Assembly: GCA_028283855.1 (NCBI GenBank) | Contig: JAPWJX010000003.1 | Location: forward strand, 1,240,001 to 1,304,000 | Source: Verrucomicrobium sp. | GTDB taxonomy: Bacteria; Verrucomicrobiota; Verrucomicrobiia; Methylacidiphilales; GAS474 | Direction of reading: 5' to 3' | DNA length: 64,000 bases | Shown: in pieces, positions 1-64,000 of the stretch | Layout: every line of letters starts with the position of its first letter | Numbering within the stretch: position 1 is the stretch's first letter | Made by a program: the position numbers and the translations under genes | The notes under the pieces: generated by a model | Databases searched by the model: none | The model's input: only the letters and a program-made list of their open reading frames with translations | Told to the model about the DNA's origin: nothing

Positions 1-778
1 TCTTCACGCGCGCGCCGCGGATGCCGACGCAGGCGCCCACCGGGTCGATCTTCTCGTTGGAGGACCAGACGGCGATCTTCGTGCGGTAGCCGGCCTCGCG
101 GGCCATGGCCTTGATCTCCACGGTCTTGTCGTTGACCTCGTTGACTTCCAGCTCCAGGAGCTTGCGGACGAAGTTGGGGTGGCTGCGGGAGAGGATGATC
201 TCCAGGCCGCGCACGCCCTCTTCCACGGCCACGACGTAGGCGCGGATGCGCTCGCCGGGGTTGTATTCTTCCGTGGGGACGCGCTCGCGGGAGGGGAGGA
301 TGGCCTCGAACTTGCCGAGGTCGACGATGACGTCGCTCCGCTCGAAGCGGCGGACGGTGCCGGTGACGATGGCGCCGGCGCGGTCCTTGAACTCGGAAAA
401 GATCATCTTCCGCTCGATGCCGCGGAGGGTTTGGTTGATGGTCTGCTTGAAGACCTGGGCGGCGATGCGGCCGAATTCCTTCGGCGTCACCTCCATGTCG
501 ACGGCGCCGCCGAGCTGGGCTTCCTTGTCGATGTCGCGGGCTTTGAGGAGGGTGATCTGGTCGGCCGGGTTGGTCACCTTTTCCACCACTTCCAGGCGGG
601 CAAAGGCGCGGAGCTTGCCGCTTTTGGGGTCGATCTCCACGCGGAGATCCTTGGCCGGGCCGAAGCTTTTGCGCGAGGAAGCGAGCAATGCGGCTTGCAT
701 CGCTTCAATGAGGATCTCCCGTTTGATCCCCTTTTCCTTCTCCATGTATTCCATGATCGCTACAATTTCTTGACTCAT
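1..778 (-). CDS. nusA: Transcription termination/antitermination factor NusA, N-terminal part (runs off the window)
   Basis: The first 259 codons are present; the gene runs off the left edge. The product binds RNA polymerase and tunes pausing, termination and antitermination. It starts MSQEIVAIMEYMEKEKGIKR, the typical NusA N-terminal domain. An S1-like domain begins near residue 130 (VTGTVRRFERSDVIVDLG), and the first KH-type RNA-binding region starts after about residue 200 (AVWSSNEKIDPVGACVG). The ATG at 778-776 has a strong ribosome binding site (AAGGAGG) on the minus strand. rimP, which usually precedes nusA, is not upstream; the gene is first in its unit and has its own promoter and leader terminator. 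Confidence 0.95.
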   Translation of the reverse strand, partial: MSQEIVAIMEYMEKEKGIKREILIEAMQAALLASSRKSFGPAKDLRVEIDPKSGKLRAFARLEVVEKVTNPADQITLLKARDIDKEAQLGGAVDMEVTPKEFGRIAAQVFKQTINQTLRGIERKMIFSEFKDRAGAIVTGTVRRFERSDVIVDLGKFEAILPSRERVPTEEYNPGERIRAYVVAVEEGVRGLEIILSRSHPNFVRKLLELEVNEVNDKTVEIKAMAREAGYRTKIAVWSSNEKIDPVGACVGIRGARVK

Positions 779-828
779 GGTCGCCTCCTTCTTATTGCTT
801 CTTGCTTCTCTCTCTTTCGGATCCGGAG

Positions 829-860
829 ACAAAAAAGTGGAAACTAGCGAAAGTTTCCAC
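829..860 (-). terminator. Intrinsic terminator inside the nusA leader (putative attenuator)
   Basis: A perfect 9-bp stem (GTGGAAACT/AGTTTCCAC at 837-845 and 852-860) has a 6-nt loop. Read on the minus strand it is followed at once by TTTTTTGT (836-829). It lies between the predicted nusA promoter and the nusA start codon, so it would end transcription before the gene unless read through. The stem and T-run are seen directly; the attenuation role is inferred. Confidence 0.75.
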
Positions 861-894
861 GGCTCCGAACAAACCGGTGAGCGAAAAGCAAGTG

Positions 895-922
895 ATCCTA
901 TCAACTTAAGAGAGAGGGTCAA
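895..922 (-). promoter_or_regulatory. Predicted sigma70-type promoter of nusA
   Basis: On the minus strand TTGACC (922-917) is followed after 16 nt by TAGGAT (900-895). Predicted start is near 888, giving a leader of about 110 nt that contains the terminator hairpin. It overlaps the upstream region of the divergent lpxI. Confidence 0.5.
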
Positions 923-931
923 GGCCTGAAA

Positions 932-1780
932 TTGAATCCCCCCGCCCAAGCTCCTCTGCCGGACCATCTTGGCCTTATCGCCGGGAAGGGGAGCTATCCC
1001 CTGCTGGTCGCCCGGGCCGCCCGGGCGGCGGGCGTGAAGCGCCTTTCCCTTGTTGCCTTCGACCGGGAGACCGATCCCGCCCTCTTTCCCCTGGCCGACG
1101 AGTCCCTCTCCATCCGGGTCGGCGAATTGGGGAAGCTCCTCCGCTTTTGCCGGGACCAGGCGGTCCCCGCGGCCATCATGGCGGGGCAGATCTCCCCCGG
1201 CCACCTCTTTGACCTGAAGCCCGATTGGCGGGCCCTCCTCCTCCTGGCCAAGCTTAAGGAACGCAACGCGGAGACGATCTTCGGCGCCATCGCGGACAAG
1301 CTGGGGGAGGGCGGCACCATCGTCCTGCCCGCCACCACTTTCCTGGAGGATTGCCTGGCCGCTCCCGGCCCTCTGGCCGGTCCCCGCCCGGGCCGCCGCC
1401 AGCGGGAGGACATCGCCTACGGTTTCCGCATCGCCAAGGAGATGGCCCGGCTCGACATCGGCCAGACCGTCGTGGTGAAGCGCGGGACCGTCCTGGCCGT
1501 GGAGGCCTTTGAAGGGACCAACGCCGCCGCCCGCCGCGGCGGGGCGCTGGGCCGGGGCGGCGCGGTCCTGGTCAAGGTGAGCAAGCCGGGGCAGGACTTC
1601 CGCTTCGACGTGCCGGTCGTCGGCCCCCACACCTTTCAGACCGCGCATGAGGCGGGCATCGGCACCATCGCCTGCGAGGCGGGCCGCACCCTTCTTTTGG
1701 AACGGGAGCGGCTGGAGGCCCTGGCCCGGGAGTTTAAAATCTCCCTGGTCGGCGTCAGTCCTTCCGACTCCGCGCTTTAA
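932..1780 (+). CDS. lpxI: UDP-2,3-diacylglucosamine pyrophosphatase LpxI
   Basis: The 282-aa protein hydrolyses UDP-2,3-diacylglucosamine to lipid X and UMP in lipid A synthesis; it is the alternative to LpxH. The N-terminal segment GLIAGKGSYPLLVARAARA and the C-terminal region with TVVVKRGTVLAVEAFEGT and FDVPVVGPHTF are typical of the LpxI (DUF1009) family; the Asp in FDVPVVG is in the region where the family has its catalytic Asp. No in-frame ATG is available early, so the start is taken as TTG at 932, with GAGAGGG some 13 nt upstream. The 3' end overlaps the convergent acyltransferase gene by 26 bp. lpxB lies 2.3 kb downstream. Confidence 0.9.
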   Translation: MNPPAQAPLPDHLGLIAGKGSYPLLVARAARAAGVKRLSLVAFDRETDPALFPLADESLSIRVGELGKLLRFCRDQAVPAAIMAGQISPGHLFDLKPDWRALLLLAKLKERNAETIFGAIADKLGEGGTIVLPATTFLEDCLAAPGPLAGPRPGRRQREDIAYGFRIAKEMARLDIGQTVVVKRGTVLAVEAFEGTNAAARRGGALGRGGAVLVKVSKPGQDFRFDVPVVGPHTFQTAHEAGIGTIACEAGRTLLLERERLEALAREFKISLVGVSPSDSAL

Positions 1781-2939
1781 AGATCCGGTTCACCCGGGCC
1801 AGCCAAAACTCGTCGAACCACGTCATCACGGCGACCGCCAGCGCCAGCGGCGGCAGGGTTCCCAATAGCGTGAGCCAGAGCGCCGCCGCGTCCGAAACCC
1901 GCCCGTGGAGATGGACGAAGAGCCAGCTCGACCAGGTGAAGAGGATCAACGGATGGATCAGGTAGAGGGGGAAGGAGATCCGGCCCAGGAACGCGCCCCA
2001 CGGGCGGTCGAGCATCTGGTAGAGCGCCCGCCAGCCAGTGAGGGCCTGCATCACTAAAAGGGAGGCCAGCAGATAGAGGTAGCTGTGAAGGCTGGGGCGC
2101 GGCAGCGCGGGCGTGGAGAGGGGTAAGATCGAGGCAAAAGCCTTGTAAGGCCCTTGTGAGACGAGATAGCCGTAGAGGTAATAGGCTCCCGCCAGGAAAA
2201 GAAGGGCCCAGCCGGCGGCCAGCCGGGTGCCGCGTCGCGCGTGGAGCCAGCAGAGCGCCGCGCCCAGGGGAAAAGAGAGATAGAACGGGCTGCCGATGAC
2301 GCAGGCCGCGCCGAAGAAGAGGACCCACCCGGCCCGCTGCGGCCAGCGGGCGACGCCGTAAGCCAGGGCGTAGACCAGCAGGCTGCCGATCCACTCGATC
2401 CGCATCGTCCACAGATTGGAATTGTAGGAGGACCAGCCCGTGAAGAAGGCCTTCAGGCCGTCCAGGACGGCGCCGGGGACAGACGGAACCGGCGCCGTCT
2501 TCGGGTTGGCCATTTGAATGAGCCAGCCGGAGCCGCTTAAATGGCCTGCCGCCCGGAAAAAACCGAAACCGGCGGCGAGCGCCAGGCCCACCAGCAAGGT
2601 GCTGAGCACCGCCGGACCGGCCAGCCGGAAGAAGCGTTTAAAGGCCGTCCGTTCCAGCATTCCCGTCCGCCCCGTGTGGAAATAGCGGTAGGGCAGGACG
2701 TAGCCGGAGAGGACAAAAAAGAAGGAAACGGCCGCCGTGCCGTTGACCAGGGGGAAGGCCAGCGTGCCCGCCAGGGATCCAGGGCCGATCCCTTCATAGA
2801 GCCCCCCGTGAAGACGCGGCGCGAAGCCCAGCAGAAAGTGGTGGAAGAACACGATGCAGGCCGCCAAGCCGCGGCACGCCTCCAGCGGCACCAGGCGGGA
2901 ATGGCCCTCCGCGGCAGCCAGGGGATTCTGCGACGACAT
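1755..2939 (-). CDS. Acyltransferase 3 family membrane protein (OafA-like)
   Basis: The 394-aa integral membrane protein has about ten hydrophobic segments. The N-terminal motif ACRGLAACIVFFHHFLLG contains the paired His (FFHH) of acyltransferase family 3. These enzymes transfer acetyl or other acyl groups onto surface sugars such as O-antigen or exopolysaccharide; the acceptor here cannot be predicted. The ATG at 2939 (MSSQNP) is preferred over the open-frame upstream start at 3059, because the extra 40 residues are not hydrophobic and would overlap the next gene. It is transcribed against lpxI and lies inside a lipid A gene block. Confidence 0.8.
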   Translation of the reverse strand: MSSQNPLAAAEGHSRLVPLEACRGLAACIVFFHHFLLGFAPRLHGGLYEGIGPGSLAGTLAFPLVNGTAAVSFFFVLSGYVLPYRYFHTGRTGMLERTAFKRFFRLAGPAVLSTLLVGLALAAGFGFFRAAGHLSGSGWLIQMANPKTAPVPSVPGAVLDGLKAFFTGWSSYNSNLWTMRIEWIGSLLVYALAYGVARWPQRAGWVLFFGAACVIGSPFYLSFPLGAALCWLHARRGTRLAAGWALLFLAGAYYLYGYLVSQGPYKAFASILPLSTPALPRPSLHSYLYLLASLLVMQALTGWRALYQMLDRPWGAFLGRISFPLYLIHPLILFTWSSWLFVHLHGRVSDAAALWLTLLGTLPPLALAVAVMTWFDEFWLARVNRIFKARSRKD

Positions 2940-3061
2940 CCCGCCTTGGTTACGCGCCGTACGCCTTGAGGGCAAGGCTGCGCTTGACGTCTTCCCCCAA
3001 CCCGCCTTCGCTATAACCCCTTCGGCTCCTATGGGGCCGTCTAGAGAGAGCTTTGCCAAAG

Positions 3062-4042
3062 ATGAACATTTTTTCGGGCCGCGCGGTCCCTAAAGAGACG
3101 GCCGTCGAGAAAGTCGCCGTCGGCGTCGTCGGCGTCGGCCACATCGGGCGCCATCACGTCCGCTTATATGCCGAGGCGCCCGGGGCCGACCTGGTCGGCG
3201 TCTTCGACATGAACCGGGACGCCGCCCGGAAGATCGCCGCCCAATACAAGGTCCCCGCCTACGACCGGCTGGAGGACCTCCTGGCCCGGGCGGAGGCCCT
3301 CAGCGTCGCCACGCCCACGGTGACCCATTTCGAGATCGGCGCGCAGGCGCTGGAAGCGGGCCGCCACCTCCTCATCGAGAAGCCGATCGCCGACCGGCCG
3401 GAGCAGGCCCGCCAGCTCGTCGAGATCGCCGCGCGGAAGGGGGCCGTCCTTCAGGTCGGCCATATCGAGCGCTTCAATCCCGCCTTTCAGGCTTTGGAGG
3501 CCATGCTGACGCATCCCAAGTTCATCGAGGCCCACCGCCTTTCCCCCTATCCGGGCCGGAGCATCGACATCGGCGTCGTCCTCGACCTGATGATCCACGA
3601 CATCGACATCATCCTCCACCTGGTCCGCTCCCCCCTGGAGAGCATCGACGCCGTCGGCGTCCCGGTCTTAAGCCGCAGCGAGGACATCGCCAACGCCCGC
3701 CTCCGCTTCCAGAACGGGTGCGTGGCCAACATCACCACCAGCCGCATCAGCCCGGAGAAGCTGCGGAAGATCCGCGTCTTCCAGGACGACGCCTACCTCT
3801 CCCTCGACTACCAGAACCAGAGCGGGGAAATCTACCGCCGCCAGGATGGGAAGATCACCCGGGACAAGATCCCCGTCCGCAAGGAAGAGCCGCTGAAGCT
3901 GGAGCTGGAGTCCTTCCTGGAATGCGTCCGCGCCAAGCGCCGCCCCTTGGTGGACGGCGCGCAGGCCGCCGACGCGCTGGAGGTGGCCCTGCGCATCGTC
4001 GAGCAGATCGGTTCCGGCAACGGCATGCCCGCCCTTCCATGA
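3062..4042 (+). CDS. Gfo/Idh/MocA family NAD(P)-dependent oxidoreductase, possible GnnA-like UDP-GlcNAc 3-dehydrogenase
   Basis: 326 aa. The Rossmann fold starts with VAVGVVGVGHIGRHHVRLY, followed by the family motif EKPIA (LLIEKPIADRPEQA) and the catalytic-domain segment DLMIHDIDIILHLV. ATG 3062 has a purine-rich AGAGAGAG about 11 nt upstream; TTG at 3053 is an alternative. The stop codon overlaps the lpxB start (ATGA), so the two are co-translated. A Gfo/Idh gene beside lpx genes is known in bacteria that make 3-amino-3-deoxy-GlcNAc for lipid A (GnnA/GnnB), but no GnnB-type aminotransferase adjoins it here, so that role is only a hypothesis. Confidence 0.8.
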   Translation: MNIFSGRAVPKETAVEKVAVGVVGVGHIGRHHVRLYAEAPGADLVGVFDMNRDAARKIAAQYKVPAYDRLEDLLARAEALSVATPTVTHFEIGAQALEAGRHLLIEKPIADRPEQARQLVEIAARKGAVLQVGHIERFNPAFQALEAMLTHPKFIEAHRLSPYPGRSIDIGVVLDLMIHDIDIILHLVRSPLESIDAVGVPVLSRSEDIANARLRFQNGCVANITTSRISPEKLRKIRVFQDDAYLSLDYQNQSGEIYRRQDGKITRDKIPVRKEEPLKLELESFLECVRAKRRPLVDGAQAADALEVALRIVEQIGSGNGMPALP

Positions 4043-5190
4043 GCGATTCCCCCTCCGTCTTCTTCTTCGCCGGGGAGGCTAGCGGCGACGCCCACGGTGC
4101 CGCCCTCATCGAGGCCCTCCGCCGCCTGCGGCCCGACGTCCGCTGCCTGGGCGCGGGCGGTCCCCGCATGCAGGCCGCCGGGCAGGAGCAGCTCTACGAC
4201 CTGACGGAGCACGCCGTCGTCGGCCTGGTGGAGGTGCTCCGCCATTACCCCCGCCTGCGCGGCCTCTTTAACCAAGCGGTCCGCGCGGTGAAGAAGGCGC
4301 AGCCGGAGGCCGTCGTCTTCATCGACTATCCGGGCTTCAACCTTCGCCTGGCCAAGGCGCTCCGCCGCGCCGCGCCGAAGACCAAGCTCATCTTCTTCAT
4401 CAGCCCGCAGGTCTGGGCGTGGAAGAGCGGACGGGCCAAGACCATGGCCCGCCTCCTCGACCGCCTGCTGGTCATCTTCCCCTTTGAAAAGGAATGGTTC
4501 GCCCAGCACGCGCCGAGCCTTCCGGTCGAGTGGGTCGGCCATCCCATTTGGGACCGCATGCTCGTCCAGGAGCGGGAAGGGGACTCCGGTCCCGTCCGCC
4601 GCGTCGCCCTTCTGCCCGGCAGCCGCCAGGGAGAGATCAGGAAGCACCTCCCCATCCTGCTGGAGGCCGCCCGCCACCTTTACGAGAAGCGGCGGGACCT
4701 CCGCTTCGTCTGGCTGGCCCCGGACGCCAAGGCGCAGCGCCTCGGCCTGGAAATCCTCAAAGACTATCCCGGCGGGCCGCCCATCGAGGCTTACGTCGGC
4801 TACCCCCTTTCCCACATGAGCCGCTGCGGCCTGGCCTTGCTGGCCTCCGGCACCGTCTCCCTGGAGTGCGCCTGCGTGGGCGTTCCGCAGATCGTCTTTT
4901 ACAAGGTCCACCCCCTGACTTACCTTATCGGCCGCATGGTCGTGAAAATCCCCTTCGTCAGCATGGTCAACATCCTGGCCGGCAAGGAGATCATCCCGGA
5001 AATGATCCAGGCCGGGCTCACCCCGGAATCCCTGGCCAACCGGGCCGAAAACCTCCTGGACGACGAAGGGCTCCGCGCCGCCATGCGCGGCCAGATGGCG
5101 GAGGCCGTGGCCAAGCTGGGCCCCCCCGGAGCCGGGGAGCGCGCCGCCCGGTCCGTCCTCGCCGAAATCGGCGCCGCCCCCGCCGCCTAA
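4039..5190 (+). CDS. lpxB: Lipid-A-disaccharide synthase LpxB
   Basis: 383 aa. It condenses lipid X with UDP-2,3-diacylglucosamine to make the lipid A disaccharide (GT19 family, inner membrane face). It starts MSDSPSVFFFAGEASGDAHG, which carries the GEASGDxHGA family motif, and continues with ISPQVWAWKSGRAK and LLPGSRQGEI, both typical of LpxB. The start is fixed by the ATGA overlap with the Gfo/Idh gene. The RND exporter gene begins 10 bp after the stop, suggesting one transcript for envelope lipid synthesis and transport. Confidence 0.96.
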   Translation: MSDSPSVFFFAGEASGDAHGAALIEALRRLRPDVRCLGAGGPRMQAAGQEQLYDLTEHAVVGLVEVLRHYPRLRGLFNQAVRAVKKAQPEAVVFIDYPGFNLRLAKALRRAAPKTKLIFFISPQVWAWKSGRAKTMARLLDRLLVIFPFEKEWFAQHAPSLPVEWVGHPIWDRMLVQEREGDSGPVRRVALLPGSRQGEIRKHLPILLEAARHLYEKRRDLRFVWLAPDAKAQRLGLEILKDYPGGPPIEAYVGYPLSHMSRCGLALLASGTVSLECACVGVPQIVFYKVHPLTYLIGRMVVKIPFVSMVNILAGKEIIPEMIQAGLTPESLANRAENLLDDEGLRAAMRGQMAEAVAKLGPPGAGERAARSVLAEIGAAPAA

Positions 5191-5200
5191 TCTTTTCCCC

Positions 5201-7978
5201 ATGATCCATCGCCTCCTGCAATCCTTCCTCGTCGGCCTGGCGCGCTTCATCCACCGCTGGCCGCGGCTGATCGCCTTCACGGGGGTGGTCCTCACCGCCG
5301 CCGCCATCTGGCTGACCGTGACCAAGCTGACCGTCAGCGCCAACACCGATAACCTGGTCAGCGCCAAGTCTCCGGCCAACCGCTACTACCTCGACTACGT
5401 AAAGGAGTTCAACGTCACGGAAGACTTCGTCGTCGTCATCCGCTCCAACGACGTGGCGAAGAACCGCCAGGCCGCCCAGTTCATCGGCAGCCGCCTGGAG
5501 GCGATGCAGCCGGATCTGCGGCGCGTCCTCTATCACATCGACTTCTCCAAGCTGCAGGACCACTTCCTCCTCTTCCTGGACGCCAAGGACCTGGAAGGGA
5601 TCCGGCAGGAAGTCGGCGGCTACGCCGCGCAGCTCCGGCAGAACAACGTCCGCCTGGACCTCAACTCGATGCTCGACCAGGCCGACGCGATGTTCAACGA
5701 CAAGTACCTCCGCAAGAAGAGCAATTGGAAGGAGTTCAAGCCCTTCGTCGACCGCTTCGCCGACATGCTCGACCAGCTGGCCGACCAGATCGAGAACAAG
5801 GCCGACGCGCCCAAGGCCAAGGGCGCCAAGGTGAAGCCCGGCGCGGCCGCCGCCCAGGGCAAGCTGGCCGACATCTCCAAGGAAGTGGAGGAGAACGAGT
5901 ATCCCGGCTTCGACGAAGGCCGCACCCTGGTCATCACCGCCTCTCCCGCCGAAGGGAAGAAGGAAGGCCGCCCCTACGAAGTCGTCATTCCGAAGATCCG
6001 CGCAGTCCTGGCCGAGGCGCGCCAAGCCTATCCCGACGTCGACATCGGCCTGACCGGCGAGCCCGTTCTGACCGACGACGAGGTGGCCATGAGCGCCAAG
6101 GACAGCGCGGAGGCCGGGGCCCTGGCCTTCGCCCTCATCGCCGTTCTCTTCTTTGTCAGCTACCGGGAGCGGACCCGGCCCGTCATCGCCCTGCTGGTCC
6201 TGCTCATGGCGGTCAGCTGGTCGCTGGGCCTGACCGTCCTCACCGTCGGCCACCTGAACATCATCTCCCAGGCCTTCGTGGCCATGGTCATCGGCTTGGG
6301 GATCGACTTCGGCATCCAGATCATGGGCCGTTATGAGGAGGAGCTGGCGCGCGGCTCCGCCCTGGAAAACGCCCTCGTCGCGGGCGTCGGCTACACCGGC
6401 GCGGCGGTCGTCACCGGCGGCACCACCACGGCGCTGGCCTTCTTCACCATGTGCTTTAACGACTTCACCGGCCTGGCGGAGTTCGGCGTGGTGGCGGGCT
6501 CCGGCGTCGTCCTTTGCCTGGTCGCCAACCTTGTCCTCCTGCCCGCCGTCTACGTCCTCATGGACCGGCGGAAGTCCCCCCAGGTGCTCCGCTCCCGCGC
6601 GGCGGCTTCCTCCCTGCCGGGCCAGCGGATCGATGCCGTCCTCTTCGGCCATCCCCGCTTGGTCCTGGGCGCGGCGGCCGCGGCCACCGTGGCGGCGGCC
6701 TTCTTCATCCCCAAGGTCCGCTTCGACTACAATCTCCTGAACCTCCAGAGCCCGAAGCTGGAGTCCGTCCGGGAAGCCCTGGTCCTCAACGCGCCGGGCA
6801 ACTCCATCCTCTTCGGCGTCTCCGTGGCGGACAACGTGGAGGACGCGCGCGCCCGCATCGCCCGCTTCCAGGCGCTGCCCACCGTCGCCGCCGTCCGCTG
6901 CCCCATCGTCGACATGACCCCGCGCGACCTGGATTCGAAGCGGCCCATCGTGCGGGAGATCGCCGCCTCCCTGGAAGGCGTCCGGCTGAATACCGACGTT
7001 TCCGACACCGTCGACGTCGCCCGCGCGCGGGTGAAGATCGGCGAGCTGCTGAACGACTGCCAGCAGGGCGTCGCCCAGGCGCGCAAATACCGGCTGATCC
7101 CGCAGGCGCGGGAGGCGGTGGAGGTCTTCGGCAAGCTGATCCCGCCCCTGGAACGGGCGCAGAAGGCCATGGAAGGGCTCTCCCAAGCCGAGCTGGGCCG
7201 CCGCCTGAACCGCTACCAGGTCAACGTCTTCGGCACCATGCGGCGCAACCTGGCCTTCCTGGCCGGGCAGAAGGCGGAAGGGGCCATCACCGTGGAGGAC
7301 ATCCCCCTGCCGCTGCGGGAACGCTACCTCTCCCCGCACGGGAAGATCCTCATCGAGATCTCCCCGAAGGAAAACGTCTGGAACCGGGAGGCCGACGCCG
7401 CCTTCGTCCGCGACCTCCGCACCGTCGACCCCCGCGTCACCGGCGCGCCCGTGCAGAACTTCGAGTACATCGACCTGCTGCGCGCCAGCTACGTGCAGGC
7501 GGCGAAGTGGGCTGCCGTCGCCATCGTCATCCTCATCTGCCTCCACTTCGGGCGGCCCTCGCTCATCCTCCTCACCCTCCTGCCGCTGGCCATGGGCATC
7601 GCCTGGACGTTGGGGCTCATGGGCGCGTTCCACTACCCCTTCAACCCGGCCAACATCGTCACCCTGCCTCTGGTGATCGGCATCGGCGTGGCCTACGGCG
7701 TCTACACCGTCGACCGCTACCGGGAAGACCAGCGCCTCTCCCTCTTCCACGGCAGCACGGGGAAGGCCATTGTCCTTTCCGCGCTGACGGCCATGATCGG
7801 CTTCGGCTCCATGATGATCAGCGCCTATCCGGGGCTCTTCAGCCTGGGCCTGCTCATGTTCCTGGGCGTCGGCATGTGCCTGGTCACCAGCATCGGCGTC
7901 ATGCCCCAGCTCCTGAAGCTGCGGCAGGAAGACGCCCCCTCCGCTCCCGTCCGGGAAGCGGTTCCCCTGAAGAAATAG
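5201..7978 (+). CDS. hpnN: RND/MMPL-family lipid exporter, HpnN-like
   Basis: 925 aa with the duplicated RND layout. One TM segment near residues 20-40 is followed by a large periplasmic loop, then TM segments about 305-450 (LAFALIAVLFFVSYRERTRP, AFVAMVIGLGIDFGIQIMGR). A second TM at about 490 is followed by a second loop and a final TM block (about 765-905). The family includes HpnN, which moves hopanoids to the outer membrane. The first loop is Lys/Ala-rich near residues 200-220. No good Shine-Dalgarno is seen (TCTTTTCCCC before ATG). Its place behind lpxB fits lipid transport; the exact substrate is inferred. Confidence 0.8.
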   Translation: MIHRLLQSFLVGLARFIHRWPRLIAFTGVVLTAAAIWLTVTKLTVSANTDNLVSAKSPANRYYLDYVKEFNVTEDFVVVIRSNDVAKNRQAAQFIGSRLEAMQPDLRRVLYHIDFSKLQDHFLLFLDAKDLEGIRQEVGGYAAQLRQNNVRLDLNSMLDQADAMFNDKYLRKKSNWKEFKPFVDRFADMLDQLADQIENKADAPKAKGAKVKPGAAAAQGKLADISKEVEENEYPGFDEGRTLVITASPAEGKKEGRPYEVVIPKIRAVLAEARQAYPDVDIGLTGEPVLTDDEVAMSAKDSAEAGALAFALIAVLFFVSYRERTRPVIALLVLLMAVSWSLGLTVLTVGHLNIISQAFVAMVIGLGIDFGIQIMGRYEEELARGSALENALVAGVGYTGAAVVTGGTTTALAFFTMCFNDFTGLAEFGVVAGSGVVLCLVANLVLLPAVYVLMDRRKSPQVLRSRAAASSLPGQRIDAVLFGHPRLVLGAAAAATVAAAFFIPKVRFDYNLLNLQSPKLESVREALVLNAPGNSILFGVSVADNVEDARARIARFQALPTVAAVRCPIVDMTPRDLDSKRPIVREIAASLEGVRLNTDVSDTVDVARARVKIGELLNDCQQGVAQARKYRLIPQAREAVEVFGKLIPPLERAQKAMEGLSQAELGRRLNRYQVNVFGTMRRNLAFLAGQKAEGAITVEDIPLPLRERYLSPHGKILIEISPKENVWNREADAAFVRDLRTVDPRVTGAPVQNFEYIDLLRASYVQAAKWAAVAIVILICLHFGRPSLILLTLLPLAMGIAWTLGLMGAFHYPFNPANIVTLPLVIGIGVAYGVYTVDRYREDQRLSLFHGSTGKAIVLSALTAMIGFGSMMISAYPGLFSLGLLMFLGVGMCLVTSIGVMPQLLKLRQEDAPSAPVREAVPLKK

Positions 7979-7986
7979 GAGCGCGC

Positions 7987-8889
7987 ATGAGCCACTCCCA
8001 AGAATACGCCGAGGGCCTCATCCGCCAGGGAACGAGCGCCTGGGACCTTCTCCAGAGCACCTTCCAGGACGGCACCGATCTGGGCACCCTCCTGGTGGTC
8101 ACGCGGGAGATCCGCCGCCGCCTGGCCGATCCGCAGGACCCGGTGCACTCCTTCTTTCACCGCCACATCAACCCGGACGGGGAGCAGGGCGGCTGGGTGC
8201 AGGACGGCCTGGCCCATCGGTCCGTCTCGCCCAAGGCCCAGGTCGGGCGGGACGCCATCATCTTCGGCCCCAGCGGCTTTGCCCTCGGGGAGGGGATGAC
8301 CTTCACCTCCGTCGGGCCGGAAGCGGTCATCGCCGGCCACTCCGCGATCGGGCCAGGCGTCCAGATCCACGGAAAGAGCCGGGTGGAAGACTCGGCGCTC
8401 TGCGGCGCGCGGACCGGCAACGGGATCGCGCGGCATTTCGGCATCTTCAGCAACCGGGTGACCATCACTTCGTTTATCGCGGTCGACCAGTGCATCCTCC
8501 ATGACTCGTCCGTGAAGGAGAGCTTCGTCTCCGGTTCCGTGCTCCGCCGCGCCGACGTGAAGAACAAGGCGTGGGTCGCCCTTTCCCAAATCAAGAACGG
8601 GGAGGTGGACGGCGCCGTCGTCTATGACAGCACGGTGAAGGGCGGCAGCCGCGTGGGCCAGGACGTCCATCTGGAAGGGTGCCGGGTGACCAAGGGCGTC
8701 TCCGTCGACGTGCCGCAGAAGGTCGTGGATCAAAAGATCGACGACAACCGCTACGCCCTGGTGGCGCGGCCTCCCCGCTCCCTGGTGAAGGACGCGCTTC
8801 AGCTGGCCGCGGGGCTCTTCGAGCGGCCGAAGAAAAAAGAGAACCCCGGCCAGGAACCCGACCGGGGAACGCTTCCCTTAAGGAAATAA
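7987..8889 (+). CDS. Cytosolic left-handed beta-helix-like protein, copy A (function unknown)
   Basis: 300 aa, no signal peptide or TM segment. A helical N-terminal part (1-60, EIRRRLADPQDPVHSFFHRH) precedes a region from about 75 to 255 with short repeating V/I-x-G-x units (VIAGHSAIGPGVQIHGKSRV, SCR-type turns), as in hexapeptide/left-handed beta-helix proteins. No catalytic motif of a known acyl- or nucleotidyltransferase was recognised. The start ATG lies 8 bp after the RND exporter stop. Copy B follows after 1 bp and shares the N-terminal block, the repeats and the C-terminal PGQxPDRG segment. The pair sits in an lpxB/HpnN-type unit, hinting at an envelope lipid role. Confidence 0.75.
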   Translation: MSHSQEYAEGLIRQGTSAWDLLQSTFQDGTDLGTLLVVTREIRRRLADPQDPVHSFFHRHINPDGEQGGWVQDGLAHRSVSPKAQVGRDAIIFGPSGFALGEGMTFTSVGPEAVIAGHSAIGPGVQIHGKSRVEDSALCGARTGNGIARHFGIFSNRVTITSFIAVDQCILHDSSVKESFVSGSVLRRADVKNKAWVALSQIKNGEVDGAVVYDSTVKGGSRVGQDVHLEGCRVTKGVSVDVPQKVVDQKIDDNRYALVARPPRSLVKDALQLAAGLFERPKKKENPGQEPDRGTLPLRK

Positions 8890-8890
8890 A

Positions 8891-9751
8891 ATGGCCAACC
8901 ATCGACTGGAAGACGCAAAGAGCCTTATTCGGGGGGGCGCCGGCGCCGAAGCCCTTTTGCGGCACACCCTTTCTCGCGGCACGGACTTGGCCACCCTCCA
9001 GGTGGTGGGCGAGGAAATCCGCCGCCGCCTGGCCGATCCGCAGGACGCCGTCCACGCCATCTTCCACCGGCACATCAACCCGGACGGCGAGCCGGGCGGC
9101 TGGGTGCAGGACGGATGGGCGGAGCCGGGGCGCTCCGTTTCCCCTCAGGCCCATTTGGGGAAGGACGTCATCGTCTTCGGGCCGAACGCCCCTCTGGACC
9201 ACCTGTTCGATTTCAAGACGCAGGACGCCTTCACCGTCCTGGGGCCGGGCGTGGCCGTCACGGGCCGCTCGGTCATCGGGCCGGGTACGCGCATTTTGGG
9301 GAAGAGCCGGATCGAGGACTCTTATGTGACCGGCAGCCGGGATGCGAACGCCTATCTCCGCGATTCGACGGTGCGGGAATCCTACATCCACGGCTCCGAG
9401 CTGCGCCGCGCCACCGTAACGGGCCAGGCGCTGGTGAGCGCTTCCAAGATCAAGAACGGGATCGTGGAGGCGAAGGCCGACCTTTTCATGACCACGGTGA
9501 AGGGCGGCAGCCGCGTCGGCCCCGGCGTTTGGCTGAACCGCTGCCGGGTCCTCAACGGCGTCGCCGTGGAGGCGGTGCCCTACACGCGCATGGGGGAGAC
9601 GATCCGCGACAACCGCTACGCGCTGGCCGTTCCCGAGCGGCCCTCGCTTTGGAAAGGCGCCCTTGACCGGGCTGCCGCGCTCTTCGAGCGGCCCCGGCAA
9701 AAAGAAAGCCCCGGCCAGAGTCCCGACCGGGGCGTTTCGCTGCGGAAGTAG
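8891..9751 (+). CDS. Cytosolic left-handed beta-helix-like protein, copy B (function unknown)
   Basis: 286 aa, tandem paralogue of the gene just upstream. Shared blocks include EIRRRLADPQD, FHRHINPDGE, GGWVQDG, KGGSRVG and DNRYAL. The middle holds the same V/I-G repeating turns (VIGPGTRILGKSRIEDSYVT), but the insert between rungs differs (FDFKTQDAFTVLGPG), so the copies have diverged. The DNA for the conserved C-terminal PGQSPDRG contains a GC-rich inverted repeat (GCCCCGG/CCGGGGC, 9708-9733); copy A has the same at 8844-8867. It ends 9 bp before the convergent aminotransferase stop. Confidence 0.75.
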   Translation: MANHRLEDAKSLIRGGAGAEALLRHTLSRGTDLATLQVVGEEIRRRLADPQDAVHAIFHRHINPDGEPGGWVQDGWAEPGRSVSPQAHLGKDVIVFGPNAPLDHLFDFKTQDAFTVLGPGVAVTGRSVIGPGTRILGKSRIEDSYVTGSRDANAYLRDSTVRESYIHGSELRRATVTGQALVSASKIKNGIVEAKADLFMTTVKGGSRVGPGVWLNRCRVLNGVAVEAVPYTRMGETIRDNRYALAVPERPSLWKGALDRAAALFERPRQKESPGQSPDRGVSLRK

Positions 9752-9760
9752 CGCCGCGGG

Positions 9761-11188
9761 CTAGGCCGCGACGGTTTCCTCGCTGGCGTCGCTGGGCGCG
9801 CCGGCCTTCATCGCCTTGACGAAGTTGGCGCCCATTTCCCAGAGCGGTCCGGGGAACTTGCGCAGGTCGGTCAAAACCTGGTCGAAGGCGGTGATGAAGC
9901 GGTCGACTTCCTTCTGCCCGATCATGAGGGGAGGGAGGATCTTCACCGTGTCGCTCTTGTTGGCGGCCACCTGGGTGAGGATGCGGTGCTTGGTCAGCAT
10001 GGGGGTGACCAGCAGCTGGGGGAAGAGGCTCTCATCCATGGCGTGGACGGCCTTCCAGCCCATCTTCATCATCATCGACTTCGGCTCGCCGAATTCGATG
10101 GCGGCCATGAGGCCCTTCACGCGGACGTCCTTGATGACCTCGTGCTTTTCCTTGAGGGCCAGGAGCTGGCGCTCCAGCTCGGCGCCTTGGCGCGCGGCGT
10201 TCTCCGGCAGCTGCTCGTCTTCCAGAATCGCAAGGGCCGCCAACCCGCAGGCGCAGGCCAGGTTGTTGCGGCCGAAGGTCGTGGAGTGGACGATGCAGCG
10301 GTCCAGGCGGGAGTAGACCTTCTGGTAGATGGAACGGCGGGTGATGACGGCGCCCGCGGGGACGTAGCCGCCGCTGAGGGTCTTCGCCAGGGTGATGATG
10401 TCCGGCTCCAGGTTCCAGTGCTCGAAGGCGAACCACTTGCCCGTGCGGCCCAGGCCGGTCTGCACCTCGTCGCAGATGAAGAGGGTGCCGTATTTGCGGC
10501 AGAGGGCCTGCGCCTGCGCGTAGGTGTCGCCCTTGGAGAAGAAGACGCCCTTGCCCTGCACCAGCTCCACGATGAGGGCGGCCACATCGCCCTTCTTCAG
10601 CTCGGCCTCCAGATCGGCCAGGTTTTCCAGCGCCACATTGGCCGCGCCGGGGACGAAGGGCCCGAAGCCCTCGTGGAAGTAGGGGTTGGCCGTGACGGAG
10701 AGGGAGCCGTAGCTCAGGCCGTGGTAGGAGTTCTTGAGGGAGACGATGCGCGGGCGGCCCGTGGCGCATTTGGCGAACTTGAGGGCCCCTTCCACCGCTT
10801 CCGTGCCGCTGTTGCAGAGGAAGACGGAGTTGAGGTGGGGCGCGCCCTGCTTGGCCAGGCGCTTGACCAGGGCCTCGGCCAGCAGGCCGCTCATGAGGGC
10901 GGAGTCCATCTGCACCATGTTGGGCAGGTTCATTTCCAGCACGTCGCGGATCGCCTTTTGGGCGACGGGGTGGTTGCGGCCGATGTTGTAGGTGCCGTAG
11001 CCGGAGAGGAAGTCGAGGTAGTCGTTCCCGTCCATGTCGTACAGGTAAGCCCCTTCGGCGCGGGCGTAGACCTTGTCGAAACCGATCATCCGCTGGACCT
11101 TGACCAGCGTGCGGTTCAGATACTTGTCGTGCAGATCGTAATTCTCACCCAGACGGGTGGTCACCAATTCCTTGAGGTCGAGGGGCAT
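9761..11188 (-). CDS. Class III (PLP-dependent) aminotransferase, possibly HpnO-like
   Basis: 475 aa, complete class III fold: the gated N-terminal motif DFLSGYGTYNIGRNHPV, the Ser-Gly-Thr phosphate site LCNSGTEAVEGALK, the PLP-binding Asp240 in FICDEVQTGLGRTG, and the Schiff-base Lys269 in ITLAKTLSGG. The class includes ornithine, acetylornithine and 4-aminobutyrate transaminases and HpnO, which makes aminobacteriohopanetriol. The N-terminal extension (LHDKYLNRTLVKVQRMIGFD) is not that of a standard ArgD. Given the HpnN-like and HpnA-like genes in the window, a hopanoid side-chain role is possible but unproven. It is downstream of rmuC and the SIMPL gene on the same strand. Confidence 0.8.
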   Translation of the reverse strand: MPLDLKELVTTRLGENYDLHDKYLNRTLVKVQRMIGFDKVYARAEGAYLYDMDGNDYLDFLSGYGTYNIGRNHPVAQKAIRDVLEMNLPNMVQMDSALMSGLLAEALVKRLAKQGAPHLNSVFLCNSGTEAVEGALKFAKCATGRPRIVSLKNSYHGLSYGSLSVTANPYFHEGFGPFVPGAANVALENLADLEAELKKGDVAALIVELVQGKGVFFSKGDTYAQAQALCRKYGTLFICDEVQTGLGRTGKWFAFEHWNLEPDIITLAKTLSGGYVPAGAVITRRSIYQKVYSRLDRCIVHSTTFGRNNLACACGLAALAILEDEQLPENAARQGAELERQLLALKEKHEVIKDVRVKGLMAAIEFGEPKSMMMKMGWKAVHAMDESLFPQLLVTPMLTKHRILTQVAANKSDTVKILPPLMIGQKEVDRFITAFDQVLTDLRKFPGPLWEMGANFVKAMKAGAPSDASEETVAA

Positions 11189-11255
11189 AAAAGAAGCCCT
11201 GATTCAAGCACTCCGGCCCGGGGGGATCAAGCGTCCCCTTGTTTAAAACAGGGGG

Positions 11256-11273
11256 GAGAAAAGCCGTTTTCTC
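11256..11273 (-). other. Hairpin between the SIMPL gene and the aminotransferase gene
   Basis: Perfect 7-bp stem GAGAAAA/TTTTCTC with a 4-nt loop, 9 nt after the SIMPL stop codon. A second, imperfect inverted repeat (CCCC...GGGG around TGTTTAAAACA) lies next to it at about 11234-11254. There is no clear T-run, so it may weaken read-through or mark an mRNA processing site rather than act as a full terminator. Confidence 0.35.
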
Positions 11274-11281
11274 TGAGTAGT

Positions 11282-12007
11282 TTACCGGATGTCGACCGTC
11301 AGCTGGGCGGAGGCGGTCACTTCCTGGGTGCCCCCCTGGACGTCGATGGGGACAGGGGCGGAGGCGGGGGCGGCCTTTAGGGCCATGGCGCGGAGGAAGG
11401 GGCGGGGGCCGGGCTGGTCGGCGTTGATGCTCAGGTGGCGGATGGCGCCCTCCTTGAGGCCGGCGGCGTCCAGGGCGGCCCGGGCCTTGGCCTGGGCGTC
11501 GCGGACGGCCAGCGCGATGGCCTGGCCGCGGGCGGCGGTCCGGTCGGCGTCGGAGACGAAGGGGCGGACTCCCTCCACGGCGGTCGCTCCGTGGGCCAGG
11601 GAGCCGGTGACCAGTTCCCCGACTTTCTCGACGGGGACCTCGAAGTGGACGGAGATCCGGCCGTCGAAGCCGTTCGGCTTGGCCGCGCCGTTGACGAAGT
11701 CGTTGTGCGGATTGACGGAGACGGTTTCCGTCCGGATCTTTTCCGCGCGCTGGCCGGAGAGGAATTCCTGCAGGGAGTGGGAGGCCTGGCCCAGGTGGGC
11801 GTTGAGGTCTTCCAGCGTCGCCTCATGGAGAACGATGGCGACGGTGGCTTCCGCACGGCTGGCGGCCAGCTCGACGCGGCCCTCGCCGCTCGTCTCCAGG
11901 GTGGAGGTGTCGGCCGATTGGCTCCGGGCGGAGCGGGCGATGCCCGAGGCGCAGAGCCAGACCAGCAGGAAGAAGCCGACGAGGACGAGGAATCCGCGGG
12001 AAATCAT
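11282..12007 (-). CDS. SIMPL-domain (DUF541) exported or anchored protein
   Basis: 241 aa. A hydrophobic N-terminal segment (FLVLVGFFLLVWLCASGIA, residues 6-24) is a signal anchor or signal peptide, so the rest should be periplasmic. The body has the SIMPL pattern: TSGEGRVELAASRAEATVAI at the start, QAIALAVRDAQAKARAALDA in the middle, and TASAQLTVDIR at the end. These proteins have no agreed molecular function; the best-known member is BP26. The start lies 9 bp after the rmuC stop, so both are probably transcribed together. Confidence 0.85.
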   Translation of the reverse strand: MISRGFLVLVGFFLLVWLCASGIARSARSQSADTSTLETSGEGRVELAASRAEATVAIVLHEATLEDLNAHLGQASHSLQEFLSGQRAEKIRTETVSVNPHNDFVNGAAKPNGFDGRISVHFEVPVEKVGELVTGSLAHGATAVEGVRPFVSDADRTAARGQAIALAVRDAQAKARAALDAAGLKEGAIRHLSINADQPGPRPFLRAMALKAAPASAPVPIDVQGGTQEVTASAQLTVDIR

Positions 12008-12016
12008 GCCCGCAAG

Positions 12017-13267
12017 TTAACCCTTTTTCCCCTCCGGTCGATCCGAAAGCGAGAAGAGTTCCAGCGGCAGGGCGCGGGGCGGCGCGTCGGTGACGATCTG
12101 GGCGGCGGGCAGCTCTTCCCCGTGGTCGGAGGCGCCCAGCTCCTTCAGCTTGCGGGCGGAAACCAGGACGCGGCTTTCCAGGGAGGCGGTGGCCTTGTTG
12201 TAGGCGGCCATCGACTGCCCCAGGCTCTTGCCCAGGCTGTTCCAGTGCTCCACCAGGGTCAGGAAGCGGCCGTAGAGCTCCGCCCCCAGGTCCCGGACTT
12301 CCTGGGCGTTTTCCGCCAGGTGTTCCTCCCGCCAGCCGTAGGCGACGGCCTGGAGGAGGGCGATGAGGGTCGTCGGCGTGGCGATGAGGACGCGGGCCTT
12401 CACGCCGTCCTCGATCAGGGCCGGATCGTGCTCCAGCGCCGCGCCGAAGAAGTGCTCCCCGGGCAGGAAGAGGATGACCAGCTCCGGGCTGGGGGAGAAC
12501 TGCTCCCAATACTTCTTCCGGCTCAGCGCGGTGACGTGCTCCCGGATCTGGCGGGCGTGCTCCTTGAGCTTCTGGCGGCGGATTTCCTCGTTCGGCGCCT
12601 CGATCGCTTCCAGGTAGGCGGAAAGGGGGGCCTTGGCGTCGACGACGACGGTGCGCTGGGAGGGGAGCTTGACGATCAGGTCGGGCCGCTGGCGGCCGTT
12701 TTCCCCGCCGCCGACCGACTGTTCCAAAAAGTCGCAGTGGCGGAGCATCCCCGCCATCTCCACGACGCGGCGCAATTGCAGTTCCCCCCACTGCCCGCGG
12801 GCGGAGGGGGAGCGGAGGGCGGTGGCCAGGTTGGCCGTCTCCGTGCGGAGGCGTTCCTGGCTCTGGCCCATGTTTTCCAGGTGCTGGCGCAGCCCCTCGT
12901 AGGCCCCGGCGCGGGTCTTCTCGATCTCGCCGATCTTCACCTCGAATTTTTCCAGGCTCTCCCGCACCGGGCGGACCAGCTCCTGGATGGAGATCTGGCG
13001 CTTTTCCAAGTCGCCCCGGGCCGCTTCCTGGAATTTCTCCAGATTTTCCTTGGCCAGCTCCAGGAAGCTGCGGTTGTTGGCGGCCAGGGCCTCGCCGGAG
13101 AGGGCCTTGAAGGAATCGCTCAGGCGTTGCTGGGCGTCCTGGAGGGCGGCTTCCTTTTCCGCGGCGGCTTCCAGGCGCGTTTGCAGGACGGCCACGCGCC
13201 GTCCGGCGTAAAGGTAGCCGATGGCCGCTCCCAGGAGGAGGGCGGCAAGTGCGGTGAGCCAAAGCAT
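12017..13267 (-). CDS. rmuC: DNA recombination protein RmuC
   Basis: 416 aa. An N-terminal TM anchor (LTALAALLLGAAIGYLYAG) is followed by a coiled-coil stretch (about 25-150) and the RmuC nuclease-like domain with GQWGELQLRRVVEMAGM, RPDLIVKLP, VVVDAKAPLSAYLEA and PTTLIALLQAVAYGWR. RmuC limits inversions at short inverted repeats; the domain resembles a restriction-endonuclease fold. The ATG at 13267 places a TM anchor at the very N-terminus, as usual. It is divergent from the helicase gene with an 81-bp gap that must hold both promoters. Confidence 0.93.
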   Translation of the reverse strand: MLWLTALAALLLGAAIGYLYAGRRVAVLQTRLEAAAEKEAALQDAQQRLSDSFKALSGEALAANNRSFLELAKENLEKFQEAARGDLEKRQISIQELVRPVRESLEKFEVKIGEIEKTRAGAYEGLRQHLENMGQSQERLRTETANLATALRSPSARGQWGELQLRRVVEMAGMLRHCDFLEQSVGGGENGRQRPDLIVKLPSQRTVVVDAKAPLSAYLEAIEAPNEEIRRQKLKEHARQIREHVTALSRKKYWEQFSPSPELVILFLPGEHFFGAALEHDPALIEDGVKARVLIATPTTLIALLQAVAYGWREEHLAENAQEVRDLGAELYGRFLTLVEHWNSLGKSLGQSMAAYNKATASLESRVLVSARKLKELGASDHGEELPAAQIVTDAPPRALPLELFSLSDRPEGKKG

Positions 13268-13348
13268 TCCCCTACGGTAGGCCGTGGCGGGCGCGCCGCA
13301 AAGGAAACCTTGCGCCGCCGGGCGGGTCGGGTAGTTTCGGCCTCGCTT

Positions 13349-14548
13349 ATGTCGTTTCAAGATCTGGGGCTCTCCGAGAGCATCGTCCACGGGGTGCAGT
13401 GCATGGGATACGTCGATCCGACGCCTATCCAGCTCCGCTCCTTTCCGCTCATTCTGGGAGGAAAGGACTTCATCGGCTCCGCCCAGACCGGCACGGGTAA
13501 GACGGCCGCCTTCGGCCTCCCTATCCTGAGCAAGTTGGGCTCCCACAAGGAGGGCCGGCCCCGGTGCCTCATCCTGGAACCGACCCGCGAGCTGGCCGCC
13601 CAGGTGGAAACCGCCTTCCGCGACTTTTGCCGGTTCAACGACCTCCGCACCGTCGCCCTCTACGGCGGCGTCGGCTACGGCCCCCAGAAGACCGATTTGC
13701 AGAAGGGCGTCGACGTCATCGTCGCCACGCCGGGCCGCCTCCTCGACTTCATGGAGCAAAAAGTCGTCGACTTGAGCCAGATCGACTTCCTCGTCCTGGA
13801 CGAGGTCGACCGCATGCTCGACATGGGCTTCATCCCCGACGTCCGCCGGATCGTCGGCCAGTGCCGCCAGGAAGGGCGCCAGTCCCTGCTCTTTACCGCC
13901 ACGCTGCCGCCGGAGATCGAGCGCCTCGCCTCCTTCGTCCTCAAGGACCCGGAAACCATCGAGATCGGTGGCCGCCGCTCTCCGGCCGAGACGGTCACCC
14001 ACGCCTTTTACCCCATTTCCGTCTCTCAGAAGTACGATCTCCTCCAGGCCCTCCTGGACCGGACCAACTATGACAGCGTCCTGGTCTTCGCCCGGACAAA
14101 GTTCGGCGCCGACAAGATCGCCGCGCGGCTGGAAGAGATGAAGCACTCCGTCACCGTCCTCCACTCCAACCGCACCCAGCGGGAGCGCCTCGACGCCCTG
14201 GAGGGCTTCAAGAGCGGCAAGTACGAGGTCATGGTCGCCACCGATCTGGCGGCCCGCGGCATCGACGTCCAGGGCGTCAGCCACGTCATCAACTTTGACG
14301 TCCCCCTCCACCCGGAGGACTACGTCCACCGCATCGGCCGCACCGGCCGCGCCCAGAGCACGGGCGACGCCTTCACCCTGGTCACCGCCGAGGAGCAGAA
14401 GGCCGTCGAGTCGATCGAGCGTTTCATCGGCCAAAAGGTTCCCCGCCTGAAGCTGGACGATTTCCCCTACCGCTACACCGCCCTCTTCAGCACCTCCCCC
14501 GCCGCCAAGCGGCCCGCGCGGAAGCTCGGCGTCCGCCGCCGGAAGTAG
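13349..14548 (+). CDS. DEAD-box RNA helicase (RhlE/CsdA-like), motif II reads DEVD
   Basis: 399 aa with all core motifs: the Q motif near 24-29 (PTPIQ), Walker A AQTGTGKT (45-52), PTRELAAQ, TPGRLLDF, motif II DEVD at 151-154, TATL, ATDLAARGIDVQ and HRIGRTGRA. It unwinds RNA duplexes in ribosome assembly, mRNA decay or cold adaptation. The C-terminal tail is short and basic (AKRPARKLGVRRRK). The Ala of the standard DEAD is Val; both catalytic acidic residues are kept, so activity is expected. Confidence 0.93.
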   Translation: MSFQDLGLSESIVHGVQCMGYVDPTPIQLRSFPLILGGKDFIGSAQTGTGKTAAFGLPILSKLGSHKEGRPRCLILEPTRELAAQVETAFRDFCRFNDLRTVALYGGVGYGPQKTDLQKGVDVIVATPGRLLDFMEQKVVDLSQIDFLVLDEVDRMLDMGFIPDVRRIVGQCRQEGRQSLLFTATLPPEIERLASFVLKDPETIEIGGRRSPAETVTHAFYPISVSQKYDLLQALLDRTNYDSVLVFARTKFGADKIAARLEEMKHSVTVLHSNRTQRERLDALEGFKSGKYEVMVATDLAARGIDVQGVSHVINFDVPLHPEDYVHRIGRTGRAQSTGDAFTLVTAEEQKAVESIERFIGQKVPRLKLDDFPYRYTALFSTSPAAKRPARKLGVRRRK

Positions 14549-14563
14549 TTTTTACCGTCTTTC

Positions 14564-14592
14564 GGCCTTTTTCCTGCTATAAGGAAAAGGCC
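14564..14592 (+). promoter_or_regulatory. Inverted repeat enclosing an extended -10 element and the ribosome binding site of the next gene
   Basis: GGCCTTTTTCC (14564-14574) can pair with GGAAAAGGCC (14583-14592) with one bulged T. The loop is TGCTATAA, which together with the next G reads as an extended -10 (TGCTATAAG). The right arm contains the only Shine-Dalgarno-like stretch (AAGGAAAAGG) and touches the ATG at 14593. It could terminate the helicase transcript, hide the ribosome binding site on read-through RNA, or both. Confidence 0.5.
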
Positions 14593-14847
14593 ATGCTCCG
14601 TTACGCCAACCACTTAGGCACGTATGAGGGGGAAACCCCGCGTGATGTGCTGCAAGTCCTTCATGGCGAGGCTTTAAAGGGATGGCAGTGCTCCCTGGAA
14701 GAGTGGAAGGAATGGAACCGGGACCTTTGGAAGGCCCAGGTGAACCTCGATCTTCCCACCGGCAACGACCCCATCAGCGAGGGGCTTTTCCTGGACGGCT
14801 TGGTCCGGGCGGGCGTTTTGGAAAGGCGGGAACATGTCGGTCGATAA
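14593..14847 (+). CDS. Small protein of unknown function upstream of an HExxH protein
   Basis: 84 aa, acidic and Trp-rich (GWQCSLEEWKEWNRDLWKAQ), with no signal peptide or TM segment. I do not recognise a family. The last 14 bp overlap the start of the next gene, so the pair is translationally coupled. The arrangement (small acidic protein before a larger potential metalloenzyme) would suit a regulator, chaperone or immunity partner; that is only an inference. Confidence 0.7.
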   Translation: MLRYANHLGTYEGETPRDVLQVLHGEALKGWQCSLEEWKEWNRDLWKAQVNLDLPTGNDPISEGLFLDGLVRAGVLERREHVGR

Positions 14848-16258
14848 GAAATTGGCCGCTCTTCTGAGCCGGGGCCACGCGCAGCCGAAGGACGTCTTGT
14901 CCCTCGACTTGGGCCGTTGGCCGGTGCCGGACCACGATCCGGATGCCCTGCTTCAGCAGCGCTTCATCTTTCGCAACCAGGCGCGGGGAGAGGGGACCTT
15001 CGCCGTCGCGCGGGGCTTCCTGAGCTTGCCGGAGCATCCCGGAGAATTGGATCGCGGGCATCTGCGGGAGATCTACGACTTCGAACCGTCGATCACCTCT
15101 TCCTTCTCCCGCCGGGGCTCCCGGGAGCTGGACGCCGCCGTCCTGGCGCATGAGACGATCCACCTCATGCAGTTCCATGCCGCCAACCTCGACTTTATCC
15201 TAGGCGTCGACCGGAACGAGACGCCGCTGGAAAAGACCCGCTGGGGCGGCGTGGGGCCGGTTTTGGAGCCTCTCCTGGCGCGGGAAGAGAGCGAGCATAA
15301 GACCGCCCAGCGCCACGCCGAGCTGCGCCGTACCCTGGCCGGCAAGGACCAGGGGGAACGGCATGAGATCTATCCGCTCCTCTACCGGGAAAACCAGGCC
15401 CGGCTTCACCAGATCGTCGCTTCCTACGTCCGGCAGGGGCACGAGCCGCCGCAGAACCGGCGGGAGCTGGTGGCCCTCTCCGGCGTCCTGGGCGGGAAAA
15501 AAGAGATTGGCTCCTTCGCTCCCGGCACCCAGGGCCGTCCGGAGGACGTCGCCGCCTGGCAGGCCGCTCTCGACATCCGGGAGGGCGTCCTCAGCCGCCT
15601 TAAGGAGCCGCACCGGCGCGCCGCCTTTTTCAAGACGGCGGTGCCGGAGATGTACGGCACCCTTCTTGAGTTCTACGGCGATCCCCGGGGCCGGGTGAAG
15701 ATGGGTTTCCCCGCCAGCCCGGTCTATGCCCGGAACATTGCCGACCAGATTCTCTTCGAGCACTTTTCCTCCCCCAATCCGGCCCAGTGGCGGAAGCTGG
15801 CGGAGAAGATGGGCGTCAGCAGCCGCCTGTGGCGCCCGCCCGCTCCCGTGCGGGAGCATTGGTCGGACGAGAAGTGGGAGCGGATGGCCGCCAAGGCCGA
15901 GCCGGAACTCCTGGGCCGCCTGCTCCAGATCGGCGCCGCGACGGGCCACGCCAAGTCGCTGCGGCCACTGCTGGAGGCTTACCGGGAACGGGCGCCGCAC
16001 TACAGCCGGACGTTCCTCCAGGCGTTGGAATGGGATAATTTAAAGGGAATGAAGGCGGACGTGAAGTCGCCCCAGGCGGCGCTCCTGCGCCATGCGGGCC
16101 ATCTTTTCCGCAGCGACCGCTTGGGGGACGAGCGGGACGCGCTGGACTGGCAGCGGCTGAACGGGGTGGCCTTCCGCAAGCCGGGCAGGCTGGGCCTCCA
16201 TCCGGACGAGACGCAAGGGACGCATGCGTCCCGCCGGAAGGGCGGCCGGGCGGATTAG
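14834..16258 (+). CDS. Unknown protein with an HExxH zinc-metallopeptidase-like motif
   Basis: 474 aa, no signal peptide. Residues 101-114 read AAVLAHETIHLMQF: the HETIH (106-110) with small and hydrophobic residues before it matches the zinc-binding helix of metallopeptidases (compare the LLAHELTH pattern of DUF4157-type proteins). The third zinc ligand cannot be fixed by eye. The rest is helical and charged, with no further family recognised; the C-terminus is basic. The start overlaps the 84-aa gene by 14 bp, and the gene ends 23 bp before the convergent desaturase stop. Confidence 0.75.
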   Translation: MSVDKKLAALLSRGHAQPKDVLSLDLGRWPVPDHDPDALLQQRFIFRNQARGEGTFAVARGFLSLPEHPGELDRGHLREIYDFEPSITSSFSRRGSRELDAAVLAHETIHLMQFHAANLDFILGVDRNETPLEKTRWGGVGPVLEPLLAREESEHKTAQRHAELRRTLAGKDQGERHEIYPLLYRENQARLHQIVASYVRQGHEPPQNRRELVALSGVLGGKKEIGSFAPGTQGRPEDVAAWQAALDIREGVLSRLKEPHRRAAFFKTAVPEMYGTLLEFYGDPRGRVKMGFPASPVYARNIADQILFEHFSSPNPAQWRKLAEKMGVSSRLWRPPAPVREHWSDEKWERMAAKAEPELLGRLLQIGAATGHAKSLRPLLEAYRERAPHYSRTFLQALEWDNLKGMKADVKSPQAALLRHAGHLFRSDRLGDERDALDWQRLNGVAFRKPGRLGLHPDETQGTHASRRKGGRAD

Positions 16259-16281
16259 GCCGTTAACACTCTGCCTGGGTC

Positions 16282-17445
16282 TTACGCCGCGACCGCGGCG
16301 GGGACCAGGGAAGCTTGACGGTAGGCGCGGTGCCAGGCGCGCATCGATGCGCGCAGCTCGCGGGTGGAGGCGCGCAGCTCGGAGCGAAGTTCGCTCAGGC
16401 GCTGGCGGGAGTGCTCCAGCTTCTTTTCCGTGGCGCGGGCGTATTCCTGGCGGCGGGTTTCCCACGCCTCGGCGGCGTGGTGCAGGTGGGCGCGTGCGGC
16501 TTCCAGCAGGCGGTGGCTGGCTTCGGAAAGGGTCTCGGATTTGGTTTCCATGCGGACGCGCAGGAGGCGCTCCTTCTCGGCGATCTGGGCCAGCATGATC
16601 TTCTCGTTCGGCACGCGGCGCAGGTTCTCGGCCAGGCCCAGGCGGTGGAGCAGCCAAATGGTCCACTTGGTGGGATCCCACTGCCAGCGCTGCACGCCGT
16701 TGCGGTAATCGTGCTGAAACTCGTGGTGGTAGTTATGGTAGCCCTCGCCGAAGGTGAAGATGGCCATGATCCAGCTGTCCTTGGCGCTGCATTTGGCGGA
16801 GTAGGGCTGGTTGCCCACGGTGTGGCAAAGGGAGTTGATGAAGAACGTGACGTGGTGGACGCAGACCACGCGAAGGAAGCCGACGATGATGAGGCAGCCC
16901 AGGACGCCCGCCCAGCCGTTCCAGAACCAGCCGACGGCCATGGGCATGATGAAGCCCATCAGGAAGGCCAGGCGCTGGATGTAGGTGTGCTGGAACATGA
17001 CCAGCTTGTCCTTGCGGAGGTCTCCCACGTTGTCCAGGGGCACTTCCGGGGTGTAGCGGAGGAAGAGCCAGCCCATGTGGGCGTACCAGAAGCCCCGGCT
17101 GATGTCGTAGGGGTCGTCGTCGTGGTCGACGTGTTTGTGGTGGCGGCGGTGTTCGGAGGCCCACATGAGGACGGAGTTCTCAAAGGCGGCCGCGCCGAAG
17201 AGGAGGGTGGCGATCTTCACCGGCCAGGAGGCCTTGAAGGCGTTGTGGGAGAAGAGGCGGTGGTAGCCCAGGGTGATGCTCATGGCGCAGGCCGAGAACA
17301 TGAAGAGGAAGAAGGCGAAGAGGAACCAGCTCCAGCCGTAGTGGGCGAGGTAAAGCGGGGTGCCGACGGCGGCGATCAGGAACGTGCCGAAGAGGAAGAG
17401 GGTCGTCGTCCAATTGATTTCGTGGGCTTTGGTGATTCCAAACAT
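16282..17445 (-). CDS. Membrane fatty-acid (acyl-CoA delta-9 type) desaturase with a C-terminal coiled-coil tail
   Basis: 387 aa. The three His boxes of the membrane di-iron desaturases are present: HRLFSH (62-67), EHRRHHKH (98-105) and HNYHH (237-241), between hydrophobic segments at about 15-60, 75-92 and 155-205. It introduces a cis double bond into fatty acyl chains. Residues from about 290 to 387 form a highly charged heptad-rich tail (AEKERLLRVRMETKSETLSE and onward) that goes beyond the usual catalytic length of about 300 aa. MFGITKAHE is taken as the start. Confidence 0.9.
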   Translation of the reverse strand: MFGITKAHEINWTTTLFLFGTFLIAAVGTPLYLAHYGWSWFLFAFFLFMFSACAMSITLGYHRLFSHNAFKASWPVKIATLLFGAAAFENSVLMWASEHRRHHKHVDHDDDPYDISRGFWYAHMGWLFLRYTPEVPLDNVGDLRKDKLVMFQHTYIQRLAFLMGFIMPMAVGWFWNGWAGVLGCLIIVGFLRVVCVHHVTFFINSLCHTVGNQPYSAKCSAKDSWIMAIFTFGEGYHNYHHEFQHDYRNGVQRWQWDPTKWTIWLLHRLGLAENLRRVPNEKIMLAQIAEKERLLRVRMETKSETLSEASHRLLEAARAHLHHAAEAWETRRQEYARATEKKLEHSRQRLSELRSELRASTRELRASMRAWHRAYRQASLVPAAVAA

Positions 17446-17557
17446 AAAAAAGGGCGCGGGGCGGGTATGGGTTAAAGGGTCAGGGTATGGAGGTCCCGGG
17501 GGATTGCAAGGGAATTACCCCACCCCCCTTTGTCCGGAATTGCTCCCCAAGAGAGAG

Positions 17558-18205
17558 TTAGCTCTGAATGTAGGGGGGCTGAAGGTAGCGGTTGGTCCGC
17601 TTTTCCTGGCCGATCGTCGTCGCCGGGCCGTGGCCGGGATAGACCACGGTTTCGTCCGGCAGCGGGACCAAATGGCGTGCGATGCCTTCCAGCAAAGTCT
17701 TTTGGGAGCCTCCGGGCAGGTCCCAGCGGCCCACTGCTCCGGCAAAGAGGACGTCGCCGCCCAGCACCCGGGCTTCCGCCTTGTCGTAAAAGGCGACGCT
17801 GCCCAGGGAGTGCCCCGGGATGTGGAAGAGCTGGAAGTCCCGCCCCCCGCACGCCCATGCCAGGCTGCCCTGTTCGGGGACGGCCAGGTCGGTCAGGTTT
17901 TTGACCAGGGGGAAGCGCTCCACGATGGCGAAGCGGTCCAGGTAGTCGATGTTCTCCGCCAGGGGGCGGTCGGCCGGGTGGAGGTAGACGGGGCAGTGGT
18001 GGTCGGCCTCGATCCGTCCGGCGTCCCAGATGTGATCGAAGTGGCCGTGGGTAAGGAGGAGGGCTTCGATCTTCAATCCCTGCCTTTTTACAGCCTCCGC
18101 CAGCCCTTCCGGCGCGTCGAAGCAGAGATAGCTGCCCTCCGCGCCGGGCAGGAGGTATGCGTTGGTTTCCAGCGCGCCGCCGGTGTAGAGGATCGGTTGG
18201 GTCAT
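17558..18205 (-). CDS. Metallo-beta-lactamase-fold hydrolase (glyoxalase II-like, YcbL type)
   Basis: 215 aa. The zinc motif THGHFDH (HxHxDH) near residue 53 is followed by HIPGHSLGSV, GDVLFAGAVGR and VVYPGHGP, the standard order for small glyoxalase II-like hydrolases that cleave thioesters such as S-lactoylglutathione. The substrate is not defined by the sequence. The start overlaps the stop of the GH1 gene by 4 bp (ATGA type), so both come from one transcript. Confidence 0.88.
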   Translation of the reverse strand: MTQPILYTGGALETNAYLLPGAEGSYLCFDAPEGLAEAVKRQGLKIEALLLTHGHFDHIWDAGRIEADHHCPVYLHPADRPLAENIDYLDRFAIVERFPLVKNLTDLAVPEQGSLAWACGGRDFQLFHIPGHSLGSVAFYDKAEARVLGGDVLFAGAVGRWDLPGGSQKTLLEGIARHLVPLPDETVVYPGHGPATTIGQEKRTNRYLQPPYIQS

Positions 18206-19818
18206 GGGCGGGGGAAAAAGTCGGGGTCCGGGCGGGAGAAGTCAAGGCGCGTGGCGGCGATTTCCTCCGCGTAGGCGGCGGCCGCGTCGTCCCCGGGGGA
18301 GGGTTCCCGCGCCGTGGTGAAAAGGCCGAAGCGCGGGGCGTAGGTGCCCCACTCGTAATTGTCGACCAGGGACCAGTGAAGGTAGCCGATGAGGGGCCAG
18401 CCATCCCGCTTCATCCGCCGGACGACGGCGAGGTGCTGCCGGATGTAGTCGCTCCGCCGCAGCCCGTCCGGGCGGGGGTGGTGGCGCTCCAGGTCGGAGC
18501 GCGTGGCCATGCCGTTCTCCGCGATGAGGACGGGGAGGTGAAAGCGCTCCACGGCCCGCAGGAAGAAGTCGAGCCCCTCCGGCAGGACCTTCCAGTCCCA
18601 CCACTTCGCCATCATGCCGTCGAACAGGCGCTCGCGGAAGGGGCGGCGGCGGGTCTTTTGCAGCGGGTCCTCGTCGTTCCAATGCGGCCAGCGCAGGGCG
18701 TGGGCGACGAAGGGGTCGTAGTAGTCGATCGCCAGGAAGTCGACGGGCGCGTCGGGCGATTCATAGACCAGGTCGGCCAGGCGCTCCCAGCTCTCGTCGA
18801 TCGCGCAGAGGCGGGCCAGGCCGTGGTGGGCGCGCTTGAGGGCCTCCCCCAGCCACCGGCGCAGCGGCGAGCGGATGGGAATCCGGGCGCGGAGGAGGGA
18901 GGCCTCGAAGGCGCCGGCCTGCTCCCGCAGGTGCGCCGACAGGCGCCCCCGGGGCACCCCCTGCGCGCGGGCGAAGAGGAGGTCGAGCCACCCTTGGTCG
19001 AACCAGTAGAGGTCGTTGCAGTAATTGTTGAAGGAAACCTGCGGAGCGGGGCCCAGCGGATCGTGTTCCGCGTAGAGGGCGTGGAGGAGCCGCCGGGCGC
19101 GCAGGTGGGCCTCCAGCAGGTGGGCCATGCAGCGGAGGGCGGCCCGGGGGCCGCGCCGGCCGGAGGGGAAGGCGCTGCTCAGGTAGGTGCAGAGGGAGAG
19201 GACGTTCGGCTCGTTGATGGTGATGAAGTAGCGGGGCGGCCCGCCGCGCCCGTCCAGGTCCCGGCGGAGATGCTTTAGCAGGTAGAGCGCGGTTTCCCGC
19301 ACGTAGTCCAGGTAGTAGTCGATCGTTTCCGGATAAAGCCAGGCGTCCAGGCCTAGCCACGCCGGGTGGGCGAAGTGGTGCAGGGTGACGACCGGCTCCA
19401 GCCCCGCCGCCTGGCAGGCGGTGAGGATCTCCGCGTAGCGGCGGAGCGCCTCCGGGTCGAAGGGCGGGGCGGTGCGGGGAGGGGGCGCCAGGCGGTCCGG
19501 CGCGGGCTGGCCCGGCTGGATGCGGGACCAGGAGAGGCCCAGGCGGAAGGCGTTGAGCCCCATCTCCCGGCAGCGGGCAAAGTCCTCCTCCGCGCGGGTC
19601 CAGAACCCGGCCGCCTCCCCGGAAGGGGCCACGCGCCCCTCCCGCTCCGCCCAGGCCCAGTTCGTCTGCGGCTGCAGGGGGCCGTTGAAACCGCCCTCGT
19701 GCTGCTCGGCGGAGGAGGAGACGCCCCAGAGGAAGTCGTGCTGGGAGGCGGCGTGGGTGCTGGCGGGATGGGGCAGGTTTCCCGGCCAGACAGTTTCCGG
19801 GGGGCGGCGGCTGCTCAT
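18202..19818 (-). CDS. Glycoside hydrolase family 1 enzyme (beta-glucosidase-like)
   Basis: 538 aa. GH1 features: an N-terminal FLWGVSSSAEQHEGG segment, the acid/base motif NEP at 202-204 (FITINEPN) and the nucleophile motif ENG at 434-436 (LIAENG), plus HWSLVDNYEWG near the C-terminus. These enzymes hydrolyse beta-linked glucosides or galactosides with retention. No signal peptide is seen, so it is probably cytosolic. The MBL hydrolase follows with a 4-bp overlap. The protein is somewhat longer than the usual 440-480 aa because of inserts around residues 105-120 and 290-340. Confidence 0.92.
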   Translation of the reverse strand: MSSRRPPETVWPGNLPHPASTHAASQHDFLWGVSSSAEQHEGGFNGPLQPQTNWAWAEREGRVAPSGEAAGFWTRAEEDFARCREMGLNAFRLGLSWSRIQPGQPAPDRLAPPPRTAPPFDPEALRRYAEILTACQAAGLEPVVTLHHFAHPAWLGLDAWLYPETIDYYLDYVRETALYLLKHLRRDLDGRGGPPRYFITINEPNVLSLCTYLSSAFPSGRRGPRAALRCMAHLLEAHLRARRLLHALYAEHDPLGPAPQVSFNNYCNDLYWFDQGWLDLLFARAQGVPRGRLSAHLREQAGAFEASLLRARIPIRSPLRRWLGEALKRAHHGLARLCAIDESWERLADLVYESPDAPVDFLAIDYYDPFVAHALRWPHWNDEDPLQKTRRRPFRERLFDGMMAKWWDWKVLPEGLDFFLRAVERFHLPVLIAENGMATRSDLERHHPRPDGLRRSDYIRQHLAVVRRMKRDGWPLIGYLHWSLVDNYEWGTYAPRFGLFTTAREPSPGDDAAAAYAEEIAATRLDFSRPDPDFFPRP

Positions 19819-19905
19819 GCCTTCGCCTTCCCGGTTCCCGCGCTGGCGGAAAAGATCAAAACCCGGTTTCCCATTTTCCCCTCAGGGTAATTCGCCAAGA
19901 CGGCC

Positions 19906-19933
19906 TTGTCTAATTCCAACGTGCCTATAGATT
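19906..19933 (+). promoter_or_regulatory. Possible start-proximal promoter of the transaldolase-like gene
   Basis: TTGTCT (19906-19911) is followed after 16 nt by TAGATT (19928-19933); an overlapping TATAGA begins at 19926. The -10 ends only 9 nt before the ATG at 19943, so the transcript would have almost no leader. The match is modest. Confidence 0.3.
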
Positions 19934-19942
19934 GGATGCCTT

Positions 19943-20590
19943 ATGCAAATCTTCATCGATTCCGGGGATACGAAAGAAATCAAGGAAGCCGCCTCCTGGG
20001 GCACCGTCGATGGAGTGACGACCAACCCCTCCCTGGCCGCCAAGAGCGGAAAGAACTTCAAGGAGCTGATCCACGAGATCCTGCAGATCGTCGACGGCCC
20101 GGTCAGCGCGGAAGTCGTCAGCCTCAACGCGGACGAGATGGTCAAGGAAGGCAAGGAATACGCCGCCTGGCACAAGAACATCGTCGTGAAGGTCCCCCTC
20201 ATCCCCGAGGGGCTCAAGGCCGTGAAGCGCTTTACCGAGGAAGGCATCAAGACCAACGTCACCCTCTGCTTCAACGCGAACCAGGCCCTCCTGGCCGCCA
20301 AGGCCGGCGCCACCTACGTCAGCCCCTTCGTCGGCCGCCTGGACGACATCAGCACGGACGGCATGCAGCTGATCCGGGACATCCGCGTCATCTTCGACAA
20401 CTACGGCTACGAGACGAAGATCCTCACCGCCTCCGCCCGCAGCCCGATGCACTTCCTGGAAGCGGCCAAGATCGGCAGCGATGTCATCACGGCTCCCTTC
20501 TCCGTCCTCCAGCAGATCATCAAGCACCCCCTGACCGACAGCGGCCTGAAGAAGTTCCTGGAAGACTGGGAAAAGACGAAGAGCAAGTAG
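19943..20590 (+). CDS. Transaldolase / fructose-6-phosphate aldolase-like enzyme (TalC/FSA type)
   Basis: 215 aa, the short transaldolase type. The start [16 protein letters not shown], then GVTTNPSL near 24-31, the Schiff-base Lys83 in [11 protein letters not shown], and SPFVGRLDD are all diagnostic. It transfers dihydroxyacetone units in the pentose phosphate pathway or cleaves fructose 6-phosphate; the subfamilies cannot be separated by eye. asd starts 4 bp after the stop. Confidence 0.92.
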
Positions 20591-20594
20591 TCCC

Positions 20595-21602
20595 GTGAGC
20601 CGGACCTACAACGTCGGCGTCGTCGGGGCGACCGGCGCGGTCGGCCAGGAGGTCGTGCGCCTTCTGGAGACGCGCGCCTTCCCCATCGGCGAGCTGCGCC
20701 TCTTCGCCTCCTCCCGCTCCGCGGGGAAGACCCTGCGCTTTGGCGGGCACGAGCTGCCGCTCCTCCCCCTGACGGAGGAGGGGATGGCGGGGCTCGACTT
20801 CGTCGTCTTCAGCGCCGGGGCGGGGCGCTCGCGCGACTTCGCTCCGCTGGCCGTGAAAGCCGGGGCCGTCGTCATCGACAACTCCTCCGCCTACCGGATG
20901 AACCCGGACGTCCCCCTCGTCGTCCCGGAGATCAACCCGGGCGACCTGGCCAAGCACAAGGGGATCGTCGCCAACCCGAACTGCACCGCCGCCATCCTGG
21001 GCACCGCCCTCTGGCCGTTGCACCAAAAGGCCCAGATCACCCGCATCGTCGTCTCCACCTACCAGTCCGCCTCAGGCGCGGGCGCGCAGGCCATGGCGGA
21101 GCTGGAAGGGCAGGTGAAGTCCTACGCCGCCGGCGCGGCGCTGGAAAAGAGCGTCTTTCCTCACCAGATCGCCTTCAACGTCTTCTCCCACAACACGCCG
21201 ATCGGCGAGAACGGCTACAACGAGGAGGAGAACAAGGTCCGCGAGGAACTGCGGAAGATGTTCCACGAGCCGGAGCTGCCCATCTGCGCGACCTGCGTCC
21301 GCGTGCCGGTGCTCCGCGCCCACTCGGAATCGGTCGTCATCGAGACGAAGAAGAAACTCTCCCCGGAGGAGGCGCGCGAGATCCTTTCCCAGGCCCCTGG
21401 CGTCCGCGTCGTCGACAACCGGGACGCCAACCACTTCCCCATGCCGCTGGAGGCCAGCGGCGAGCTCGACATTCTGGTCGGCCGCATCCGGGAGGACCTC
21501 TCCCACCCGCACGGCCTGGCCCTCTTCATCAGCGGCGACCAGCTGCTGAAGGGCGCGGCCTGGAACGCCGTCCAGATCGCCGAGACGCTGGCGAAGGGTT
21601 AG
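20595..21602 (+). CDS. asd: Aspartate-semialdehyde dehydrogenase
   Basis: 335 aa. It reduces aspartyl phosphate to the semialdehyde for Lys/diaminopimelate, Met and Thr synthesis. The N-terminal NADP site is VGVVGATGAVGQEV, and the catalytic Cys130 is in GIVANPNCTAAIL. The segment EEENKVREELRKM and the later His-containing VRVPVLRAHSESV are also conserved. The start is GTG at 20595, 4 bp after the transaldolase stop. Confidence 0.95.
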   Translation: MSRTYNVGVVGATGAVGQEVVRLLETRAFPIGELRLFASSRSAGKTLRFGGHELPLLPLTEEGMAGLDFVVFSAGAGRSRDFAPLAVKAGAVVIDNSSAYRMNPDVPLVVPEINPGDLAKHKGIVANPNCTAAILGTALWPLHQKAQITRIVVSTYQSASGAGAQAMAELEGQVKSYAAGAALEKSVFPHQIAFNVFSHNTPIGENGYNEEENKVREELRKMFHEPELPICATCVRVPVLRAHSESVVIETKKKLSPEEAREILSQAPGVRVVDNRDANHFPMPLEASGELDILVGRIREDLSHPHGLALFISGDQLLKGAAWNAVQIAETLAKG

Positions 21603-21652
21603 CGGCGGCCCCTCCCGTTTGCCCTTTTCCCGGGGCGATTTAACTTAAGGGA

Positions 21653-24334
21653 GTGAGCTGGCAGGTCGTCCATGAAAGGGGGATTCGCCTGCCGCAGGTC
21701 GACCTGTGGCTCGATCCCCCCTTTCCCGTCGACCGGGCCTTCGTCTCCCACGCCCACTTCGACCACATGGCCCGCCATCGGCGGGTCATCCTGACGGAGG
21801 GGACCTCCCGCCTCATGGCGGCCCGGATGCCCGCGGAGCGGGAGGAGATCGTCCTGCCCTACGACACGCCCTACGCCCTCGACGCGGAGACGGAGCTGCG
21901 CCTCTACCCGGCGGGGCATATCCACGGCTCCGCCCAGCTCTGGCTGCGGCGGGAAGGGGAAAGCCTCCTTTACACCGGCGACTTCAAGCTGCGGGAAGGC
22001 CGCTCCGCCGAAAAGTGCGCCGTCCCGCAAGCCGACGTCGCCATCCTGGAGACGACCTTCGGCCTTCCCCACTATGTCTTCCCGCCCACGGAGGAAGTCC
22101 TGAAGCGGATCGCCGGATTCTGCCGCGCCGCGCTGGAGGAAGGGGAGGTGCCGGTCCTCCTGGGCTACTCCCTGGGGAAGAGCCAGGAGCTGTTGGCCAG
22201 CCTGGCCGAGGCCCGGCTCCCCCTCATGCTCCACCCGCAGACGGAGCGGATGACCAAGATCTACGAGGCGATGGGGATCGTCTTCCCGCCCTACCGCTCC
22301 TTCGACCTGCCGGAATGCGCCGGGCGCGTCGTCATCTGCCCGCCGCAGGCCAACGGTTCCGCGTGGCTCAAAAGGATCCGGCCCCGGCGCGTCGCGGCGG
22401 TGACCGGCTGGGCGATGGATCCCAACGCCGTCTACCGCTACCAGTGCGACGCGGCCTTCCCCCTTTCCGACCACGCCGATTTCCCGCAGCTCCTTGAATT
22501 CATTGAGCGGGTCGGTCCCCGACGGGTCTACACCGTCCACGGCTACGCGCACGAGTTCGCGCAGACCCTCCGCGCGCAGGGGATCGAGGCCTGGGCCCTG
22601 GAAGGGGACAACCAGACCGAGCTGTTCCTTGCCGCGCCGGAACCCGCCGTGCCGGTCGCCTTTCCCTTGGTCCCGGAAGCGGAGGCCGCGCCGGGGACCT
22701 TCGCCGCGCTGGCCGCCACGGCGGAGGCGGTGGGCAAGGTTTCCGGCAAATTGGAGAAGCGCGATCTCTTGGCCGATTACCTGGGGCAGCTCGATGCCGA
22801 CGGCCTGGCCGCCGCGGCGGTCTTCTTCACCGGGCGGCCTTTCCCTTCCTCGGCCCACCTTACGCTCAACCTGGGCAGCTCCCTCATCCGCCGGGCGGTC
22901 CTGGCGATTGCGGGGACGCATGAGGGAGAGTTCCGCGCCCTCTATCGCCGTTTCAGCGACACGGGCGACACTGTGGAGGCGCTCCTGCAAGGCAAAACCC
23001 GGCCCGCGCCGCTGCCGTTGCCGGAGCTGGAAGGGTGGTTCCGGGAACTGGCCGCCACCTCCGGTCCCGCGCAGAAGGTCGAGCGGCTGGAGACGATGCT
23101 CCGCCGCCTCTCCGCCCGGGAAGGGAAGTATCTTTCCAAGATCGTCACAGGGGACCTCCGCATCGGCTTGAAGGAAGGCCTGGTGGAGGAGGCCCTCGCG
23201 CGGGCCACGGGCCGCCCGCTGGAAGCGGTGCGGGAAGCCAATCTCCTGGCGGGCGATCTGTCCGCCGTGGCCCGGGCCGCCTTGGGCGACGCGCTGGCTT
23301 CCCTTCAGCCCTCCCTCTTTCATCCGCTCCAGCTCATGTTGGCCAGCCCGGAGCCGGACGCGGCGGCGGTGGTCGAGCGGCTCGGCGCGCCGGTCTGGCT
23401 GGAGGAGAAATACGACGGCATCCGCTGCCAGATCCATAAAGGAGCAGGTGCGAAAGGCGTCGAGCTTTACTCCCGCGAGCTGCGCCGGACGACGGGCCAG
23501 TTCCCGGAGATCGTCCGCGCGGCCGCCGGGCTGCCGGGGGAGCTGATCGCCGACGGGGAGATCCTGGCTTGGGAAAAGGGCCGCGCCCTTCCCTTCGCCT
23601 CGTTGCAGAAGCGGCTGGGCCGCCAGGGGGACGACTTCTTCCTGGGGCAGGAGATCCCGGTCACCCTCCTCCTCTACGACCTCCTCTGGCAGGACGGGGA
23701 GAGCCTCCTCAAGCTCCCGCTGCGCGAGCGGCGCGCCCGGCTGGAAAAGCTGGCGTTGCCGCCCGGCGTGGGCCTGGCCCCGCGCTCCCTGGCCGCCGAC
23801 GCGGTGGAGGTGGAGGCCGCCTTCCTCCGCGCCCGCGAGCGGGGGAACGAGGGGCTCATGGCGAAGGACCCGGAGAGCCCGTATACGCCGGGCCGCCGGG
23901 GCCTCTCCTGGATCAAGCTCAAGAAAGCCTACGCCACCCTCGACGTGGTCGTCGTCGCCGTCGAGCTGGGCCACGGCAAGCGGCGGGACGTCCTCTCCGA
24001 CTACACCTTCGCCGTCCGGGACGAGGAGACCGGCGCGCTCTTGCCCGTCGGCAAGGCCTACAGCGGCCTGACCGACGCCGAGATCGCCCGGCTGACCGAG
24101 TTCTTTTTGGAACACACCCTGGAAACGCGCGGGCGGCGGCGGATCGTCGACCCGCAGGTGGTGATCGAGGTCGCCTTCAACGGCATCCAGTCGAGCGACC
24201 GGCACGCCTCCGGCTACGCCCTGCGCTTCCCGCGTATCGCCCGCCTGCGGCCGGACAAGAGCCCGGCGGAGATTGACACCCTGCAAACCTGCCGCCGCCT
24301 GGCGGCGGGCATGGAGGCGGCGGCCCCGGCATGA
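21653..24334 (+). CDS. Fusion of an MBL-fold DNA exonuclease with an ATP-dependent DNA ligase
   Basis: 893 aa. Residues 1 to about 335 are a metallo-beta-lactamase/beta-CASP nuclease of the ligase-associated type: SHAHFDH (32-38), LLYTGDFKLRE, LSDHADFPQL and TVHGYAHEF. Residues from about 370 to the end are a LigB-type ATP-dependent ligase: an N-terminal DNA-binding domain, motif I EEKYDG with nucleophile Lys586, RELRRTTGQF, DGEILAW, GLMAKDPES, WIKLKK, and a C-terminal OB fold. The start is GTG 21653 with AAGGGA upstream. The last 4 bp overlap the Lhr helicase gene. Exonuclease, ligase, helicase and phosphoesterase genes of this type usually cluster as separate ORFs; here the first two are one chain with no stop or frameshift between them. 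Confidence 0.93.
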   Translation: MSWQVVHERGIRLPQVDLWLDPPFPVDRAFVSHAHFDHMARHRRVILTEGTSRLMAARMPAEREEIVLPYDTPYALDAETELRLYPAGHIHGSAQLWLRREGESLLYTGDFKLREGRSAEKCAVPQADVAILETTFGLPHYVFPPTEEVLKRIAGFCRAALEEGEVPVLLGYSLGKSQELLASLAEARLPLMLHPQTERMTKIYEAMGIVFPPYRSFDLPECAGRVVICPPQANGSAWLKRIRPRRVAAVTGWAMDPNAVYRYQCDAAFPLSDHADFPQLLEFIERVGPRRVYTVHGYAHEFAQTLRAQGIEAWALEGDNQTELFLAAPEPAVPVAFPLVPEAEAAPGTFAALAATAEAVGKVSGKLEKRDLLADYLGQLDADGLAAAAVFFTGRPFPSSAHLTLNLGSSLIRRAVLAIAGTHEGEFRALYRRFSDTGDTVEALLQGKTRPAPLPLPELEGWFRELAATSGPAQKVERLETMLRRLSAREGKYLSKIVTGDLRIGLKEGLVEEALARATGRPLEAVREANLLAGDLSAVARAALGDALASLQPSLFHPLQLMLASPEPDAAAVVERLGAPVWLEEKYDGIRCQIHKGAGAKGVELYSRELRRTTGQFPEIVRAAAGLPGELIADGEILAWEKGRALPFASLQKRLGRQGDDFFLGQEIPVTLLLYDLLWQDGESLLKLPLRERRARLEKLALPPGVGLAPRSLAADAVEVEAAFLRARERGNEGLMAKDPESPYTPGRRGLSWIKLKKAYATLDVVVVAVELGHGKRRDVLSDYTFAVRDEETGALLPVGKAYSGLTDAEIARLTEFFLEHTLETRGRRRIVDPQVVIEVAFNGIQSSDRHASGYALRFPRIARLRPDKSPAEIDTLQTCRRLAAGMEAAAPA

Positions 24335-26871
24335 AAGGCCTCCATCCCCGCATCCTGGATTGGTTCGAGGGGAAGTTCGGCCGCTTCACCGCCGGACAGG
24401 CGGGAGCGATCCCGGAGATCCTGGAAGGGCGCTCCGTCCTTCTTTCCGCCCCTACCGGAACGGGGAAGACCCTGGCCGCGTTCCTGGGCGTCTTCGACCA
24501 CCTCCTGCGCGCGCAGGAGGCCCAGGTGCTCCCCTCCGGCATTGTCGCCGTCTACGTTTCCCCGCTGCGTGCCCTGGCCTACGACCTGCAGAAGAACCTC
24601 CAGGGCCCGCTGGAGGAGATCGGCCTCGGCTTCGTCCGCGTCGGCTCCCGCACGGGGGACACCACGGCGAAGGAGCGGGCCGCCCAGCGGCGGCGGCCGC
24701 CCCACATCCTCGTCACGACGCCGGAGAGCCTGCTCCTCCTCCTTTCCCAGCCGAAGCTGGCCGATTCCTTCGCCTCCCTGCGCTACCTGGTGGTCGACGA
24801 GCTGCACGCCCTGGCGGAGAACAAGCGGGGCGTTCATTTAATGGTGAGCGCCGAGCGGCTGGAAGCGCTGGCCCCGCGGGGCCTGGTCCGCATCGGCCTC
24901 TCCGCCACCATCGCGCCGCTGGAGGAAATGGCTTCCTACCTGGGAGGCGGGGGGAAGCGGCCCGTCATCGTCGCCCCGCCGGCGGAGGCGGAGCGGAAGA
25001 CCCTCATCGAGGTTTTTTCCCCGCTCCGCCGGGATCCCTATCCGTCCGCGGGGTACACCGCCGGACGGGTCATGAAGGAGCTGGCCGCGCTGGTCGCGGA
25101 GACGCGGACGACGCTCATTTTCACCAACACGCGCAGCGGCGCGGAAGGGATCGGCTACGGGCTGAAAAACGCTGCCCCGGATCTGGCCGACCGGATCGAG
25201 GTCCACCACGCCTCGCTCGACCGGGAGATCCGCCTCCACGTGGAGGACCGGCTGAAGCGCGGGGAGCTGCGGGCCGTCGTCTGCTCCGCCACGCTGGAGC
25301 TGGGGATCGACATCGGCTCGGTCGACCTGGTCGTCCTCATCTCCGCGCCGAAGGGGGTGGCCCGGGCGCTGCAGCGGATCGGCCGCTCCGGCCACGCCGT
25401 CGACCGCGTCAGCCGGGGCATCCTGGTGGCGACGAACATTAACGATCTGGCCGAGTGCTGCGTCACCGCCCGCATGGCGGAGCGCCGGGAATTGGAGCCG
25501 GTCCGCATTCCGCGGAACAACCGGGACGTGCTGGCGCAGCACCTAGTGGCCCTGGCCGCCTGGGGCGGCTTCACGCCGGACGCCGCCTTCGCGCTGGTGC
25601 GGCGCGCCTATCCTTACCGCGATCTGCCGCGCGGGGAGTTCGATCGCGTCCTCCGCTACCTGGCAGGGGGCGGGAAAAGCCTGGAACAGGCTTACACGGA
25701 AACCTTCGGCAAGGTGGCCTTGGCGGAAGGCGGGGCGCTGGCGCTGCCCCGGCCCCAGGTGGCGCGGCAGTTCTACCAGAATGTCGGCACCATCGTCTCG
25801 GAGAGCATGGTCCGCGTGCGGAAGGGCCGCCGGAACCTGGGAGAGGTGGAGGAGAACTTCATCAAGCGGGTCGAGCCGGGCGGCGTCTTCGTCCTCAACG
25901 GGCAGACCGTCCGGCTGGTGAAGACGCAGTTCCTCACCGCCACCGTCGTCGATGCGCGCGGCGCGGTGCCGAACGTGCCGCGCTGGTTCGCCAACAAGAT
26001 GCCTCTGGCCTCCGGCTTGGCCCGGGAGGTGGCGCGAATGCGGGAGCGGATGGCCCGTTTCTTTCCGGAGGGGGGCGGCCCGCACGACCTGGCGCCCGCG
26101 ATCGAATGGCTGGTCGAGGAATACGGCATCACCGTCCGCAACGCGGAGGCCCTGGCCCGCCAGATGGCGATGCAGGCCCGCGTCTCCGTGATCCCCACCA
26201 CGCGGGAGCTGGTCGCGGAGATCGTGCGGGAGGGGAACAAGGTCCACTACTTCCTCCACTCCCTCATCGGACGCTCCGCCAACGACGCGCTCTCCCGCGT
26301 GCTGGCCTGGCGCGTCCGGCGGCGGAAGGGGGGCAACGCCCTGGTCACCGTCGACGACTACGGTCTCCTCCTTTCCTTAAGGGACTTCCAGGCCCTCGAC
26401 GCGGAGGACTGGCGCGCCCTCCTCAACCCGGAAGGGGCGGAGGCCGACCTGCGCGAGTCCCTGCGGGAGGCCGACCTGGTGAAATGGCACTTTCGCGGCG
26501 TGGCCCAGACCGGCCTCATGGTCCCGCGCCAGGTGCGCGGGGAGGCGCGGCGGCCCAAGGTCCTTCAGTGGAGCAGCGACATCCTCTTCGAGGTCCTGCA
26601 GAAGCACGAGCCCGACCACCCGCTCCTGGAACAGGCCTACGAGGACGCCACCCACGGATTCCTCGACATCAAGCGGGCTGTCGCATTTATGGAGGAGGCG
26701 CTGACGCTCCCCGTCCGCTGGGTGCCGGTGGAGCGGGTCAGCCCGTTTTCCTTCGGCATCTACGTGAGCGGGATCAAGGAGACGATGATGATGGAGGACC
26801 CGGAGACGGCCATCGAGCGCCTCTACCACGAGCTCTATCACGACCTGGAAAGGACCGCCGATGCCGCCTGA
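24331..26871 (+). CDS. lhr: Ligase-associated Lhr-type DEAD/DEAH helicase
   Basis: 846 aa, the Lhr core length. Walker A is SAPTGTGKT (39-47). Further motifs are SPLRALAYD, TTPESLLLLL, the DELH Walker B, LSATIAP, FTNTRSGAE, ATLELGIDIGSVD and QRIGRSGHAVDR. After the RecA domains come a winged-helix region and the beta-barrel/C-terminal Lhr domain. Lhr-Core proteins are ATP-dependent 3'-5' translocases on single-stranded DNA in repair. The gene overlaps the ligase fusion by 4 bp and the phosphoesterase by 11 bp, a strict co-translation arrangement. Confidence 0.94.
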   Translation: MKGLHPRILDWFEGKFGRFTAGQAGAIPEILEGRSVLLSAPTGTGKTLAAFLGVFDHLLRAQEAQVLPSGIVAVYVSPLRALAYDLQKNLQGPLEEIGLGFVRVGSRTGDTTAKERAAQRRRPPHILVTTPESLLLLLSQPKLADSFASLRYLVVDELHALAENKRGVHLMVSAERLEALAPRGLVRIGLSATIAPLEEMASYLGGGGKRPVIVAPPAEAERKTLIEVFSPLRRDPYPSAGYTAGRVMKELAALVAETRTTLIFTNTRSGAEGIGYGLKNAAPDLADRIEVHHASLDREIRLHVEDRLKRGELRAVVCSATLELGIDIGSVDLVVLISAPKGVARALQRIGRSGHAVDRVSRGILVATNINDLAECCVTARMAERRELEPVRIPRNNRDVLAQHLVALAAWGGFTPDAAFALVRRAYPYRDLPRGEFDRVLRYLAGGGKSLEQAYTETFGKVALAEGGALALPRPQVARQFYQNVGTIVSESMVRVRKGRRNLGEVEENFIKRVEPGGVFVLNGQTVRLVKTQFLTATVVDARGAVPNVPRWFANKMPLASGLAREVARMRERMARFFPEGGGPHDLAPAIEWLVEEYGITVRNAEALARQMAMQARVSVIPTTRELVAEIVREGNKVHYFLHSLIGRSANDALSRVLAWRVRRRKGGNALVTVDDYGLLLSLRDFQALDAEDWRALLNPEGAEADLRESLREADLVKWHFRGVAQTGLMVPRQVRGEARRPKVLQWSSDILFEVLQKHEPDHPLLEQAYEDATHGFLDIKRAVAFMEEALTLPVRWVPVERVSPFSFGIYVSGIKETMMMEDPETAIERLYHELYHDLERTADAA

Positions 26872-27514
26872 GCCGAAGCGCGTCCGCCAGGAAGTCGCCC
26901 CCGGCGTCTGGCTCGACGCCGCGCGCGCCCTTTACTTCAAGGAGCACGGGACCCTCGTCTTGGCCGACCTCCACTGGGGCTACGCCCGCAGTTTCCGGGC
27001 CCGCGGGCATCTCTATCCCCACTGGGGAGACGCCCAGCTGCGCGCCGCCCTTCTGGAACTTTTGGAAGCCTACACCCCCGCCCGGATGATCTGGCTGGGG
27101 GACGCCCTCCACGACGCGGCGGGCCGGGAACCGGCGGAGGAGTTCCTCGCCTCCCTCGACCCTTCGCTGGAGCAGGTCGTCCTTTCCGGCAACCACGACC
27201 GGGGTTGGCCCGCCGTCACGGCCGATTCCTGCCGCCTGGGACGCTACGTTTTCCACCATGGCCACCAGAAATTCTCCGAGCCCCGGCGGGAGGGAGACAT
27301 TGAGGTCGTCGGCCACTTCCACCCGGCTCTCTCCTGGGGGGACGGGGCGGGCCTGCGGCTGAAGCTGCCCGTCCTGGTCCAGGAACCGGGCCGGTGGATC
27401 GTCCCGGCCCTTTCCCCCTGGGCGGCGGGGACCGATTGGACGCCCCATCTGAAGGGGGAGGACCGAGTCTGGCTGCTCTCCCCGCGCCGGATTTTTTCGT
27501 GGCGGGCGGGGTAG
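26861..27514 (+). CDS. pdeM: Ligase-associated metallophosphoesterase (MPE/PdeM type)
   Basis: 217 aa. The calcineurin-type metal ligands are all present: DLHWG, LGDALHD, SGNHDRG, FHHGH and VGHFHP. This is the small nuclease/phosphodiesterase that accompanies Lhr, MBL exonuclease and ligase in bacterial repair clusters. It starts inside the last 11 bp of the lhr gene. leuD begins 31 bp downstream, probably in another unit. Confidence 0.92.
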   Translation: MPPEPKRVRQEVAPGVWLDAARALYFKEHGTLVLADLHWGYARSFRARGHLYPHWGDAQLRAALLELLEAYTPARMIWLGDALHDAAGREPAEEFLASLDPSLEQVVLSGNHDRGWPAVTADSCRLGRYVFHHGHQKFSEPRREGDIEVVGHFHPALSWGDGAGLRLKLPVLVQEPGRWIVPALSPWAAGTDWTPHLKGEDRVWLLSPRRIFSWRAG

Positions 27515-27545
27515 GGGACGGGTAGGCTGGAACCTCCCCAATTCC

Positions 27546-28094
27546 ATGAGCTCCAAAGTCATCTCCGGTCCGGCCTTCGTGGTGAAGGACAATATCGACA
27601 CCGACCAGATCATCCCCGCCCAATACCTGATGCTGGTCCCCACCGTTCCGGCCGAATACGACAAGCTCGGCTCCTACGCCCTGTGCGGCCTGCCGGAGGG
27701 GGAATACCCCACCCGCTTCATCGCCGCGGGGGAGACGAAGACCAAGTACCCGATCCTCATCGGCGGAAAGAATCTGGGCTGCGGCTCCTCCCGCGAGCAC
27801 GCCCCCATCGCCCTGGGCGCCGCCGGGTGCAAGGTGGCCGTCGCCCAGTCCTACGCCCGCATCTTCTTCCGCAACTGCATCGCCACCGGCGAGGTCTTCC
27901 CCTACGACATCGACGAGCGCCTGGTCGACGAGATCAAGACGGGCGACCACGTGGAGATCGACTTCGACAAGGACCAGCTGCGCGCCAACGGCAAGACCTA
28001 CCAGCTCAAGCCCCTGGGCGACGTCCGCCCCGTCATCGAGGCGGGCGGCATCTTCAACTACGCCCGCCAGTCGGGCATGATCCCCTCCGCCTAG
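27546..28094 (+). CDS. leuD: 3-isopropylmalate dehydratase small subunit
   Basis: 182 aa. It is the swivelling domain of the isopropylmalate isomerase in leucine synthesis, and needs LeuC, which is not next to it in this window. Diagnostic segments are NIDTDQIIPAQYL, GGKNLGCGSSREHAP and SYARIFFRNCIATGE. leuB follows 3 bp after the stop. A homoaconitase-type small subunit is a less likely alternative. Confidence 0.92.
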   Translation: MSSKVISGPAFVVKDNIDTDQIIPAQYLMLVPTVPAEYDKLGSYALCGLPEGEYPTRFIAAGETKTKYPILIGGKNLGCGSSREHAPIALGAAGCKVAVAQSYARIFFRNCIATGEVFPYDIDERLVDEIKTGDHVEIDFDKDQLRANGKTYQLKPLGDVRPVIEAGGIFNYARQSGMIPSA

Positions 28095-29177
<1,083 letters not shown>

Positions 29178-29187
29178 AACGCCATTC

Positions 29188-30324
29188 ATGACCGCCGCCG
29201 CCGAATCCGTCCCTGTCAGCACGCACGACCCCGTCAACGCCCAGATCCTGGCCGTTTCCGAGGACCGCATCGGCGGCTTCCACCGGCAGCCCCTGCACGA
29301 GATCGCCCGCCTTTCCGAGGTGCCGCTGGAAACCGTCGTGGAGCGGATCCGCGCCATGCTTCAGGCGGGCACCATCCGGCGCGTCCGCCAGACCCTGATG
29401 GCCAACGACCTGGCCCCCGGCGCCCTCGTCGCCTGGCGGGTGCCGCAGGAGCGGCTCGACGCGGCCTTCGACTACCTCTTCCAAAAGGACCCCTTCAGCG
29501 GCCACGTCGTCGTCCGCTCCACGGACGCGGAGACGGCCGGTTCCCAATACAAGCTCTGGACCACCCTCAAGGTTCCCCAGGGCTTCTCCATGCAGAAGCA
29601 CGGGGAATACCTGGCCCGGCAGATCGGCGCCGACCATTTCAAGCTGATGCCCGCCAAGGGCATCTTCGTCCTGGGCGTCGGCCACGTCCGGCGGCGGGAA
29701 ATCCCCTTCGGCTCGAAGGGGGAGGCCCCCGCCGCGATGCACGCCATCGAGGTGCAGGCCCTTTCCGATTTGGAGTGGCAGGTCTTGGTCGCCCTCAAGC
29801 GGGAATTCGCCGTCGAGGAGCTGGTGCCGGACCTCTGGGCCGCCCGCGCGGCGGAGGCCGGGATCTCCCTGGAGAAATTCTACGAGGTGGCCGAGGGGCT
29901 GGTGAAGCGCGGCGTCGTCGGCCGTTTCTCCACCTTCCTGGAGCATGTGAAGGCCAACGCGGCCGGGGAGCGGGTCACCCGCTTCAACGCCCTCTTCCAC
30001 TGGGCCGTGCCCAAGGGGCGCGAGCTGGAGGCGGGCTGCCAGGTGGGCCGCTTCCACATCCTCACCCACGCCTACTGGCGGGAGGGCGGGCCGGAGTTCA
30101 ACCACGTCAACATCATGGCCGTGGCCCACGGCACCGATAAGGAAAAGGTCCAGGGCCACAAGGCGGCCATCGACGCCCATCTCCGGGAAATGGGCATCCC
30201 GGTGAGCTACACCAACATCTTTTGGGGCGGACGGAGCGAGATCAAGCCCTCCGAAATCGCCCCTCAGGCCTACAAGGCCTGGGCAGAGGCCAACGGCGTC
30301 GACTGGCGCCAGATGACGGCTTAA
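29188..30324 (+). CDS. Doubled Lrp/AsnC-like protein related to siroheme decarboxylase AhbA/AhbB (NirDL-like)
   Basis: 378 aa with two similar halves. Each half has a winged-helix unit followed by an AsnC-like alpha/beta unit: half 1 about 10-165 (ERIRAMLQAGTIRRVRQTL, then GALVAWRVPQERLD), half 2 about 190-350 (EGLVKRGVVGRFSTFLEHVK, then RFNALFHWAVPKGRELEAG). The order 'GxxRRF... / NAxVxWxVP' resembles AhbA/AhbB and NirD/NirL, which decarboxylate siroheme in alternative heme or heme d1 synthesis. Those enzymes are commonly heterodimers; here both parts would be in one chain. No other ahb or nir gene is in the window, so a transcription-regulator role is not excluded. Confidence 0.6.
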   Translation: MTAAAESVPVSTHDPVNAQILAVSEDRIGGFHRQPLHEIARLSEVPLETVVERIRAMLQAGTIRRVRQTLMANDLAPGALVAWRVPQERLDAAFDYLFQKDPFSGHVVVRSTDAETAGSQYKLWTTLKVPQGFSMQKHGEYLARQIGADHFKLMPAKGIFVLGVGHVRRREIPFGSKGEAPAAMHAIEVQALSDLEWQVLVALKREFAVEELVPDLWAARAAEAGISLEKFYEVAEGLVKRGVVGRFSTFLEHVKANAAGERVTRFNALFHWAVPKGRELEAGCQVGRFHILTHAYWREGGPEFNHVNIMAVAHGTDKEKVQGHKAAIDAHLREMGIPVSYTNIFWGGRSEIKPSEIAPQAYKAWAEANGVDWRQMTA

Positions 30325-31205
30325 CGGCCTTTTGTTTTTTGCGGCGGGAGCGCCGCCTCCACGCCGGGGAGGGAGGCCCGGGCGGCCGCATGAAAGACGC
30401 CTCTCTCCAGGCGCGGCAGGGAAGGGAGGCTGCGGTGGAGCGTCTCGTCGGCGATCTGGCCGAAATCGATTTGGGAGCGGCTTTCCTCCGGCACCTGTTC
30501 CCACAATTGGAGCATTTCCGGGATGCGGCCCTGCCAAAGGCCGGGCTGGAAGATCTGCTCCAGGTTTCCCGCGTGCGTGGCGGTGCTTAGAACGCTCCGC
30601 CCGGCGTCGTTTGCGGTCAGGAAGTGCTGGGCGGTCAGCTGCGGCCCCAGGATAGCCACCGCCTGTCCCAGGTGCCCGTTGCTGGCCATGGCATGCAGGG
30701 AAGTCCACCCATCGCCATCCGGGAGGAGCAGGTGCTCGGGAGTCAATTTCTGGCCCGGACTCAAAAGGGAGGCGATTTGATCGAGGTGCCCCTCTTCCGC
30801 CGCCTGATGCAGGGGAGTCCTGCCCCGGCTGCCGTGGGTCAGCAGATGGTGGAGGGAAAGGGTTTCCCCGTCCTGGTTCAAGATGGCTGCTGCCTGATCG
30901 AAGTGACCGAACATCGCCACCCAATAGTAGAGCGTGTCGCCGGCGCTGTCCCGGAGGGAAAGGTCCTTAGAAGAGAGGGGGTGGTCCGTGTCCTCCAGGA
31001 TGGAGGCCACCTGGTTCAGGCAACCATACCGGGCCGCCCAATGCAGGGGCGTGTACCCCTTGTTGCTTTTCAGGAGGAAGTGGGCGTGGGTGAGCTGGTG
31101 TTTTTCCGCGAACGGGAGGAGCTCGTATTCGGTGATGGCCTCGTAGATCCGCCATTCCGTTTCCCGGGAAAGGGGAAGCGCGGTTTTTTCGGGTGCGTCG
31201 GCCAT
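30321..31205 (-). CDS. Ankyrin-repeat protein, copy 1
   Basis: 294 aa, no signal peptide. About five ankyrin units run from residue 40 to 215 (GYTPLHWAARYGCLNQVASI, GRTPLHQAAEEGHLDQIASL, GWTSLHAMASNGHLGQAVAI). A C-terminal module shared with the two neighbouring genes follows: QPGLWQGRIPEMLQLWEQVP, then SQIDFGQI. The start is ATG 31205; the longer open frame (to 31397) would run through the stop of copy 2. The ATAGCCGAAT box lies 8 nt before the ATG. The 3' end overlaps the convergent AhbAB-like gene by 4 bp. Confidence 0.82.
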   Translation of the reverse strand: MADAPEKTALPLSRETEWRIYEAITEYELLPFAEKHQLTHAHFLLKSNKGYTPLHWAARYGCLNQVASILEDTDHPLSSKDLSLRDSAGDTLYYWVAMFGHFDQAAAILNQDGETLSLHHLLTHGSRGRTPLHQAAEEGHLDQIASLLSPGQKLTPEHLLLPDGDGWTSLHAMASNGHLGQAVAILGPQLTAQHFLTANDAGRSVLSTATHAGNLEQIFQPGLWQGRIPEMLQLWEQVPEESRSQIDFGQIADETLHRSLPSLPRLERGVFHAAARASLPGVEAALPPQKTKGR

Positions 31206-31213
31206 GAGACTCA

Positions 31214-31223
31214 ATTCGGCTAT
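31214..31223 (-). promoter_or_regulatory. ATAGCCGAAT box before ankyrin gene copy 1
   Basis: Exact ATAGCCGAAT on the minus strand, 8 nt before the ATG at 31205. Its TAG is also the stop codon of copy 2. No Shine-Dalgarno sequence is seen. Confidence 0.6.
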
Positions 31224-31996
31224 TGGCCGTGTTCGCGGACGGGGGTTTCCCTGGTGGGAAGGGCAATGGCCGGACGGGAGGCGGCGCGGAAGGCGTCGGG
31301 GTCCAGGCGGGGAGGAACGGTGCGGCTTAAGAAAAGGGTCTGCCGGGTGATTTTGGGGAAGTCGATTTGGGAGCGGTTTTCTTCCGGCACATGGCACCAG
31401 AGGCGGAGCATTTCCGGCACGCGGCCATGCCAGAGGGAGGGTTGGAAGACTTGGCGGAGGTTGTCATGCTCCGCCGCTTGGATCAGCGGCGTCTTGCCGG
31501 AAGCATTCGGTGCCAGGAAGTGCTCGGCGGCGAGTGTTTCGCCGGAATCCTTAAGAAGGGCGGCGACTTGATCGAGGTGGCCGCCGTGGGCCGCCCAATA
31601 GAGGGGGGAGCTATTCGATCCGTTGCCGGCCAGGAGGTGCTCCAGTGTCAGGCGTTGGCCGGACTCTTTCACAACGGCGGCGATTTGGTCGAGGTGCCCC
31701 GTAAGCGCCGCGGGATGGACGGAGGAGTCTCCGAAGCGCGTGGGGGTAAGAAAATCTTCCAGGATGAGCCTTTGCCCCGCTTCCTTTACGGCGGAAGCGA
31801 CCTGCGGGAGGCACCCTTCCTGGGCCGCCCACACCAAGGGGTAATAGCCGTCCCCGTCCAGGGAGAGGAAGTGTTCCCGGGAAAAGGCAAACTCGGCGGT
31901 TAAGGCGGGCAGCTCCCCGTTCAGGATGGCGCTTCTTAACCGTGTGGAGGTTGCCACGGTTGGAAGCGGCACGATTTTTTCGATGGGAGCGTCCAT
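31220..31996 (-). CDS. Ankyrin-repeat protein, copy 2
   Basis: 258 aa. Four ankyrin-like units occupy residues about 48-185 (YYPLVWAAQEGCLPQVASAV, SSPLYWAAHGGHLDQVAALL). The C-terminal module shared with copies 1 and 3 follows (QPSLWHGRVPEMLRLWCHVP, SQIDFPKI). The 14-nt gap to copy 1 is the same length as the gap from copy 3. Proteins of this kind mediate protein-protein contact; the partner is unknown. Confidence 0.82.
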   Translation of the reverse strand: MDAPIEKIVPLPTVATSTRLRSAILNGELPALTAEFAFSREHFLSLDGDGYYPLVWAAQEGCLPQVASAVKEAGQRLILEDFLTPTRFGDSSVHPAALTGHLDQIAAVVKESGQRLTLEHLLAGNGSNSSPLYWAAHGGHLDQVAALLKDSGETLAAEHFLAPNASGKTPLIQAAEHDNLRQVFQPSLWHGRVPEMLRLWCHVPEENRSQIDFPKITRQTLFLSRTVPPRLDPDAFRAASRPAIALPTRETPVREHGQ

Positions 31997-32004
31997 GAAC
32001 CTTG

Positions 32005-32014
32005 ATTCGGCTAT
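32005..32014 (-). promoter_or_regulatory. ATAGCCGAAT box before ankyrin gene copy 2
   Basis: Exact ATAGCCGAAT on the minus strand, 8 nt before the ATG at 31996; the TAG is the stop codon of copy 3. Confidence 0.6.
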
Positions 32015-32559
32015 TGGCCGCGTTGAAGGGAGGGGGATTCCCCGTCGGGCGGGGAGAAACCCGGGCGGCGGGCGGCGCGGAAGGCGTCGGCGGCGGGGCG
32101 GGGAAGCGCCGGACGGCTGGAAAGGGAGGCTTCGCCGGAAACCTGCTCAAAATCGATTTGGGAGCGGTCTTTTTCCGGGACGTGGCTCCAGAGCTGGAGC
32201 ATCTCCGTCAGGCGGCCTTGCCAAAGGGAGGGCTGGAAGATTTGATCGAGCTGGCCTTCCCGGGCCGCGCCGTGCAGGGCGGTGTAACCATGATCGTCTT
32301 TGACCAGGAAATGCGTCGGGGAGAATGTTTCCCCGGAATCTTTCAGGGCGGCGATGACTTGGTCGAGGCGGCGATGCCAGGCGGCTTGATGCAAAGGGGT
32401 GTCGCCGTGACCGTTCTGGTTTTCGATGAGAAAATGTTCCAGGGAAAGCGCGTAGTCCTGGTTGAAGGAGAGAAACGCATCGTTTTTGAGGGATCTGACC
32501 AATAGTTCCGCTGTCCTGGGACTCAAAGGCAGGGATTTTTTGGCTCTTTCACCGGGCAT
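32011..32559 (-). CDS. Ankyrin-repeat protein, copy 3 (shortest)
   Basis: 182 aa with two clear ankyrin units (DTPLHQAAWHRRLDQVIAAL and YTALHGAAREGQLDQIF) and the shared C-terminal module (QPSLWQGRLTEMLQLWSHVP, SQIDFEQV). It appears to have lost or never gained the extra repeats of copies 1 and 2. It is first in the three-gene run, 47 bp after the peroxiredoxin stop, with the ATAGCCGAAT box 9 nt before its ATG. Confidence 0.82.
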   Translation of the reverse strand: MPGERAKKSLPLSPRTAELLVRSLKNDAFLSFNQDYALSLEHFLIENQNGHGDTPLHQAAWHRRLDQVIAALKDSGETFSPTHFLVKDDHGYTALHGAAREGQLDQIFQPSLWQGRLTEMLQLWSHVPEKDRSQIDFEQVSGEASLSSRPALPRPAADAFRAARRPGFSPPDGESPSLQRGQ

Positions 32560-32568
32560 GAAAGAGTA

Positions 32569-32578
32569 ATTCGGCTAT
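32569..32578 (-). promoter_or_regulatory. ATAGCCGAAT box before ankyrin gene copy 3
   Basis: Exact ATAGCCGAAT on the minus strand, 9 nt before the ATG at 32559. Here the box is in a true intergenic region, so it is not a by-product of an upstream stop codon. No Shine-Dalgarno sequence is seen. Confidence 0.6.
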
Positions 32579-32606
32579 TCCCAAGGCCGAGCCGCCCTTC
32601 CGAAGG

Positions 32607-33077
32607 CTAAGAGAGGTCTTTCAGAGCGGCCAAAACCTCGGAGGCGTGCCCCTCCGGCTTCACCTTTTCCCAAATGCGGGCGATTTTCCCAGCCGGGTCG
32701 ATGAGGAAGGTGGTCCGGGCGATGCCCATGTACTTGCGGCCGTAGAGGGATTTTTCCACCCAGACTCCGTAGGCTTCGGAGGTTTTCTTCTCCACATCGG
32801 CTAAAAGCGGATAAGGCAGGCCGAACTTTTCCGCGAATTTTTGGTGGGATTTCACCGGATCGGGGCTGACGCCGACGACGGCGGCGCCCGCTGTCAGGAG
32901 CGCGTCGTGCCGGTCGCGGAAGTCACAGCTCTCCACGGTGCAGCCGGGGGTGTTGTCCTTGGGATAAAAGAAAAGGACGAGCGGCTTTCCCGCAAAGTCT
33001 TTCAGGGAGATTTTCCCGCCGTCCTGCGTCTCGCCGGAGAAGGCGGGCGCTTTCCCGCCGACTTTTTGGGAAGCCAT
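32607..33077 (-). CDS. bcp: Thioredoxin-dependent peroxiredoxin, PrxQ/Bcp type
   Basis: 156 aa. It reduces hydrogen peroxide and organic hydroperoxides in the cytosol. The peroxidatic Cys46 is in FYPKDNTPGCTVESCDF; Cys51 five residues later is the resolving Cys of the alpha2 PrxQ subtype. The N-terminal GGKAPAFSGETQDGGKISL and later ARTTFLIDPAGKI agree. It starts 1 bp after the stop of the LptF/LptG permease gene. Confidence 0.95.
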   Translation of the reverse strand: MASQKVGGKAPAFSGETQDGGKISLKDFAGKPLVLFFYPKDNTPGCTVESCDFRDRHDALLTAGAAVVGVSPDPVKSHQKFAEKFGLPYPLLADVEKKTSEAYGVWVEKSLYGRKYMGIARTTFLIDPAGKIARIWEKVKPEGHASEVLAALKDLS

Positions 33078-33078
33078 C

Positions 33079-34179
33079 TTATTTGGCCGGCAGGCGCCAG
33101 CCGACGTGGGGAGCGAGCCGCCAGAGGGCCAGCCCGGCGAAGCCGAGGATGGGGATGATGACGGCCAGCGGCGCGGGCAAGCGCCCGCCCGCCCCCAGGG
33201 CCAGGAAGAAGTTCCAGACGATGTAGAAGGCGAGCAGCAGGAAGATGGCGTTGAAGACCCCCGAGCTCACGTCCCGGCGGCCGTATTGGAGCCCCTGCGG
33301 CAAGGCGAAGCCGATGAGGATGAAGCCGATGAGCGGGGAAAAGAAAAGTTCCCACAGGCGCGTCCGGTAGGGGGCGGAGCGGGCAGCCTCCACATCGCCG
33401 TCGTGCAGGGTGTGGCGCAGGTCGGCCACGGTCATCTCGTCCGGGCGCAGGAGGATGCGGACCATCTCCTTGGGCGACTCGTGCCAGTCGGGCTCCGGCA
33501 GGTTCTCGTAGATCTGGCGGCTGGCGACGGTGCCGTCCGGATTATACGTGACGACCAGCGCGTCCTGGAAGGTCCAGTAATTGCCGTCCCAGGAGCCGGA
33601 GCGGGCGAAGACTTTCTGCGCGTCGCGGCCGTCGTCGTCCTGGTCGGCGACGTCGAGGCCGGTGGCGTTGTTCTTCCGGGGGTTGAGGGTCTGCGCGTAC
33701 CAGGTGCGGTGGGAGGCGCGGTTGCGGTAGACCTGCGCCTGATGCATTCCCTGGGCGATCTCCGGGTTCCGCAGCGTGTTCATGATTTCCCGCTGCCGGG
33801 CGCGGGCCGATCCGCCCACGGTCAGGGAGATGCCGTAGAGAATGAGGGTGGCCACCAGCCCCAGTCCCAGGAAGGGCGTGAAGAGGGTGAAGGCGCTGAT
33901 CCCGCCCGCCTGCATGGCCACCAGCTGGCTAGTCCGGTTCATGGAAAGCAGCGTGTAGAGCGTGGCGAAGAGGAGCGCGGGCGGCAGCACCATCGGCAGG
34001 ATGTAGGGGAAGAACGCCTCGTAGTAGCTGAAAAGGAGGTCGTATTGGCTCCGGTTCTGGAGGAACTCGTTGAGGGAGCTGAAGAGGTCGAAGATGAAGG
34101 GCAGGAAAAGGCACGCCACCGCACAGAAAATAAATGCCTGGAGGAGGGCAACAAAAAGGTAGCGCAGGAGAATCTTCAC
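33079..34179 (-). CDS. LptF/LptG-family LPS export permease
   Basis: 366 aa. Hydrophobic segments near residues 8-30, 50-80 and 95-120 are followed by a periplasmic domain (about 125-260) and three C-terminal TM segments, as in the YjgP/YjgQ permeases that feed LPS from the inner membrane to the Lpt bridge. Only one such gene is here, so LptF and LptG cannot be told apart. GTG at 34179 (VKILLRYLF) is chosen as start; the open frame to 34392 has no membrane character and would cover gmhA. Only 19 bp separate it from the divergent gmhA. Confidence 0.88.
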   Translation of the reverse strand: MKILLRYLFVALLQAFIFCAVACLFLPFIFDLFSSLNEFLQNRSQYDLLFSYYEAFFPYILPMVLPPALLFATLYTLLSMNRTSQLVAMQAGGISAFTLFTPFLGLGLVATLILYGISLTVGGSARARQREIMNTLRNPEIAQGMHQAQVYRNRASHRTWYAQTLNPRKNNATGLDVADQDDDGRDAQKVFARSGSWDGNYWTFQDALVVTYNPDGTVASRQIYENLPEPDWHESPKEMVRILLRPDEMTVADLRHTLHDGDVEAARSAPYRTRLWELFFSPLIGFILIGFALPQGLQYGRRDVSSGVFNAIFLLLAFYIVWNFFLALGAGGRLPAPLAVIIPILGFAGLALWRLAPHVGWRLPAK

Positions 34180-34198
34180 GGTACGATCCCGAACTATT

Positions 34199-34789
34199 AT
34201 GGCTAGCGAAGAGGTCCCGTTCGGGTCAATCGTCGAAGCGCAGATGCGGGAGTTGCAAGCCGCCGCCGGGCGCCTGGCCGAGACCCTGGACACCGTCCGT
34301 CTGATGGCGGAGACGGTTGTCGCCGCCCTGCGGGCCGGAAATAAAATTCTTTGCGCCGGCAACGGCGGCAGCGCCGCCGACGCCCTCCACATGGCGGAGG
34401 AGCTGGTGGGCCGCTACCGGACGAACCGGGTTTCCCTTCCCGCCATCTCCTTGACGGCCGACGCCACCGCCCTGACCTGCATCGGGAACGATTACGGGTT
34501 CGACAAGATTTTCTCCCGCCAGGTGGAAGGCCTGGGCCGCGGCGGCGACGTTCTGGTCCTCTTTTCCACCAGCGGCAACTCGGCCAATCTCCTGGAAGCC
34601 GCCCGTGAGGCGAAGGGAAAGGGGATCCTGGTCCTGGCCTTCCTGGGCAAGGACGGCGGGAAGCTGGCCCCGCTGGCCGACATCGCCTGGATCGCCCCCG
34701 GCGGTTCCCCGCGCGTCCAGGAGCTCCATACGTGGGCGATGCATTCCATCCTGGAGTGCGTCGAAGTCGCCTTTCCCGCCGCGGCATGA
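34199..34789 (+). CDS. gmhA: SIS-domain phosphoheptose isomerase
   Basis: 196 aa. It converts sedoheptulose 7-phosphate to D-glycero-D-manno-heptose 7-phosphate, the first step of LPS inner-core heptose. The segment GNGGSAADALHMAEELVGRY and FSTSGNSANLLEAA are the SIS phosphate sites; Q-ELH-T near the C-terminus (VQELHTWAMHSILECVE) matches GmhA. DiaA has the same fold, but the LPS-permease neighbour favours GmhA. Its stop overlaps the next start (ATGA). Confidence 0.88.
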   Translation: MASEEVPFGSIVEAQMRELQAAAGRLAETLDTVRLMAETVVAALRAGNKILCAGNGGSAADALHMAEELVGRYRTNRVSLPAISLTADATALTCIGNDYGFDKIFSRQVEGLGRGGDVLVLFSTSGNSANLLEAAREAKGKGILVLAFLGKDGGKLAPLADIAWIAPGGSPRVQELHTWAMHSILECVEVAFPAAA

Positions 34790-35043
34790 GCTTGGGGAAG
34801 AATTACCTGGTGTCGCTGGCGGTCTTTGCTGCCGCGCTGTGGTTTTTCCTCCACCAGCGCGGCGATGAGCTGGACCATCTGGCCCCCGCCTACGGCATTC
34901 ATCAGCCGCAGGCCCAGGAGGAGGAACTCCAGCCCCTGGCCCCCACGGCCAGCCCGCAGGCGCCCTCCCTGTCCCCGCAGAGCGCCCCTGCCCCGACGGC
35001 GCCGACCATCGAGGTGACGCCGCGGGCCGGCGAGGGGTCCTAG
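34786..35043 (+). CDS. Small signal-anchored Pro-rich protein
   Basis: 85 aa. A hydrophobic N-terminal segment (YLVSLAVFAAALWFFLH, residues 7-23) is followed by an acidic stretch and a Pro/Ser/Ala-rich tail. No family recognised. The ATGA overlap with gmhA indicates co-translation. It probably lies in the periplasm, tethered to the inner membrane. The last 4 bp overlap the convergent proS stop. Confidence 0.65.
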   Translation: MSLGKNYLVSLAVFAAALWFFLHQRGDELDHLAPAYGIHQPQAQEEELQPLAPTASPQAPSLSPQSAPAPTAPTIEVTPRAGEGS

Positions 35044-36557
35044 TAGGATTTCCCGAAGACGACGCGCTGGGCGCTCGGCTTTCCGGTGAAGGGGCAGGTG
35101 CCGGGCTCGCCCTTGTCGAAGGGGATGCAGCGGATGGTGACTTTCAGGTCGTTCTTCAGCTGCTCTTCCAGCGCGGTGTCCCCGGCGAAGTGGGTGAGGG
35201 CGAAGCCGCCGTGGATCTCCGGCTTCTCCGCGTTCTGCGGAGTGAAGAAGGTGTAGAACTCCTCCTTGGTGTCGATCCGCTTCGTGTGCTCTTTCAGGTG
35301 GGCCTCGGCGCGGGCGTAGAGATTGCCTTGGATCTCCGCCAGGATGGCGGCGATGTTCGCGGCCAGCTCGGCGACGGGGACGGAGGCCTTTTCCTTCGCT
35401 CCCTTGTCCCGGCGGCCGACGAAGGCGCTGCCGGAGGCGAGGTCGCGGGGCCCGATCTCCGCGCGGACGGGCACGCCCTTCTTGATCCATTCCCAGCCCT
35501 TGGCGCTGCCGGTCAGGTCGCGCGCGTCGACTTCGACCCGCACGGCCTCGCCCGCGTAGCTCTGGGCGCGGAGGGAGGCGGCCAGCTGATGGCAGGCGTC
35601 CAGGACGGCCTCGCGCTGGTCCTCCTTCGGGATGACGGGGATGATGACCACCTGCGTGGGGGCCACGCGCGGGGGGAGGACCAGGCCGTCGTCGTCGCTG
35701 TGGGCCATGATCATGGTGCCGATCAGGCGGGTGCTGACGCCCCAGCTGGTCGTCCAGGCGGTTTCCTGCTTCTTGTCCCGGCCCAGGAACTTGATCCCGT
35801 AGGCGCTGGCGAAGTTCTGCCCCAGGAAGTGGGAGGTGCCCGCCTGCACGGCCTTGCGGTCCTGCACCATCGCCTCGATGCAGAGGGTGCGGACGGCGCC
35901 GGGGAAGCGTTCGTTGGCCGATTTCTCGCCCGTCAGGACGGGGAGGGCCAGGTGCTCGCGGGCGAAGGTTTCGTAGACGCCCAGCATCTTCTCGGTTTCC
36001 TCCTCCGCCTCGGCCTGGGTTTCGTGGGCGGTGTGGCCTTCCTGCCAGAGGAACTCGGTGGTGCGGAGGAAGACGCGGGGGCGCAGCTCCCAGCGCATGA
36101 CGTTGGCCCACTGGTTGATGAGGATGGGCAGATCGCGGTAGGACTGGACCCAGCGGGCGTAGGCGGCGCCGATGATGGTTTCCGAGGTGGGGCGGATGAT
36201 GTAGGGCTCCGCCAGCTTGCCGGAGGGGACCAGCTTGCCGTCCGGGCCGGCTTCCAGCCGGTGGTGGGTGACGACGGCGCACTCCTTGGCGAAGCCCTCG
36301 ACGTGCTGGGCTTCCTTTTCCAGGTAGGAGAGGGGAATGAGGAGGGGGAAGTAGGCGTTCTTGTGGCCGGTCTCCTTGATCATCCGGTCCATCTGCTGCT
36401 GGATCAGCTCCCAGATGCCGTAGCCCCAGGGCTTGATGACCATGCAGCCGCGGACTTCGGAATTCTCCGCCATGTCGGCGGCGGTGATGACCTGCTGGTA
36501 CCATTCGGGAAAATCGGCGGAGCGGGTCGGCGTGATGGCGGTGGCGGGGGCGTTCAT
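35040..36557 (-). CDS. proS: Prolyl-tRNA synthetase, eukaryote/archaeal type
   Basis: 505 aa. The short form without the bacterial editing insertion: N-terminal DFPEWYQQVITAADM, class II motif 2 around RWELRPRVFLRTTEFLWQEGH, motif 3 region WGVSTRLIGTMIMAHSDD, an anticodon-binding domain (about 300-395) and a C-terminal zinc-type domain ending in FGKSY. This matches the archaeal/eukaryotic-like ProRS found in some bacteria. It is divergent from rbfA with a 62-bp shared upstream region. Confidence 0.94.
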   Translation of the reverse strand: MNAPATAITPTRSADFPEWYQQVITAADMAENSEVRGCMVIKPWGYGIWELIQQQMDRMIKETGHKNAYFPLLIPLSYLEKEAQHVEGFAKECAVVTHHRLEAGPDGKLVPSGKLAEPYIIRPTSETIIGAAYARWVQSYRDLPILINQWANVMRWELRPRVFLRTTEFLWQEGHTAHETQAEAEEETEKMLGVYETFAREHLALPVLTGEKSANERFPGAVRTLCIEAMVQDRKAVQAGTSHFLGQNFASAYGIKFLGRDKKQETAWTTSWGVSTRLIGTMIMAHSDDDGLVLPPRVAPTQVVIIPVIPKEDQREAVLDACHQLAASLRAQSYAGEAVRVEVDARDLTGSAKGWEWIKKGVPVRAEIGPRDLASGSAFVGRRDKGAKEKASVPVAELAANIAAILAEIQGNLYARAEAHLKEHTKRIDTKEEFYTFFTPQNAEKPEIHGGFALTHFAGDTALEEQLKNDLKVTIRCIPFDKGEPGTCPFTGKPSAQRVVFGKSY

Positions 36558-36619
36558 GAGGGAAGCATCAAACTGGCGGGACGGTTGCCAATTTCAAGCC
36601 AGCTTATAAGGTAAGGGAT

Positions 36620-37003
36620 ATGAGCGAACGGACCGATCGTATGTCGGAGGTGATCCGGCGGGAACTGAGCACGTTGATCCAGCGGGAGGCCTCCCTGGAA
36701 GGGCAGATCGTGACGATCGCCAGCGTGGAGACTTCCCCCGACCTGAAGCACGCCTACGTCTACGTGAGCGCGATCGAGCAGGAGATGGGCAAGGGCCAGA
36801 TCCTGGCCGCCATGAACAAGGCGCGGGCCGCCTGGCAGAGCGCCCTGGGCCACCGCATCGGGGCGAAGTTCACGCCGAAGCTCCACTTTCACTTCGACGA
36901 GGCGCAGGCGCGCGGCGACCGGGTGATGGAGCTGATGCAGGAAATCGAGCGCCAGAAGGAGGCCGAGCAGGCCATCCACCCGGACGAAGAGAAGCAGGGC
37001 TAA
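36620..37003 (+). CDS. rbfA: Ribosome-binding factor A
   Basis: 127 aa. It assists 30S maturation at the 16S rRNA 5' end. The typical start MSERTDRMSEVIRRELSTLI is followed by the KH-like fold with SVETSPDLKHAYVYVS and PKLHFHFDEAQARGDRVMEL. RBS TAAGGG lies 4 nt before the ATG. Unusually it is apart from infB and nusA, with which it often travels; nusA is about 36 kb away in this window. Confidence 0.93.
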   Translation: MSERTDRMSEVIRRELSTLIQREASLEGQIVTIASVETSPDLKHAYVYVSAIEQEMGKGQILAAMNKARAAWQSALGHRIGAKFTPKLHFHFDEAQARGDRVMELMQEIERQKEAEQAIHPDEEKQG

Positions 37004-37020
37004 TCCCTGCCTAAAGCCAC

Positions 37021-39272
<2,252 letters not shown>

Positions 39273-39276
<4 letters not shown>

Positions 39277-39986
39277 GAGCGGGCCTTTCCGGCGGAGGCG
39301 GCGTCGAGGACGGACTGGAAGAAGCCCAGGCCGTCGTCCGAGCCGAGGATGGGCTCCGCCGCGCGTTCCGGGTGGGGCATGAGGCCCACGACGTTCCCGG
39401 CGCGGTTGCAGATGCCCGCGATGCCGAGGGCGGAGCCGTTGGGGTTGAGCGGGCCGTCCGGCACGGTCTTGCCGTCGGCGTCGCAGTAGGTGAAGAGGAT
39501 CTGGCCGTGGTGCTGCAGCTCGGCCAGGGTGGCCGGGTCGGCGTAGTAATTGCCTTCCCCGTGGGCGATGGGCAGCTCCAGGACCTGGCCGGTGCGGTAG
39601 CGGCGGGTGACCAGGGAGTCGGGCCGCTCCACGCGGACGCGGGCCGTCTCGCAGCGGAAGTGGAGGTCGCGGTTGCGCAGGAGGGCGCCGGGCAGGAGGC
39701 CCGCTTCGCACAGAATCTGGAAGCCGTTGCAGATGCCGATGACGGGCATCCCCTCCGCGGCCGCCTTCTTCACCGCCGCCATGACGGGGGCGAAGCGGGC
39801 GATGGCGCCGCAGCGCAGGTAGTCGCCGTAGGAGAAGCCGCCGGGGACGATCACGGCGTCGGCGCCGTGCAGGCTCTCCTCCTTGTGCCAGAGGTAGCGG
39901 GCGTCCTGCTTAAGGACGTCGCGCAGGACGTGGAGGCAGTCCTGGTCGCAGTTGGAGCCGGGGAATTGAAGGACGGCCCAGCGCAT
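39273..39986 (-). CDS. purQ: Phosphoribosylformylglycinamidine synthase subunit PurQ
   Basis: 237 aa, the class I glutamine amidotransferase subunit. The nucleophile Cys is in [19 protein letters not shown], and the catalytic His/Glu are in [17 protein letters not shown] and [12 protein letters not shown] are PurQ signatures. It directly follows purS (adjacent codons) and overlaps purL by 4 bp. Confidence 0.96.
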
Positions 39987-40232
39987 TTACTTCGCCTCGA
40001 TGCGGAGGGAGTAGTCCTCCACCACGGGGTTGGAAAGCAGCTCGTGGCAGATCGATTCCAGGCAGCGGCGCGTTTCCGCGTCGTCCTGGGCGACTTCCAG
40101 CTCGATGAACTTCCCCACGCGGGCGGAGGAGACGCCGACGAGGCCCTGCGCCTCGATGGCGCGGCGGACGGCCTCTCCCTGGGGGTCCAGGACGCTTTTC
40201 TTCGGCGTGACGATGATGCGGGCGATGGGCAT
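39987..40232 (-). CDS. purS: Phosphoribosylformylglycinamidine synthase subunit PurS
   Basis: 81 aa. The small subunit that joins PurL and PurQ: ARIIVTPKKSVLDPQGEAV, ARVGKFIELEV and the C-terminal NPVVEDYSLRIE match. It lies 2 bp after the purB stop and ends at the base before the purQ start, so purB-purS-purQ-purL form a tight unit. Confidence 0.93.
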   Translation of the reverse strand: MPIARIIVTPKKSVLDPQGEAVRRAIEAQGLVGVSSARVGKFIELEVAQDDAETRRCLESICHELLSNPVVEDYSLRIEAK

Positions 40233-40234
40233 GG

Positions 40235-41557
40235 CTATTTCTTTTTCTTGGGCGGTTTGGGGGTTCCGAGGCCGAGCTTGCGGAAGGTCCCGGCGACGTG
40301 CCGGAAATGCTTGTCGAGGGAGCAGGCCTCCGCGATCTCCTTGGCGGAGAGGTGGCGCGTGATGGCGGCCGATTCCCGCGCGTGCTCCACGAAGGGCCGG
40401 CCCGACTTCCAGCAGGCCATGGCGGCTTCCTGCACCGCCTCGTAGGCGTCCCGGCGCGGGGTGCCGTGGTCGGTGAGGGCCAGCAGCAGGCTCTGGGAGC
40501 CGTAGAGGCCGCGCGTCAGCTCCAGGTTGCGGAGCATCCGCTCCGGGTAGACGACCTGCTTGGCCACCAGGCCGTCCAGCTTGGAGAGCATGTAGTCCAG
40601 GGCGGTGGTGGCGTCCGGGAAGATGACCCGCTCCACGGAGGAGTGGGAGATGTCCCGCTCGTGCCACAGGGCCACGTTTTCCAGCGCCGCCACGGAATGG
40701 CCGCGGATCAGGCGGGCCAGGCCGCTGAGGCGCTCGCCGATGATCGGGTTGCGCTTGTGCGGCATGGCGCTGCTGCCCTTCTGCCCGGGGGCGAAGTATT
40801 CCTCCACCTCAAGAACCTCGGTCCGCTGAAGGTGGCGGAACTCCGTTGCCCAGCGGTCGACGCTGCTGGCGATGAGGGCCAGCGTGGTCATGAAGTGGGC
40901 GTGCCGGTCCCGCTGGATGATCTGGGTGCTTAAAGCGGCGGGCGTCAGGCCCAGCTTGCGGCAGACGAAGGCCTCCACCCGCGGGTCCAGGTGGGCGTGC
41001 GTGCCCACGGCGCCGGAAAGCTTCCCCACGGCGATCTGCGCCCGGGCCTCCTTCAGGCGCGCCTCGGCGCGGCCGAACTCGTCATACATGAGGGCCAGCT
41101 TCAGCCCGTAGGTGAGGGGCTCCGCGTGGATGCCGTGGGAGCGGCCGATCATGGGGACGTAGGCGTGCTTCTTGGCGGAGGCGGCGATCGTCCGGCGCAG
41201 AGAGCGCAGGCCGTCCAAAAGGATGTCGGCGGCGGCCCGGAGCTGCAGGGCCAGGGTGGTGTCCAGAAGGTCGGAAGAGGTCAGGCCCTGGTGGATCCAT
41301 CGGCCCGGGGGGCCGACGTGGACGGCCACTTCCTCCAGGAAGGCCAGCACGTCGTGCTGCGTCCGCTTCTCATTCTCGCGGACCTGTTCGATCCGGTAGG
41401 CGGCCTTCTTTCGCACCGTGCGGGCGTCGGCGGCGGGAATCTGGCCCAGCTGCGCCATGCCCTCCACGGCCAGGATTTCGATCTCCAGCCAGTGGTCCAG
41501 CTTGGTCTTTTCTTCCCACAAGGCCCGCATGGCGGGGCGCGTGTAACGTTCGATCAT
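40235..41557 (-). CDS. purB: Adenylosuccinate lyase
   Basis: 440 aa. It cleaves SAICAR and adenylosuccinate in purine synthesis. The start MIERYTRPAMRALW, then HQGLTSSDLLDTTL, RSHGIHAEPLTYG and the signature loop GQKGSSAMPHKRNP are all present. ATG 41557 is preferred; a GTG 12 bp earlier is possible. The C-terminus ends in a Lys-rich run. First gene of the purine unit on this strand. Confidence 0.95.
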   Translation of the reverse strand: MIERYTRPAMRALWEEKTKLDHWLEIEILAVEGMAQLGQIPAADARTVRKKAAYRIEQVRENEKRTQHDVLAFLEEVAVHVGPPGRWIHQGLTSSDLLDTTLALQLRAAADILLDGLRSLRRTIAASAKKHAYVPMIGRSHGIHAEPLTYGLKLALMYDEFGRAEARLKEARAQIAVGKLSGAVGTHAHLDPRVEAFVCRKLGLTPAALSTQIIQRDRHAHFMTTLALIASSVDRWATEFRHLQRTEVLEVEEYFAPGQKGSSAMPHKRNPIIGERLSGLARLIRGHSVAALENVALWHERDISHSSVERVIFPDATTALDYMLSKLDGLVAKQVVYPERMLRNLELTRGLYGSQSLLLALTDHGTPRRDAYEAVQEAAMACWKSGRPFVEHARESAAITRHLSAKEIAEACSLDKHFRHVAGTFRKLGLGTPKPPKKKK

Positions 41558-41603
41558 CGAGCCGCCCACGCTAGGGTGTGGGCCGATTTTATCAACTCCT
41601 GGG

Positions 41604-41632
41604 TTGTCGGGACGGTGCTTTTACATTATAAG
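41604..41632 (+). promoter_or_regulatory. Sigma70-like promoter close to the start codon of the coiled-coil gene
   Basis: TTGTCG (41604-41609), 17-nt spacer, TATAAG (41627-41632). The ATG is at 41643, so transcription would begin 3-4 nt before it, leaving no room for a ribosome binding site. Confidence 0.55.
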
Positions 41633-41642
41633 CACGGCCAAG

Positions 41643-42380
41643 ATGGTTCGCATCCTCCTCATCCTGGCCATATTGGGCGGGATTATTACCGGCGTTTTCG
41701 GCTTCCTCACCAATGGCAAGAAGAAGGAGGCTGAACTGGCGCGTGAGCAGGCGGAGACCTCCCTTTCCACCACCAAGACGGAGCTCACCAAGACCTCCAA
41801 GGACCTGAAGACCGTCCAGGTCAGCCTGACCGACGCCAACGGCAAGATCACCGACCTGACGACCAAGAACCAGGGCATCCAGGCCCAGCTGAAGGACGCC
41901 CAGTCCAAGGCCGCCGACCTGGAAACCCGCGCCTCCGCCGCCGAGGAAAAGGCCAACGCCGCCCAAGCCAAGCTTTCCGACACCGAAAAGCAGGTCGGCG
42001 CCGAAAAGGCCGCCGTGGCCGAGGCCAAGAAAAAGGCCGACGACCTGGAAAAGAAGCGCCGGGAAGTCGAAGACCAGCTCCAGAAAGCCAACGCGGAGGC
42101 CTCCCGCCTGAAGGACGTCATGGAACGCTCCAAGACCGGCACCCTGCCGCCCGGCATCATGGGGAAGATCGTCAGCGTCAACCGGAACTGGAACTTCGTC
42201 GTCCTCAACATCGGCGAGAAGGACGGCCTGGTGGAAAACGGCGAACTGATCGTCTCCCGCAACAAGCAGGTCATCGGCCGCGTCCGCATCGTCTCCACGG
42301 AGGCCAACACCGCCGTGGCCGACATCGAGGTCAACACCCTCCAGGGCCAGATCGAAACCGGGGACGACGTCCTCGACTAG
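41643..42380 (+). CDS. Membrane-anchored coiled-coil protein with a C-terminal beta domain (unknown function)
   Basis: 245 aa. A TM anchor (ILLILAILGGIITGVFGFL, residues 4-22) is followed by a long coiled coil (about 26-165) rich in Lys, Glu and Ala, then a compact domain (about 170-245) with VNRNWNFVVLNIGEKDGLVE and GQIETGDDVL. The layout recalls MreC or cell-envelope scaffold proteins, but no family motif fixes it. A longer open frame from 41604 would place the promoter inside the gene, so ATG 41643 is chosen. The mini-lipoprotein follows after 5 bp. Confidence 0.75.
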   Translation: MVRILLILAILGGIITGVFGFLTNGKKKEAELAREQAETSLSTTKTELTKTSKDLKTVQVSLTDANGKITDLTTKNQGIQAQLKDAQSKAADLETRASAAEEKANAAQAKLSDTEKQVGAEKAAVAEAKKKADDLEKKRREVEDQLQKANAEASRLKDVMERSKTGTLPPGIMGKIVSVNRNWNFVVLNIGEKDGLVENGELIVSRNKQVIGRVRIVSTEANTAVADIEVNTLQGQIETGDDVLD

Positions 42381-42385
42381 CCGAA

Positions 42386-42574
42386 ATGAAATTCCGCCTC
42401 TTTTGCCTCGCCTGCCTGGCCGCCCTTACCGTGGGCTGCGCCAGCTCCGGGGACTCCGCCAGCGCCTCCTCCAACGACGTCGACGCCAGCGGCCAGCCCG
42501 TCTCGACGATTCCGTGGAACCGCCCCCAATCCTGGGAAACGGGCGGGGCGCTCGGCAGCATGATGGGCCAGTAA
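42386..42574 (+). CDS. Small lipoprotein
   Basis: 62 aa. A signal sequence with a lipobox (LAALTVGCASS, Cys18) would leave a mature lipoprotein of about 45 residues, Ser-rich and then TIPWNRPQSWETGGALG. It starts 5 bp after the coiled-coil gene and is probably translated from the same mRNA. Function unknown; an envelope-tethering role with its neighbour is only a guess. Confidence 0.72.
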   Translation: MKFRLFCLACLAALTVGCASSGDSASASSNDVDASGQPVSTIPWNRPQSWETGGALGSMMGQ

Positions 42575-42581
42575 AAGGCCC

Positions 42582-42600
42582 CGGCCCTGCCGCGGTTTTC
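42582..42600 (+). terminator. Weak terminator-like hairpin after the mini-lipoprotein gene
   Basis: CGGC/GCCG (42582-42585, 42589-42592) with a 3-nt loop, then GG and a TTTTCT run. The stem is short, so efficiency would be low. Confidence 0.25.
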
Positions 42601-42606
42601 TATCGT

Positions 42607-42780
42607 TTAAAGGTCTTTTTCCGGCGCAGGCCGCCCGTTGCGGCTGGCCTGAAAGGATTCCTTTTCCAGCTCTTCGACCGGCTTTTGGGGGCCGGGAGTC
42701 TCGCTGATTTTCACCACCGGCTGGTTCTTTCGGGAACCTTCGCCCGTATGCTCGCCCTGTTTTTTCTTGGTCGGTGACAT
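42607..42780 (-). CDS. 57-aa hydrophilic protein of unknown function
   Basis: A short ORF with a very good ribosome binding site: AAAAGGAGG lies about 9 nt before the ATG at 42780. The translation starts MSPTKKKQGEHTGEGSRKNQ and ends in PEKDL. It is Lys/Glu/Pro-rich, without signal peptide or TM segment, probably disordered. It converges with the mini-lipoprotein gene and diverges from the duplicated pair at 42881. No family recognised. Confidence 0.6.
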   Translation of the reverse strand: MSPTKKKQGEHTGEGSRKNQPVVKISETPGPQKPVEELEKESFQASRNGRPAPEKDL

Positions 42781-42862
42781 GGTGGGGATCCTCCTTTTCC
42801 CTTAGCCTAGGGGTTCCGGGAAAATTGGCAAGGTGGGGCTTTTTAGGGAAAACGGCGCTCCG

Positions 42863-42872
42863 ATAGCCGAAT
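42863..42872 (+). promoter_or_regulatory. ATAGCCGAAT box before duplicated gene A
   Basis: Exact ATAGCCGAAT, 8 nt before the ATG at 42881, the same sequence and spacing as before the ankyrin genes 10 kb away. No Shine-Dalgarno sequence is seen. Confidence 0.6.
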
Positions 42873-42880
42873 TACCCTTC

Positions 42881-43411
42881 ATGAAATCCCAGGCCTCTTG
42901 TGCCCTTCGCTTTGCCGAACCCCATGAAGCCAACCGGCTTCGCAACCATCCCCGGCAATTGGCCGACGCCCTGGCGGAGGTCTCCATCTCGGCGGCTCAG
43001 GAGAATATCCTAAAGGGGAGCCACCCGGATGGCCTCGATGCCGCGGCCCACAATTTATTGAAGGCGGTCTATGATTCCCGCGAGGGCTTCCCGGAGTGGA
43101 CGGTGGTCGACGCGCATCGACTCCTTGCGAAAAAGGCCGAAAAGATCGTCGGCAGGGAAACCATGCAGGCCCACGCCGAAGAGCCCTGGCACCCCCACGG
43201 TTCCAAGGCCCATCTCCAATACCCGACCCTGCCTTTGTGGAACCAGGCCTCGCACTTTCTCGATCAGCGGCACGATGCGTACCGGGCTTTCCTGGACGCG
43301 GAAAAAGGGAAGGAGCTGGCCGCTGTGATGAGCGGACAGGCTCGCCGGGCCGAGGCCGTCGCCCCCGAAAAGAAACCCAGCTTCCTGGACCGGTTGCTGC
43401 ACCGCAGCTAA
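42881..43411 (+). CDS. Unknown protein, duplicated gene A
   Basis: 176 aa, no signal peptide or TM segment, mostly helical. Segments shared with the next gene: ALRFAEPHEANRLRN, LADALAEVSI, HNLLKAVYDSR, EPWHPHGSKA, LQYPTLPLW and the C-terminal KKPSFLDRLLHRS. No known domain recognised. An upstream in-frame ATG at 42833 is not used here because it lies before the shared ATAGCCGAAT box. The gene and 18 bp after it form one unit of a direct repeat. Confidence 0.75.
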   Translation: MKSQASCALRFAEPHEANRLRNHPRQLADALAEVSISAAQENILKGSHPDGLDAAAHNLLKAVYDSREGFPEWTVVDAHRLLAKKAEKIVGRETMQAHAEEPWHPHGSKAHLQYPTLPLWNQASHFLDQRHDAYRAFLDAEKGKELAAVMSGQARRAEAVAPEKKPSFLDRLLHRS

Positions 43412-43439
43412 CTAGCTGACGGCCGCCAGCTAGCCACTC

Positions 43440-43448
43440 ATAGCCAAT
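43440..43448 (+). promoter_or_regulatory. Degenerate ATAGCC(G)AAT box before duplicated gene B
   Basis: ATAGCCAAT, one base shorter than the other four boxes, again 8 nt before the ATG (43457). It sits in the 27-bp junction between the duplicated units. Confidence 0.5.
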
Positions 43449-43456
43449 CACCCCTT

Positions 43457-43996
43457 ATGAAATTCCAAGCCTCTTACGCCCTTCGCTTTGCCGAGCCCCA
43501 TGAAGCCAACCGGCTTCGCAACCAGCCCCGGGAATTGGCCGACGCCCTGGCGGAGGTCTCCATCGGGGCGGCCCAGGAGAGCATTCAGACGGGGGGGCAC
43601 TATCCAGACGGCCTCGATACCGCGGCCCACAATTTATTGAAGGCGGTCTATGATTCCCGCGGAGACTTCCCGGATTGGACGGTGGTGGACGCGCATCAAC
43701 TCCTTGCGAAAAAGGCCGAAGAGATCGTCGGCAAGGAAACCATGCGGGCCCACGCCAAGGAGCCCTGGCACCCCCACGGTTCCAAGGCCTATCTCCAATA
43801 CCCGACCTTGCCTTTGTGGGACCAGGCTGCGCTTTTCCTCCACTTGCGGCATGACGCCTACCGGGCTTTCCGCGAGACGGAAAAGGGGAAGGAGCTGGCC
43901 GCCGCCATGAACGGACAGGCCCGCCGGGCCGAGGCCGTCTCCGTGGAGCCCGAAAAGAAGCCCAGCTTCCTGGACCGGCTGCTGCACCGCAGCTAA
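43457..43996 (+). CDS. Unknown protein, duplicated gene B
   Basis: 179 aa, tandem copy of gene A with most residues retained, including EPWHPHGSKA and the C-terminal KKPSFLDRLLHRS. The high similarity at DNA level (for example the last 30 bp before the stop differ at very few places) points to a recent duplication. Its stop abuts the recG stop tail to tail with no gap. Confidence 0.75.
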   Translation: MKFQASYALRFAEPHEANRLRNQPRELADALAEVSIGAAQESIQTGGHYPDGLDTAAHNLLKAVYDSRGDFPDWTVVDAHQLLAKKAEEIVGKETMRAHAKEPWHPHGSKAYLQYPTLPLWDQAALFLHLRHDAYRAFRETEKGKELAAAMNGQARRAEAVSVEPEKKPSFLDRLLHRS

Positions 43997-46087
43997 CTAG
44001 CTGACGGCCGCCAGGGAGTGATGCCCGGCCACTCCCCGGTCTAAGAGCCGGCGCAGGGCGGGCATGCTCTTGAGCGCCGGGTCTTTCCGGAAGAGCGCCT
44101 CCGCGTCCGTCCGGGCGCGGCGCAGCATCTCCCAGTCCTGCACCGGATCGCCGAAGCGCAGGGGAGGGAGGCCGCTTTGGTCGGTTCCCAAAATGTCCCC
44201 CGGGCCGCGAATGCGCAGATCCTCCTCCGCGATGCGGAAACCGTCGGTCGTCTCCTCCATGATCTTCAGCCGCCGCCAGCTGTCGGCGCTGCGCGGCTGG
44301 CCGATGAGGACGCAGTAGGACTTGTTCCCCCCGCGGCCGATGCGGCCCCGCAGCTGGTGCAGCGCGGCCAGGCCGAAGCGCTCCGCGTTCTCGATCACCA
44401 TGATGGTGGCGTTGGGGACGTCGACACCCACCTCGATGACCGGCGTGCTGACCAGCACCTGGATCTCCCCCGCGCGGAAGCGGGCCATGACCCGCTCCTT
44501 TTCCTCCGGCTTGAGCCGCCCGTGCATGAGGCCGACGACGGCGGGGGAAAGCTCCGCCTGGAGATGTTCGAACTCCTTCTGCACCGCCTTGGCCTCCACC
44601 CGCTCCGATTCGTCGATCAGGGGGTAGACCACGTAGGTCTGGCGGCCGGCCGCCACCTCCTCCCGGACGAATTTCCAGACCTTCGGCAGGTCCTTTTCCG
44701 AGCGGCAGGCGGTGATGATCCGGCCCCGGCCGGGCGGCAGCTCGTCCAGGATGGAAACGTCCAGGTCCCCGTAGACCGTCATAGCCAGCGTGCGGGGGAT
44801 CGGCGTGGCGGTCATGACCAGGATGTCCGGGTGCCGCCCTTTCTGCGCCAGCGAAAGCCGCTGCATGACGCCGAATTTGTGCTGCTCGTCGATGACGATG
44901 AGTCCCAGCCTGTCGGCGGCGAAGGAATCGTAGAGCAGCGCGTGGGTGCCCACGGTGATCGCCCCCTTGCCGCCGAAGAGGCTCTCCAGCATCGGCGCGC
45001 TGTCCAGGGGGGAGCGGTCCCCCTTCTTCTTGGAGCCGGTATGGAGGCCCACGGAGACGCCCAGCGGCTCCAGCCAGCGGCGCAGGTTGAGGAAATGCTG
45101 CTCGGCCAGGATTTCCGTCGGCGCCATGAGGGCGGCGTGTTCCCCGCGCTCCACCGCGCAGAGCATGGCGTAGACGGCCACCATCGTCTTCCCGGAGCCG
45201 ACGTCCCCCTGGAGCATCCGGTTCATCGGCGTGGGCAGGGCCAGGTCGCGCGCCAATTCCCCCATCACCCGCTGCTGCGCCCCGGTGGGGGAAAAGGGGA
45301 GGCTCTGGACGAAGGCGGCGGCCAGCGCGGAGGACGGGGCCTGGCGCTCCCGGCGGACCTTCTCCCGGCTCATCCGGCGGCGGGAAAGGACGCACTGCTG
45401 GAGGAAGAACTCGTCGTAGACCAGCCGCTGGCGGGCCTGGTGCTGCTTTTCCCAGCTGGTGGGGAAGTGGATCTCCCGCACCGCCTCCGGCAGGCCCATC
45501 AGCTCCGCCGGGACGGGGAAGGGATCGGGCAGGTCCAGGGGGGCCTTCTGCGTGGCGTAGTAGAGGATGCGGCGCAGGACGCGCTGGGAGAGGCCCTCCG
45601 TCAGGCCGTAGATGGGGGTGATCCGGCTTAGATGGATGTATTCCTCGTCGTCCCGCTCCACGATTTCGAATTCCGGGTGGACCATGGTCCAGTGCTTCTT
45701 TCCCTTCTTGAGCTTTCCGTGGAAGACCACCTCCCTGTCGGCAACGAGCAGCTTTTGCAGGTAGTGGACGTTGAACCACATGGCGTGGAGGGCATCCTCC
45801 GGCCGGATGACGGAGGACCCGCTGGGGGAGAGAACCACCTCAAAAACCGTCCGCCCGCCGCGCCAACGGCTCTGCCGGGCCTGGAGGATTCGCCCCTGGA
45901 TGGTGACCGCCTCCCCTTCCGCCGCCATGGCCAGGGGGACGGAATGGGCCCGGTCCTCGTAGCGGCGGGGGACGTAGAAAAGAAGGTCTCGCTGGGTGTG
46001 GAGACCCAGGTGGGCGAAAAGGTCGGCCCGCTGCGGACCGATGCCGTAGACGGCGGCCAGGGGGGTGTCGTCGCTGGAGCCGTTCAT
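43997..46087 (-). CDS. recG: ATP-dependent DNA helicase RecG
   Basis: 696 aa, full length. An N-terminal wedge (OB-fold) domain precedes the helicase core: Walker A MLQGDVGSGKTMVAVYAML, APTEILAEQH, VGTHALL, Walker B VIDEQHKFGVMQR, MTATPIPRTLAM, VSTPVIEVGVDVPNAT, QLRGRIGRGG. It remodels stalled forks and branched DNA. The start overlaps the rnhC stop by 4 bp. Its last codons are copied after duplicated gene A. Confidence 0.96.
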   Translation of the reverse strand: MNGSSDDTPLAAVYGIGPQRADLFAHLGLHTQRDLLFYVPRRYEDRAHSVPLAMAAEGEAVTIQGRILQARQSRWRGGRTVFEVVLSPSGSSVIRPEDALHAMWFNVHYLQKLLVADREVVFHGKLKKGKKHWTMVHPEFEIVERDDEEYIHLSRITPIYGLTEGLSQRVLRRILYYATQKAPLDLPDPFPVPAELMGLPEAVREIHFPTSWEKQHQARQRLVYDEFFLQQCVLSRRRMSREKVRRERQAPSSALAAAFVQSLPFSPTGAQQRVMGELARDLALPTPMNRMLQGDVGSGKTMVAVYAMLCAVERGEHAALMAPTEILAEQHFLNLRRWLEPLGVSVGLHTGSKKKGDRSPLDSAPMLESLFGGKGAITVGTHALLYDSFAADRLGLIVIDEQHKFGVMQRLSLAQKGRHPDILVMTATPIPRTLAMTVYGDLDVSILDELPPGRGRIITACRSEKDLPKVWKFVREEVAAGRQTYVVYPLIDESERVEAKAVQKEFEHLQAELSPAVVGLMHGRLKPEEKERVMARFRAGEIQVLVSTPVIEVGVDVPNATIMVIENAERFGLAALHQLRGRIGRGGNKSYCVLIGQPRSADSWRRLKIMEETTDGFRIAEEDLRIRGPGDILGTDQSGLPPLRFGDPVQDWEMLRRARTDAEALFRKDPALKSMPALRRLLDRGVAGHHSLAAVS

Positions 46088-47022
46088 TCGGCCTCGGGGA
46101 GGGGATGGCCGCAGGCCTGGGCGAAGGTGCGGAAATGGCGCTTGGCCACGCGGGCCAGGGCCTCTTCCCCCTGTTTGGCGTGGATTTCCTTGGCCAGCGC
46201 CAGGACGGCGGCGGAGGCCCCCTTCGGCAAGGCGCGGCCGATCTGGTCTCCCAGCTTTTCCAGGCGCAGGAGGAACTCGGCCCGGGCCAGGATGGAGGCG
46301 GCGGCCACGGCGACGTCGGACTCGGCCTTCGTCCGCTGCACCAGCTCGATCTTCTTCCCCCGCTCCTTCAGCGCGCGCTGGAGGATGGCCGGGTTGGCGA
46401 ACTGGTCGGAAACGGCGCGCGGGCAGTGCGGGATGGCGGTCAGCAGGTTTTCGATCGTCGTGGCGTGGCCCCAGGCCAGCAGGCGGTTCAGGTTGCGGAA
46501 CTTCCCGTGCAGCTCGTTGTATTTCTCCGGGTTCATCGTGATGACGGTGCAGCGGGGGCCGACGATCTCCCGCACCGCCTCGGCCAGTTCCTTGGCCCGC
46601 TTGTCGCTGCCGATGAGCTTGCTGTCCTTGATCCCGGCCTCCAGGAGCCGCCGGGCGGTCTCCCCGTCCGTGTAGACCCCGGCGACGACCAGGGGGCCGA
46701 AGAAGTCCCCCTTGCCGCTCTCGTCGATGCCCAGGTGGGGCTCGAAATGCTCCGGGTGGTGGACGGCGTCGTAGCCCAGGCGGGCCTCGCCGACGATCTC
46801 CGGCTCGATGAGGAACTCGACCAGCTCCGCCGCGCCCTTCCCCTGGACCAGGAGCTTGCCGGAGAGGTAGGCCTGGACGCCGACTTTCTTCTCCTTCCGC
46901 TCGGCGCGGAAGTGGCCGTAGGGGAGCTCGGAAAAGGCGAAGCCCTGTTCCTCCAGCCGTTCGCGCAGCTTCGCGACTTGACCCGGATCGAGGGTGAAGG
47001 TGAAGCTGCTGGGCGTCGTCAT
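46084..47022 (-). CDS. rnhC: Ribonuclease HIII
   Basis: 312 aa. It removes RNA from RNA-DNA hybrids. An N-terminal TBP-like domain (about 1-90; FTFTLDPGQVAKLRERLEEQ) is typical of HIII and absent from HII. The catalytic domain begins LGIDESGKGDFFGPLVVAGV, with further acidic residues at IKDSKLIGSDKR and KAESDVAVAAASILARAEF. ATG 47022 gives the expected N-terminus. Its start codon overlaps that of the divergent mutY. Confidence 0.94.
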   Translation of the reverse strand: MTTPSSFTFTLDPGQVAKLRERLEEQGFAFSELPYGHFRAERKEKKVGVQAYLSGKLLVQGKGAAELVEFLIEPEIVGEARLGYDAVHHPEHFEPHLGIDESGKGDFFGPLVVAGVYTDGETARRLLEAGIKDSKLIGSDKRAKELAEAVREIVGPRCTVITMNPEKYNELHGKFRNLNRLLAWGHATTIENLLTAIPHCPRAVSDQFANPAILQRALKERGKKIELVQRTKAESDVAVAAASILARAEFLLRLEKLGDQIGRALPKGASAAVLALAKEIHAKQGEEALARVAKRHFRTFAQACGHPLPEAE

Positions 47023-48064
47023 GCCGGTTTCCCGCAAATTAAAGCGTCCCGCTTCCCCGGCTGCCAGCACTTTGCCGCCGGAGGTCGTCCGCGCCTTTCA
47101 CCGGGACCTGGCGGCCTGGTACGCCTGCGTCCGGCGGGACCTGCCCTGGCGCCGTACGGCCGATCCCTACGCCATCACCGTCTCCGAGTTCATGCTCCAG
47201 CAGACCCAGGTGGCCACCGTCATCCCCTATTACGAGCGGTGGCTCCGCGCCTTCCCGGACTGGCGGGCCCTGGCCGCCGCCGCGCCGGAAAAAGTCATCA
47301 AGCAATGGGAGGGCCTGGGCTACTACCAGCGGGCCCGCAACCTGCAAAAGCTGGCCCAAGCCGTCGCCGCCTTGCCGGGAGCCCGGTTGCCGGAAACAGT
47401 GGAGGGATTGCGCGCGCTGCCCGGCATCGGGCCCTACACGGCGGGGGCGGTTGCCAGCCTGGCCTTGGGGAAGCGGGCGGCCCTTTTGGACGGGAACGTC
47501 ATCCGGGTCTTCGCCCGCGTCTTCGGGATCGAGGAGGAAGTGGGCCGCCGCGACGTGCAGCTGCGGATGTGGGCCATCGCCGAGGCGCTCCTGCCGGAGG
47601 CCGCCCGCTGCGCCGACCACAACTCCTCCCTCATGGAGCTGGGCGCGCTGGTCTGCGCGCCGCAGAACCCTTCCTGCCTCCTTTGCCCCCTGCGGAAGGT
47701 CTGCCGGGTTCCCGGCAGCCGCCTGCCGAACAAGGCGCCGCGCGCCGTGGAGCGGCGGGAGGAAGAGATCGCCGTCATCGCCCAAAAAGGGAAGTGGTGG
47801 TGCGAGCAGGCCCCGGAAAAGGGCCGCCTGGGCGGCTTCTGGCGCTTCCCCCATTGGGATGCCGCTACCATGGCGCGGGGGAAGCAGCTGGCGTCCTTCC
47901 TCTATTCGATCACCAAATACCGCGTCACCCTGACCGCCTGGGAGGCCTCCTTCCAGAAAGGGGCGGCGCTTCCGCCGGGCCGGTGGTGTTCCCGTGCGGA
48001 GATGGAGGCCCTTTCCATGCCCAGCGCCCATCGGCGCTTGCGGGACCTCCTGCCGGACGCGTAG
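47021..48064 (+). CDS. mutY: A/G-specific adenine glycosylase MutY
   Basis: 347 aa. It removes adenine mispaired with 8-oxoguanine. The helix-hairpin-helix LPGIGPYTAGAVASLALG, the catalytic segment SEFMLQQTQVATVIPYYERW and the 4Fe-4S ligands in CAPQNPSCLLCPLRKVC are present; a NUDIX-like C-terminal domain (about 225-347) should read the 8-oxoG strand. ATG 47021 is used, sharing CATG with the rnhC start; an earlier GTG (46994) or a later TTG near 47071 cannot be excluded. Confidence 0.93.
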   Translation: MPVSRKLKRPASPAASTLPPEVVRAFHRDLAAWYACVRRDLPWRRTADPYAITVSEFMLQQTQVATVIPYYERWLRAFPDWRALAAAAPEKVIKQWEGLGYYQRARNLQKLAQAVAALPGARLPETVEGLRALPGIGPYTAGAVASLALGKRAALLDGNVIRVFARVFGIEEEVGRRDVQLRMWAIAEALLPEAARCADHNSSLMELGALVCAPQNPSCLLCPLRKVCRVPGSRLPNKAPRAVERREEEIAVIAQKGKWWCEQAPEKGRLGGFWRFPHWDAATMARGKQLASFLYSITKYRVTLTAWEASFQKGAALPPGRWCSRAEMEALSMPSAHRRLRDLLPDA

Positions 48065-48076
48065 CGTACGGCCCTC

Positions 48077-48493
48077 ATGGAAGTTCTCTCGGCATTGGTC
48101 TGCGACGCGGCGGAAGATTACCAGGGCAAGCTCTGCGTCCTGGGCGCGTTTGACACCCTGATGGCGCACCAGTTCCCCGTGGCCCATCCGCACTGCGCCG
48201 TGGCCCTCCGCCTCCTCTTCCGCGCTCCGGACGAGGGGCGGCACGTCTTCTGCGTCCGCCTGATCGATTCGGACGGCGCCGCCTCCATCCCGGAAATGCG
48301 GATGGAAATGGACGTGCGCTTGCCGGAGGAGCTCTATTTCCTTTCCCGGAACCTGATCCTCAACCTCCAAGGGCTTCCCTTCGCCTCGCCGGGCCAATAC
48401 TCCCTGGACGTGATGATGGACGATTCCATGGTGGCCCGCATCCCGCTCCAGGTCATCGCGCTGAAGCCCTATGCGGGCGAGGTCGAGCCCTAG
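48077..48493 (+). CDS. Conserved unknown protein (DUF6941-like)
   Basis: 138 aa, no signal peptide. It begins EVLSALVCDAAEDYQGKLCV and continues as alternating short strands (CAVALRLLFRAPDEGRHVFC, NLQGLPFASPGQYSLDV), suggesting a small beta sandwich of the type annotated as DUF6941; that match is from memory and moderate. It lies 12 bp after mutY. Confidence 0.65.
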   Translation: MEVLSALVCDAAEDYQGKLCVLGAFDTLMAHQFPVAHPHCAVALRLLFRAPDEGRHVFCVRLIDSDGAASIPEMRMEMDVRLPEELYFLSRNLILNLQGLPFASPGQYSLDVMMDDSMVARIPLQVIALKPYAGEVEP

Positions 48494-48495
48494 CC

Positions 48496-49446
48496 CTAGC
48501 GGCGGTGGAACCACTCGTCGTTCGGGTCGGCCAGCCGCGGCTGGCTCGGGATCGAGGGTAGGGCCGGCGCCGCCGGGCGGGTGATCGGTTTGACCGGCGC
48601 GGGCATCGCGATGGGGCGGGGGGTGGTGAGCGTCGTTCCCGATAAAGTCCGGGCCGTGGGCGCCTGGGGCACCGCGGGAGCGGTGGGCGCCGCCGATCCC
48701 GCCAGGGCGGGAATGGCGGGCAGGGCTGGATTGGCGATGGAGCCCTCCGGCACCTTGATCGCCACGGAGCCGAGAGTTCTTGTTCCCGCCGCCGAGGGGC
48801 TCGGGGCGGTGATGTCGTTGGCCGCCATGGACGGCTTTTCCAATTCGCCGAAATCGATCGGCCGGATCAGGTCGGGATTGATTCCCTTGGGCGCCGCGGA
48901 CTCCTTCTTCAAGGCGGCCTTGGCCTGGCCGTCTTTCTCCTGCAGGGGCTTGGAGGTGTCGCTGTTCAGGCCGGTGATGAGCGGCTTGTAGCCGGTCTTG
49001 GAGGCGGCGTTCGTTTTCGTGGCGGCGTCGCCCGGCGTGACGGGGGCCAGGGGGTCGATGGACTTGCCCGGCTCGCGTAGGCGCCCCGCCGCCTCGGCGG
49101 TCGCCGCGTTGGTCTGGAGCTGGTCGGCCGCCGCCTTTTCCTGCGCCTGCTGGGTCTGGACGCCTTTGAGGAGCCAGTTCTTGTCGTTGTCTTTGGACAT
49201 CGCCTTGGCGGGTTGTTCCGGCGCGGCGGCGGCAGCGGGGGCCTGGATATCCGGGGCGCTCTCCGGCGCGGGCAGGAGCAGCGTCGGCATTGACGGCGGC
49301 TGGAGGGAGCTGGGCGGAGGCGGGGCAGCCTGGGGCGCGGGGGCGGCCTCTTCCGCCCGTCCGGTCAGAATGGAAAGGCCGAAAACGGCACAGGCCGTCC
49401 CGGCGCGCACGAAGCGCGCGGCGCGGGGAAGGGCGCCTTTCTTCAC
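48496..49446 (-). CDS. Exported Ala/Pro-rich low-complexity protein
   Basis: 316 aa. A signal-like N-terminus (AGTACAVFGLSILTGRAEEA, residues about 16-35) is followed by Ala/Pro-rich sequence with Gln and Lys, ending in a Pro/Ala-rich region and LADPNDEWFHRR. No catalytic domain is visible; the profile suits a periplasmic linker or surface protein. Both neighbours converge on or diverge from it without overlap. Confidence 0.6.
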   Translation of the reverse strand: MKKGALPRAARFVRAGTACAVFGLSILTGRAEEAAPAPQAAPPPPSSLQPPSMPTLLLPAPESAPDIQAPAAAAAPEQPAKAMSKDNDKNWLLKGVQTQQAQEKAAADQLQTNAATAEAAGRLREPGKSIDPLAPVTPGDAATKTNAASKTGYKPLITGLNSDTSKPLQEKDGQAKAALKKESAAPKGINPDLIRPIDFGELEKPSMAANDITAPSPSAAGTRTLGSVAIKVPEGSIANPALPAIPALAGSAAPTAPAVPQAPTARTLSGTTLTTPRPIAMPAPVKPITRPAAPALPSIPSQPRLADPNDEWFHRR

Positions 49447-49478
49447 TACCTAAAGGATACCGCCCCGGGGCGGCAGGG

Positions 49479-51056
49479 TCAAACCCGCTCGACGAGGCTG
49501 TGGCCGGTCATTTCCGGCGGCTGGGGGACGCCCAGCAGGTCCAGGAGGGTCGGGGCCACGTCGGCCAGGATGCCGTCCTTCAGCCGGACCTTGTCGTGAT
49601 CGGCCCCCACGTAGAGGAAGTGGACCAGATTGGTGGTGTGGGCGGTGTGGGGGGTGCCGTCCTCCGCGATCATCCGCTCGCAATTGCCGTGGTCGGCGGT
49701 GACCAGGGCGCAGCCGCCCTGGGCCAGGATCGCCTCCAGCAGGCGGTGGACGCAGCGGTCGATCGTCTCCACCGCCTCCACCGCCGCGGAGAGGATGCCG
49801 GTGTGGCCCACCATGTCGGTGTTGGCGAAGTTGAGGATCATCAGGTCGTAGTTGCCGGACTGGATGCGGGCCAGGGCCTTCTCCGTCAGCTCCGGCGCGC
49901 TCATCTGCGGCTGGAGGTCGTAGGTGGCCACCTTCGGGGAGGGGACCACTTCCCGGTCCTCGCCCGGGTAAGGCGTCTCGACGCCGCCGTTGAAGAAGTA
50001 GGTGACGTGGGGGTATTTCTCCGTCTCCGCCATGCGGACCTGGGTCTTGCCCGCGGCGCTGACCACCTCGCCCAGGATCTTCGTCATCCCCTGGGGAGGG
50101 AAGAGGGTGGGGACGCCGTAGGTCGCGTCATACTCGGTCAGGGTGATGTAGGTGACCGCCGGATGGACAGTGCGGGGGAAGCCCTTGAAGTCCTTTTCCA
50201 GGACCGCCTGGGAGAGCTGCCGGGCGCGGTCGGAGCGGAAGTTGAAAAAGAGGAGGCCGTCCCCGTCGGCGATGAGCGGGCGCGGCTCCTTCGCCACCAC
50301 CAGGGCGGGGATGAACTCGTCGGTCTTTCCCTCCGCGTAGCATTCCTTCAGCGCGGCGACGGGGTCGTCCACCGGCTTGCCGACGCCGGAGAACATCAGG
50401 TCGTAGGCCAGCTGGGTCCGCTCCCAGCGGTGGTCCCGGTCCATGGCGTAGTAGCGGCCCACCACCGTGGCGATGGCGCCCACGCCGATTTTGCCGATCT
50501 CCGCTTGGAGCTTTTCCACGTAGCCCGCGCCGGCGGTGGGGGAGGTGTCCCGGCCGTCCATGAAGAGGTGGAGGTAGACGCGGGAGAGGCCCTGCTCCTT
50601 CGCCGCGCGGAGCAGCGCGTGGAGGTGCTCCTGGTGGGAGTGGACGCCGCCGTTGGAAAGAAGGCCGCAGAGGTGGAGGGCCTTGCCCCCCTTGCGGAGG
50701 CTCTCCAGGAAGGGGACCAGAACGCCGTTCTGGAAGAAGTCCCCCTTCTTGATCGACTGGTTGATCCGGGTCAGGTCCTGGAAGACGATCCGGCCCGCGC
50801 CCAGGTTCAGGTGGCCCACCTCGCTATTGCCCATCTGCCCTTCCGGCAGGCCCACGTCCAGTCCGCAGGCGGAAAGGCGGCTCTGGGGATAGGTGGCGTA
50901 AAGCTGGTCGTGGAAAGGGGTCTTGGCCAGGAGGGTGGAATTCCCCTCCTTCTGGGCGGCTTCCAGGAAGCGGGGTTCGGAACGGTCCGGGGAGGTCGGG
51001 CTGACGCCCCACCCGTCGCGGATAATCAAGGCAACGAGACGTTTCATCCCCTTCAT
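49479..51056 (-). CDS. gpmI: 2,3-bisphosphoglycerate-independent phosphoglycerate mutase
   Basis: 525 aa. It interconverts 3- and 2-phosphoglycerate using two Mn ions. IIRDGWGV holds the first metal Asp; the nucleophile Ser is in QMGNSEVGHLNLGAGR, followed by FMDGRDTSPTAG, FFNFRSDRARQ, NFANTDMVGHTG and ADHGNCERM. ATG 51056 or the ATG 9 bp downstream (MKRLVAL) may be the true start; the latter fits the family N-terminus equally well. Confidence 0.96.
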   Translation of the reverse strand: MKGMKRLVALIIRDGWGVSPTSPDRSEPRFLEAAQKEGNSTLLAKTPFHDQLYATYPQSRLSACGLDVGLPEGQMGNSEVGHLNLGAGRIVFQDLTRINQSIKKGDFFQNGVLVPFLESLRKGGKALHLCGLLSNGGVHSHQEHLHALLRAAKEQGLSRVYLHLFMDGRDTSPTAGAGYVEKLQAEIGKIGVGAIATVVGRYYAMDRDHRWERTQLAYDLMFSGVGKPVDDPVAALKECYAEGKTDEFIPALVVAKEPRPLIADGDGLLFFNFRSDRARQLSQAVLEKDFKGFPRTVHPAVTYITLTEYDATYGVPTLFPPQGMTKILGEVVSAAGKTQVRMAETEKYPHVTYFFNGGVETPYPGEDREVVPSPKVATYDLQPQMSAPELTEKALARIQSGNYDLMILNFANTDMVGHTGILSAAVEAVETIDRCVHRLLEAILAQGGCALVTADHGNCERMIAEDGTPHTAHTTNLVHFLYVGADHDKVRLKDGILADVAPTLLDLLGVPQPPEMTGHSLVERV

Positions 51057-51072
51057 CCGTAAAGATTCCGGT

Positions 51073-51100
51073 TTGGCATGGCAAGGTACTCTTATATCTT
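51073..51100 (+). promoter_or_regulatory. Possible start-proximal promoter of the CC0125-like lipoprotein gene
   Basis: TTGGCA (51073-51078), 16-nt spacer, TATCTT (51095-51100), only 7 nt before the ATG at 51108. The Shine-Dalgarno AAGGG (51101-51105) would overlap the transcription start, so promoter and ribosome binding site cannot both act as drawn. Confidence 0.3.
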
Positions 51101-51107
51101 AAGGGAT

Positions 51108-51623
51108 ATGCGCCTCTTGACCCTGTTGGCCGCCTTGCTCCTTGCCGCCTGCGCGACGCCGTACAGCCGGGACACCGGCTACGGCGGCTACCAGGACGGC
51201 CCAGTGGAAAAGAACCTCTACCGCGTCGCCTTCACCGACTCCGGCGGTATGAAGGATGAGGAAGTGCGGGACCTGGCCCTTTACCGTGCGGCCCAGGTTT
51301 GCCGGGATCACGGGAAAGCGTGGTTCGTCGTCGTCCGGCGGAACGAGGGCACCACCCGCCGCCTCCAGGTCGGCGCGCCGGAGCCGCCCGTCTTCTACCC
51401 CAATCCCTACGTGGCCGGCCCCCGCACTTCCTGGACCTCCCAGCCCGGCTGGTATTCCGGCATCCCGGAGAGCTACGCCGCGCCCGCCCGCTACACGGAG
51501 CTGTACATCCGCGTCTATTCCACCCGCGCGGCCGCCGCGGAGGCCGCGCCGCAGGAAAGCTCCGTCCACGCCGCGGACGAGGTCCTTTCCCGCGTGGGCG
51601 CGCAATATAAACTTTCCCCCTAA
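51108..51623 (+). CDS. Lipoprotein resembling the CC0125/CC1285 family
   Basis: 171 aa. Signal sequence and lipobox LLAAC (Cys15). The mature part starts TPYSRDTGYGGYQDGPVEKN and has a pattern seen in CC0125-type lipoproteins: VAFTDSGGMKDEEVRDLALYRAAQVCRDH. Its role is unknown; surface or periplasmic anchoring is predicted. The longer in-frame start at 51078 would put the signal sequence 10 residues inside, so ATG 51108 is chosen. Confidence 0.75.
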   Translation: MRLLTLLAALLLAACATPYSRDTGYGGYQDGPVEKNLYRVAFTDSGGMKDEEVRDLALYRAAQVCRDHGKAWFVVVRRNEGTTRRLQVGAPEPPVFYPNPYVAGPRTSWTSQPGWYSGIPESYAAPARYTELYIRVYSTRAAAAEAAPQESSVHAADEVLSRVGAQYKLSP

Positions 51624-51650
51624 GGAAGCGGCCCGTATATCGGGGTCCTT

Positions 51651-52097
51651 ATGTCGACGCTTCCCACCCTCGCCATCGGCTCCGACCACGCCGGATTCAA
51701 ATACAAGGAGGCGATCCGCGCCCACCTGGCCGCCAAGGGCTATGCCGTGCGCGACTTTGGCACCCACTCCGAGGAGGCGTGCGACTATCCCGTGTTCATC
51801 CGCCCCACGGCGGAGGCCGTGGCCCGCGGGGAGGCGCAGCTGGGCATCGTCCTGGGAGGCTCCGGCAACGGGGAGGCCATCGTCGCCAACAAAGTGCGCG
51901 GCATCCGCTGCGCCGTCTGCTTCTCCCTGGACACCGCCCGCTGGGCAAAGGAACACAACGACGCCAACTGCATCTCCATCGGGGAGCGGACCGTCTCCGT
52001 CGAGCTGGCCTTGGAAATCGTCGACACCTGGCTCGCCGCCGTCTTCCAGGGCGGCCGCCATGCCCGTCGCGTCGCCCAGATCGAGCCCGCTATTTAA
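51651..52097 (+). CDS. rpiB: Ribose-5-phosphate isomerase B, Cys-less (actinobacterial-type) active site
   Basis: 148 aa. It interconverts ribulose and ribose 5-phosphate. It starts LAIGSDHAGFKYKEAIRAHL; the active-site loop reads VLGGSGNGE at 67-75 instead of the E. coli-type CGTGIG, so Ser replaces the general-base Cys. Glu75 is where the mycobacterial enzyme has its catalytic Glu. KEHNDANCISIGERT follows. It is 27 bp after the lipoprotein gene; the 3' end overlaps the convergent membrane-protein gene by 8 bp. Confidence 0.93.
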   Translation: MSTLPTLAIGSDHAGFKYKEAIRAHLAAKGYAVRDFGTHSEEACDYPVFIRPTAEAVARGEAQLGIVLGGSGNGEAIVANKVRGIRCAVCFSLDTARWAKEHNDANCISIGERTVSVELALEIVDTWLAAVFQGGRHARRVAQIEPAI

Positions 52098-52650
52098 CCA
52101 CCAGGCCGCGCTTGTAAATCAGCGCCTGGAAGAGCATTCCCAGCACGGCCAGGCCGACGAAGAGAGGCACGTCCGCCGTGGGAGGGACGGTGAAATTCGG
52201 CGTGAAATCGGGCCGGGGATGGAGCTGCTGGACGATGAGCATCGCCCCGTAGCCCGCGGAAAGCGCGATCAGCGCCCAGTCGAAAAAGATCAGCATCAGC
52301 AGGGCCCCCAGGATCCCCCCCGTCGTGAAAGGAATCCAGGCGTAGGAAGCGCCGGGGACGTAATGGTAATGCTGCGCGATGGCGTAGCACACCGACCCGC
52401 CCGCGAAGAACCCGGCGATGGCGGCGGCAAACGGCTGGATGAAGAGCGCCAAAAGCGCCCCCGTCATCGCGCCGATGAGAATCGCCCCCACCTGGAGCCA
52501 GCCCGGCTGTTCCGCGAAGGCCACGGCGCCCAGCTCCGCCCCCGCTATCGCCCACAGGCCGCAGATGAAAATCCAGAACACCTGCCGCCCCAGCAGCAGG
52601 ATCACCATCCCGGCGATCATCCAGAAATCGATGGGGGGCGGGGAGAACAT
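52090..52650 (-). CDS. Multi-span membrane protein of unknown function (DUF4203/TMEM198-like)
   Basis: 186 aa. Five to six hydrophobic segments cover almost the whole length (IAGMVILLLGRQVFWIFICG, VGAILIGAMTGALLALF, AAAIAGFFAGGSVCYAI, TTGGILGALLMLIFFDWALI, PLFVGLAVLGMLFQALIY), with Gly-rich helices like DUF4203/TMEM198 proteins. ATG 52650 (MFSPPPIDFWM) is chosen over the long soluble extension to 52842, which would cover the divergent 67-aa gene. Confidence 0.72.
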   Translation of the reverse strand: MFSPPPIDFWMIAGMVILLLGRQVFWIFICGLWAIAGAELGAVAFAEQPGWLQVGAILIGAMTGALLALFIQPFAAAIAGFFAGGSVCYAIAQHYHYVPGASYAWIPFTTGGILGALLMLIFFDWALIALSAGYGAMLIVQQLHPRPDFTPNFTVPPTADVPLFVGLAVLGMLFQALIYKRGLVVK

Positions 52651-52690
52651 GGTGTCTTTCCTTAGCCTCTTGATGTAAAAGGGCAATGCT

Positions 52691-52894
52691 ATGAAGCCCG
52701 AGACCTTCGAGAAACTGGAAGGATACGCCGCCGACCTCGTTAAAAACGGCGAGTTGAGCCCGGCGGACGCCTCCGAACTCATGGAGAGCCTCCGTGGCCA
52801 GGCCTTCCGGCGCAGCGGCGCGCCCGCCCAGGAAACGGCCAAGGGCGAGGCCCTTTACGAAGGGGTCGACACCAGCGACGCCTTCCGCCGCTAG
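52691..52894 (+). CDS. Small hydrophilic protein (unknown)
   Basis: 67 aa, acidic, helical: [20 protein letters not shown] then [12 protein letters not shown]. Divergent from the membrane-protein gene with 40 bp between. The segment resembles the helical part of short regulatory or toxin-antitoxin proteins, but no partner is present and no family recognised. The AAAAGGGC stretch 8-15 nt before the ATG can serve as a weak ribosome binding site. Confidence 0.55.
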
Positions 52895-52959
52895 GCCGCG
52901 GGGCCGCGCGATCTTGCTTGCGGTGCGGCGCTTCCGTCGCGATAGTCCCTCCTCCCCTC

Positions 52960-53033
52960 GCACCCGTAGCTCAATTGGATAGAGTACTGCCCTCCGAAGG
53001 CAGGGGTTTTGGGTTCAAATCCCAACGGGTGCA
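52960..53033 (+). tRNA. tRNA-Arg (anticodon CCG)
   Basis: 74-nt cloverleaf. The acceptor GCACCCG pairs with CGGGTGC. The D arm starts TAGCTCAATTGGATAGAGTA; the anticodon stem CTGCC/GGCAG holds loop CTCCGAA (anticodon CCG, reads CGG); the T arm is TTGGGTTCAAATCCCAA. Discriminator A; CCA is not encoded. Confidence 0.95.
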
Positions 53034-53042
53034 CTCTTCCCT

Positions 53043-53987
53043 TCATGCCTGGGCGGGCACGGTCTCGAATCCTTCCGCCTCCCATCCTTCCAGGCCGCCC
53101 CGCATCCCGCGCAGCGATTTGACGCCCAGCTGGCGCAGCAGCCGCACCGCGTGAAAGGCGGCCTGGCTTCCGGGACAGTCGCAGTAGACGATCACGTCGT
53201 GCTCCAGGGGCACCTCGGCCAGGTACTGCTCCAGCAAATCGTGGGGGACGTGGCGCGCCCCCGGGATCAGGACCGGATGCCGCTGAAAGTTCAGGGAGTG
53301 CCGGATATCGAGAATCGCGACGTCTTCCCCCCGCTCGATCATGGACTTCAGCTCCCGCGGCGTGATGCTCCGCTGGATCTCCCTGTGGAGGTCGCGCAGG
53401 TAGATCCGGCGCCGCACGAAGCGCCAGAGCAGGAAAAGGACGGCCAGCCCCGCGAAAATCAGCGCGAAGTGCTCCCGCAGAAAGCCGAACCAGAGAGAGC
53501 GGTCCGGCAGCGTCTTCCATAGGCCCATTCCCGCCAGGAGGGGCGCCGCGCACCATAGGCAAATGCCGCCGATGTCGAAGGCGATGAAGCGCCGCGCCGG
53601 CAGTCCCGCCGCCCCCGCGAGAGGCGGAGCCAGCGTGTTGAGGCCCGGCACGAATTTGGCGAAGAGAAGCACCTGCGCCCCGTGGCGGCTGAACATCGCC
53701 TTCGTCTTCGCCACGCAGGTGTTCGGCTTCCAGGAAAGGCGCGCCAGGAAGTGAAGGATATGCACTCCGTGAGAGCGCCCCACGGCAAACCAGAGGAAGT
53801 CGGCGATCAATGATCCGGCCACGATTGCCAAAAGGGATGGCAGCAGCCCCATGCGGCCGGAGGAAATGAAGGTGCCGGTCGCCAGGAGGATCGGGAAGCA
53901 GGGGATGGGCAGGCCCCCTTGTTCCGCCAGCACCCAAAAGAAGAGTCCGGCGTATGTGACGTTGGAAAGCAGGGAGGCTGGGTCCAT
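53043..53987 (-). CDS. DedA-family membrane protein fused to a rhodanese domain
   Basis: 314 aa. Residues 1 to about 205 are a DedA/VTT protein: [20 protein letters not shown], then [34 protein letters not shown] and a GMGLWKTLP end. A TM segment (about 178-195) leads into a cytosolic rhodanese domain (about 210-310) with [12 protein letters not shown] and the Cys loop [13 protein letters not shown]. DedA-rhodanese fusions are known. The open frame upstream to 54167 is antisense to tRNA-Leu, so ATG 53987 (MDPASLL) is used. Confidence 0.9.
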
Positions 53988-54060
53988 AGAGGGCAGGCTG
54001 ATCGCCTGCGCCCAATATAGACGCCCGGCCGGATCATATCCACCCTTGCCGCCTTCCGTA

Positions 54061-54079
54061 CCATCCTTTACAAGGATGG
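54061..54079 (+). other. Short perfect hairpin just upstream of tRNA-Leu
   Basis: CCATCCTT/AAGGATGG (8 bp) with a 3-nt loop, 6 bp before the tRNA. No T-run follows. It may be a processing or transcription-stop signal for the region; nothing else fits it. Confidence 0.35.
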
Positions 54080-54085
54080 GACGCC

Positions 54086-54166
54086 GCCGGCGTGGCGAAA
54101 TGGCAGACGCAGTTGACTCAAAATCATCCGGAGAAATCCATGTCGGTTCGAGTCCGACCGCCGGCA
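54086..54166 (+). tRNA. tRNA-Leu (anticodon CAA)
   Basis: 81 nt. The acceptor GCCGGCG pairs with CGCCGGC. The anticodon stem GTTGA/TCATC has one U-U mismatch and holds loop CTCAAAA (anticodon CAA, reads TTG); a short variable arm CCGGAGAAATCCATG follows, then the T arm GTCGGTTCGAGTCCGAC. It closely resembles E. coli tRNA-Leu(CAA). CCA is not encoded. Confidence 0.93.
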
Positions 54167-54179
54167 CTCCTTCCCTCCC

Positions 54180-54308
54180 TTACTTGCAGCCGCGCAGGAG
54201 GGCGACCACCAGCAGGATCGGCAAAGGGATGCCCAGCAGCCAGAGCAGGACGTAGGTCAGCGTCCCGCCGCGTTGTTTCTGTTCATCGTCGGTGAAGAAG
54301 GCTCTCAT
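54180..54308 (-). CDS. 42-aa single-span membrane protein
   Basis: A short ORF with a good ribosome binding site (GTGAAGGA directly before the ATG at 54308). It starts MRAFFTDDEQKQRGGTLTYV and contains one TM helix, VLLWLLGIPLPILLVVALL, ending GCK. It lies between tRNA-Leu and the epimerase gene. No family firmly recognised; it could be a small stress-type membrane peptide. Confidence 0.6.
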   Translation of the reverse strand: MRAFFTDDEQKQRGGTLTYVLLWLLGIPLPILLVVALLRGCK

Positions 54309-54413
54309 TCCTTCACCCTGCGGGAAGGATGCCAGCCGCGAAGCGTCGGGCTTTTAACCCTTTAGGCAGAATGAAATCCGGCGGCGCGCCCTTTGAAAGA
54401 GGCAGGCCGCCGT

Positions 54414-54430
54414 CCGGGCGATTTGCCCGG
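54414..54430 (-). terminator. Hairpin right after the aldose epimerase stop
   Basis: CCGGGC/GCCCGG (6 bp) with loop GATTT (AAATC on the minus strand), beginning 2 nt after the minus-strand stop. No T-run follows, so it is a weak terminator or an mRNA 3' end stabiliser. Confidence 0.4.
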
Positions 54431-54432
54431 AA

Positions 54433-55353
54433 TCAGGCCGCGCGGTAGCGCAGGGCGCAGACCGCGCGTTCCGTGGCTCCGGGAGCCACGTGGCGCAAGC
54501 CGTAGCCCTCGTGGTGGATCGCGTCGGGCAGGCCCAGCCACGGCTCCACGCAGTAAAAGTCGGAGGTCGGCGTCTCGCTCCAGGTCGTCACCGTGTGCCA
54601 GGGGACCGTCTCGCGCGGGGCCAGGTCGAATTCGATCGTCCGGCCGTCCTGGTGGCGCAGGGAGAAGCGGTTCCGCTTGGGGCCGATCTGGAAGCGGTCG
54701 ATAAGGGCCGGGTTGTCCAGGGTGGAGGAGGCCTCCGGCGCGGGGCCGAAGACGACCTCGCCGCCTTCCTCGCTTTTCCGCATGCCGGTCTTTTCAAAGG
54801 GGAATTCCAGCGTCCAGGCGGGCCGCTCCGCGTGGGGGATATTCAGGTAAAAGTGGTGCCCGGCGTAGTAGGGAAGGGGAGCGGAGCCGGTATTGGTCGT
54901 CGCCAGTTCCACTTCCAGAACGCCATCCCCCGCCAGGCGGTAGGCGACCTCGAAGACGAACGGAAAGGGATACATCTCCAGAGTCTCCGGGGTCGACTCG
55001 ATCCGCAGCCGCACGCTGTCCTCGCCCCCTTCGGGCAGGACCTGGTAGGCCATCTTGCGGGCGAAGCCGTGCATGGGCAGGTCGCGGACGACGCCCTTTT
55101 CATCCTTCCAGCGTCCCAGCACCCCGTCCACGAAGTGGCGGGCGATGAAGGGGAAGAGGACCGGGTTGCCGCCCCGGACCTTCGTCACCTTCTCCCAGTC
55201 CGTCGGCCCGGCGGGCCAGCGGACCACTTCCTGGCCGCCGACGTGCCAGTCCAGGAGGAGGCCGCCGTATTGCGGGGCCAGCCGGGCGCGGTCGGCGCCG
55301 CGGCGCAGTTCGATGGCGTCGATGCCGTGGAAGGGAACGGTGGGTTTGCTCAT
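54433..55353 (-). CDS. Aldose 1-epimerase family protein
   Basis: 306 aa, galactose mutarotase-like beta sandwich. GNPVLFPFIARHFVDG and MHGFARKMAYQV carry the conserved Asn/Arg and His; GHHFYLNIPHAERP and the late FYCVEPWLGLPDAIHHEGYG hold a further His and the catalytic Glu. It interconverts sugar anomers or acts on a hexose-6-phosphate; the substrate is not decided by the sequence. The start overlaps the dgt stop by 4 bp. Confidence 0.88.
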   Translation of the reverse strand: MSKPTVPFHGIDAIELRRGADRARLAPQYGGLLLDWHVGGQEVVRWPAGPTDWEKVTKVRGGNPVLFPFIARHFVDGVLGRWKDEKGVVRDLPMHGFARKMAYQVLPEGGEDSVRLRIESTPETLEMYPFPFVFEVAYRLAGDGVLEVELATTNTGSAPLPYYAGHHFYLNIPHAERPAWTLEFPFEKTGMRKSEEGGEVVFGPAPEASSTLDNPALIDRFQIGPKRNRFSLRHQDGRTIEFDLAPRETVPWHTVTTWSETPTSDFYCVEPWLGLPDAIHHEGYGLRHVAPGATERAVCALRYRAA

Positions 55354-56657
55354 GATCCGGGGAGGGAGATTCCTTTGATTTTCTTGTAGAGGCCGACGGC
55401 GTAGCTGTCCGTCATGCCGGAGACGAAGTCGAGGATGGAGAGGAGCTGCTCGTAGGGCGTGGCTTTGTCGAGGAACTGCTTGGGAACGAGCTGAAGAAGC
55501 TTTGTGTTGTGATCCTTCTTGTCGGTTGGAGGAGTAAGCGCAGCGGCAGCAAAGGCGTTGAGCAAGCCGCCAAGAACCTCGAAGCCAGCGGCTTCGATCT
55601 CGATAACGTCCCTCGCGCGATAGATCTGGGAGGAGGAAATATTTTGAATTTCCTTGAGAGCGCTTTGAGCGGGAATTTGCTTAGTGAGTGCCTGGGTGAG
55701 CGTCCCGGTCAGGATTTCATCTTCCGCTTCCAGAAAGCGGTCGCGGACTTGATCGATGACGGCGCTGATGGCCTTGGCACGGAGAAACTCGATCCGGTTC
55801 TTTTTATCCTCGATTTTGAGAGCGTTGTCGGTGGTTTTCGGATTGCCGATAGTGGCCGAGAGGAGATCGAACGTCTCCTGATGGGTTACGTAATTAAGGC
55901 GGAAGCCGTCCTCGAGATCGACTAGGCCGTAGCACAGGTCGTCGGCGGCCTCCACAAGGAAGACCAGTGGATGGCGGCACCAATTGCCGTCGCGCTTCAG
56001 GAGACCCAGGTTCGCGGCGATTTCGTCAAAGAAAGGGGCCTCCGCTTGGAAATAACCGAACTTCTTCGACCACGGTCCCTTATTCTCCGGCAGAGAGACG
56101 CCCGGATATTTCGTGAAGGCGCCCAGGGTGGCGTGGGTTAGTTGGAGGCCGCCCTTGTCGATCACCATCTGGAGCCGGGTGAGAAGGCGGAAGCCTTGAG
56201 CATTGCCTTCGTAGCGGGAAATATCCTCTTTTTGTGCCGGAGTGAGGAAGGATGCCTTTTCCTGCCAGCCTTGGAACCAATGGCGGATGGCGTCCTCTCC
56301 GGAGTGGCCGAAGGGTGGGTTGCCGATGTCGTGGGCCAGGCAGGCGGCGGCGACGATCGCGCCGATGTCGGAGGGGTGGACGCTGCCGATACGGTCCTTC
56401 AGGGCGTGGCCCACGGCGGTGCCTAGGCTGCGGCCCACGCAGGAGGTCTCCAGGCTGTGGGTCAACCGGGTGTGGACGAAGTCATTATCCGCCAGGGGAA
56501 AGACCTGCGTCTTGTCCTGGAGGCGCCGGAAGGCGGTGGAGAAGATAATGCGGTCGAAGTCCTGTTGGAAGGGGGAACGGGAGGGATCGTAAACGGGCTC
56601 CTTGTCTTTCCCCAGGCGCTTGGCGGAGAGGAGGCGGGGCCATTCCATCTTGCTCAT
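55350..56657 (-). CDS. dgt: dGTP triphosphohydrolase (dGTPase), HD superfamily
   Basis: 435 aa. RRLQDKTQVFPLADNDFVHT, RLTHSLETSCVGRSLG and the HD motif in CLAHDIGNPPFGHSGEDAI are typical of the Dgt family, which hydrolyses dGTP to deoxyguanosine and triphosphate. The 3'-half DNA is much poorer in G+C than its surroundings (26 of 60 bases in 55621-55680 and 29 of 60 in 55801-55860, against 38 of 60 in 54961-55020). Co-translated with the epimerase (ATGA overlap). Confidence 0.93.
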   Translation of the reverse strand: MSKMEWPRLLSAKRLGKDKEPVYDPSRSPFQQDFDRIIFSTAFRRLQDKTQVFPLADNDFVHTRLTHSLETSCVGRSLGTAVGHALKDRIGSVHPSDIGAIVAAACLAHDIGNPPFGHSGEDAIRHWFQGWQEKASFLTPAQKEDISRYEGNAQGFRLLTRLQMVIDKGGLQLTHATLGAFTKYPGVSLPENKGPWSKKFGYFQAEAPFFDEIAANLGLLKRDGNWCRHPLVFLVEAADDLCYGLVDLEDGFRLNYVTHQETFDLLSATIGNPKTTDNALKIEDKKNRIEFLRAKAISAVIDQVRDRFLEAEDEILTGTLTQALTKQIPAQSALKEIQNISSSQIYRARDVIEIEAAGFEVLGGLLNAFAAAALTPPTDKKDHNTKLLQLVPKQFLDKATPYEQLLSILDFVSGMTDSYAVGLYKKIKGISLPGS

Positions 56658-56724
56658 ATGCAGGGACGGAAAGCTGCCACGCTCCGGCTTGTGAAACCAG
56701 TTCTATGTTTTAGGCTGGGGGGCG

Positions 56725-58098
56725 ATGCCCCTTTCCGGCCTGCTTCAGACTCTCCCCGCGGGGCGGGTCCTCACCGCGCCGGAAGATCTGATCCCTTATT
56801 CCTTTGACGGCACGGCTGCCCTGCGGCGGATGCCCGCCGCCGTCGTCCTGCCGGAGTCGGCGGAGGAGGTCGCCGCTCTGCTCCGCTGGGCCTCCGCCAC
56901 CCGCACGGCGGTGGTGACGCGCGGCTCCGGCACGGGGCTGAGCGGCGGCAGCGTGCCCACGCCCGGCTCCGTCGTCCTTTGTCTGACCCGGATGAACCGC
57001 ATCCTGGAACTCGACGCGCGGAACCTGACCCTGCGGTGCGAGGCGGGCGCCGTCACCCAGGCCGTCGCGGCGGCGGCGGAGAAGGAGGGCCTCTTCTACC
57101 CGCCCGATCCCGGCTCCATGAAGATCTCCACCCTGGGCGGCAACGTGGCGGAGAACAGCGGCGGCCTGCGCGGCCTCAAATACGGGGTGACGCGGGACTA
57201 CGTCATGGGCCTGCGCGCCGTCCTGGCGGACGGCACGGTGATCGAAACGGGCAACAAGTGCGTGAAGGACGTCGCCGGCTATCCCTTGAAGGACCTCTTC
57301 ATCGGCTCGGAAGGGACCCTGGGCGTGGTCACGGAGGTGCTGCTGAAGCTGGTGCCAAAACCCGCCGCACGCGCCACTGTCCTGGCGGAATACGCCTCCA
57401 TGGAGGCCGCGGCGGAGACGGTGTCCGCCATCATCGCGGCGAAGATCATTCCCTGCACCCTCGAGTTCCTCGACAACGTCACCCTCAACTGCGTGGAGGA
57501 CTTCACCGCCGTGGGCCTGCCGCGCGGGGCCGCCGCGCTCCTCCTGATGGAAACGGACGGCCACCCCGCCGCCGTGGCGGAGGAGGCGGACGCCATGGCC
57601 GCCCTGGCCCAGGCCCATGGGGCGCTCTCCGTCCGCCGCGCCCGGGACGAGGCGGAGGCCGCCGCCCTGGCCTCCGCCCGGCGCTCCGCCTTTTCCGCCC
57701 TGGCGCGGGTTTCCCCCACCACCCTCCTGGAGGACGCCACCGTCCCCCGCAGCGCGCTGGCCGTCATGGTGGCCAAGATCGCGGAGATCGCCGCGCGCCA
57801 CCGCCTTAAAGTGGGCACCTTCGGCCACATGGGGGACGGCAACCTTCACCCCACCTTCCTGACGGACGAGAGGAACACGGAAGAAATGGCCCGCGTGGAG
57901 GCCGCCATGGAGGAAATCTTCGCGGAGGCCCTGGCCCTGGGCGGCACGATCACGGGGGAGCACGGCGTCGGCCTGGCGAAGAAGCCCTACCTGGCCCGCG
58001 CCGTCGGGGAGGGGAACGTCCGCGTCATGCGCGCGCTGAAAGCCGCTTTCGACCCCCAGGGCATCCTCAACCCCGGGAAAATCTTCGACCCCGCATGA
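56725..58098 (+). CDS. glcD: FAD-linked glycolate (2-hydroxyacid) oxidase subunit GlcD
   Basis: 457 aa. FAD-binding PCMH domain with VVTRGSGTGLSGGSVPTPGS and DPGSMKISTLGGNVAENSGG; FAD-oxidase C-terminal domain with FGHMGDGNLHP and GEHGVGLAKKPYL. It oxidises glycolate or D-lactate, passing electrons to GlcF. The stop overlaps glcF by 4 bp. No glcE gene is present, so it may be a two-subunit enzyme. Confidence 0.93.
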   Translation: MPLSGLLQTLPAGRVLTAPEDLIPYSFDGTAALRRMPAAVVLPESAEEVAALLRWASATRTAVVTRGSGTGLSGGSVPTPGSVVLCLTRMNRILELDARNLTLRCEAGAVTQAVAAAAEKEGLFYPPDPGSMKISTLGGNVAENSGGLRGLKYGVTRDYVMGLRAVLADGTVIETGNKCVKDVAGYPLKDLFIGSEGTLGVVTEVLLKLVPKPAARATVLAEYASMEAAAETVSAIIAAKIIPCTLEFLDNVTLNCVEDFTAVGLPRGAAALLLMETDGHPAAVAEEADAMAALAQAHGALSVRRARDEAEAAALASARRSAFSALARVSPTTLLEDATVPRSALAVMVAKIAEIAARHRLKVGTFGHMGDGNLHPTFLTDERNTEEMARVEAAMEEIFAEALALGGTITGEHGVGLAKKPYLARAVGEGNVRVMRALKAAFDPQGILNPGKIFDPA

Positions 58099-59393
58099 AA
58101 AGCCTGCGCGAGCTCGACTACTCCGTCCTTCAGCAGTGCATCCACTGCGGCCTTTGCCTGCCGACCTGCCCCACCTACGACATCACCAAGGCGGAGCGGA
58201 ACAGCCCGCGCGGGCGCATCTCCCTCATGCGCGCCATCGCGGACGGGGAGCTGGAGGCGGGCGCGGCCTTCGGCGACGAGATGTATTATTGTCTGGGCTG
58301 CCTGGCCTGCCAGACGGCCTGCCCGGCGGGGGTCGACTACGCCACGCTGTTTGAAACCGCCCGTGCGGAGGCGGAGGCTTCCCCCGCCTTTGCCGCCCGC
58401 TCCCCGGGGCGGAAGGTCCTGCGCGCCTTCCTCCTGCGCGGCCTCTTCATGCGGCCCCGGCTCCTGCGCCTGGCCGGGCGCCTGCTGGAACTCTGGCAGC
58501 GCCTGGGCCTGGACCGCCTGGCCCGCGCGCTGCGCCTCACCGCGCTCCTCCCCGCCCGCCTGCGGAAGCTGGAGCGCCAGACGCCGCGCGTTTCCCGGCG
58601 CTTCTCCCACCAGCTCATCGCGCCGGTGGAGGGCGGAGCGGAGGCCCGCTTCCGCGTCGGCCTCCTCACCGGCTGCGTCCAGGACCTGATCTATCCGCAG
58701 GTGAACCGGGACACCGCCGACGCGCTCCGCGCGCACGGCTGCCAGGTCCACACGCCGCCCGTCCAGCCTTGTTGCGGCTCCCTCCTGGCCCACAACGGGG
58801 AGCCCGCCGCCGCGGCGGATCTGGCCCGCCGGATGATCGACCTCTTTCCCCCGGACCAGTTCGACGCCTTCATCACCAACGCGGGCGGCTGCGGCTCCCA
58901 TTTGAAGCAATATGGCCGCCTTTTGGCCGACGATCCCGCCTACGCCGCCCGCGCGGCCGCGTGGGCGGCTAAGGTCCGGGACATCCATGAATGGATGGCG
59001 GAAGTCGGCATCGAGCCCGCCACGCCGGGCGGCTGCGTGCCCCGCCGGGCCGTGGCCTACCACGCCTCCTGCCACCTCTGCCACGGGCAGAAGATCGACG
59101 CGGCGCCCCGCGCCGTCCTCCGCGCGGTGCCGGGCGTGGCCGTCGTCGAAATCCCGGAGTCGACGTGGTGTTGCGGCAGCGCGGGCATTTATAATTTGAC
59201 CCACCCGGAGACCGCCCAGCGGCTCCTGGACCGGAAGATCGCCCATTTGCGCGCCAGCGGGGCGGAGATCGTCGCCACGGGCAATCCGGGCTGCCTTCTC
59301 CAGCTGGAAAACGGCGCTCGGGAGGCGGGGCTCTCCTTGCGCGTCGTCCATCCCGTCACGTTATGGGCGGAAGCCCGGCGGGAAGTGCAGTAA
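58095..59393 (+). CDS. glcF: Glycolate oxidase iron-sulfur subunit GlcF
   Basis: 432 aa. Two 4Fe-4S ligand sets occur near the N-terminus: CIHCGLCLPTCP and CLGCLACQTACP. Then two CCG-type (DUF224) repeats follow: CCGSLL...GCGSH near the middle and CHLCHGQ...CCGSAG near the end, which usually bind a further cofactor or cluster. It passes electrons from GlcD to the quinone pool. Confidence 0.93.
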   Translation: MKSLRELDYSVLQQCIHCGLCLPTCPTYDITKAERNSPRGRISLMRAIADGELEAGAAFGDEMYYCLGCLACQTACPAGVDYATLFETARAEAEASPAFAARSPGRKVLRAFLLRGLFMRPRLLRLAGRLLELWQRLGLDRLARALRLTALLPARLRKLERQTPRVSRRFSHQLIAPVEGGAEARFRVGLLTGCVQDLIYPQVNRDTADALRAHGCQVHTPPVQPCCGSLLAHNGEPAAAADLARRMIDLFPPDQFDAFITNAGGCGSHLKQYGRLLADDPAYAARAAAWAAKVRDIHEWMAEVGIEPATPGGCVPRRAVAYHASCHLCHGQKIDAAPRAVLRAVPGVAVVEIPESTWCCGSAGIYNLTHPETAQRLLDRKIAHLRASGAEIVATGNPGCLLQLENGAREAGLSLRVVHPVTLWAEARREVQ

Positions 59394-59577
59394 GCAGGCG
59401 CAAACGCACGATTCGCATGTGTTAAGCATGCATTTTGCAATTTGCACGGAGGGCTATTTTTTGGGGGTGCAAAGGTGTAAAATTTTATAAGTCGCTCCGG
59501 TTAAGTAATTAACGGGTGTTTAATAATGCCTTGGCATGGGGGGTGCACCTTCATTCTTAACTTAACCAGGAGTTTTT
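59394..59577 (+). promoter_or_regulatory. Longest intergenic stretch: AT-rich upstream region of the DUF1328 gene
   Basis: 184 bp with A/T-rich sequence unlike its surroundings. It contains TGTAAAATTTTATAAG (59478-59493), GTTTAATAATGCC (59518-59530), a perfect 5-bp palindrome with a 2-nt gap (ATGCCTTGGCAT, 59525-59536) and repeated TGCA/GGTG stretches. One or more promoters are likely; no single sigma class can be named. An AGGAG ribosome binding site precedes the ATG at 59578. Confidence 0.4.
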
Positions 59578-59745
59578 ATGCTGAGTCTTACGGTCACCTT
59601 CCTCGTCATCGCCCTCATCGCGGCAGCCCTCGGATTCGGCGGTATCGCCGGTACTGCGGCGGGCATCGCCAAGATTTGTTTCTTCGTCTTCCTCGTGCTC
59701 TTTGTCGTCTCCCTGCTGTTTGGTGGGCGCCGCCCGTCCGTCTGA
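59578..59745 (+). CDS. DUF1328-family small membrane protein (YtjA-like)
   Basis: 55 aa, two TM helices: [20 protein letters not shown] and [20 protein letters not shown], ending LFGGRRPSV. The [18 protein letters not shown] signature is typical of the family. These proteins are often linked to stress conditions; their function is unknown. Strong ribosome binding site (CCAGGAG). Confidence 0.88.
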
Positions 59746-59768
59746 GAAGCGACTGAGATTCTCCTTTA

Positions 59769-59811
59769 GGTCCCGGGCGGGAAGGACGGGGTGTCCTTTC
59801 CCGGCGGGACC
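59769..59811 (+). other. Long imperfect hairpin between two small genes
   Basis: GGTCCCGGGCGGGAAGGAC and GTCCTTTCCCGGCGGGACC can pair over nearly their full length around a 5-nt GGGGT loop. No T-run follows on either strand. It may stop transcription weakly, stabilise the DUF1328 mRNA, or control the 57-aa ORF after it, whose start lies 22 nt downstream. Confidence 0.5.
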
Positions 59812-59833
59812 GCAACCAACCCCTACTCCGACA

Positions 59834-60007
59834 ATGAAAAACTCCGGCCTTTTCGACGAACTCGACTCGTTCCTGACTAACCTGATCATTGCCCGCGCTC
59901 CCGCATCCGATCGGAAGAATCTCCGCGCTTGGTTGCAGCCGGAGTCCAAGCGTCCCGCCCCCAAGGCGCGGAAGCGGAAGATTTCCGGCGCCATGGCGAT
60001 GGCCTGA
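59834..60007 (+). CDS. 57-aa basic protein (unknown)
   Basis: Starts MKNSGLFDELDSFLTNLIIA and ends in a strongly basic tail (ESKRPAPKARKRKISGAM). No signal peptide. No Shine-Dalgarno is seen; the long hairpin is just upstream. The basic tail suggests nucleic-acid or ribosome contact, which is an inference. Followed by a strong bidirectional terminator. Confidence 0.6.
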   Translation: MKNSGLFDELDSFLTNLIIARAPASDRKNLRAWLQPESKRPAPKARKRKISGAMAMA

Positions 60008-60028
60008 GTGTTGAGGGATAAAAAATTT

Positions 60029-60057
60029 GAGGGGCGGTCCCGAAAGGGCCGCCCCTC
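60029..60057. terminator. Bidirectional intrinsic terminator
   Basis: 12-bp GC-rich stem (GAGGGGCGGTCC/GGGCCGCCCCTC) with a 5-nt CGAAA loop. On the minus strand it runs into AAATTTTTTATC, a good terminator for the 60094-60672 gene; on the plus strand TTGCGTTT follows, a weaker terminator for the small genes. Confidence 0.75.
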
Positions 60058-60093
60058 TTGCGTTTCAGAGAAAAAGCGAAAAAGAAAGAGACC

Positions 60094-60672
60094 TCACTCC
60101 GTCCAGATGCGGGAGGGGAGCTGGCCGTTGCCGTTTTTCTCTCCCTTCATGTCGGGCGGTTGGGCCATGTTTTGGTGGAAGAAATGGTTTACTTCGGTCT
60201 CGATCCCCATCTCGTGAAAGATCAAAGAGGCGGTGGTGATGTCATGATGGGTCACGCCGATTTGGACATGGCCGGAGTCCCCCAGGTGGCGGATGAACTT
60301 GGAAATGAGGGAGTAGGGAAGCTCCTCCTGCAAGGCTCCGCTCCCCGGCGGCGGCCCATGGATAACGCGGATGCTTCGGGCCGGATAGCCCGCTTTGCGG
60401 AGTGCCTTTACCGCCTTTTGCGCCGCAGCCCGGGAAGGAAGCGCCGCCGAAAGCTTCCGAAGAATGGGTCCGGAATGGGGGTCCGCTTCTTGGATGTGGA
60501 AGGGCATAAAATAAACGGGCTGAAAAAGAAATGCATATTCGATGCCATGGCCTGGACGCTTTTTCCTAGGCGCTTGCCCATCAACGAGGAAAATTGGTTT
60601 TCCCGCAGAGCCTGTGAGTAAGGGGAACGGCGAATCTGTGCAAAATGAAGAAATCGCGGCATCTCCTTGCAC
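60094..60672 (-). CDS. Unknown protein with a possible stress-domain (YflT-like) segment
   Basis: 192 aa if ATG 60672 is used; a later ATG at 60507 (MPFHIQEADP) gives about 137 aa and is equally possible. The segment LPSRAAAQKAVKALRKAGYP, then SIRVIHGP, resembles the alpha/beta unit of YflT/general stress protein 17M domains. The gene is A/T-richer than its neighbours and ends at a well-formed terminator on its own strand, which supports it. No membrane segment. Confidence 0.55.
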   Translation of the reverse strand: MQGDAAISSFCTDSPFPLLTGSAGKPIFLVDGQAPRKKRPGHGIEYAFLFQPVYFMPFHIQEADPHSGPILRKLSAALPSRAAAQKAVKALRKAGYPARSIRVIHGPPPGSGALQEELPYSLISKFIRHLGDSGHVQIGVTHHDITTASLIFHEMGIETEVNHFFHQNMAQPPDMKGEKNGNGQLPSRIWTE

Positions 60673-60702
60673 GAAAAGAATTTCAAAAATGAGCTAAGTA
60701 AG

Positions 60703-60730
60703 TTTACGGACGCCATTCTTTCGATATATT
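60703..60730 (+). promoter_or_regulatory. Start-proximal sigma70-like promoter of the hpnA-like gene
   Basis: TTTACG (60703-60708), 16-nt spacer, TATATT (60725-60730). The ATG lies 9 nt after the -10 and has no Shine-Dalgarno (AACCCTTCG before it), so a leaderless mRNA is predicted. Confidence 0.5.
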
Positions 60731-60739
60731 AACCCTTCG

Positions 60740-61795
60740 ATGGCAGTGATCTTCATCACCGGTGCGACCGGCTTTATTGGCCGCTCCCTGACGCGGGAGC
60801 TGTGCGCGGCGGGGCATACCGTCCGCGTGCTGGCTCGCCGTCCGGAAAAGGCCTTTCAGCTGTTCGGCGACCAGGTGGAGATCTTTACCGGCGACCTGTC
60901 CGATGCCGCCCTCCTGGCCCGGGCCTGTACCGGCGCCTCCCTGGTCTATCATATCGCGGGGGCCTACCGTTTCGGCCTTCGCCACCGGAAGGAAGTCTGG
61001 CGCGTCAACGTCGACGGGACGGAAAACCTTCTCCAGGCGACTTTCCGCGCGGGCGTGGAGAAAGTCGTCTACATCGGCTCCGGCGGCATCCTGCGCCGTT
61101 CCGACCGGCGGAAGCCCCTGATGGACGAAACCGATTTTCCGGCCACCCCGCCGCCCTTTTCCTCCTACAAGCTTTCCAAGTGGGAAGCGGAGCGCCGTGT
61201 CCTGGAATGGGCGCGCCGGGGCCTGCACGTCACCATCGCCAGCCCCACCTGCCCCATCGGGGCCGAGGATGAGATGCCGACGCCCACGGGCCGGATCATC
61301 CGGGACTTCCTGGACGGCAATTTCCCCTTCTCCTGCCGGGCGGGCCTCAACTTCGTCAGCGTCGACGACCTGAGCGCGGGCCTTCAGCTGGCCGCCCGCC
61401 ATGGCCGCTCCGGGGAACGCTACCTCTTTGGCCACGAGAACATGTGGCTGCGGGATTTCCTTCACATTCTCCAGGAAGAAACCGGCCTGAAGGCGCCGCG
61501 TTTCACCCTGCCCGGCGGCGTGATCTGGGCCGCGGGCGCCGGGGGCGAGGCGGTCGATTTCCTCCAGGGCTTCCTGCCCGGCGGCGACCGGCGCGACATC
61601 CGCATCTGCCTGGAAACGGCCTACCACTCCCGCCGCGTCCAGTTCTTCTCCTGCGAGAAGGCGGCCCGCGAGCTGGGCTGGGAGCCCGTCCGCCCGCTGC
61701 GGGAAACCGTGCGGGAGGCCATCGCCTGGTTCCAGGACGGCGTGCGCCCCGTGCGCGAGGCCTCCGCGGAAGCGCCGGTTCCCGTTGCGCTTTAG
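60740..61795 (+). CDS. hpnA: Hopanoid-associated NAD-dependent sugar epimerase, HpnA-like
   Basis: 351 aa. Rossmann motif FITGATGFIGRSL, YxxxK catalytic pair in SSYKLSKWEAERRV, and segments typical of HpnA: TPTGRIIRDFLDGNFPF, LNFVSVDDLSAGLQLAARHG, ERYLFGHENMWLRDFL and ELGWEPVRPLRETVREAIAWF. HpnA converts adenosylhopane-derived or sugar intermediates in hopanoid side-chain synthesis; the substrate is still debated. The downstream gene is unrelated in function. Confidence 0.8.
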   Translation: MAVIFITGATGFIGRSLTRELCAAGHTVRVLARRPEKAFQLFGDQVEIFTGDLSDAALLARACTGASLVYHIAGAYRFGLRHRKEVWRVNVDGTENLLQATFRAGVEKVVYIGSGGILRRSDRRKPLMDETDFPATPPPFSSYKLSKWEAERRVLEWARRGLHVTIASPTCPIGAEDEMPTPTGRIIRDFLDGNFPFSCRAGLNFVSVDDLSAGLQLAARHGRSGERYLFGHENMWLRDFLHILQEETGLKAPRFTLPGGVIWAAGAGGEAVDFLQGFLPGGDRRDIRICLETAYHSRRVQFFSCEKAARELGWEPVRPLRETVREAIAWFQDGVRPVREASAEAPVPVAL

Positions 61796-61820
61796 AGCCC
61801 GCTCTTCTAATTGTGGAAGC

Positions 61821-63956
61821 GTGCCGCCTCGGTTCCTTCTCCTCCTGTTCCTTCCCCTGCTCCTGGCCGCCTGCGGCCGTTCCACCGACCTGGAGGCTCC
61901 GTTGAAATATCCCGCCACGCCGAAGGAGCCGGTCTCCGAAGCCTACTTCGGAGAGACGATCGCCGACCCCTACCAGTGGCTGGAAAACGTGCGCGACCCG
62001 CGCGTGCGGGACTGGATGCGGGAGCAAGACGTGCTGGCCCGCCGCTGGCTCCACGGCCTGCCCGCGCGGCCCCGCCTGGAAAAGCGGCTCAAGGAATTGC
62101 TCTACACCCCGGCCCTGACCGTGCCGGAAAAGGGGGGCGACACCTACTTCTACGAGCGGAAGGAAGCCCATCAGGAAAAATACGTCCAGGTCTGCCGCCA
62201 GGGCCTGCACGGAGCGGAGCGCGTCCTTCTTGATCCCGCCGCCCTGAGCCCGGACGGCAGCGTCTCCCTGGGCGTCTGGGCGCCCAGCTACGACGGAAAG
62301 TGGGTCGCCTACGCCCTCCGCCGCAACAACTCGGACGAGGCGACGCTCCATCTGCTCGACGTCGCCACGGGCCGCACGCGGGAGGGGGAGGAGATCGCGG
62401 GGGCCAAATACGCCCACCCCTCCTGGACCCCTTCCGGCGACGGATTCTACTACACGCGCCTCCCCGTCGATCCCGCGATCCCCGTCGCCGACCGCCCGGG
62501 CCGCGCGGAGATCCGCTTTCACAAGCTGGGCACCGATCCCGGGCAGGACCCGCTCATCCACCCGGCCACGGGCGATCCCAAGACCTTCCTGGGCGTCGAG
62601 CTGGCGGAGGAGGGGCGCTGGCTCTTCGTCAGCGTCAGCCATGGCTGGAACAGCGTCGACCTTTTCTACCGCGACCTGGCCGATCCCAAGGGCGATTGGA
62701 AAACGCTGGCCAAGGGCCTGCGCGGTCAGACCGGCGTCACCGCGTGGAGGGACGTCTTCTACATCCAGACGGCGGACGGCTCGCCTCATATGCGGGGCGC
62801 GCTCTACCGCGTACCCGCCGCCCGGCCGGAGCGGAAGAACTGGGAATGCATCGTGCCGGAGGGGGAGGGGACACTCCACGCGGCCCAGCTCCTCGGCGGG
62901 CGCTGGGTCCTGGCCTACGTGCGCGACGCGGCCAGCTACCTGGAATTGCGCGATCTGGACGGGAAGAATCCGCGCCCCGTCCCGCTCCCCGGCGTGGGGA
63001 GCTGCGGCGGCCTCTCCGGCCGCGCCGCCGATCCTGAGGTCTTCTACGGCTTCACCTCCTTCACCCAGCCGCTGGAGATCTTCCGCCTGGACGCCGCCAC
63101 CGGCGGGCAGGAGCTATGGGACCAGGTGCGGGCCCCCGTCGACGCCGCGCCCTATGAGGTGAGCCAGGTCTTCTTCCAATCCAAGGACGGCACGCGCGTC
63201 CCCATGTTCATCGTCCGGCGGAAGGACGCGCCGCGCGACGGGAGGCAGCCGCTCCTCTTGACCGGCTACGGAGGCTTCTCCGTCAGCATGGAGCCGGGCT
63301 TTTCCGCCAGCCTTTACGCGTGGCTGGAGGCGGGCGGCGCCTACGCCGTGCCGAACCTGCGCGGCGGGGGCGAATACGGGGAATCGTGGCACCAGGCGGG
63401 CATGGGCCGCCGGAAGCAGAACGTCTTCGACGATTTCATCGCCGCCGCCGAATACCTGGTGGCGGAAAAATACACCGCCCCGGACCGCCTGGCCATCCTG
63501 GGCGGGTCGAATGGCGGGCTCCTGGTCGGCGCGGCCCTGACCCAGCGGCCCGACCTCTACCGGGCCGTCGTCTGCGCCGTGCCCCTCCTGGACATGCTCC
63601 GCTATCCCCTCTTCGGCAGCGGCCGCACCTGGATCGAGGAATACGGCGATCCGCGCGACCCGCAGGACTACCAGGCCCTGCGCGCCTATTCCCCTTACCA
63701 CCACGTGAAACCGGGTACCGCCTATCCCGCCGTCCTGATGCTTTCCGCGGACAGCGACGACCGCGTCGACCCGATGCACGCGCGGAAGATGGTGGCCGCC
63801 CTTCAGGCGGACCAGGCGGGGCCCGCCCCGATCCTGCTGCGCATCGAGAAGAACGCGGGCCACGGCGGGGCCGACCTGGTCCGCTCCGCCGTCGAGCAGA
63901 AGGCCGACATGTACGCCTTCCTCTGCGCGGAGCTGGGGATCGACCCGAAGCGATGA
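61821..63956 (+). CDS. Prolyl oligopeptidase family (S9A) lipoprotein
   Basis: 711 aa. GTG 61821 gives the signal sequence PPRFLLLLFLPLLLAACGRS with a lipobox (LLAAC), so the enzyme is exported and lipid-anchored. A seven-bladed beta-propeller region (about 60-430) precedes the alpha/beta hydrolase domain with nucleophile Ser563 in LGGSNGGLLVG, Asp in SDDRVDPMHARK and His in NAGHGGADL. It cleaves short proline-containing peptides, probably in the periplasm. The stop overlaps the next start by 4 bp. Confidence 0.93.
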   Translation: MPPRFLLLLFLPLLLAACGRSTDLEAPLKYPATPKEPVSEAYFGETIADPYQWLENVRDPRVRDWMREQDVLARRWLHGLPARPRLEKRLKELLYTPALTVPEKGGDTYFYERKEAHQEKYVQVCRQGLHGAERVLLDPAALSPDGSVSLGVWAPSYDGKWVAYALRRNNSDEATLHLLDVATGRTREGEEIAGAKYAHPSWTPSGDGFYYTRLPVDPAIPVADRPGRAEIRFHKLGTDPGQDPLIHPATGDPKTFLGVELAEEGRWLFVSVSHGWNSVDLFYRDLADPKGDWKTLAKGLRGQTGVTAWRDVFYIQTADGSPHMRGALYRVPAARPERKNWECIVPEGEGTLHAAQLLGGRWVLAYVRDAASYLELRDLDGKNPRPVPLPGVGSCGGLSGRAADPEVFYGFTSFTQPLEIFRLDAATGGQELWDQVRAPVDAAPYEVSQVFFQSKDGTRVPMFIVRRKDAPRDGRQPLLLTGYGGFSVSMEPGFSASLYAWLEAGGAYAVPNLRGGGEYGESWHQAGMGRRKQNVFDDFIAAAEYLVAEKYTAPDRLAILGGSNGGLLVGAALTQRPDLYRAVVCAVPLLDMLRYPLFGSGRTWIEEYGDPRDPQDYQALRAYSPYHHVKPGTAYPAVLMLSADSDDRVDPMHARKMVAALQADQAGPAPILLRIEKNAGHGGADLVRSAVEQKADMYAFLCAELGIDPKR

Positions 63957-64000
63957 GGATCGCCGCCGTCATCCTGGGCGCGGCCCTCCTCCTGGCGGGC
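63953..64000 (+). CDS. Start of an exported protein (runs off the window)
   Basis: Sixteen codons are visible: MRIAAVILGAALLLAG, a signal sequence. It overlaps the prolyl oligopeptidase stop (ATGA), so it is co-translated. Nothing more can be said from the window. Confidence 0.6.
   Translation, partial: MRIAAVILGAALLLAG

Follow-up and report, generated by a model that had tools for sequence, protein, structure and literature searches.

A paralogous gene pair, a copied recG end and a recurrent ATAGCC box in a Verrucomicrobium genome

Two orphan genes beside recG

Two orphan genes lie head-to-tail next to recG in the genome of Verrucomicrobium sp. (assembly GCA_028283855.1). They were analysed within a window of 64,000 nucleotides (contig JAPWJX010000003.1, positions 1,240,001 to 1,304,000), and coordinates are given on this window unless another contig is named. 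Gene A (42881-43411, + strand) encodes a protein of 176 amino acids and gene B (43457-43996, + strand) one of 179 amino acids. The two products are paralogs with about 83% amino acid identity (146/179 residues identical). The gene recG (43997-46087, - strand), whose product matches the Pfam families RecG_wedge, DEAD, Helicase_C and RecG_dom3_C, follows directly after the stop codon of gene B. A short box precedes each orphan gene. Upstream of gene A it is the exact form found throughout the genome, ATAGCCGAATTA (42863-42874, + strand), with the ATG at +18. Upstream of gene B it is an 11-bp form, ATAGCCAATCA (43440-43450, + strand), with the ATG at +17.

Genes A and B differ by 60 nucleotides over 176 codons, distributed as 15, 16 and 29 over codon positions 1, 2 and 3, with a dN of 0.084, a dS of 0.27 (NG86) and a dN/dS of about 0.31. 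This split and this ratio indicate that both reading frames are real and under protein constraint. The GC content at third positions is 0.76-0.79 in the pair against about 0.9 in neighbouring genes, a mild yet distinct difference in composition. The proteins matched no family in Pfam, NCBIfam, PHROGs or PDB sequences. Likewise, searches of 60 near relatives and of 388 phylum-wide genomes found no relative, and neither did those of GTDB and viral contigs, of phages and of plasmids. AlphaFold2, run on the two-row alignment of A and B, predicted a mainly helical structure with very low confidence (pLDDT 44).

The 18-bp sequence CTAGCTGACGGCCGCCAG is present directly after the stop codon of gene A (43412-43429, + strand) and again directly after that of gene B (43997-44014). 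At the second site its reverse complement encodes the final five codons and stop of recG (...LAAVS*), a gene of the - strand. The first-pass annotation had recognized these 18 bp as the last coding bases and stop of recG, and the identity is exact at both sites (18/18). The 18-mer has exactly two sites in the 2.56-Mb genome, with no third even when one mismatch is allowed; sharing by chance is excluded.

The direction of copying can be read from two sequenced members of the same genus, G001 and G002, in which the neighbour order of coiled-coil protein, small lipoprotein, recG, rnhB-like gene and mutY is kept. Neither has an A/B gene between the lipoprotein gene and recG, where 0.42-0.45 kb of other sequence is found instead. 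Since recG ends in SLASVS* in both of these genomes, which lack A/B, the tail is ancestral to recG, which agrees with the earlier proposal that the ancestral gene abutted recG. Their tips differ from the present recG at 3 and 6 of the 18 positions, but the copy behind gene A matches it at all 18, so the 18 bp were taken from the recG of this lineage after the split. The interval between the lipoprotein gene and recG is variable in the genus (L023 ~6425-6877; L024 ~6440-6862), with another small lipoprotein gene in G001 and repeat-like noncoding sequence in G002. In the present window it also holds a small basic ORF (MSPTKKKQGEHTGEG...; 42618-42780, - strand) between the lipoprotein gene and the gene A box, which was not seen at the matching place in the genus-mates.

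The block that starts with the box and ends with the recG tip is 89% identical between the two copies across 566 aligned bp, and the homology stops sharply at the tip. As it runs unbroken from the genes into the tip, the further proposal that a block including the end of recG was duplicated is borne out as well. On sequence comparison, a tandem duplication that included the recG tip is therefore well supported.

Junction and age of the duplication

Beyond the 18-bp tip, copy A continues with CTA-GCCACTC, after which the gene B box begins. The word GCCACTC (43433-43439, + strand) has a second occurrence within recG, 13 bp beyond the tip (44028-44034), with a chance probability of ~0.005-0.013, and is probably a further recG remnant. 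Its presence on both sides suggests that the copied part of recG was longer and that ~10 bp have since been lost; the region of recG that matches the lost bases has a small hairpin. Just left of the gene A box lies CTCC (42858-42861, + strand), which is also found in recG at 44032-44035. This pair is a possible left microhomology and would fit a short-homology exchange, although 4 bp are weak and insignificant alone. The copied tip is also part of a near-palindrome, CTAGCTGACGG/CCGCCAGCTAG (43412-43433, + strand), completed by the 4 bp (CTAG) that follow the tip; it may reflect template switching or chance.

The first-pass annotation had further held that the junction created a slightly altered box, ATAGCCAAT, which was located at 43440. 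The alteration itself stands: the gene B box has lost a G and carries a T-to-C change, and the 11-bp form is found in the genome only before gene B. Its origin at the junction is not supported, as both changes fall within the box itself, on the downstream side of the apparent junction, and a box with the same T-to-C change occurs elsewhere, for instance before another tandem copy, the ankyrin-like gene at 31996. The spread of the box over the genome lay beyond the view of that reading. Gene B may be expressed differently from gene A, or its promoter may be in the course of being lost.

Dating from the divergence of A and B had also been proposed. Their dS of ~0.27 is about one third of the recG dS between this genome and the two genus-mates (0.76 and 0.68) and is below the value between the mates (0.39), with dS serving here as a rough clock, given GC bias and rate variation. 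By this measure, the duplication postdates the split from the sequenced genus-mates yet is of no very young age, and its earlier description as recent was overstated.

The structure resembles known tandem duplications that capture the end of a neighbouring gene, in that the copies are head-to-tail, the right junction lies sharply within the neighbour and short words are shared at the junction. It departs from such products of illegitimate recombination in that small deletions have altered the junction and no single-copy relative is known; no relative examined carries any A/B copy, single or double.

A recurrent box upstream of mostly orphan genes

The box ATAGCCGAATTA occurs in 54 exact copies in the 2.56-Mb genome (25 forward and 29 reverse), against ~0.035 expected from composition and none for the reversed control. 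In a 464-kb sample of the genome, chosen regardless of the box except that the window was included, it ranks first for over-representation among both 10-mers and 12-mers. No copy was found in 19 near relatives, including both genus-mates, and 387 other genomes of the phylum contain at most four each, the four being a tandem repeat. Likewise, 400 kb of G002 yielded no equivalent box; GC-rich and REP-like words lead there. The over-represented words of G002 itself, CCCTGTACAGCTGG and CGTGGCCGGAGT, are probably REP-like repeats and also occur near its recG (L216-L235). A literature search for the motif returned no related report, only an unrelated match in E. coli.

The position of the box relative to genes is narrowly defined. 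Boxes with at most one mismatch preceded an ORF 20 times in the 464 kb, whereas eight shuffled boxes gave no such site. With start codons assigned by a simple script, the ATG lies 17-21 nt from the start of the box in 38 of the 61 sites that have a downstream start codon, and the commonest offset (+18) leaves a gap of 6 nt between box and ATG. A Shine-Dalgarno-like motif accompanies only 1 of 40 starts within 23 nt of the box, against 6 of 18 later starts (Fisher P = 0.0026). An A immediately precedes the box in 52/61 sites, and a weak T-rich and then GGG pattern is found 16-24 nt upstream; this upstream part of the putative promoter is thus only weakly conserved, at 0.2-0.4 bits per column. 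Because the box ends ~6 nt before most ATGs, transcription from it would begin at, or close to, the A of the ATG, which would yield leaderless mRNAs. From its sequence and position, the box is most likely a promoter core, and we infer that one regulator reads all of its copies.

The genes preceded by the box number about 60-90 and mostly encode orphan or unknown proteins. The window contains five of them, namely genes A and B together with a run of tandem ankyrin-like genes (~30321-32559, - strand), three in number, each of which starts 18-19 nt after a ATAGCCGAAT box. An exact ATAGCCGAATTA (32567-32578, - strand) precedes the ankyrin-like gene at 32011-32559 (- strand). The box ATAGCCGAATCA (32003-32014, - strand) precedes that at 31220-31996 (- strand), and ATAGCCGAATTG (31212-31223, - strand) the third ankyrin-like ORF at ~30321-31205 (- strand), both with the ATG at +18. 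The variants in this run read AATTA, AATCA and AATTG. In Pfam searches, the products of 58 box genes matched only 13 families and those of 38 control genes from the window matched 85, a contrast somewhat exaggerated because the controls were picked partly by high third-position GC. The matches of the box genes comprised adenosine deaminase (a tandem pair), ankyrin repeats, hexapeptide repeats, ChaN/TraB-like proteins, NT5C, GNAT and GDSL. Compared with the controls, box proteins are shorter and more hydrophilic, and their C-termini are more basic and hydrophilic, which could be a secretion trait or mere disorder. A regulon of injectisome effectors was considered and rejected: the only FHIPEP protein of the genome is FlhA-like and lies inside the flagellar cluster, so no separate injectisome is seen.

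Adjacent box genes less than 2 kb apart form 8 pairs against 3.1 expected (P = 0.01), and several neighbouring pairs are homologous, which suggests that A and B are one instance of a repeated process. In the tandem pair of adenosine-deaminase-like genes (G000:C4:184000-188700), an exact box stands before each gene.

Several known systems share features with the box. Promoters of sigma-28 (FliA) have the -10 sequence GCCGATAA and a TAAA -35 element with a spacing of N15. Points of resemblance are the GCCGA within the box and the presence of a flagellar gene cluster in the genome. Control by sigma-28 was rejected, as TAAA is absent at the required spacing and no ATAGCC box occurs in the flagellar cluster (G000:C5:84000-113000). 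In Deinococcus-Thermus, leaderless expression is associated with a -10 element, TANNNT, located 6-7 bp before the ORF without a Shine-Dalgarno sequence; it is general, covering about a third of genes with no pathway bias (PMC12340547). The present box is similarly close to the ATG and usually lacks a Shine-Dalgarno sequence. In contrast, it is a specific ATAGCCGAAT(TA) before ~60-90 mostly orphan genes in one species, and it does not follow the TANNNT consensus, with GAATTA at the -10 position and TAGCCG likewise deviating from it. Given this mismatch and the smaller, biased gene set, the box was not assigned to the Deinococcus-Thermus class. The RDRM of the DdrO regulon in Deinococcus, a genus-wide 17-bp palindrome before DNA-repair genes (PMC5552922), is likewise one conserved motif that marks the promoters of a particular set of genes. 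Unlike the RDRM, the box is non-palindromic and was not seen in the genus-mates.

Origin of the gene pair and role of the box

The following course is proposed. A lineage-specific gene with its own ATAGCCGAATTA box, tail-to-tail with recG, gave rise to a second copy in head-to-tail order. On its right side the duplicated block reached into the coding sequence of recG, leaving behind the upstream copy a non-coding replica of 18 bp, and probably, past a small deletion, of another ~7 bp. The two copies then diverged under protein-level constraint; the sequence, the relatives and the codon pattern show this part of the course. The box, one of ~60 or more in the genome, would act as a promoter core giving leaderless mRNAs, and the regulon would have grown partly by tandem copying of box and gene together, A and B being one case; here the pairing is observed and its cause is conjectural. 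Taken jointly, a duplication that included the recG tip and a promoter-core box in a regulon growing by tandem copying are considered probable.

Direct repeats of the 3' end of a gene, such as those flanking gene B, are also what integrative elements leave behind, and a small element could have integrated at the end of recG with gene B as its cargo. However, the match between the copies extends beyond the 18-mer through the genes, which makes the repeat part of a 566-bp paralogous block. The 0.6-kb unit holds no integrase and has no phage or plasmid match; att duplications are thus very improbable here. Somewhat less improbable, though still doubtful, is that gene A is older and arose elsewhere, the recG tip having been added later by gene conversion or template switching between the copies. 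The near-palindrome at the junction would suit such an event, as would the 35 bp of identity at the 3' ends (stop codon and recG tip), a run longer than predicted from 89% identity (shuffle P = 0.014). Conversion is nevertheless unneeded, since run lengths overall fit a random distribution (longest run P = 0.32), and tandem duplication of the whole block remains the preferred account.

As to the box, its tightness over 10-12 bp could equally be that of a site for an activator or a repressor which overlaps a promoter. It has few one-mismatch forms, with variation greatest at the last two positions, and is unusually invariant for a bacterial core promoter. A transcription-factor operator, or a signal acting at the RNA level within a short 5' UTR, instead of a promoter core, is accordingly an alternative of some weight, yet it is considered unlikely. 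The distance to the ATG is most often 17-21, and Shine-Dalgarno-like motifs reappear at late starts, as would be expected if transcription starts near +18; an RNA signal would moreover require another promoter for most leaders. High copy number in a single species could also mark the conserved end of a dispersed repeat, mobile or REP-like, that plays no part in regulation. This is hardly credible for a sequence whose conservation ends after 12-13 bp and which stands before ORFs in fixed orientation and spacing to the ATG. A promoter core therefore remains the favoured role. A bolder form of this reading is tentative and may well be wrong: the near-invariant ATAGCCGAAT(TA) would define a promoter class private to a single verrucomicrobial lineage, with a dedicated sigma factor or activator and leaderless mRNAs, serving a fast-growing regulon for which tandem duplication is one route of expansion. 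Its lineage-specific products, some of them carrying ankyrin or enzyme domains and basic hydrophilic tails, may target a host or competitors.

The duplication of A and B is of an ordinary kind but unusually legible, in that its polarity, both borders and a rough age can be read. The box matters more: through it, some 60 orphan genes that could not otherwise be read become one set, which was not seen in the two sequenced genus-mates. This set offers a handle on the birth of a regulon, on the recruitment of orphan genes and on the choice of proteins for joint study.
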